NCBI GenBank assembly: GCA_947426355.1 | Contig: CANEDU010000006.1 | Span: 1 to 36,477, forward strand | DNA length: 36,477 bases | Direction: 5' to 3' | From: an uncultured Adlercreutzia sp. | GTDB taxonomy: Bacteria; Actinomycetota; Coriobacteriia; Coriobacteriales; Eggerthellaceae | Shown: in pieces, positions 1 to 36,477 of the stretch | Position numbering within the stretch: position 1 is the first letter of the stretch | How the letters are laid out: each line of letters starts with the position of its first letter | Program-made: the position numbers and the translations under genes | Notes under the pieces: generated by a model | What the model was told of the DNA's origin: nothing | The model's input: only the letters and a program-made list of their open reading frames with translations | Databases searched by the model: none

Positions 1-61
1 CCCCCCACCCCCCCCCCCCCCCGCCCCCCACCGGCCCCCCGCCCCACGCGACCCCGCCCAC

Positions 62-523
62 GTCCAGGTGGTTGGTGGGCTCGTCCAGCATGAGCACGTC
101 CCAATCGCCGATGAGCAGGCGAGCCAGATCGACCCGGCGACGCTGGCCGCCGGAAAGCGTGCCCACCGGCGCGTCCCACGGCACATCTTCCAAAAGGCCC
201 GCAATGATGGCGCGGGCGCGCGCGTCGCCGGCCCACTCGTACTCGGGCACGTCCCCCACCACGGCGCGCTCCACCGTGTCCGCATCGCGCAAGTCATCGG
301 TCTGGCCGAGCACGCCCACCGACACACCGCGCGTGCGAATGACGCGCCCGTCGTCCACCTCCACCTCGCCGGCGAGCACCCGCAGAAGCGTCGACTTGCC
401 ATCGCCATTGCGACCCACAATGCCGATGCGGGCGCCCTCGTCCACGCCGAGGGACAAATCGGTGAACACCGTCTTGGTGGGGAATTCCACCCGCACCTTC
501 TCGCAACCGAGGAGAAATGCCAC
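62..523 (-). CDS. ABC-F family ATP-binding protein, C-terminus truncated at window edge
   Basis: My minus-strand translation reads ...RIGIVGRNGDGKSTLLRVLAGEV...GTLSGGQRRRVDLARLLIGDWDVLMLDEPTNHLDV (Walker A, signature LSGGQ, Walker B, ABC-F DEPTNHLD). Probable GTG start at 523. The frame degrades into poly-G before ~60. Confidence 0.8.
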
Positions 524-568
524 AAAGGCCGCCTTTCACTTGCTTTCGCTTTGGGGGCAGATTATACG

Positions 569-1960
569 CTAGCGGATTTTCCAGACCGCCGTGACGAGCA
601 CCACGGCGGCAAAGAGCGTCGAAAGGCCGAAGGCCAGCTGGTAGGGCAACGCGGCGGCCGTGGCGCCGGCATCGGCTGGATCGACCGCGGCGAAGGCGAG
701 ACCCGCCACCGAAACGAGCATCATCATGAGCGCGGTGCCGAACGACGCGCAGGCCTGGCGCGCCGCGGCGAAAAACGCGCTGCCGTCCATAACGATGGCC
801 CGCGGAAGACCGGCCAGGCCGTAGGAGTTCAGCGGGCCCACCAACCCGCTCACACCCACGGCGCGCACCCCCTGCAGCAGCGTGAGCACCCACAGCGGCG
901 TGCCCGGCCCCACGAACATGAACGAAGCAGCGCCAACAGTGAGGAAGAGCGCCGAGACAATGCACACCGCCCGAGCGCCCACCTTGTCCACCAGCACGCC
1001 GGCCAGCGGGTTCACGAACAGCGCCACCGCGGTGGCCGGAATGAACGCGATGCCGGCATCCAAAGGCGTCATGTTGCAGGGGCCCTGGATGAACAGCGGC
1101 AGGATGAGCGTAATGCCCATGAACGAGGCAAACAGGCAGTTCTGGGCCACAAAACCGGCGCGGTAGTGGCGCGATTGGAAAATATCGAGGCAAATGAGGG
1201 GGTTGGCAATCACCCGCTGACGCTGGATGAACATCACGATGAACGCCACGCCGAGCAGCGCCGGCACCCATACCTGGGGCGCTGCTAAGGGCATGGTGGA
1301 AGCGTTCGACACGCCGAGCAGAAAGCCGCCGAAGCCCAGGGTGGACTGCACGAAGGAGGGCATGTCGAACACGGCGCGCGACTCATGGTCGCCGTGGCTC
1401 TTTACCAGGAGGGCCGTAGCTGCGGCCAGCAGCGCGAGCAGCCCCACCAAGATAAGGTAGAAGCTGCGCCAGCCCCACGTGCCGACGAGCGCGCCGCCGA
1501 TGAGCGGACCGATGTTGGGCGCAAATCCCATGGCAATGCCGCCGATGCCCATGGCCGTGCCCGTGCGCTCGCGCGGGAAGCGCGTCATAGCCACCGTTTG
1601 CACGAGCGGCAGCGTGATGCCCGTGGCGATGGCCTGCAGCACGCGGGCCGCGATCAGCAGAGGGAAGTTGAGCGAGAAGAAGCCCGCCGCCGAACCGGCC
1701 AGGTAGAAGCCGAGGGCCAGATACACCAGCCGCTTGAGCGAGAAGCGCTTCGAGAGATAGGTGACCACCGGCACCGTGATGCCCATGACGAGCATGTAAA
1801 CGGTGGTGACCCATTGGCCCTGGGCGGCGTCGATAGCGAAATCGGCGCACACCTCGGTGAGCATGGAGTTCATGACCGTCTGAGTGAGCGATCCTAAGGC
1901 GCAGGTAACAACGACGATGGCGAAGAGGGCATAGGTATGGCCCTTTTCGGAAAGATGCAT
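569..1960 (-). CDS. MFS transporter, DHA2/EmrB-like multidrug efflux permease
   Basis: ORF with many TM helices and MFS motifs (GQWVTTVYMLVMGITVPVVTYLSKRF, GIGGIAMGFAPNIGPLIGG). Start chosen at MHLSEKGHTYALF with GGAGG just upstream rather than the longer ORF to 2059. Confidence 0.85.
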   Translation of the reverse strand: MHLSEKGHTYALFAIVVVTCALGSLTQTVMNSMLTEVCADFAIDAAQGQWVTTVYMLVMGITVPVVTYLSKRFSLKRLVYLALGFYLAGSAAGFFSLNFPLLIAARVLQAIATGITLPLVQTVAMTRFPRERTGTAMGIGGIAMGFAPNIGPLIGGALVGTWGWRSFYLILVGLLALLAAATALLVKSHGDHESRAVFDMPSFVQSTLGFGGFLLGVSNASTMPLAAPQVWVPALLGVAFIVMFIQRQRVIANPLICLDIFQSRHYRAGFVAQNCLFASFMGITLILPLFIQGPCNMTPLDAGIAFIPATAVALFVNPLAGVLVDKVGARAVCIVSALFLTVGAASFMFVGPGTPLWVLTLLQGVRAVGVSGLVGPLNSYGLAGLPRAIVMDGSAFFAAARQACASFGTALMMMLVSVAGLAFAAVDPADAGATAAALPYQLAFGLSTLFAAVVLVTAVWKIR

Positions 1961-2047
1961 GGGAAACCTCCGTACCTTCCTTGAGCATAACGGCGTTCGA
2001 GATTTCGCTCGGGCGCCCTCGACGAGGCACGTTGCTACAAAACGAAC

Positions 2048-2071
2048 GGAAGGGCGCACCGGCGCCCTTCC
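2048..2071 (-). terminator. Rho-independent terminator candidate downstream of pth
   Basis: Inverted repeat ggaagggcgc/gcgcccttcc between the pth 3' end and the MFS gene; T-rich tail on the minus strand. Confidence 0.55.
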
Positions 2072-2102
2072 GCTATTATAACGCTTCCCCTCGGCGTAGC
2101 CG

Positions 2103-2660
2103 TCAGTTGAATCGCTGCTGGGTCTTCTCCAGCCCGTTGTCCATAAGGCACGTCACCGCGCTCGCCCCCTCGGCCACGGCGTGCTCGAAGGCCTCGGCGT
2201 CGTCCTTGCGCGGCTGCGAGAGCACCCAGTCGACCACCGGCTTGCGCCCCGGGGGCCGCCCGATGCCGATGCGCACGCGGTACCAGTCGCGGGTGCCCAG
2301 CTTGTCGCAGATGGAGCGCAGCCCGTTGTGGCCGGCATGACCCCCGCCGAACTTCACGCGGATGGTGCCCGGGTCGATATCCAGCTCGTCGTGGATGACG
2401 ATGAGGTGGTCAGGATCTGCCCCGTAGGTCTTCATGAGCGTCTTCACCGGGCCGCCCGAGGTGTTCATGTAGCTTTGGGGCTTGGCGAGCACCACCTCTT
2501 CCCCGCGCCACTTTCCCTTGGCCGTCAGCGCCCCGCCCTCGGTCTTCCAGTAGCGGCAGCCCAGCTCCTCGGCCAATGCATCCACCGTGTCGAACCCGGC
2601 GTTATGCCGGGTATGCTCGTATTCCCCGCCCGGATTCCCCAGGCCAACGATTAAGTACAT
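2103..2660 (-). CDS. pth: Peptidyl-tRNA hydrolase
   Basis: MYLIVGLGNPGGEYEHTRHNAGFDTVDALAEEL...KPQSYMNTSG...IHDELDIDPG...GGHAGHNGLRSI: full Pth signature. Confidence 0.97.
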   Translation of the reverse strand: MYLIVGLGNPGGEYEHTRHNAGFDTVDALAEELGCRYWKTEGGALTAKGKWRGEEVVLAKPQSYMNTSGGPVKTLMKTYGADPDHLIVIHDELDIDPGTIRVKFGGGHAGHNGLRSICDKLGTRDWYRVRIGIGRPPGRKPVVDWVLSQPRKDDAEAFEHAVAEGASAVTCLMDNGLEKTQQRFN

Positions 2661-3626
2661 TTACTCGAAGAGCTTCCCGATAGAGCCGTTGTTATAGACG
2701 ACGTCGATGGTCTGCGCGAACAGCGGCGCGATGGACAGCACCTTAATCTTGCCCGTCTGGCGCGCCAGCGGCACCGGCACAGCGTTGGTGACCACCACTT
2801 CCTCGATGGGCGAGTTCTCCAAACGCTCGTAAGCCGGACCAGAGAACAGGCCGTGGGTGGCACAGGCGTACACCTCGGCGGCGCCCTTCGCCTTGAGCGT
2901 CTGGGCGGCGGCCACAAGCGAGCCGGCGGTGTCGATCATGTCGTCGTTCAGGATGCAGATCTTGTCGGTAACATCGCCGATCAACGCCGTGATCTCGGCC
3001 TGGTTGTGCTTCGGGCGGTCCTTGTGCATGATGGCGATATCGCAATCGAGCGCCGTGGAGAACTTCTTCGCGGCCTTGGCGCGACCCACATCGGGGGACA
3101 CCACGCAAAGACGATCGTGGTCGAAGCTCTTGTTCTTGAAGTAGTCCACGAAGATGGGCATGGCCGTCATGTGATTCACCGGAATGTCGAAGAAGCCCTG
3201 GATAGCGTCCTGGTGCAAATCGACCGTGATGATGTTGTCGACGCCGGAAGCCGTGATGAGGTCGGCCACGAGCTTCGCCGTGATAGGCTCGCGTGGAGCG
3301 GCCTTGCGGTCCTGGCGAGCGTAGCCGTAATGGGCGATGACCGCCGAGATGGAGCGTGCGCTGGCGCGCTTGGCGGCATCGGCCATGATGAGCAGCTCCA
3401 TGAGGGCGTCGTTCACATCGAAGGTCTCGCTGGCGCACACCGACTGGATGAGGAACACATCGGCGCCGCGAATCGATTCCTGGTAGCGGGCGTAAATCTC
3501 GCCGTTGGCGAACTTCTCGTGCTTGATGTTGCCGAGGCTCACGTTCAAGTACTTCGCGACTTCGTCGGCCAGCTCCGGATTCACCGAGCCGGAGAACACG
3601 GCCATGCGCTTGGTCATCTCGGTCAT
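2661..3626 (-). CDS. prs: Ribose-phosphate pyrophosphokinase
   Basis: MAVFSGSVNPELADEVAKYL...FANGEIYARYQESIRGADVFLIQS...YGYARQDRK...VVSPDVGRAKAAKKF...DDMIDTAGS: PRPP synthetase motifs. Confidence 0.96.
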   Translation of the reverse strand: MTEMTKRMAVFSGSVNPELADEVAKYLNVSLGNIKHEKFANGEIYARYQESIRGADVFLIQSVCASETFDVNDALMELLIMADAAKRASARSISAVIAHYGYARQDRKAAPREPITAKLVADLITASGVDNIITVDLHQDAIQGFFDIPVNHMTAMPIFVDYFKNKSFDHDRLCVVSPDVGRAKAAKKFSTALDCDIAIMHKDRPKHNQAEITALIGDVTDKICILNDDMIDTAGSLVAAAQTLKAKGAAEVYACATHGLFSGPAYERLENSPIEEVVVTNAVPVPLARQTGKIKVLSIAPLFAQTIDVVYNNGSIGKLFE

Positions 3627-3675
3627 GGATGATCGTCCCTTCTGCGACGGGTTTTCAGCTGCGGCTATTGTAGCG

Positions 3676-5052
3676 CTATTTCTTCTTCTCGATGGGATGG
3701 GCCGCCACCCAACCAGCGATCTCGGACTGCTTGGCGCGGCCGAGGGCGAGCGCGCCGGCGCTCACGTCCTTGGTGATGGTGGAGCCGGCGCCGACAAGCG
3801 CACCCGCGCCGATGGTCACGGGGGCCACCATCATGGTGTCGGAGCCGATGAAGGCGCCATCGCCGATGACCGTGGCGTGCTTGTTCGCGCCGTCGTAGTT
3901 GCAGGTGATGGAGCCGGCGCCGATGTTCACGCCCTCGCCGATGGTGGTGTCGCCGATGTAGGAGAGGTGCGGCACCTTCGAGCCCTTGCCCACCGTTGAC
4001 TTCTTGATCTCCACGTGAGTGCCGGCCTTCGCGCCCTCGCACAGGTGCGCCGCCGGGCGCAGATAGGCGCGGGGGCCGCAGGTGGCGCCGTCGTCGATGC
4101 GGGCCTCGATGGCCACGGTCTCGTCGACAACGCAGCCGCATCCGACCTGCGTGTCGGTCAGGCGGCTGTTCGGGCCGATGACGCTGTCCTCGCCGATAGA
4201 GGTGGCGCCCATGAGCATGACCGAGGGCAAAAGCTCCACGTCGGGGGCGATTTTCACCTCGGGGCCGATGAAGGTGGTGGCCGGGTCCCACATGGTCACG
4301 CCGGCGGCCATGTGCGCGTCGTTGATGCGCCGCTGCATGACGGCCGTGGCGTCGGCCAGCTGGCGGCGCGAGTTCACGCCGAGGCACTGCTCGGGGTCGT
4401 CGGTCTTGTAAGCGAGCACGGGACGACCCGCAGCACGGCTGATGGCCAGCACGTCGGTGAGGTAGAACTCACCCTGGGCGTTGTCGGAATCCACCTGCTT
4501 AAGCGCCTCGAAGAGCGCCTTGGCGTCAAAGCAGTAGAAGCCGGAGTTGCACTCGGTGAGAGCCGCCTCCTCGGGGGTGGCGTCCTTCTGCTCCACGATG
4601 CGGGCCACCTCCCCGGCGCTGTCGCGCACGATGCGGCCGTAGCCGAAGGGATTGGCCAGCTCCATGGTGAGCACGACGACGGCGGCGTTGTGCTCCTCGC
4701 GCAGGGCCACCATCTCGGCGATGGTTTCCGGGCGGATGAGCGGCGAGTCGCCGGAAAGCACCACAACGGCACCGTCGAAATCGGCCAGGGCCTCCTGAGC
4801 AGCGAGCACCGCATCGGCCGTGCCGCGCTGGGCCTGCTGCACGACTACATCCGTGTCGTCTTCCACCAGGGGAATCACCTGCTCGCGCATATGCCCCACC
4901 ACGGTAACCACCTCATCGGCGCCGGCGGCCTTGGCCGCCTCCACCACCCACCGCACGAGCGGTCGTCCGAGCACCTCGTGAACCACCTTCGGCTTCTTCG
5001 ACTTCATGCGGGTGCCAGCCCCCGCGGCCAGGATAATCGCAGCAGTTTCCAT
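3676..5052 (-). CDS. glmU: Bifunctional UDP-N-acetylglucosamine pyrophosphorylase / glucosamine-1-phosphate N-acetyltransferase
   Basis: METAAIILAAGAGTRMKSKKPKVVHEVLGRPLVRWVV plus C-terminal left-handed beta-helix hexapeptide repeats and YIGDTTIGEGVNIGAGSITCNYDG. Start chosen at 5052 rather than 5073. Confidence 0.95.
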   Translation of the reverse strand: METAAIILAAGAGTRMKSKKPKVVHEVLGRPLVRWVVEAAKAAGADEVVTVVGHMREQVIPLVEDDTDVVVQQAQRGTADAVLAAQEALADFDGAVVVLSGDSPLIRPETIAEMVALREEHNAAVVVLTMELANPFGYGRIVRDSAGEVARIVEQKDATPEEAALTECNSGFYCFDAKALFEALKQVDSDNAQGEFYLTDVLAISRAAGRPVLAYKTDDPEQCLGVNSRRQLADATAVMQRRINDAHMAAGVTMWDPATTFIGPEVKIAPDVELLPSVMLMGATSIGEDSVIGPNSRLTDTQVGCGCVVDETVAIEARIDDGATCGPRAYLRPAAHLCEGAKAGTHVEIKKSTVGKGSKVPHLSYIGDTTIGEGVNIGAGSITCNYDGANKHATVIGDGAFIGSDTMMVAPVTIGAGALVGAGSTITKDVSAGALALGRAKQSEIAGWVAAHPIEKKK

Positions 5053-5131
5053 GAAACGCCCTTCTATAGCCACTTGCGCGCCCCAAGGCGCCAGATTCCA
5101 GTTGGTCTAGTATAGCGCAAGAGCAACCCTT

Positions 5132-7960
5132 CTACCTGAAGCGCTTCAGCAGCAGCGAATTGCTCACGACGCTCACGCTGGAAAGGGCCATGGCGGCGCC
5201 GGCGAGGGCCGGGGCGAGGATGCCCGCGGCGGCGAGCGGAATCATGATGCAGTTGTAGATGAGCGCCCAGAACAGGTTCTGCTTGATCTTGCGCATCGTG
5301 GCCTTCGACAGGCGCAAGGCCACAACGAAATCAGACAGGCGGTTGCGCATGAGCACCACGCTTCCGGCATCCAAGGCCACATCGGTACCCGAGGCGAGCG
5401 CCACGCCGATGTCGGCGGCGGCGAGTGCCGGGGCGTCGTTGATGCCGTCGCCCACAAAGGCCACGATGCTCTTCGATGTCGCAGCCGCATCCTGTGCCAC
5501 CTCGGCCGGGGAAACCAGCGGCAACGGCTGAACGGGCGCGTCGGCCATAGGGTCGGGCGAGGCAGTCATCAAGGGGTCTGCGAGAGCCTCTTCGATGACT
5601 CGCTCATTTTCCCTTTGCGCGCTATCCGCCTGCTCACTGGCGGCCTTGATCAGGGCAACGTCCGCCGCGCCCTTTACCGCCCGCACGCAATCGGCCTTTT
5701 CGAGCGGCTTCACGCCAGCGAAGACGTGCTCGGGGGCGATGCCCACTTCCTGGGCGATGGTGCGAGCCGTAGGCGCCGCGTCGCCGGTAACCATGTACGC
5801 AGTCACGCCATAGGTTTGCGCCAGCTCGCGCACGGTGGCAGCGGCATCGGGTTTCGGCTCGTCGCGGAACTGGATGCGGCCGACCGGCTGGCCATCGATG
5901 CTCACGAGCGAGCCGGACGCGCCTTGGGCACCGTCAGCCTTCCCCACGCCAATGAACACCTCGCGGCCTTCCGCCACGCCGCGCACACCCTCGCCCACGA
6001 GCGCCTCGAAAGCGCTCGCCTCGGGCAGCGGCGCCAGACCGCGCTGCTCGGCATAGGCCACGACGGCCCGGGCCAAGGGGTGCTCGCTTTTCGCCTCGAC
6101 AGCCGCGGCCAGGCGCAGGGCCTCATCGGGTACGTCGCAGGCTACCACCGTCGGCTCGCCCACGGTGAGCGTACCCGTCTTATCGAACACGGCGGCCGAG
6201 AGGCCACCCATGGTCTCCAGCACCGTGCCGTCTTTGATGAGCACGCCGAGCTGCGCGCCCTTCCCCATACCGACGGTAAGCGCCGTGGGCGTGGCCAGGC
6301 CAAGAGCGCAGGGGCACGCCACGCAGATGACCGCGATGGCCGGCATGAGCGCCGACACGAGACGCGCGCTTTCGTCGGCAGCAGGCACCACGAAGAACCA
6401 CACGCAGAACACCACGAGCGCAATGATGAGAATGGCCGGCACGAACACCGCCGCAATGCGGTCGGCGATGCGCTGGATGGGGGCCTTGGTGCCCTGGGCG
6501 TCTTCCACGGCCCGCACGATGCGGGCCAAAGTAGAGTCAGCGCCCACGCGCAGCGCGCGCACCGTCACCGCGCCGGTCGTGTTCTGGGTGCCGCCCGTGA
6601 CCGCATCGCCCGCTACCTTCACCACGGGCACCGTCTCGCCCGTGAGCATGGACTCGTCCACTTCCGTGGAGCCTTCCACCACCACCCCATCGACGGGCAT
6701 CTTCTCGCCGGGACGCACGCGCACGGTATCGCCAGCCACCACCTGGGCAAGGGGTACCTCGCGCTCCTTGCCACCGCGCATTACGCGCGCCGTGGGCGGC
6801 GTGAGGTTCATGAGCGACTCGATGGCCTGGTTCGTGGCCCCCTTCGCGCGGCTTTCCAGCATCTTGCCCAAAAGCACGAAGGTGATGAGCATAGCGCAGG
6901 TTTCGAAATAGGGCATGCCGTCGTTGATGGCGAGCGACTCATGGCCTGTCCAGTCGCCGCGGAAGACCGGCAGAAAGGTAATCCACAGCGAGAAGAGAAA
7001 CGCGATGGTGGTGCCGAGCGCCACGAGCACGTCCATATTCGCCGAGCCGCCCTTGAGCGACCCCCACGCGCCCCGGTAGAAGCGGGCGCCGCAGCCGAAC
7101 TGCACGGGCGCGGTGAGCGCCAGTAGCAGGATGTTCGCGGCGAACATGGCCTGCACGTGGGTCGGCTCGGGCACGAACAGCCCTGCGAGGGCAGCGCCCA
7201 CCCCCATATGCCAGCCGGGAATCATGCCGATGGCCACGATGGCGACCGTGAGCACGGCCGCTATCCCGAACACCTTGCGATCGCGCTTGGCCCGGGCGGC
7301 CTCGCGGGCGCGGCGCTTCTCGTCCACCAAAGGAGCATCGTCGGGGATGATTTCGGCCGCGAAGGCCAGGCTGTCGAACACGGCGAGCATGTCGTCCACA
7401 CTGGCTTGAGCCGGGTCGAAGACCACTTTGCCCGTGTTGTTGGCCAGATTCACCGCCACATCGACAACGCCGGGGGTTTTGCGGTAGTGGCTCTCGATAG
7501 AGGCGGCGCAGTTCGCGCAGTGCATACCCTCGATGGCCAGGCGGATGGAAGCGCTGCGGGGCCCATCTGCCGCGGGATCGGCCTCGTACGCTGAAACGCT
7601 GCCCGAAGCCATGGCTTCGTCGGACGATGACTCCGAGGAAGCCTCCTTCACGCCGCCATCGCACGCCTGCGCCTTTTCTGCGTCCTTCTTGGCCTTCTCC
7701 GCCGCATCGGCGGCTATCTCGGCCGCAAAGGGATGTTCGCCCTCATCCGGCATGACCGCCACCTTGAAGTTGGTGTCATCCAGGGCATGCAGAAGGTCGT
7801 CGAGCGTCACGCGGCTTGGGTCGTACGTCACGTCGACGCGCTGCCCATCTAAATCGACGGCCACCGAGGCCACGCCCGAAAGGTCTTCGTAATGCCGCGT
7901 CACATTCGCCACGCACTTCTCGCAGTGCATGACCGCCACGGCCAAACGCTGGGTTTCCAT
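5132..7960 (-). CDS. copA: Copper-translocating P1B-type ATPase with two N-terminal HMA domains
   Basis: Two CxxC HMA motifs ([20 protein letters not shown]), [12 protein letters not shown] membrane motif, [23 protein letters not shown]. Confidence 0.95.
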
Positions 7961-7974
7961 AGATGCTCCCGTCT

Positions 7975-8364
7975 TTATAGAAAGCGACGCATAAGCGTCA
8001 TCACTTCATCGACCACCTCATCGTTGCCGTCGCGAATCTCCTCCACGACGCAGGTGCGCATGTGCTCCCGAAAAAGCATCTCGGAGACGCGGCGCACGGC
8101 CGATTCGGCGGCGGCCAGCTGGGTGAGCACGTCGCCGCAGTAGCGGTTGTCCTCGATCATGGCCTTCACGCCGTTCAGCTGTCCGATGGCCCGGTTGAGC
8201 CGCCGCGTCACATCGGCCTGCAGCTCCTCCGAGCGCGGCGTGTGCTTATGCCGGCAAGCGCATCCGGAAGCCTCCGCGTTCTTAGAGGCCCTCGCGATAT
8301 CCGCGCGCTCTTTTTCCGTTTCCATGTCCATCTCCGTTTCGCCCGCTTGCGCTTCCGCCTTCAT
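7975..8364 (-). CDS. csoR: CsoR/FrmR family metal-sensing transcriptional repressor
   Basis: [51 protein letters not shown]: Cys-His-Cys CsoR-type ligand set; 14 bp upstream of copA on the same strand. The true start may be an internal Met at 8325, which has GGAG 6 nt upstream. Confidence 0.88.
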
Positions 8365-8523
8365 GTCCCAGGGCGCTTCGCCCCCATTTCCGAGGGTATT
8401 TCAACCGCATTCCATGGTCGTTTCGCCCGCATTTCCAGAGCTACTTCGCCCGCATTTCCGAGGGCATTTCAACCGCATTTCCAGAGCCGCTTCGCCCCCA
8501 TTTCCGAGGGCGCTTCGACCAAT
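8362..8523 (-). repeat. Degenerate 23-bp tandem array (seven ATG-bearing units) between the csoR promoter and csoR
   Basis: Minus-strand units of type cgaagcgcccTcGGaaATGggggcgaagc; ATGs at 8501, 8478, 8455, 8432, 8410, 8387, 8364 (spacing 23,23,23,22,23,23). Confidence 0.9.
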
Positions 8524-8551
8524 CACGCTTTCTTGTGCGCGCGTTTCGTTC

Positions 8552-8581
8552 TTTATACCCCCAGGGGGTATTTTTTGTCAA
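8552..8581 (-). promoter_or_regulatory. csoR-copA promoter with embedded CsoR operator
   Basis: Minus strand TTGACA (8576-8581) - 18 bp - TATAAA (8552-8557). The perfect palindrome atacccccAgggggtat (8555-8571) overlaps the spacer and matches the known GC-rich CsoR operator type. Confidence 0.85.
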
Positions 8582-8615
8582 GCATCAGGCCTTTGACATA
8601 AAAAGTAGTCCGCGA

Positions 8616-8778
8616 TGGCAGAAAATGACGTTTCGAGGCGCAGTCAGAGAGCCTTTCCTTAACCGTCAGTGACGATTTCCGAGATATCGAAGCCCGCTCT
8701 CGCCGAATTGCGGCCCGAACACCCCCGGTATAAGCCGGCCGCGTCGCACGCTGCGCCTCCAATCGACATTTTCTGCCA
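8616..8778. repeat. MITE-like element A with ~28-bp inverted termini
   Basis: Left tggcagaaaatgacgtttcgaggcgcag (8616-8643); right end reverse complement tggcagaaaatgtcgattggaggcgcag (8751-8778); 3 mismatches in 28. Confidence 0.75.
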
Positions 8779-8868
8779 CCGCCGCTTCGAAAAGGAGCAG
8801 AGCACCCGTCCAAAACCAATTGCGACCCCCAAAGCCAAAACCCCCCGGCCCCCCCAAAACAAAAAAAA

Positions 8869-8892
8869 CGCCCGCAGCCGAAGCTGCGGGCG
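8869..8892 (-). terminator. Rho-independent terminator of acpP
   Basis: Minus strand cgcccgcagcttcggctgcgggcg followed by TTTTTTTT. Confidence 0.85.
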
Positions 8893-8919
8893 CATTGCGC
8901 GAGAGAATGTCTCGGTGGC

Positions 8920-9138
8920 TTACAGCGAATCGATGTAAGCGACCAGGTCGCCGACGGTGGTCAGGCCCTCGGGCTCGCCGAAGTCAACCTCGCAGGCCTC
9001 CTCCAAATCGCAGATGAGCTCCACCATATCCAGCGAGTCGATGCCGAGAGACTCAAAGGTAGCCTCGGGGGTGACGGTAGCGGGATCGATGTCGAGATTG
9101 CTCTCGAGAACGGTGGCGATGGTGTCGATGGTGGCCAT
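8920..9138 (-). CDS. acpP: Acyl carrier protein
   Basis: ATFESLGIDSLDMVELICDLEEACEVDF with the DSLD phosphopantetheine site. Confidence 0.95.
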   Translation of the reverse strand: MATIDTIATVLESNLDIDPATVTPEATFESLGIDSLDMVELICDLEEACEVDFGEPEGLTTVGDLVAYIDSL

Positions 9139-9141
9139 GGA

Positions 9142-9726
9142 CTAGTCCTCCTTTTGCTTGAGCAGGCCGTAACCGCCGTCGTCGCGGCGGTACAGAACGT
9201 GCACCTTGTTGGTGTCACGATCAGTGTACGCGAAAAAGTCGTGGCCGAGCAAATCGATTTCCACGAGCGCCTCTTCCTCGGTCATCGGCGTGAACTCGAT
9301 CTCCTTGGTACGGACGATCTCGTCCTCGGCCAGCTCGTCCATCAGGCGATCGAGGTCGAGCTCGGTCTCGGGGTGGGCATCCTCGTGAGCGTAGTCGACG
9401 ATGCGCTCGGTGGCGCGGACGCGCTTGTCGAGGACGCGAGTCTTGTACTTGCGCAGCTGACGGGCAACCTTGGCGGCGGCCACGTCGATAGCGGCGTACA
9501 TGTCCTCCTCGCTCTCCTCAACGCGAACGATGTGCCCCTTCACGCGAACGGTGACTTCGCAGATGGCCGGCAGCGGGTTGGCCGGGTTCTTCTCGGTGTA
9601 CAGAACAATTTCCGTGGAGACGGTGTCAGCGTCCACAGCCTTAATCGCGTTGCCGACCTTCTCCTCAGCGTACTGACGAAGGGCGTCGGTGACGGGCATT
9701 TTGCGTCCGGACACGGTGATCGTCAT
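9142..9726 (-). CDS. hpf: Ribosome hibernation-promoting factor (long form)
   Basis: MTITVSGRKMPVTDALRQYAEEKVGNAIKAV...; C-terminal domain EEALVEIDLLGHDFFAYTDRDTNKVHVLYRRDDGGYGLL. Start at 9726 with upstream SD. Confidence 0.92.
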   Translation of the reverse strand: MTITVSGRKMPVTDALRQYAEEKVGNAIKAVDADTVSTEIVLYTEKNPANPLPAICEVTVRVKGHIVRVEESEEDMYAAIDVAAAKVARQLRKYKTRVLDKRVRATERIVDYAHEDAHPETELDLDRLMDELAEDEIVRTKEIEFTPMTEEEALVEIDLLGHDFFAYTDRDTNKVHVLYRRDDGGYGLLKQKED

Positions 9727-9968
9727 GATATCCACCTCTTTTAGCTCGTTGCTTGCAAAACCACATTGACAAGCGGCGATCCCGCACGACCCAATCAAGC
9801 AAGAAAAGGAATGCGGCGAGTGTCCGCTCGGCAACGTGAGACACAAGGATAACGCAATTCTGCTAATATTCAGGGGGTAATTTGGTGTTGCAAAAAAACG
9901 GTTTTCATACGAGCTATTGAGCAGGGTCGCGCATCGACGCGAAGAGAATCAGAGAATCGAGGAATTCT

Positions 9969-11576
9969 GTGGAACCGACGGAGAAAAATCCCGACCCGCA
10001 TCACATTTTCATCGACGAGGTACAGGGGCATCAGCGCCGCTGGCTCAAGGTCGTCCAGTTTACGAGTTCGTCTACCAAGGCCGCAGCCATCATGCTGGCA
10101 GCAGCGGTAGTGGCGCTCATCATCGCGAACTCCCCGGCTTTTGAGTCTTTCGAGGAATTCTGGCACACCCACGTAATCATTGGCGTGGGCGGCTTGATTG
10201 GCGAGATGTCCTTCGCCCACATCATCAACGACATCTTCATGGCCGTGTTCTTTCTTCTGGTCGGTTTGGAGATCAAATATGAGATGACCGTTGGCGAGCT
10301 GACGAACATCCGCCAGGCGGCTCTGCCCATCATCGCAGCCTGCGGCGGCGTGCTCGCGCCTATCGTCATCTACTGCATCTTCAACGCCACCAATCCCGAA
10401 ACGTCTCACGGCTGGGGCGTGCCGACGGCCACCGATATCGCCTTCGCCCTGGGCATCATGGCCCTGCTCGGCAACCGCGTGCCCAACGGCGTGCGCGTGT
10501 TCCTCTCCACGCTGGCCGTGGCCGACGACATCATCGCCATCCTCGTCATCGCCATCTTCTACGGTCAGAGCCCCTCGCTTATGTGGCTGGGCGTCGCCGC
10601 GGTCATCCTCGTGGCGCTTATCCTGCTCAACCGCGCCCATGTATACGCGCTGGCGCCCTATCTGCTCGTCGGCTGCCTGCTTTGGTTCGCGGTATTCATG
10701 TCCGGCGTGCACTCCACCATCGCCGGCGTGCTGCTCGCCTTCACCATCCCCACAGGCTCGCGCGTCGACCTTTCGAGATTCATGCAGTGGTCGGGCGATC
10801 GCGTGCGTGAAGCCAACGACGCTTATATCGCCACCGAGCCGGTTACCCTTCAGAAGGACTACATGAGCACGGTCTCGCGCTTGTCCCAGGTTGCCCGTCA
10901 GGTGGTGCCGCCCGCAACGCGCCTCGAGCACATGCTGTACCCTTGGGTCTACTTCGCGGTGCTGCCGCTGTTCGCGCTCACCAACGCTGACGTGAGCTTC
11001 TTGGGCGGCGACGTGGTCGCTATGATCACGAGCCCCGTCTTCTTCGGCGTGTTCTTCGGCCTGCTTCTGGGCAAGCCCCTCGGCATCTTGCTGTTCAGCT
11101 TCCTCACGGTGAAGCTCAAGATTGCCAGCCTCCCGGAGAACGTGAACTGGATCCATATGCTCGGTGCCGGCATTCTGGGCGGCGTGGGATTCACCATGGC
11201 CATCTTCGTCGCGAACCTCGCCTTCCCCGAAGCGGTGCTCATCGCCGATGCGAAGATCGGCATCCTGTCCGCCTCGCTTTTGGCCGGCGTTGTCGGTTTC
11301 CTCTTCCTGTTCATGCAGGCGAAGGCCGCCGAGCGCCAGGGAATTGCCTATGTGTCCGCCTCTCTTGACGAGATGGTGCGTCCGACCGCCGGCAAGGAGG
11401 CCGCCGACATCGCCGACGACGTCGTGCTCGGCTTGGGCGACGACGATTTGGTGGACGACGTGCGCGATGTGCTCATTTCCGAAGGCGGCGTGGTGGAGTT
11501 CGTCATCCACGAGAAGCGAGCTCGCGATGACGCCGAGGCGGCCGAAGCCGACGACGTCACCGGCATGAGGCCGTAA
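9969..11576 (+). CDS. nhaA: Na+/H+ antiporter NhaA with acidic C-terminal extension
   Basis: FFLLVGLEIKYEMTVGEL, GWGVPTATDIAFALGIMALLGNRVP, ADDIIAILVIAIFY: NhaA motifs including the two-Asp active site. GTG start. Confidence 0.95.
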   Translation: MEPTEKNPDPHHIFIDEVQGHQRRWLKVVQFTSSSTKAAAIMLAAAVVALIIANSPAFESFEEFWHTHVIIGVGGLIGEMSFAHIINDIFMAVFFLLVGLEIKYEMTVGELTNIRQAALPIIAACGGVLAPIVIYCIFNATNPETSHGWGVPTATDIAFALGIMALLGNRVPNGVRVFLSTLAVADDIIAILVIAIFYGQSPSLMWLGVAAVILVALILLNRAHVYALAPYLLVGCLLWFAVFMSGVHSTIAGVLLAFTIPTGSRVDLSRFMQWSGDRVREANDAYIATEPVTLQKDYMSTVSRLSQVARQVVPPATRLEHMLYPWVYFAVLPLFALTNADVSFLGGDVVAMITSPVFFGVFFGLLLGKPLGILLFSFLTVKLKIASLPENVNWIHMLGAGILGGVGFTMAIFVANLAFPEAVLIADAKIGILSASLLAGVVGFLFLFMQAKAAERQGIAYVSASLDEMVRPTAGKEAADIADDVVLGLGDDDLVDDVRDVLISEGGVVEFVIHEKRARDDAEAAEADDVTGMRP

Positions 11577-11603
11577 TCGGCGCCGGCCTTAATGCGTGTT
11601 GCC

Positions 11604-11632
11604 AAGGGCGCTCTCCTAGGGCGCCCTTTTTC
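11604..11632 (+). terminator. Terminator after nhaA
   Basis: aagggcgc-tctcctag-gcgccctttttcg hairpin with T-run. Confidence 0.8.
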
Positions 11633-11852
11633 GTTGCGTCGTGCCATGCCGCGTCGCGGGCAAAGCTCTAGCGCGATCGCCGCAAAAAGCCTCGCCGCAC
11701 TCCGCTCAAGTCCACACTCGGGTAAGCAGAGCAGCCCCGAGCCTCCCCGAACCCTCAGGCGACCCTCCCTGCAACCGCCCCACATTCGCGCTTTGTTCTC
11801 GGTGTAAAATTCTCCTATTGACCTGCGGTTTTATTAAGCATACCCTTCACCT

Positions 11853-12782
11853 ATGAAACTGCTTGCTATAGATGACACCGCCAAGGATTTCTACCTCTGT
11901 GCGCCCCAGCTGACTCGAGGCGCGAAGAGGACGCGCGCCTGTTCGGCACCCGACCGCCCACCAGCGACCGCCGACGCGGAGGCGCTTTGCGGCCGCTTCT
12001 CTCATCCGCCCTACCATGTCCTCACTTCGCGGGCGCAGGGCAGTCGCACGGCTCGCGCAATCCGGTGTCATCGCCACAGGGGCCCTCTTCCGTCGGGATC
12101 GTTTCTCAGGATATCGAGCGACCTGCTCGTGGCATCGCCCGAGTACCTCTTCTTGCGCGCAGCCAAAACACTGCCCCTCGTTCACCTGATTGCCTTCGGC
12201 TATAGCCTCTGCGGCACCTATTACCTCAACGACGCAGGCCAAGGCGCCGCACTCTCCTCAGCTGCCAAGATTTCGCGCTATCTTGCGCGGTGCGAGGGCA
12301 TGCACGGAATCAAGAAGGCCCGCCAGGCGCTTCGGCACGTGCTCGACAACGCCGCATCCGTACGTGAAGCCGCCACGGCCATGAAACTCACGCTTCCCTG
12401 CAGAATGGGCGGATACGGGTTACCACATCCCATGCTCAATCAGCGCATCGACCTTCCCTCGCCAGCGCGCGTCAACCTCGGGAAAAGCCATGTGCGCATT
12501 GACCTGTGCTGGAGCGCCTGCGGAGTAGGCGTCGAATACGACAGCGACGCGTGGCACACCGGGGGCACGCAGATTACCCACGACTCGCGCCGCCGCAACG
12601 AGCTCGCTTGCCTCAACTTCGATATCATCACCGTCACGAACGACGAGATGAAGTCCGTAGCCGACATGGACAGAATCGCCAAGGCCCTGGCGAACAAGCT
12701 GCGCATCAGAAAGAGGCCCACGGTCAAAGGCTACGATAGGCTGAAAGTTGACCTGCGTGACATTCTCGAGGGGTGGGCCTGA
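11853..12782 (+). CDS. AbiEi-like / Vsr-type endonuclease-fold hypothetical protein
   Basis: Central SGSFLRISSDLLVASPEYLFLRAA...LVHLIAFGYSLCGTYYL (AbiEi-like) and C-terminal IDLCWSACGVGVEYDSDAWHTGG...DSRRRNELACLNFDIITVTNDEM (PD-(D/E)XK / Vsr / DUF559-like). Assignment is from motif memory, not a search. Confidence 0.6.
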   Translation: MKLLAIDDTAKDFYLCAPQLTRGAKRTRACSAPDRPPATADAEALCGRFSHPPYHVLTSRAQGSRTARAIRCHRHRGPLPSGSFLRISSDLLVASPEYLFLRAAKTLPLVHLIAFGYSLCGTYYLNDAGQGAALSSAAKISRYLARCEGMHGIKKARQALRHVLDNAASVREAATAMKLTLPCRMGGYGLPHPMLNQRIDLPSPARVNLGKSHVRIDLCWSACGVGVEYDSDAWHTGGTQITHDSRRRNELACLNFDIITVTNDEMKSVADMDRIAKALANKLRIRKRPTVKGYDRLKVDLRDILEGWA

Positions 12783-12813
12783 TAGCGCTCATCGCACACT
12801 GCGGAGCCTTTTT

Positions 12814-12965
12814 TGGCAAGTTTTTTCGATTTGAGGCGCACTGAAGGTGCCTTCGACGCACATATCGGCCTTTTTTGACGCTATTTGCTCGGAACAACCG
12901 CTCGAAATCGCGATTATCGGGGCTGATTACGACTCCCTCGCGCCTCAAAACGCACTTTTTTGCCA
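12814..12965. repeat. MITE-like element B, same family as element A
   Basis: Left TGGCAAGTTTTTTCGATTTGAGGCGC, right end reverse complement TGGCAAAAAAGTGCGTTTTGAGGCGC; both resemble element A TGGCAGAAAATGACGTTTCGAGGCGC. Confidence 0.65.
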
Positions 12966-14420
12966 CGAAGAGGCGACTTCCTTGCAATTAAGAGCCTTCT
13001 TCAGGTCTGCGATGGCGTAGAGAGTGCCGAAGGCGACGACGGCCCCGGTGGGAGCGGTTTCGCAGGCAGACGCAGGGGCATCAGCCTCGCAGGCAGGGAC
13101 AAAGGCGGCACCATCGCGAGCGGTTACCCGAGCGAGCGCAGACGCGGCGGCTTCGCAGGCAGAAGCGAGGGCGGCAGCAGGCGAGGCGCAGGGGATAACC
13201 TCCGCCGCTCTGTCCTGCTCGGCGAGCACGTCGCGAATGCAGGCAGCCAAATCATCGGCGGCCAACGCGCGCGGGCTGGGCGGCGTATAGACGCGGAAGC
13301 TGCGCGCCCAGGGAGCGACGGCGCGCATCATGGCCGGATAGTCCTTATCGGCCAGCACGCCCACGACGAAGTCCACCGTGCCGTGCCCGGCATCGCCGAG
13401 CAGATCGCTCAGGGAATCGGCTAAAGCCTCGGCCCCCTGGGGATTGTGGCCGCCGTCGATGATGACAAGCGGGTCGGTCGCCACCACCTCGAAGCGTGCG
13501 GGCCACGCCGCCTGCGCGATGCCGGCAAAGGCAGCGTCTTCGGAGATGCCCCACCCGCGTTCACGCAACACCTCGATAGTCGTCAGCGCCACGGCCGCAT
13601 TGCAGGGCTGGTAGCTGGCCAGAAGCCGCGTCTCGAAATCGCGGCCGTTCCAGCTGAAACGGCGCAGCGCCGTCCCGGCCAAAGGCGCGGCGGAAAGTCC
13701 CGAGAAATCGACCACCGTCAGCGCGCACTCCTGCTCGCGGGCCACGCGCTCGATGACCGCCATGGCCTCGGGCTCCTGAGGCCAGCTCACCACCGGCGCG
13801 CCGTGCTTTATGATGCCGGCCTTCTCTGCCGCCACCGCCGCCAAGGTGTCGCCCAAAAGCTCGGTATGATCGAGCCCCATGCGGCACATCACGCTCGCCT
13901 CGGGCGCATCGATGACGTTGGTGGCATCCAGCCGCCCGCCCAGGCCCACCTCCAAAACGACGATATCGCACCCGCAGGCGCGGAAGTGCTCGAGGGCCGT
14001 GGCGGCCATGAGTTCGAACTCAGTCGGGTGGTCGCCGCACGCGGCCTCCACCGCCTCGGCCGCAGGACGCACCGCCGAGACGGCCCGCAGCAGTTCCTCT
14101 CCCGTAATGTTAGCGCCGTTCACGCGGATGCGCTCTTCGAAGCACTCAATGAACGGGCTCGTGAACAGGCCGACTTTGTACCCCGCCGCCTGCAGGATGC
14201 TTGCTAAATAGGCGCAGGTGGAACCTTTGCCGTTGGTGCCCGCGACATGGACGAACCGCAGATTGTCTTGCGGCCGCCCCAGGCAATCCAGCAAATCCCG
14301 CACGCGCTCAAGCCCCAAGCGCGAGGCCTGCCAGCGCGGCGTGTTGATCCACGCCACCGGATCGAACGCGTCGCTTACGTCATGACCGATCTCGTCGGGG
14401 AGGTTGTTCTCGCGTTCCAC
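12945..14420 (-). CDS. folC: Bifunctional folylpolyglutamate synthase / dihydrofolate synthase
   Basis: FVHVAGTNGKGSTCAYLASILQAAGYKVGLFTSPFIECFEERIRVNG; LEVGLGGRLDATNVI; DGGHNPQGAEAL. Confidence 0.93.
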   Translation of the reverse strand: MERENNLPDEIGHDVSDAFDPVAWINTPRWQASRLGLERVRDLLDCLGRPQDNLRFVHVAGTNGKGSTCAYLASILQAAGYKVGLFTSPFIECFEERIRVNGANITGEELLRAVSAVRPAAEAVEAACGDHPTEFELMAATALEHFRACGCDIVVLEVGLGGRLDATNVIDAPEASVMCRMGLDHTELLGDTLAAVAAEKAGIIKHGAPVVSWPQEPEAMAVIERVAREQECALTVVDFSGLSAAPLAGTALRRFSWNGRDFETRLLASYQPCNAAVALTTIEVLRERGWGISEDAAFAGIAQAAWPARFEVVATDPLVIIDGGHNPQGAEALADSLSDLLGDAGHGTVDFVVGVLADKDYPAMMRAVAPWARSFRVYTPPSPRALAADDLAACIRDVLAEQDRAAEVIPCASPAAALASACEAAASALARVTARDGAAFVPACEADAPASACETAPTGAVVAFGTLYAIADLKKALNCKEVASSWQKSAF

Positions 14421-14528
14421 AATGCTCCTTCACTGCCTACCGTTTTCTTACAAACGAAGCGAACGGAAAGCTTACCAATCACGTCATTCTATACTAGCGG
14501 TATCGTCGCGCCAACGAGAGGAGGAGCT

Positions 14529-15452
14529 GTGGCCGTCATTTACAATCTGAATCGTCCGAACCCGCTGGACGCGCCCTGCACTCCGGATGTCTGCAAGCCC
14601 CCTTTGGTGCAGATTCTCACCTCCGACGAGTTTAGTCAACTGGACAGCATCTCGCGGGAAGCCCGCACCGAGCTGGCGGCCCTGGAGCTTTCCGAAGCCA
14701 ACTTCGTGGAGCTGTACCCCGCCTTCGTCATCGGCTCGTTCTCGGTGCCCGACAAATCCGACCCCACAGGCGACCCGGAGACCCTCTCGTTTTACCTGGA
14801 AGCCGACCATCTCATCTTCATCGACGACGGCACCATCGCCCAAAACACCCTGAACAAGGTGGCAGCCACGGGCATTCTCACCAAGCCCACCACCTCGCAT
14901 GCGCTCTACGCGTTCATGAAGACGCTCATTGCCGATGATTTCACATGGTTCTCGGCCATGGAGGACGCCATGGAAGGCCTCGAGGACGCCATGATCACCC
15001 GCCAGGCGGATATCTCATCGCAGACCATCATGAGCTACCGGCGCGCCGCCATGCGCATGGGCTCCTACTATCAGCAGATCGGCGTCATGGCCGACCTTAT
15101 CGCCGACAACGAGAACAAGGTCATGTCCCGCGAAGAGGCCCGCACCTTCGGGCACATCGTCAGCCACGCCAACCATCTGGCCGACCGCGCCAGCATGCTG
15201 CGCGAGTACAGCCTGCAGCTTTACGAGCTGCATCAGACCCAAATCGACCTCAAGCAGAACTCCACCATGCAGATTCTCACCATCGTTACGGTCATGTTCG
15301 CGCCGCTGACGCTCGTCACCGGCTGGTTCGGCATGAACCTCGCCGTTTTGCCCGGCCTTGATTGGCCCTACATGGCCTTCACCATCATCGGGCTGGCGGC
15401 CATCATGATTGCGGCGATGGTCATCTTCTTCAAGAACAAGAAGTGGCTCTAA
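14529..15452 (+). CDS. CorA-family divalent cation (magnesium) transporter
   Basis: C-terminal helices ...TMQILTIVTVMFAPLTLVTGWFGMNLAVLPGLDWPY, GMN motif. GTG start preceded by gagaggagg; longer ORF to 14247 rejected. Confidence 0.88.
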   Translation: MAVIYNLNRPNPLDAPCTPDVCKPPLVQILTSDEFSQLDSISREARTELAALELSEANFVELYPAFVIGSFSVPDKSDPTGDPETLSFYLEADHLIFIDDGTIAQNTLNKVAATGILTKPTTSHALYAFMKTLIADDFTWFSAMEDAMEGLEDAMITRQADISSQTIMSYRRAAMRMGSYYQQIGVMADLIADNENKVMSREEARTFGHIVSHANHLADRASMLREYSLQLYELHQTQIDLKQNSTMQILTIVTVMFAPLTLVTGWFGMNLAVLPGLDWPYMAFTIIGLAAIMIAAMVIFFKNKKWL

Positions 15453-15490
15453 CCAGCGAGCCACGCGAACATACGCGCCGACCGTCCGCC

Positions 15491-16057
15491 CTACTCGGCC
15501 CTCAGCAGTTCGCCCAGGGTGGCGAAATCGTTCTCCAGCGCCACGCGCTTGCTGCCATCGTACAGGGCCGCCGCCGGGTGAAAAATGGGGAACACCTTGA
15601 AGCGCCCGGCTTTCTGCAGCGTGCCGTGCAGGCGCGTGATGCCCACATCGGTCTTCAGGATGAACTTCGTGGAGAAGTTGCCCAACGTGACAATGAACTC
15701 CGGGCTGATGGTGCGCGTCTGCTCGCGCAGAAACGGGGTGCAGGCCTGAATCTCCTCGGGACGCGGGTCGCGGTTGGAGGGCGGACGGCACTTCAGCACG
15801 TTGGCGATGTACACGTCGTCGCGCGTGAGGCCCGCGATGGCCAAAAGCTCGTTGAGGTACTTGCCCGCAGCGCCCACGAAGGGCTCGCCCTGCAGGTCCT
15901 CGTTCTTGCCGGGGGCTTCGCCTACGATGAGCACGCGGGCCTCGGGATTGCCGACGCCGAAGACCGTCTGGGTGCGGCCGTCGCACAGCGGGCAGCGGCG
16001 GCAGGCGGCCACCTCGGTTTGCAGCTCCTCCAGGGGAATGTGGGGTCGTTCGGGCAT
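15491..16057 (-). CDS. Uracil-DNA glycosylase, family 4 (Fe-S)
   Basis: VAACRRCPLCDGRTQTVFGVGNPEARVLIVGEAPGKNEDLQGEPFVGAAGKYLNELL...NVLKCRPPSNRDP...IFHPAAAL. Confidence 0.92.
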   Translation of the reverse strand: MPERPHIPLEELQTEVAACRRCPLCDGRTQTVFGVGNPEARVLIVGEAPGKNEDLQGEPFVGAAGKYLNELLAIAGLTRDDVYIANVLKCRPPSNRDPRPEEIQACTPFLREQTRTISPEFIVTLGNFSTKFILKTDVGITRLHGTLQKAGRFKVFPIFHPAAALYDGSKRVALENDFATLGELLRAE

Positions 16058-16069
16058 GACGCGTTCCTC

Positions 16070-17497
16070 CTAAACGTAGAGCCTCGGCAAGCGCGAGCAA
16101 CCGAAACCGATGGCCACCTCGTGCTGGATGGTGCCGAGCGTTTCGGCCATCTGATCGATGGTGACGGCCGCCTCGCCCTGTTCGCCCACAATGACGACCT
16201 CGTCGCCAATCTGGGGATCTAAGTCGTTGCGCTGGCGCAGGTTCACTTCGAACATGCACTGATCCATGCAGATGTTGCCCACCTGGTGGAAGCGGCGCCC
16301 GGCGAGCAACACGTCGGTGCGGCCCGACAGGCCGCGGCGGAATCCGTCGGCGTAACCGATGGGCAGCGTGCAAATCTTCACGGCGCCGGGGCTGCGGTAA
16401 TGCAGGCCGTAGCTCACGCCCTCCCCCACCGGCAACGCCTTCACGTCGGTGATGCGGGCCTTCACACTCATGGCGGGCTTCAGCTCGATCATCGGGTAAG
16501 CCTCGGGGCACGGGTAGAAGCCGTACAGCGAAATGCCGAGGCGCACCATATCCAGCTGCACCTCCGGGTAGCGGATGGCCGCCGCCGAGTTCGCCGCATG
16601 GACGATGCCGGGGTTGATGCCGGCGGCGCGCAGGGCGTTCACTGCCTCGTAGAAGCGCTTGGCCTGGCGCTCGAAATCGATAGTGCCGGGGCAGTCGGCC
16701 GTAGCGAAGTGAGTGAACGTGCCCACCAAATCCAGCGCGCGGTGGAACGATATCTGCCGCGCGAATTCCACCACCTCGTCGTAGCGCACGCCGATGCGGT
16801 TCATGCCCGTGTTCACCTTCAGATGGAAGGGACCCGACAGCCCGAAGGCGTCGGCAGCCTCGCCGTAGCGGATAGCGAACTCGGGCGTGTAGATAGAGGG
16901 CATGATCTTGTAGGCCAACAACAGCGGAATGGCCGACGCCGGCGGCTCGCCCAGCACCAGGATGGGCGCGTTCACATAGGCCTCGCGCAAGGCGATGGCC
17001 TCGTCCACCGTGGCCACGCCGAGGTATTCGGCCCCGGAGTTCAGCGCCGTCTTCGCGCACTGCACGGCACCGTGCCCGTAGCCGTCGGCTTTCACCACGG
17101 CCATAAGGCGCGTGCCCGGATTCAAGCGGCGCTTCACCGCCGAGGCGTTGTGCCGGATAGCGTTCAAGTCGATTTCCACCCAGGACCAGCGGCGATCCAC
17201 TTCGGGAATGTGCGCGAGCCTTTCGGGGTCGAAGCGCGGAGGCTCACCGGCCGGCGTGCCACTTTCGGCGAAACGCAGCACGTCGCTGGCTGCCGAGGAA
17301 AGCTGCGTAACCGCTGGCGCCGCCGCGGCCGCACCGGCGCTGGCCGCCGGCGACCAGGCCTCGGCCAGCGAGCGCTCCTGCTTGCGAACCACGAAGGACG
17401 TCTCGTCATAACGGGAGCCGCGCAGGGCATCGCCCGCGGACACGAAGTTCGGATCGCGGCGCGAGAAGCCCGTGAACCCATTGGGAAGATCAGCCAT
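16070..17497 (-). CDS. alr: Alanine racemase with ~105-aa N-terminal extension
   Basis: WVEIDLNAIRHNASAVKRRLNPGTRLMAVVKADGYGHGAVQCAKTAL (PLP Lys motif) and downstream Alr motifs (YGFYPC, VSYGLHYRSPG, VGNICMDQCM). Confidence 0.93.
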   Translation of the reverse strand: MADLPNGFTGFSRRDPNFVSAGDALRGSRYDETSFVVRKQERSLAEAWSPAASAGAAAAAPAVTQLSSAASDVLRFAESGTPAGEPPRFDPERLAHIPEVDRRWSWVEIDLNAIRHNASAVKRRLNPGTRLMAVVKADGYGHGAVQCAKTALNSGAEYLGVATVDEAIALREAYVNAPILVLGEPPASAIPLLLAYKIMPSIYTPEFAIRYGEAADAFGLSGPFHLKVNTGMNRIGVRYDEVVEFARQISFHRALDLVGTFTHFATADCPGTIDFERQAKRFYEAVNALRAAGINPGIVHAANSAAAIRYPEVQLDMVRLGISLYGFYPCPEAYPMIELKPAMSVKARITDVKALPVGEGVSYGLHYRSPGAVKICTLPIGYADGFRRGLSGRTDVLLAGRRFHQVGNICMDQCMFEVNLRQRNDLDPQIGDEVVIVGEQGEAAVTIDQMAETLGTIQHEVAIGFGCSRLPRLYV

Positions 17498-17597
17498 AAC
17501 GCTCCCTCATTAAAGCAGCCGCGCCCCCTTGAGCGCGGCCGCAACAGCAAACACGTTCTGTGAGAGTATACCGCAGACCAGCCGCGGGGGATGTGCG

Positions 17598-18131
17598 CTA
17601 TCCGAGTTCGCCCCGCGCTGCGGCCGCGGCGAGCTTCTGGGCGAGGTCTTTCTGCGCATCATGGCCTTCGCCGGCCATCATCTTCACAGCGTGCGGAAGG
17701 GCGGCCACGATGCCCTCCCAGTTTTCGGTGGCCGCCTTGGTTGATCCGGGCAGGTTGATGATGAGCGTGCGCCCGCGCTGGGCGCAGATAGCACGCGAGA
17801 GCATGGCGAACGGCGTGATGGCGACGCTGTGGACGCGCATGGCCTCGGCGATGCCGGGCACCTCGCGATCGGCCACATCGCGGGTGGCCTCGGGGGTCAC
17901 GTCGCGCAGCGAGAGACCCGAGCCGCCGCAGGTGAGCACGACATCCGCGTCGGTGTTGTCGCAGGCGTCGATGAGCGCGCCGGCGATGAACGGGCGCTCG
18001 TCTGCTTCCACGACGCGACGGATGCACTCCCAGCCCTGCTCGGCGATGAGCTGCTCAAGCTTCTGGCCGGCCTCGTCGGTTTCCAAGGTGCGCGTGTCAG
18101 AACAGGTGATGATGGCGAATTTGATGGTCAT
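17598..18131 (-). CDS. MogA/MoaB family molybdenum cofactor biosynthesis protein
   Basis: MTIKFAIITCSDTRTLETDEAGQKLEQLI...ADVVLTCGGSGLSLRDVTPEATRDV: MoCF-binding motif TGGxG. Start chosen at 18131. Confidence 0.88.
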   Translation of the reverse strand: MTIKFAIITCSDTRTLETDEAGQKLEQLIAEQGWECIRRVVEADERPFIAGALIDACDNTDADVVLTCGGSGLSLRDVTPEATRDVADREVPGIAEAMRVHSVAITPFAMLSRAICAQRGRTLIINLPGSTKAATENWEGIVAALPHAVKMMAGEGHDAQKDLAQKLAAAAARGELG

Positions 18132-18139
18132 GGCTCCTC

Positions 18140-19396
18140 CTACAGGGCAACTTCTTCGGATACGTCCAGCAAGATGCAATCAACGACGCTGCCGGCCGGC
18201 TGGGGCTCGGTGCCGTCGGGCATGATGGCCATGCAGTTGGTCTTCTGAATGGGACCGAACAGGCCCGAGCTCTGGTTCTTGGCCGGCGTCACCTCGTAGG
18301 CGCCGTCGGACGCGCGGGTAAGGTTCGCGCGCAGGAAAATGCGTCGCGGATCCTTGTTTTTCTCATCAGCAGTCAGACGCGCCTTCACGACGGGATGATC
18401 CATGAAGCGATAGCCCTGCATGGTGCGCAGCGCCGGGCGGATGAGCATCTGGAAGCCCACATAGGCCGCCGCCGGGTTGCCCGGCAGCCCGAACACGGGC
18501 GTCCCTTCCACAATGCCGAAGGTCTGGGCCTTGCCGGGCCGCATGTTCACCGTGGTCATCATGAGCTCGCCGAGCTCGGCCACGACCGGCTTGATAAAGT
18601 CGAAGTCGCCGTTGGCGGCACCTCCCGTGGTAACTACGAAGTCGTAGGTGTGGGCCGCCGCGGATACTGCGTCGCGCAAAGCCTCGAAGGTGTCCTCCAC
18701 GATGGGCAGCATATGGGCCTCGGCACCGGCCTCGCAGGCGGCGGCGGCCATGGCATAGCTGTTGGAGTTGCGGATCTTGCCCGGGCCCGGCACCTCGGTC
18801 GGAGGCACGAGCTCGCTGCCCGTGGCGATGATGGCCACGCGCGGGCGGCGGTGCACCGGTACCTCCAGCACGCCGCAGCCGGCCAGAAAGCCCACCCCGG
18901 CCGCTGTGAGCACGTCGCCGGCCTCTACAACCACCTCGCCGGCACGCGCCTCTTCGCCAGCAGGACGAACATTGGCGCCCACCTTGGTCGGCGCGGCGAA
19001 CGACACGATGGAGCCGGGCTTGCCGTCGCCTTCCACCACGCCCACGATCTCGTACTTCACCACCGCGTCGGCATCGTCGGGAAGACAGGCGCCGGTCATG
19101 ATGCGCACGCACTCGCCTGCGCCGATGGAGCCCTCGAACACGTCTCCTGCACCGATTTCGGCAATGACGCGCAGCGTGGCCGGTGCCTCTTCCGTAGCCG
19201 CCTCAATCTCGGCGGCGCGCAGGGCGAACCCATCCATGGCGGAATGGGCGAACGGCGACACGTCGATATCGCTTACCTGGTCGGCAGCAACGACGCGTCC
19301 CACGGCCTCGAGCAGCGGCACGGTTTCCACGGGCAGCTTTCCCACCGCCCCGCACACCAGCGCGCGGGCCTCTTCCAACGGAATCATTTCTTTCAC
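18140..19396 (-). CDS. moeA: Molybdopterin molybdenumtransferase
   Basis: MIPLEEARALVCGAVGKLPVETVPLLEAVGRVVAADQVSDIDVSPFAHSAMDGFALRA...GKIRNSNSYAM...TTGGAANGDFDFIK...GLPGNPAAAYVGF. Confidence 0.93.
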   Translation of the reverse strand: MKEMIPLEEARALVCGAVGKLPVETVPLLEAVGRVVAADQVSDIDVSPFAHSAMDGFALRAAEIEAATEEAPATLRVIAEIGAGDVFEGSIGAGECVRIMTGACLPDDADAVVKYEIVGVVEGDGKPGSIVSFAAPTKVGANVRPAGEEARAGEVVVEAGDVLTAAGVGFLAGCGVLEVPVHRRPRVAIIATGSELVPPTEVPGPGKIRNSNSYAMAAAACEAGAEAHMLPIVEDTFEALRDAVSAAAHTYDFVVTTGGAANGDFDFIKPVVAELGELMMTTVNMRPGKAQTFGIVEGTPVFGLPGNPAAAYVGFQMLIRPALRTMQGYRFMDHPVVKARLTADEKNKDPRRIFLRANLTRASDGAYEVTPAKNQSSGLFGPIQKTNCMAIMPDGTEPQPAGSVVDCILLDVSEEVAL

Positions 19397-19546
19397 AGAC
19401 GTTCCTTCCCCTTCAGGCTCTCACGCGCCTGGTTCGAAATTTTCTTCCTCAATTATAGCCATCTAAGAATACTTTAAAAGCCCGAACCGCAGGGTTCGCC
19501 TCCGCGCTACAATGACCCTATCATCTTCTAAGGAAAGAAGGCGCCT

Positions 19547-20668
19547 ATGAGCTTCGCCGTGACACCCTACACGCCCCCCGATTTCGATGCCGCTCACTTG
19601 AGGGAGGCGCCGAATGCGCGCCTGGAGCCGGCACCCAAAGACTTCGTGGCGCCCGAGGGCTACCACGCCATGTCCATCTACCCTGAGTACCTGAAGCTTG
19701 ACGGGCAGTGGGTGCTCGCCCGCGATTCCCGCATGGACTGCGTGGCCGTGGTGGAAGACGGCGAGATTTTCGTGCGCGAGTTCCGCCACATCAAGAAGGG
19801 CGACCTTATCGCCTGCGGGCGCACGGAGCACGGCGAGGAGGGAATCCTCGTCTACACTGAGGGCTTCCGCGAGCTGGAGCTGCCCGAGCCAGGCGCGCCC
19901 CACCCCGGCGGCCACGACAACTTCGCCTTCCGGCTCGGCCGTTCCCGCGAGACCGCGTTCTCCCGCGACTACGACGAGCTCTACGCGTTGCTCGAGCACG
20001 AGCGCGAGCACGGATATGTCGTCTGGGTGCTGGGGCCCGCCTTCTCGTTCAACGGCTATTCCCGCGATGCCTTCGCGAAGATCATCGATGCCGGCTACGT
20101 GGATGCGGTCTTCGCCGGTAACGCGCTCGCCACCCACGATTTGGAAGGCGCCTACTTCCATACGGCGCTCGGCCAGGACATCGACACCCAGGAGAACCGT
20201 CCCAACGGGCACTACCATCACCTGGACACCATCAACCGCGTGCGCTACTGGGGCAGCATCGACAAGTTCATCGAGGAAGAGCACGTGCACAACGGCATCA
20301 TGTACGCCTTGGAGAAGAACCGCGTGCCCTACGTGCTCGCCGGCTCCATTCGCGACGATGGCCCCCTGCCTGGCGTGTTCGGCAACGCTTATGCGGCCCA
20401 GGATGTCATGCGCAGCCACATCCGCAAGGCCACCACGGTCATCTGCCTGGCCACCATGCTGCACACCATCGCTACGGGCAACATGACCCCGAGCTACCGC
20501 GTGCTGGACGACGGCACCGTGCGTCCTGTGTACTTCTACTGCGTGGATATCGCCGAGTTCACCGTGAACAAGCTCGTAGACCGCGGCAGCCTCGCCAGCC
20601 GCGGCATCGTCACCAACGTCCAGGACTTCATCGCCCACGTCGGCAAGGGCCTGGGGGTTTTGGGGTAG
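19547..20668 (+). CDS. TIGR00300 / LOR-SDH-domain family protein, putative (archaeal-type) ornithine cyclodeaminase
   Basis: GYVDAVFAGNALATHDLEGAYFHTALGQDI, HNGIMYALEKNRVPYVLAGSIRDDGPLPGV, ICLATMLHTIATGNMTPSY; N-terminal RMDCVAVVEDG...IKKGDLIACG: matches the family pattern as I know it. Confidence 0.75.
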   Translation: MSFAVTPYTPPDFDAAHLREAPNARLEPAPKDFVAPEGYHAMSIYPEYLKLDGQWVLARDSRMDCVAVVEDGEIFVREFRHIKKGDLIACGRTEHGEEGILVYTEGFRELELPEPGAPHPGGHDNFAFRLGRSRETAFSRDYDELYALLEHEREHGYVVWVLGPAFSFNGYSRDAFAKIIDAGYVDAVFAGNALATHDLEGAYFHTALGQDIDTQENRPNGHYHHLDTINRVRYWGSIDKFIEEEHVHNGIMYALEKNRVPYVLAGSIRDDGPLPGVFGNAYAAQDVMRSHIRKATTVICLATMLHTIATGNMTPSYRVLDDGTVRPVYFYCVDIAEFTVNKLVDRGSLASRGIVTNVQDFIAHVGKGLGVLG

Positions 20669-20706
20669 CGCTTCAGACATAGCGAAGCTTCACAGCTTTC
20701 AATGAA

Positions 20707-20734
20707 AAGGGCCGCTTCCGGAGAAGCGGCCCTT
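20707..20734. terminator. Bidirectional terminator between the TIGR00300 gene and eno
   Basis: aagggccgcttc-cgga-gaagcggccctt stem between convergent gene ends. Confidence 0.8.
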
Positions 20735-20758
20735 GCTTGTGCTTTGGCTTGGGAACGT

Positions 20759-23126
<2,368 letters not shown>

Positions 23127-23887
23127 GCCCCGCTCGGCCAATGATGTCGGCGCCTCAGTCGCCCCGAAGCAGCGGGCGTCCATGGCCTGAGCCAGACGGT
23201 CAGCGCGGCGGAAAAGCCCCACGAACACCGGGGTCATCATTCCGCCGTAGGCGCGCAGGCGCACCGACACTCCCGGGCCCTCGAAGGCGGCACCGCGCGA
23301 CGCCTGGGCGGCGCGTACGGCTGCGAGCTCTTCAGCTAACAGCGGAATGAAGCGCAGGGCAATGGAGAGGGCCGTTGTGAAATCGCGCACGGGAAGCCCC
23401 CACCGCCCCAACGGCGCGAGCACCTTTCGCAGCGCATCGGTAAGCTCCGTGGGCGTCGAAAGCGCCATGAGCGCAAGACTCGCCCATACGAGCAGGACGA
23501 TGCGCGCCACCACCATCACGCCCGAGCTCCACCCTTGGGTCGCGCTGTGATACACCAGGAGAAAGGCACAGATTACGTAGACGAAAGAGGCGTCGCGCGC
23601 GATGCGCCAAACGCTCAGCCTGCCCGCGAGCATTACCGCAATAAGAACTACCGCCGCGGCGCCGAGCCCCCAAAACGATGGCGCAACCAACAGCGCAATC
23701 GAATAAGCTATCAGCAGCGCAATCTTCACGCGCCCATCAACAGCGCGGATGCCCTCGGCGAGGGAATATTTTTGACGATTCTCGGCCATGGGCCCATTAT
23801 GGCCCACGTAGGCCTTCTATGGGAAGCTCGCTCGCCGCGCACTCGCCAACGGCAACGCGCTGCGCTCTGTTTTGTGCAATAGCGCAA

Positions 23888-23924
23888 AAAGAGAGCGCCT
23901 CCCTGAAAGAGAAGCGCTCTCTTT
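23888..23924. terminator. Hairpin terminator between acidic ORF and ecfT
   Basis: aaagagagcgc...gcgctctcttt inverted repeat. Confidence 0.7.
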
Positions 23925-24052
23925 GAGTCCATCAAGCCGTCCCGCGGGCTCCGGTTAAGGCGGCGCCCAGACTTGCTGGAGGAGCATCGTCGAGAGTCAA
24001 TGAGTTAGCGAGTTGCCCCCGACGGTGACGGGTTTGCCCTCTGCGAAAGCCC

Positions 24053-24265
24053 TTACAGCTTCTGCTCGGCCTCTTCGAACTCGAACGCCGTCTCAGCATC
24101 CTCGGCGGCAGCCTGCTCGTTGCCCAGCGCATCATCGTACTCAGCGGACATCGTCGCCTCGGCAACGACTTCCTCTTCCACGCGCTCCAGGTCCTTGGCG
24201 GCATCTGCGGCCTTGGCAGCCTCGGTAGCCTCGAATTCCTTCATCAGGGCATCCTTATCAACCAT
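24053..24265 (-). CDS. Small acidic Ala/Glu-rich protein of unknown function (70 aa)
   Basis: ORF MVDKDALMKEFEATEAAKAADAAKDLERVEEEVVAEATMS... with GAAAGGAG SD-like sequence upstream. Confidence 0.6.
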   Translation of the reverse strand: MVDKDALMKEFEATEAAKAADAAKDLERVEEEVVAEATMSAEYDDALGNEQAAAEDAETAFEFEEAEQKL

Positions 24266-24520
24266 GATCCGACTCCTTTCATCAGCATGCTTTGTGATTC
24301 AAGCGCAGGAGCAAGACAGGTTGCCCTTGCATCGCCTATTCTATGGGCCGATGCGCACGGGAAAACCTGAGCAAGGCGATAGTAATTCTCTGGTTGGAGG
24401 GGTGTTGATGTTTCGTCATGGACGCCAGTCCCGGCATCGCCTTACTTGGGCACGGAGGCGATCAAGGCCGCCTTCCGCAGCAGAAGCCGCAATCCCGTCT
24501 GATTTCCCTCCCTCATGCAG

Positions 24521-24544
24521 AAAGACCGCCCAAAGGCGGTCTTT
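24521..24544 (-). terminator. Terminator after rplQ cluster
   Basis: aaagaccgcc-caaa-ggcggtcttt hairpin. Confidence 0.75.
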
Positions 24545-24623
24545 CTGGTATAGAACGATGATCCCGTTTGCAGCTCATGCGGCTGGCCGCAGCCGGGCGC
24601 ATCCGAACGATCGGGAGAGGCGT

Positions 24624-25286
24624 CTACTTGACGTCAGCCTTCTCCTCCTCGATCTTCTCGGCGTCGACGGTCTCGGCCTCCTCGGCAGCCTTCTCCTCGG
24701 CCTTCTCGGCCTCCTCGCGAGCCTCCTCGACAGCCTCGGCCTTCTCGGCGGCGTCCACGGCCTCGATCTGCTCGACGGTGCCGTCGTCCTCGAAGCCCAG
24801 GTTCTCAGCGAGCTCCTCGGACTTCTCCTCGGCCTTCTCCTCCTTCTTGGTCACCTTCTTGGGGGCAGCCTTCTTCGGAGCGGCCTTCTTGGCAGCGGCA
24901 GCCTGACGCTCAGCCTTGGGCACGCAGGGCTCGGTCACGAGCTCCATGATGACCATGGGGGCGTTGTCGCCCTTGCGGGGCCCGAGCTTCATGATGCGGG
25001 TGTAGCCACCGGGACGATCCTGGAACATGCCCTGAGCGACCTTCTCGAAGATCTCGCGCACGAGCTCCTTGTCGTTCAGGTAGGCGATGGCCAGACGGCG
25101 GGAATGCAGATCGCCGCGCTTGGCCCAGGTGATCACCTTGTCCACGTCGGGACGAATCTCCTTGGCACGGGACTCGACCGTCTTGATGCGGTCGTTCAGG
25201 AACAGGGCGGAAACCAAGCTGCGCTTCATAGCCTTAGTGTGGCTATAGTCGGTGCCGAGCTTGCGACCCTTCTTGTTGTGTCTCAT
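24624..25286 (-). CDS. rplQ: 50S ribosomal protein L17 with ~100-aa acidic C-terminal tail
   Basis: MRHNKKGRKLGTDYSHTKAMKRSLVSALFLNDRIKTVESRAKEIRPDVDKVI...; C-terminus Ala/Glu/Lys-rich. Confidence 0.96.
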   Translation of the reverse strand: MRHNKKGRKLGTDYSHTKAMKRSLVSALFLNDRIKTVESRAKEIRPDVDKVITWAKRGDLHSRRLAIAYLNDKELVREIFEKVAQGMFQDRPGGYTRIMKLGPRKGDNAPMVIMELVTEPCVPKAERQAAAAKKAAPKKAAPKKVTKKEEKAEEKSEELAENLGFEDDGTVEQIEAVDAAEKAEAVEEAREEAEKAEEKAAEEAETVDAEKIEEEKADVK

Positions 25287-25299
25287 ATCTCTGTGTCTC

Positions 25300-26250
25300 C
25301 TAAAGCTTCAAATTGAGGTCCATGGAAATGAGCTTGTCCTTCACTTCCTCAATGGACTTCGCACCAAAGTTCCGAATGTTCAGCAGGTCGTTCTCGGAGA
25401 ACTCGACGAGCTGGCGCACGGAGTGGATGCCCGCGCGCTTCAGGCAGTTGTAGGAGCGGACAGAAAGGTCCAGATCCTCAATCTGCTTGTCCAGCTCGGC
25501 GTTGGACTCCTGACCCTCCGGCGCGAAGATGGAGGGAGCCTCGCCCTCTTCTTCCTCGCCCGTGGAAGCCAGGGCCAAAAACGCGCCCATGTACTGGTTG
25601 ATGATGTTGGCCGCGCGGCACACCGCCTCAGTGGGGTCGATGGAGCCGTCGGTCTCAACTTCCAGAACCAGCTTGTCGTAATCGGTACGCTGGCCCACGC
25701 GGGTGTCCGTGACGTTCATCGTGCAACGGCGCACGGGAGAGAACAGCGAGTCGACATGAATGATGCCGATGGGGTCCTCAGTGCGCTTGTTGCGCTCAGC
25801 AGACACGTAGCCGCGGCCAACGCCGATGCGGATGGTCATGTCCAGCTGGCCGCCGTCAGCCACCGTGGCGATAACGTGCTCCGGGTTCACCAGGTTGAAC
25901 TGGCCCGGAACCTCAAGGTCGGCACCGGTCACCGTGCAGGGACCTTCAGCGAACACGTGAGCAGTCGCCTCGTCGGCCTCGTCGGAGACCTGGGAAAACA
26001 CCAGGCCCTTCACGTTCAGCACGATGTCGGTAATGTCCTCGATGACGCCTTCCGCGGTGGTGAACTCGTGCTGCACGCCCTCGATCTGGATAGCGGTAGC
26101 CTTAGCCCCGTCCAGCGAGGAAAGCAGCACGCGACGCATGGAGTTGCCCAGTGTGTTGCCGTAGCCGCGCTCGAGCGGCTCGACGATGTAGCGGGCAACG
26201 GTGTCGTTGACTTCCTCCGTAGTAACGGTAGGCCTCATGAACTCTGTCAT
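25300..26250 (-). CDS. rpoA: DNA-directed RNA polymerase subunit alpha
   Basis: FVEPLERGYGNTLGNSMRRVLLSSLDGAKATAIQIEGVQHEF; C-terminal domain SVRSYNCLKRAGIHSVRQLVEFSENDLLNIRNFGAKSIEEVKDKL. Confidence 0.97.
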   Translation of the reverse strand: MTEFMRPTVTTEEVNDTVARYIVEPLERGYGNTLGNSMRRVLLSSLDGAKATAIQIEGVQHEFTTAEGVIEDITDIVLNVKGLVFSQVSDEADEATAHVFAEGPCTVTGADLEVPGQFNLVNPEHVIATVADGGQLDMTIRIGVGRGYVSAERNKRTEDPIGIIHVDSLFSPVRRCTMNVTDTRVGQRTDYDKLVLEVETDGSIDPTEAVCRAANIINQYMGAFLALASTGEEEEGEAPSIFAPEGQESNAELDKQIEDLDLSVRSYNCLKRAGIHSVRQLVEFSENDLLNIRNFGAKSIEEVKDKLISMDLNLKL

Positions 26251-26279
26251 GTATGGATAGCCTCCTTAAAGAGCGGCGA

Positions 26280-26876
26280 TTATTTCGAGTAAAGTTCGAC
26301 GATGAGCTGCTCGTTGATGTCCAGGTCAATCTGGTCACGGGTCGGAAGGGACAGCACGCTGCCCTGCAGCTTCTCGATGTCAATCTCAAGCCAGGCCGGA
26401 ACCTGAACGCGCTCGTTGGAAACCAGAGCACTCTTCACCACGAGAAGCTCCTTGGCCTTGGGGGCCACAGAGACGAGCTCGCCGGGACGCACGCGGAAGG
26501 ACGGAATGTCCACGCGGCGGCCGTTCACGCAGATGTGGCCGTGGGTCACCATCTGGCGGGCTTCCTTGCGGGTGCGGGCGAAGCCCAGACGGAAGACCAC
26601 GTTGTCCAGACGGGTCTCCAGAATGGTCATCAGGTTCTCACCGGTCTGACCCTCCATGGACTTGGCGCGCTTGAAGTACCCACGGAACTGCTTCTCGAGC
26701 ACGCCGTAGATGAACTTGGCCTTCTGCTTCTCGCGCAGCTGCATAGCGTACTCGCTCTCCTTGCGGCGACGCTTCGGCTGGCGGATGGATTCCTTCTTGC
26801 TGGAGTAACCGAGCACCACAGGATCGATGCCCAGCTGACGGCAGCGCTTAAGAACCGGAGTTCTGTTGATTGCCAT
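26280..26876 (-). CDS. rpsD: 30S ribosomal protein S4
   Basis: S4 RNA-binding domain [45 protein letters not shown]. Confidence 0.96.
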
Positions 26877-26894
26877 AATGTACGATCCTTTCAG

Positions 26895-27290
26895 TTACAC
26901 GCGGCGACGCTTCTTGGGGCGGCAGCCATTGTGCGGAATGGGGGTGCAGTCCTGGATGCTGGCCACTTCGAGGCCGGCAGCCTGGAGGGAGCGGATAGCG
27001 GTCTCGCGACCGGAGCCCGGGCCCTTCACATAGACGGCAACCTTCTTCAGGCCGTGCTCCATGGCCGTCTTCGCGGCGGCCTCGGCGGCCATCTGCGCGG
27101 CGAACGGCGTGGACTTACGGGAGCCCTTGAAGCCCACCGTGCCGGCGGACTGCCAGGAGATCACGTTGCCCTGGGGATCGGTGATGGAGACAATGGTGTT
27201 GTTGAACGTAGACTTGATGTGAGCGGCGCCCACGGCAATGTTCTTACGCTCAGAGCGCTTGATGCGCGTACGTACTTGCTTCTTAGCCAC
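26895..27290 (-). CDS. rpsK: 30S ribosomal protein S11
   Basis: [48 protein letters not shown]...[18 protein letters not shown]. Confidence 0.97.
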
Positions 27291-27305
27291 GGTTTGCTTA
27301 CCTCA

Positions 27306-27674
27306 CTACTTCTTCTTGCCGCCGATTTGCTTGCGCGGACCCTTGCGGGTACGGGCATTCGTGTGCGTGCGCTGGCCGCGAACGGGCAGGCCGCGACGAT
27401 GACGCAGACCGCGATAGCAGCCGATCTCCATCAGGCGCTTCACGTTCTGAGAAACCTCGCGATGCAGGTCGCCTTCGACCTTGAGGTTCTGCTGGATGTA
27501 GTCGCGGAGCTTCGCGAGATCCTCTTCGGAGAGGTCCTTCACGCGAACGTCGGGATCAACACCGGTCTCGGCGATGATCTGCTTGGCCGTAGTGAGGCCA
27601 ATGCCGTAAATGTAGGTCAAGGCGATCTCAATGCGCTTATTGCGGGGAAGATCGACACCAACGAGACGTGCCAT
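27306..27674 (-). CDS. rpsM: 30S ribosomal protein S13
   Basis: [30 protein letters not shown]...[31 protein letters not shown]. Confidence 0.97.
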
Positions 27675-27696
27675 GTTCTTATCGAGTCCTTTCTTC

Positions 27697-27810
27697 CTAG
27701 CCCTGACGCTGCTTATGGCGCGGATTCTCGCAAATCACGAGGATCTTGCCATGGCGTCGGATGATCTTGCACTTGTCGCACATCTTCTTGACCGAGGGAC
27801 GTACCTTCAT
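27697..27810 (-). CDS. rpmJ: 50S ribosomal protein L36
   Basis: [37 protein letters not shown] (37 aa); true start inside the listed 71-aa ORF. Confidence 0.96.
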
Positions 27811-27943
27811 GTCGTTTCCTTTCGGTATGCGGATCGTTCTATACGTGCACGCCCAGCCGCTGGCGATTGTTTTCTCAGCTGAACCTCCTGCGAAGGATCC
27901 GGGTCTTCGCAAGAGGCGCGGCCTTCTCAGGCCCGTCGGGGAT

Positions 27944-28162
27944 TTACTTGAAGCGGTAGGTGATGCGCCCGCGGTTCAAGTCGTACACCGACAGCTCCAC
28001 GGTTACGCGGTCGCCGGGCAGGATCTTGATGTAGTGCATGCGCATCTTGCCGGAGATGTGGGCGAGGATGGTGTGACCATTCTCAAGTTCCACCTTGAAC
28101 ATCGCGTTGGGCAGGGCTTCGAGCACCGTGCCCTCGAGTTCGATTACGTCTTCCTTAGCCAA
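27944..28162 (-). CDS. infA: Translation initiation factor IF-1
   Basis: (L/M)[74 protein letters not shown] start with ggagg upstream. Confidence 0.95.
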
Positions 28163-28456
28163 AAGTTGCTCCTCCAAAACGGACTGATAAAGCAGCAACA
28201 CAAAATAGTAGCAAAGATGCAAGACATTTTGGGGAAAAATTTGCACAAGGGCGTAAAAAACCAAAAAGCGGATTTGGCTTTAAAAATGACCTGCTTGTCA
28301 GGCCTGCGGTCGAGCCGCGCAGCTCTCGGGAAACCATGCCGGAGCCGCCAGGTATTTGCGCTGCTAAAAGCGCCACCGCCTTGTCGGCAAGAGAGGATGA
28401 TAGCACAGGGCGCCCGCAGGTGCAAGGGGCGCCCTCATCGCAAGCGAAAAGCTTCC

Positions 28457-29752
28457 TTACTCCCCCACGTATTCCCGCTGGCGCTGGCGGGCGAGCTGGA
28501 GGCCGCGGGCGACGAAGCCCTGGCCGTATTCCTCGCGAATCTTCCAGGCGTAGCGGGTGTACGGATCTTCGAACTTCTCTTTCTGGAAGGCGAGGCAGGA
28601 GGCCACCGACTCGCCGAAATCTTCGAAGAACGCCTCCATGGAGTCGATGATCTTCTTGGCAGCCTTCACGACCGAGTACGCGCTGCCATCCGGCATGACG
28701 ATCTTCACGGTCTTCAGGTCGTAATGGGCGGCGTTCTTGAAGTTCTGCACGGCCTGCACCTGGTCTTTCACCGAGAGGTTCGCAGGCGGCTGGGCGGCGG
28801 CCCACACCAAGAACAGCTGGCTGAACAGCACATCGCGCTCGTCGATGCCGGCGCGCACAAGCGGGTTCAGGTCAACCATACGCAGCTCGATGTGACTGAT
28901 GCCCTCTTTGAGACCTTCAAGGCTGTAGGGGCCGAAGTTCTTCAGACGGATGGGGTAGTACAGCTCGGAGGGGTAGCGGATCATGCCGTTATCGATGTAG
29001 CGCTGGATGGATTCGGCATAGGCGGTAGGATCGGTGTAGTCCAGAATGGGCGCGAAGAAGTTCCAGTACCCGAGCTCGGAGCAGCGCACCGTGGCCAGGC
29101 CTTGGAACAGATCGCCGCCGATGCGGCCCTTTTCCACAAAGGACGAGTCCATAACGGGGCTTGCGGCCATGACGGCGGTGAGAATCCAGCTGTAGGCCAC
29201 GCAGTTCTCGGCCAGGCGCACGTAGAACTGGTCGCGGTAGGCCTTAAAGCTGTCGAAGGCGTTAGGGTCCTCCGCGCAGGCGAGCGCGTAGTCGGCGCGC
29301 AGCAGCTCTTCGCCGAACGAGTAGTTGATATGGATGCCGGAGAACGCCATCTTGTAGCGGCCGTAGCGGTCGGAGAGGTACTCGCGGTACTCGGTCTTGC
29401 TCGCGTCATCGCCGAAGTACTGGGCGATGGGAATGTCCTTCTCGCCGAGAATGTAGGGCGGGTTCGAGAAGGGCCAGAGCAGCTCGCGTTCGGGCAGAGC
29501 AGCGATGGCGCGCTGCACGAGGGCGTTGTAGTGCTCCAGCGACTGCACCGCCTCGGCCGGCGTGGGGCACACCGGCGTGTTCACCTCCACCTGGTTCTCG
29601 GAAAAATCGCGCACGATGTGCACGTCATCAGCGAAGTCAGCGGGCGTGTGGGCCAGAAAGCCACCGCCGTCGATGCGCAGGGACTCCTTCTCCAGGCCGA
29701 AACCGCCCTCCAGCAGGTGCGGGCGAACCGAATCATGACGGGCGTGCAGCAT
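28457..29752 (-). CDS. gshA: Glutamate-cysteine ligase (GshA type)
   Basis: GLEKESLRIDGGGFLAHTPADF...DFSENQVEVNTPVCPT...FSGIHINYSFGEELL...HIELRMVDLNPL. Start chosen at MLHARHD. Confidence 0.87.
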   Translation of the reverse strand: MLHARHDSVRPHLLEGGFGLEKESLRIDGGGFLAHTPADFADDVHIVRDFSENQVEVNTPVCPTPAEAVQSLEHYNALVQRAIAALPERELLWPFSNPPYILGEKDIPIAQYFGDDASKTEYREYLSDRYGRYKMAFSGIHINYSFGEELLRADYALACAEDPNAFDSFKAYRDQFYVRLAENCVAYSWILTAVMAASPVMDSSFVEKGRIGGDLFQGLATVRCSELGYWNFFAPILDYTDPTAYAESIQRYIDNGMIRYPSELYYPIRLKNFGPYSLEGLKEGISHIELRMVDLNPLVRAGIDERDVLFSQLFLVWAAAQPPANLSVKDQVQAVQNFKNAAHYDLKTVKIVMPDGSAYSVVKAAKKIIDSMEAFFEDFGESVASCLAFQKEKFEDPYTRYAWKIREEYGQGFVARGLQLARQRQREYVGE

Positions 29753-29964
29753 AGTTGCCTCCCCAAAGATGCGCCGGGCAATACGGGACCGCCCGCATGG
29801 CGGCGACCGCGGCCCCGCCATCTCTGATGTTCGCGCTTAAGTTTACCAGTTGCAACTAGACTGCGCGTAAACAACAGCGCAACGCCACGGTTCGGTCACG
29901 ATAAAACGAGCGCTCGCGACTTAAGTCAACCTTGTGAGGCGCATCGTTCTCGCGCCGGGTGAAA

Positions 29965-30038
29965 TGGCTGGGGTACTAGGATTCGAACCTAGGTAGCTGG
30001 TACCAAAAACCAGAGTCCTGCCGTTGGACGATACCCCA
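29965..30038 (-). tRNA. tRNA-Gln (anticodon TTG), CCA encoded
   Basis: Minus strand TGGGGTATCGTCCAACGGCAGGACTCTGGTTTTTGGTACCAGCTACCTAGGTTCGAATCCTAGTACCCCAGCCA folds as a cloverleaf with loop TTTTGGT. Confidence 0.95.
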
Positions 30039-30061
30039 GTGCCAAGCAAACGAAGGACAAG

Positions 30062-30137
30062 TGGTGGGCCCTGCGGGGATCGAACCCGCGACCTTGGGAT
30101 TAAAAGTCCCCTGCTCTACCGACTGAGCTAAAGGCCC
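30062..30137 (-). tRNA. tRNA-Lys (anticodon TTT), CCA encoded
   Basis: Minus strand GGGCCTTTAGCTCAGTCGGTAGAGCAGGGGACTTTTAATCCCAAGGTCGCGGGTTCGATCCCCGCAGGGCCCACCA. Confidence 0.95.
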
Positions 30138-30160
30138 GTATCCTTACGTAATGAGATAGT

Positions 30161-30406
30161 TTATCGCCAAAGAGCACCACCGTCAATGCGGCAATCATCC
30201 CATCGGCGAGCTACGGCCCTCCCCGCCAACGAGAAGCGAGCGCGCAACGAGCGGGCGCCCTTCTCGGTTTTCACCACCACCATGAACAGCGCCAGCACGG
30301 TGGCGCCCGGCACAGCCACCTCACCGGTCTTCGCCGAGAACTCCGCAGGCGGATGCCCGGCAACTAAAACGCCGACGGCTTGGGCCTCGTCGGCGGACAC
30401 AGCCAT
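30161..30406 (-). CDS. Possible small hypothetical protein coupled to uspA
   Basis: 81-aa ORF whose ATG overlaps the uspA stop (TAATG); no recognised family, could be spurious. Confidence 0.3.
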   Translation of the reverse strand: MAVSADEAQAVGVLVAGHPPAEFSAKTGEVAVPGATVLALFMVVVKTEKGARSLRARFSLAGRAVARRWDDCRIDGGALWR

Positions 30407-30837
30407 TAGCGGCAGTCGCCTTCTTTCGCGATGAGGACGGTCGCGGGCGATTCTTTGGTGACCGCGTAGCTGACCGAGCCGAGGAAGCCCTTCACGCCGC
30501 CCTGGCCGCGGCTGCCCATGATGATGAGGTCACAGCCCTCTTCCTTCGCGCAGTTCACGATGAGGTCGGCCGGCGAGGTGCCCTTGAGCACCTTCACCTC
30601 CGTGGGGTTCACCATATCAGCGGCGATGGCCTCAAGCTCGTCGCGCACGGCCATGGCGTCGTCCACCATCACCGTGTCCATGCCGGCAGCGGCCGACCCC
30701 GACGAGAACAGGCGCATGACGTGCACGAGCACCACCTCCACCGCAGGGTTCTGGGCGGCTATCTCGCGCATCACCTCGAGGGCGCGATGCGACGGCGCGC
30801 TCCCGTCATAGGCCACGAGGATTTTCTTGCACCACAT
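30406..30837 (-). CDS. Universal stress protein (UspA family)
   Basis: KKILVAYDGSAPSHRALEVM...CDLIIMGSRGQGGVKGFLGSVSYAVTKESPATVLIAKE (ATP-binding G-2x-G-9x-G-S motif). Confidence 0.93.
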   Translation of the reverse strand: MWCKKILVAYDGSAPSHRALEVMREIAAQNPAVEVVLVHVMRLFSSGSAAAGMDTVMVDDAMAVRDELEAIAADMVNPTEVKVLKGTSPADLIVNCAKEEGCDLIIMGSRGQGGVKGFLGSVSYAVTKESPATVLIAKEGDCR

Positions 30838-31031
30838 GGGGCGTCCTTTCTGCCAGCGAATCTGCTAGACGGGCCGTCAAGTCCACCGACCATTGTAGCC
30901 CCGCCATGCAACCCCCACGGTTTCTTTGCAAAGTTGTTGAAAAGGACGACTGTCGCTCAGCTCGGCACCACGCCCGAACCACTGCACGAGCATTCCGCCG
31001 GCAGCTGCTCGTCAATGCCGTCCGCCAGACG

Positions 31032-32549
31032 CTACTCCCCCGCCGCCTCCACCACGTCGATGAGCTCCTGCTGCGAGTGCACGCCCAGCTTCGCATAGAT
31101 GTTCTGCACGTGAGTCTTCACCGTGTTGCGCGACAGCACCAGCTTCTCCTGAATATAGGCAGCGTTGCGCCCGTGGGCCAGAAGACACAGAACCTCGCTC
31201 TCGCGCGGCGTGAGGCCGAAGGCCGCCGACGTCTCGACGCACCGGACCTCAAGCCCGTCGGCCACAGGCTCCGAGGGGGTCGACGGGCACACGGGCGCTT
31301 CAGAGCCGCCGCCATCGACCGCCCCCGTAAGACCACCATCGGCCTTCCCAACGTCGCCGAGCGACCCTGCGCCCACGCGCAGCGGCGCCACGGCCTCCAC
31401 TCCATCGATAGTACCTTGGAAGCTGAACCCCTTGAGCGCCGTGAGGTTCACCGCCTGAAAGCCGAACAGCACCACCGCCACCAGGGTGGAGATGGCGAGG
31501 CTCCCCTCCAAGGCCCCCGTCCAATGCCCGAAGGTCGCGCCACATAGAAGCCCGAAGGACGAGGCGGCGCGCCCCCACGCGAACACGGCAAGGGCGTTCA
31601 CCTTGTTGCGCGCGCCGATGGAGGCGAGCACGAACCACATGAGCACCTCGAAGCACTCGCTGCCCGCGAACAGAAGGCCGTTCACCAGCGCCGCATGGGC
31701 CACATCCACACGCCCGTTGAGCACGATGATGGACAGGAAGCCCGCCGTTACGAGCAGGGCGGCCGCCTCGTAGAGAATGTCGGCCTTGGGTTGGCGCGGC
31801 AGCAGGGCCAAGACGAGCAGGAGACCTAAGGGTATAACGCCGAGCATCGTGGTCTGCGGCGCCCCGTCCACGGTCTCGAAGGTGAGCGCGAAGCCGTAGG
31901 CGATGCGGAAGACGAAGATGGCCACGAACAGCCCATGGGCGAAGGGCAGGTAGGAGGCGGGCTGGGTGATGGATGTCTCCCGCGCAGGCGCCGCACCGCC
32001 CATGACGGCGAGCATCTCGAGCGCGAGAGGGCGGCAGACCGCGTACATCACGAACATGATGGATACCAGCACCGCCACGGCCACGTCGGCCCCCGCGAAG
32101 GAGAACGGGATGCGCAGAAGATAGCTCAGGCCGAACGCCGAGGCGATACACAGCATGCACGAGCGCCGCCCCAGCGTGCACAGGGAAATGCCCGCGAGCA
32201 CCACGATCCAACGAGATCCGACCGACCGCAGGCACGAGCCCGCTACGAGCATGAAGGGGTTGTGCTGCCACAGATCAATCAGAATGAGCATATAACCTAA
32301 TGAATAGAGGGCCAGAGACGTCAGAGTCATCGGCCCCTCCTTGATGGAGGACGGGCGGTTCAGCGCCCATACGGCGAGCACGGTCAGCGTGGCCACGCCC
32401 ACCGCCGAGGATATGTCGCGCGCCTCGGGAGCCAGGCCGACGAAATGGGGGTAGAGGTACACGTTGGTAAGCCACGTACCGAACACCTCGATGGTCAAAG
32501 CCACTAGGCAGCGCAGCCATGCGCCGCGAACCGTTGTCGTCGAATGCAA
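31032..32549 (-). CDS. Membrane-anchored LuxR-family transcriptional regulator
   Basis: About twelve hydrophobic N-terminal segments followed by LTPRESEVLCLLAHGRNAAYIQEKLVLSRNTVKTHVQNIYAKLGVHSQQELIDVV (LuxR HTH). Confidence 0.88.
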   Translation of the reverse strand: MHSTTTVRGAWLRCLVALTIEVFGTWLTNVYLYPHFVGLAPEARDISSAVGVATLTVLAVWALNRPSSIKEGPMTLTSLALYSLGYMLILIDLWQHNPFMLVAGSCLRSVGSRWIVVLAGISLCTLGRRSCMLCIASAFGLSYLLRIPFSFAGADVAVAVLVSIMFVMYAVCRPLALEMLAVMGGAAPARETSITQPASYLPFAHGLFVAIFVFRIAYGFALTFETVDGAPQTTMLGVIPLGLLLVLALLPRQPKADILYEAAALLVTAGFLSIIVLNGRVDVAHAALVNGLLFAGSECFEVLMWFVLASIGARNKVNALAVFAWGRAASSFGLLCGATFGHWTGALEGSLAISTLVAVVLFGFQAVNLTALKGFSFQGTIDGVEAVAPLRVGAGSLGDVGKADGGLTGAVDGGGSEAPVCPSTPSEPVADGLEVRCVETSAAFGLTPRESEVLCLLAHGRNAAYIQEKLVLSRNTVKTHVQNIYAKLGVHSQQELIDVVEAAGE

Positions 32550-32810
32550 GGCGCCCCTTCCTCCCCGTTATTCGGCACCGGCGCAAGCGTATCCCATTCC
32601 ACCCCGCTTTGACAAGGGGAAACGACCAATCTGGTACCAGCAGGGTGAGAGGACGCTGCGCCCAATCCAGCGCCAAAATGGTCCCTTTGTGGCGAGGACA
32701 AGCGACGGCGCGCGGAGCATGATGCAACCAGTCGATGCAGCGGCCCCATGGGAGAGGGCCGACGCAGGGGCCTTGAGCCCCGCGAGCATCTTGAACCCAA
32801 GGAGGGACCC

Positions 32811-34547
32811 ATGAAATCTCTGAGCACGAACGTTTCCCGTCGCAGCTTCCTCACCGGCGCCACCGCCGCCGGCGCCCTTGCGGCCCTGGGCCTGGCCGGC
32901 TGCGCGCCGCAGACCACCACGAGCGCTGCGGGCACCGCAGCCGAGGAAGAGGGCGCGGCCCTGGCCGACACCGGCAGCGACTGGCTCGGCACCGCCCCCG
33001 AGATCGCCGAGGGCGACATCGTCGAGACCCGCGACACCGAGCTGCTCATCATCGGCGCCGGCAACGGCGGCATGGCCGCCGCGGCCACGGCGGCCGATTT
33101 GGGGCTCGACTTCACCCTGTGCGAGAAGACCGGCTCCATCCAGCGCACCCGCCATTGGTTCGGTGCCATCAACACCAAGTACACCAAGGAAGCCGGCATC
33201 GAGATTGACACCGCCAAGCTTTTGAACGAGTTCACCCGCTACGCCTCCGGCCAGGCCGACCAGCGCGTCGTGCGCGTGTGGATCGACGAGAGCGCCGAGG
33301 TGACCGACTGGCTCGACCCCATCCTCACCGCCGCGGGTATGACCTGTGCCTTCGATACCAACGTCGACCACGAGACCGGCGGCACCGACTTCAACATCTT
33401 CCCCATGGAGCACTACTACTCCGGCGAGGACGCTGCCGGCGAGAAGCTGGAGCGCAACAAGGTGCTGCTCGCCTACATCAACGAGCGCGGTTACGACGTC
33501 ACTTACAACCACAGCCTGGCCAAGCTTGTGCAGGACGACGCCGGTAAGGTGACGGGCGCCATCTTCGAGACCCCCGACGGCTACGTGCAGATCAACGCTG
33601 CGAAGGGCGTGCTGCTGACCACCGGCGGCTATGTGTCCAACGCCGATATGCTGCGCGCCTGCAACCCCATGGTGGAGCGCTGCGTCACCCTGCAGTACGG
33701 CTCGCCGAACAACACCGGCGACGGCATCAAGGCCGCCATGCACATCGGCGCCCGCAAAGACGCCGTGGGCGCGCCCATGATCTTCGACCGCGGCGCGGTG
33801 CTTCCCGGCGAGAACGCCGGCATCGTGAGCGAGCCGGGCGAGCCCGCCACTTTCGTCGGCACCGACAAGCAGTTCAACCTGGGCAGCCAGCCGCTCATGA
33901 AGGTGGCCCGCGACGGCAAGCGCTTCGTGAACGAGTCCACCCCCTACGACTTCTGCTGCTTCGCCGCCGCCGGCAACGAGGGCGGCGTGTTCTGCCAGGT
34001 GTTCGACTCCAACCTGAAGGAGGACGTGAAGCGCTTCAACACCATCGGCTGCTCGCGCCAGACCCAGCAGCTCCTCGCCAAGGAGGCCGACACCCCGCTC
34101 GATGAGATCTACGCCGACCAGCTGGAGAAGGGCACCATGGTGAAGGCCGACACCATGGACGAGCTGGCCGACAAGCTCGGTTTTGCGGGCGAGGCCAAGG
34201 AGGCCTTCCTCGCCGAGGTGGACAAGTACAACGGCTTCTTCGACGCCCAGAAGGACGCCGACTTCGGCAAGGAGGCCTACCGCCTGTCCGAGCTGCGCCA
34301 AGCACCCTTCTACGGCATCTGGTACGGCGGCTCCATCCTGACCACGGTGGACGGCCTACGCATCAACCCCGACATGCAGGTGCTCAACGAGGAGGGCCAC
34401 GCGATCGAGGGCCTGTACGCCGCAGGCGACTGCTCGGGCAGCGTGTTCGCCAACAACTACCCCGAGTACATCGTGGGCTGCGCGTGCGGGCGCACCATCA
34501 CCTTCAGCCGCCACGCCGTGCGCCACATGGCCGGCGACCTGGCCTAA
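32811..34547 (+). CDS. Tat-exported, putative lipoprotein FAD-binding fumarate-reductase-superfamily flavoprotein
   Basis: Tat motif SRRSFLTG plus lipobox LAGC; ELLIIGAGNGGMAAAATAADLGLDFTLCEK (FAD Rossmann); GKRFVNE; IEGLYAAGDCSGS. SD ggaggg upstream. Confidence 0.9.
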   Translation: MKSLSTNVSRRSFLTGATAAGALAALGLAGCAPQTTTSAAGTAAEEEGAALADTGSDWLGTAPEIAEGDIVETRDTELLIIGAGNGGMAAAATAADLGLDFTLCEKTGSIQRTRHWFGAINTKYTKEAGIEIDTAKLLNEFTRYASGQADQRVVRVWIDESAEVTDWLDPILTAAGMTCAFDTNVDHETGGTDFNIFPMEHYYSGEDAAGEKLERNKVLLAYINERGYDVTYNHSLAKLVQDDAGKVTGAIFETPDGYVQINAAKGVLLTTGGYVSNADMLRACNPMVERCVTLQYGSPNNTGDGIKAAMHIGARKDAVGAPMIFDRGAVLPGENAGIVSEPGEPATFVGTDKQFNLGSQPLMKVARDGKRFVNESTPYDFCCFAAAGNEGGVFCQVFDSNLKEDVKRFNTIGCSRQTQQLLAKEADTPLDEIYADQLEKGTMVKADTMDELADKLGFAGEAKEAFLAEVDKYNGFFDAQKDADFGKEAYRLSELRQAPFYGIWYGGSILTTVDGLRINPDMQVLNEEGHAIEGLYAAGDCSGSVFANNYPEYIVGCACGRTITFSRHAVRHMAGDLA

Positions 34548-34605
34548 GCGGGAATTGCGGGCAGCAGGCGCTCCCCTCCCTCGCCAGCTGCCGCTTCCAT
34601 AGCAA

Positions 34606-34632
34606 GAGGGCTCAGCGTAGCGCTGAGCCCTC
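34606..34632. terminator. Bidirectional terminator between flavoprotein and HD gene
   Basis: gagggctcagcg-tag-cgctgagccctc perfect stem at convergent gene ends. Confidence 0.85.
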
Positions 34633-34665
34633 TTTCATATATGGAGCGAAGCCTCCGGCGCTTCC

Positions 34666-35265
34666 CTATTCTGCGACGAAGGTGTCGCGGTCGGGAGCGA
34701 AGGACTGCATGGCCTCGATGGTGCGGGCAAAGAGCTCGTCCAGCTCCCAGCCGAGCATCTCGGCGCCCGAGGCGATGACCTCGCGGCTCACGCCGGCGGC
34801 GAAGCGCTTGTCCTTGTACTTCTTCTTGAGCGACTTCACGTTGAAGTCCATGACGCTCTTGCTCGGACGCATGACGATGGCCGCGCCGATAAGCCCCGTC
34901 AGCTCCTCGGTGGCGAACAGGATCTTCTCCATCTGAAGCTCGGGCTTGGGCAGCTCGGGGTTGAAGTCGGAGGTGTGCGACTGGATGGCGCGGATGAGCT
35001 CGGGCGTGCCGTCGGCCGCCTCGATGAGCGGCGCGGCGTAGATGGTGTGCAGCTCCGGCTCGTCGTCGTGCTCTTCCCAGTCCAGATCGTGCAATAGGCC
35101 CACGATGCCCCAGAACTCCTCGTTTTCCGGGTCGTACTCGCGGGCGAAGTAGCGCATGGTCTGCTCCACCGTCTCGCCGTGCTCCAGGTGGAAGGGGTCC
35201 TTGTTGTGGGCGGCGAGCAGCTCGTAGGCCTCCTCGCGCGTCATGCCGGCGGAAAGCGCTGTCAT
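34666..35265 (-). CDS. HD-domain hydrolase
   Basis: HLEHGETVEQTMRYFAREY...WGIVGLLHDLDWEEHDDEPELHT...AIQSHTSD: HD metal-binding pattern. Start chosen with gaggag SD. Confidence 0.82.
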   Translation of the reverse strand: MTALSAGMTREEAYELLAAHNKDPFHLEHGETVEQTMRYFAREYDPENEEFWGIVGLLHDLDWEEHDDEPELHTIYAAPLIEAADGTPELIRAIQSHTSDFNPELPKPELQMEKILFATEELTGLIGAAIVMRPSKSVMDFNVKSLKKKYKDKRFAAGVSREVIASGAEMLGWELDELFARTIEAMQSFAPDRDTFVAE

Positions 35266-35390
35266 GAACATCTCCTCTCGTCTCTTGTTTTCGCTTGAAG
35301 CCACTATAGCGGTAATTTCCCGCGGCGCGCTAGGGGCATGCTCCAAAACAAAAGCAATCCTGTTGGGTCTCCGAACAAACTTTTGCCCCA

Positions 35391-35581
35391 AATTTGCGAA
35401 AAAAGCGGGATTGTTAGACATTGGCGGCGAGACAGCGCGGTCATGGGCTTTCCTGAAATTCGATGCTCTCAGAATACACTGGCCTGAACTGGCATTTTGC
35501 ACAGCCAAGATAACGACGCAAAAGAGGCGGCCCACATCCTCGCTGCCGAGATGTCTAACAATCCCGCTTTTTTCGCAAATT
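35391..35581. repeat. 191-bp non-coding element with perfect 31-bp inverted terminal repeats
   Basis: aatttgcgaaaaaagcgggattgttagacat (35391-35421) and its exact reverse complement (35551-35581). Confidence 0.9.
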
Positions 35582-35726
35582 ACAGAGGAAAACGGCACCT
35601 TCGGCCAAGCAGCGCGGGGAAGGAACGACAGGAGCGCCGCCGGACCAAGAAGCGCGGCGCCAGACCGCTTTTTGTACTGACAGACGCCTAGCAAACGTGG
35701 CATCCGCGCAGAAAAGACTGCCGAGC

Positions 35727-36477
35727 CTAGAACACCACGCCAAGCCCGTTGCAGATGAGACCCCAGAACACGCCCATGGCGTACAGCACGGCGATGATGG
35801 CCACGTTCTGCCTCCAGTGGCGGTTGGCGCGCACGAGCACGAGCAGGCCCACGCCGGCGCTCACAAGCAGGCCCGCGAGCATGGCTCCGGCACCGAGCAC
35901 CCCCTCCACATACAGCTGGGCGATAACCACGCTGGCGGCGCAGTTTGGGATAAGGCCCACGAGCGCCGTGGCGAACACGGAGAAGCTCGGGTTCTCGCCG
36001 AGGAACTGGGCGAGCGCGTCCTCCCCCACCGTTTCCAGCACCACGTTCAGCGCGATGGTAATGAGGAAGATGAACAGCGTCACCTGCACGGTGTGCTTCG
36101 TGGCGCTCTTCAGAATGCTCTTCCACCCATGGCCATGGCTGTGGGTGTGCTCCACATCGTCGTGGTGCTCGTAGGCGCGCTCGGGAGCTTGCTCGCAGGC
36201 ATGGCAGTCGTGGTTGCAGCCGCACTGGTCCTGTTCGCATAGCTCGTGGATGCGCAGGCATTCCTTGTCGCGGCGCGCGAGGCGCAGCACCGCATCCACG
36301 ATGAACCCCATGACCATGCCGATGACCACCTTCGCGCCCATGATGGACAGGATGGTGTTGCCTGGCACAGCCTCGGCCAGAAAAATCGGCAGCATCTCGT
36401 CGGAGGTAGAAAGAAATACGGCGAAGAGCGTGCCCAGCGTGATGACGCGGCCGGCATACAGCGTGGCCGCAGCGGCC
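35727..36477 (-). CDS. ArsP_2-like (10TM heavy-metal exporter / arsenic-efflux-type) permease, N-terminus outside window
   Basis: Frame remains open to the window edge: ...GRVITLGTLFAVFLSTSDEMLPIFLAEAVPGNTILSIMGAKVVIGMVMGF; His/Cys-rich loop; LVGLIPNCAASVVIAQLYVEG. Confidence 0.75.
   Translation of the reverse strand, partial: AAAATLYAGRVITLGTLFAVFLSTSDEMLPIFLAEAVPGNTILSIMGAKVVIGMVMGFIVDAVLRLARRDKECLRIHELCEQDQCGCNHDCHACEQAPERAYEHHDDVEHTHSHGHGWKSILKSATKHTVQVTLFIFLITIALNVVLETVGEDALAQFLGENPSFSVFATALVGLIPNCAASVVIAQLYVEGVLGAGAMLAGLLVSAGVGLLVLVRANRHWRQNVAIIAVLYAMGVFWGLICNGLGVVF

Follow-up and report, generated by a model that had tools for sequence, protein, structure and literature searches.

A degenerate 23-bp tandem array ahead of csoR in an uncultured Adlercreutzia sp. 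is probably a lineage-specific expansion in a tolerant leader

Introduction

The closest general likeness to the locus described here is found in the intergenic minisatellites, or VNTRs, of bacteria. These are species-restricted, head-to-tail arrays of degenerate, noncoding units of 20-80 bp that grow block-wise. The array that we describe shares these features, but it appears to be part of a regulator gene's transcribed leader and extends to the start codon of that gene.

Some described leaders and start regions carry repeats too. In the pil1 leader of S. gallolyticus, GCAGA repeats lie within a leader-peptide gene that controls a terminator, and so attenuation (PMC3894217). That leader resembles the one studied here in having a tandem repeat together with upstream reading frames. 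However, the csoR leader has no recognizable terminator, its unit is 23 bp and its upstream frames are short and poorly started. In the Beggiatoaceae, TAACTGA direct repeats with a unit of 7 nt are found upstream of start codons at 169 loci in one genome, where they mostly replace the Shine–Dalgarno sequence (SD), and a post-transcriptional role has been proposed for them (PMC4679880). These are also tandem repeats just 5′ of a start codon, whereas the csoR array occupies one locus and an SD is present.

Two further comparisons concern copper. The CutF-CutO system of Rhodobacter is an example of translational copper control, in which CutF, a copper-binding protein that is exported, has a stalling-like motif and a stem-loop covers the ribosome-binding site (RBS) (PMC9973294). 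The likeness is that translation of a copper gene could hinge on translation upstream of it; the csoR leader, however, has neither a CutF-like ORF nor an RBS-masking stem. Other CsoR-controlled csoR-copA operons have the same promoter with an embedded operator, followed by csoR and then copA, all of which are conserved, but their leaders are about 35-60 nt long rather than ~220 nt. An earlier sequence-only reading of this DNA knew of no described csoR leader of this kind, and the open-access literature that we searched holds nothing to contradict it.

Results

The window is the whole stretch of DNA that was analysed, 36,477 nucleotides of contig CANEDU010000006.1. It comes from a draft assembly of 230 contigs that is 79.6% complete and that represents the species by one genome. 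A nearly pure C tract at window positions 1-45, at the contig end, is perhaps an artefact of the assembly edge. The features of the locus are collected in Table 1.

Table 1. Features of the csoR-copA locus, in window coordinates.
Feature	Position	Strand	Details	Basis
csoR promoter	8552..8581	-	TTGACA (8581-8576), 18-nt spacer, TATAAA (8557-8552)	direct reading
CsoR operator TACCCCCTGGGGGTA (predicted)	8556..8570	-	within promoter spacer; GC-rich palindrome	
Degenerate 23-bp tandem array, seven full units	8349..8517	-		TRF
Tail of unit 7 and probable shortened unit lacking an ATG (gaagcgcaagcgggc)	8341..8363	-		direct reading, inference
Last, apparently decayed full unit GAAACGGAGATGGACATGGAAACGGA	8315..8340	-	holds GGAG (8335-8332) and probable csoR ATG 8325	
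csoR, copper-sensing repressor (Trns_repr_metal)	7975..8325	-	start re-assigned to 8325 (probable), 116 aa	
copA, P-type copper ATPase	5132..7960	-	3′ of csoR, same strand	ORF and Pfam

To judge from its sequence, the locus is an ordinary CsoR-type csoR-copA operon. The csoR product belongs to the CsoR/RcnR family of repressors (Pfam PF02583, E 1.5e-26), and that of copA matches PF00122 and PF00403, with two heavy-metal-associated domains. With the promoter and operator upstream and both genes downstream, the array would lie in the transcribed leader of this operon, with transcription predicted to start near 8545. A consensus promoter scanner missed the csoR promoter because it accepts only -10 boxes that end in T, and the box was found by direct reading. 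The same TTGACA/TATAAA arrangement with an embedded palindrome precedes csoR in relatives, and nearly all of them have a TACCCCCTGGGGGTA-type palindrome at the matching promoter position. From general knowledge of the family we take this palindrome to be the CsoR operator. The window has only one CsoR-type palindrome at csoR; many family members (L007, L013, L018, L020, L022, L035) have two, the second lying after the -10 box and before the csoR SD.

The array itself is real. TRF reports a period of 23, 7.3 copies, 70% matches and a score of 136, against a best score of 70 for arrays of period at least 15 in 100 dinucleotide-shuffled windows, so that the head-to-tail tandem units noticed in the sequence-only reading are above chance. 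The seven unit ATGs are at the positions given there (8501, 8478, 8455, 8432, 8410, 8387 and 8364), and the uniform 23-nt step between them holds except from 8432 to 8410, which is 22 nt. Further upstream ATGs are found at 8467, 8415 and 8331, the last just 5′ of the probable csoR start. The upstream ORFs (uORFs) are also as originally described. That at 8387 encodes MGAKRPGT and its TGA overlaps ATG 8364, that at 8432 shares its frame and runs for 23 aa to the identical stop, and those from 8501 and 8455 are short (10 and 4 aa).

The identities between units are uneven. Over 23 bases, u3 and u6 agree at 21, u1 agrees with each of these at 20, and u2 agrees with u4 at 19 and with u5 at 18. These identities suggest a block-wise copying of units that later decayed. 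A match of 70% does not suggest a recent expansion. As 13 of the 26 columns in the unit alignment are invariant, the ATG is not singled out by conservation.

Downstream of these units we read GAAACGGAGATGGACATGGAAACGGA as one more repeat unit, decayed, following the shortened unit and in register with ATG 8325. Over the ~150 nt downstream nothing matches the profile of the seven units better, and its score of 13.3 ranks 8th of 72,904 window positions. Outside the array only one site on either strand of the window outscores it, and the score was matched in 6/2000 shuffled downstream regions.

The csoR start probably lies at ATG 8325, not at ATG 8364, because the best SD is found there and the resulting N-terminus resembles those of relatives. 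ATG 8325 has a GGAG with a 6-nt spacer and an SD energy of -6.6 kcal/mol, the strongest among all candidates; the other ATGs range from -2.2 to -4.7 kcal/mol, including the poor SD of ATG 8364 (-4.7 kcal/mol), which is supplied by the GGGGCGAA of the repeat. The protein from 8325 begins METEKERAD, about 23 residues ahead of the conserved CRHKHTPRS, and CsoR proteins from the genus begin MEEKDE, MEDRTA, MEEKGE, MEVEKD and similar, nearly all with a stronger SD. With this start the array would become a 5′ leader of ~220 nt, nearly all of it repeat. The sequence-only reading had offered this arrangement as an alternative, and it is supported by SD energies, by how CsoR begins in relatives and by where the promoter lies. 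Its proposal that the array ends in register on the csoR start codon stands, albeit at 8325 and not at 8364, and in that sense holds further on than claimed since 8325 lies in the decayed unit. The N-terminal part of CsoR ahead of the conserved CRHK motif is hypervariable in L010, L025, L029 and L079 and includes low-complexity or repeated segments, such as RTDRTDRADRTGRADQADQ in A. hattorii.

The array appears to be confined to this lineage. A search of 140 family genomes with its DNA returned nothing but the array itself at E 0.001, and it is thus absent from the eight other genomes of the genus. All eight keep csoR with its promoter and operator. Searched for as a whole, the array was found only once in its own assembly. 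Two near matches at other places in the genome are due to chance and lie in apparently coding sequence, and we reject a dispersed repeat family. An origin from the ancestral ribosome-binding region of csoR was also rejected, as the unit matches the csoR start regions of relatives no better than it matches 215 other gene starts.

In 7/8 congeners the leader from the -10 region to the csoR start is about 35-60 nt, with a strong SD. For A. hattorii the length was counted by eye, the automatic start call for its csoR being wrong. The remaining congener, G004, has a leader of ~170 nt (L015 1280-1480) with about four degenerate ~24-nt units (GACGGCGCTAGGCAACAGCGTGAA...). Homology between these repeats and the leader in the window was rejected, the alignment score being equal to, and no higher than, those of shuffles. 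A further apparently long leader, in L097, was traced to an error of start choice; a start with its own ribosome site is found just after the second operator. The CopA proteins do not resolve G000, G004 and A. hattorii. Something may favour long csoR leaders, because a long array is placed exactly between the operator and the csoR start here, and the G004 leader was lengthened at the equivalent place.

A MITE-like element of ~163 bp with ~23-bp inverted ends (TGGCAGAAAATGTCGATTGGAGG) is found at window positions 8616-8778. The element lies 5′ of the -35 box of csoR, at a distance of about 35 bp, and a copy is similarly placed in G004; these two are the only ones of the nine genus genomes to contain the inverted ends. 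Paired ends recur in this genome at C2:15083-15183, C8:4141-4280, C26 and C177, and G004 has them at several places as well. One more single copy of the end, with 1 mismatch, is located at window positions 12943-12965, and no partner was seen with the search pattern.

Degenerate arrays are not rare in these genomes. We found several noncoding arrays of unrelated sequence in each of two samples, 760 kb from this genome and 400 kb from that of A. hattorii. The former has intergenic arrays of 41/82-bp and 70-bp units (L171 12650-12960 and 13314-13455), and 42-bp units in L210; the latter has 37-bp and 10-bp units in L188. A GC-position proxy was used to tell coding from noncoding sequence, so that some of those listed may be coding. 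What sets the csoR array apart is its copy number and not its kind.

Discussion

We consider that the array is best explained as a lineage-specific, minisatellite-like tandem expansion in a tolerant, transcribed but untranslated leader, with a probability of roughly three in four. CsoR would bind the TACCCCCTGGGGGTA palindrome in the promoter and let go upon binding copper, which is ordinary copper control. A transcript from near 8545 would then carry about 220 nt of leader, and ribosomes would initiate at ATG 8325, using the GGAG site within the last decayed unit. Slippage or unequal exchange probably enlarged the array, and blocks of units may have been copied that later diverged to the present 70% match. 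The upstream ATGs would be part of the repeated sequence, weakly used or unused, and any effect of the array on csoR would be passive, by way of leader length and structure.

A structured RNA leader is a doubtful alternative. Each unit could fold into a hairpin of 8 bp capped by a GAAA loop (CGCCCUCG-GAAA-UGGGGGCG), and a row of such hairpins could stabilise the mRNA or bind a protein. The hairpin of unit 1 is present in the predicted fold, and 83.9% of the cells in the unit pairings are standard pairs compared with 37-50% when slid. However, shuffled partners among the units reach 80.1%, and two-sided changes are found in one pair versus 1.9 expected, i.e. there is no covariation in the unit hairpins. 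Conserved RNA hairpins were rejected on these grounds. The predicted fold puts most units into other structures, and the whole leader folds in an ordinary way (z -0.67 versus shuffles). No Rfam family matches the leader at the gathering score. The GGA loops might suggest CsrA binding, but this was rejected as no CsrA gene was found in the 79.6% complete assembly. Transcription attenuation was likewise rejected, since a search of the minus strand from 8545 to 8326 found no intrinsic terminator.

It is unlikely that the array is a translational tuner, as the sequence-only reading had proposed. Translation would begin at the upstream ATGs, and how many ribosomes get as far as csoR, by coupling at the ATGA of 8364-8361, would depend on the unit count, so that a change in copy number would tune the CsoR level. 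Such a device would make sense of an ATG in every unit, of a period of 23 that shifts the frame, of uORFs from 8387 and 8432 that terminate on ATG 8364, and of the position in the leader of a regulator gene. That said, the coupled ATG 8364 is probably not the csoR start, the upstream ATGs have weak SDs (none of their ribosome sites is good, at -2.2 to -4.7 versus -6.6 kcal/mol at 8325) and the ATG is one part of the many invariant columns, no more conserved than the unit. The 70% match between units argues against an actively changing array. We also predicted the accessibility of the csoR start for leaders with 0-7 units. It is high throughout (SD region unpaired 0.59-0.82, ATG 0.83-0.85) with no trend, and a dependence on copy number was rejected. 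The earlier reading had named the absence of the array from close relatives with identical copper regulation as grounds against a switch, and what we find is close to this: 8/8 congeners have no array, yet have the same promoter, operator and csoR. A translational switch is not supported, and nothing found here shows one. The wider proposal, that an array of start codons running into the real start sets the translation level of the repressor, so that copper homeostasis would be reset within the species as units are gained or lost, is in our view very unlikely.

We regard it as highly improbable that the units are extra or decayed CsoR operators, with half-sites of the form ACCC...GGGG, that bind the repressor. 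Second operators do exist in the relatives noted above, just upstream of the SD, and the unit at 8387 reads TACCCTCGGAAATGGGGGC. In the array, however, the half-sites are spaced 4-5 bp further apart than in operators, about half a helical turn, and by direct reading the TACCC half-site is kept in one unit only and the GGGTA half-site in none. We give next to no credence to an assembly artefact, which a draft of 230 contigs could suggest, as the units are diverged and distinct, the array is inside a continuous contig and the promoter and gene are intact on either side.

Conclusions

If the array is functional, copy number would tune the leader of a metal sensor, and we found no described case of that kind. 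If it is neutral, it illustrates that start-codon calls beside repeats need to be checked against relatives, as the longest-ORF start is not the likely start here. Two species with lengthened leaders and a shared inverted-repeat element at csoR make this a fair locus for asking what drives leader growth.
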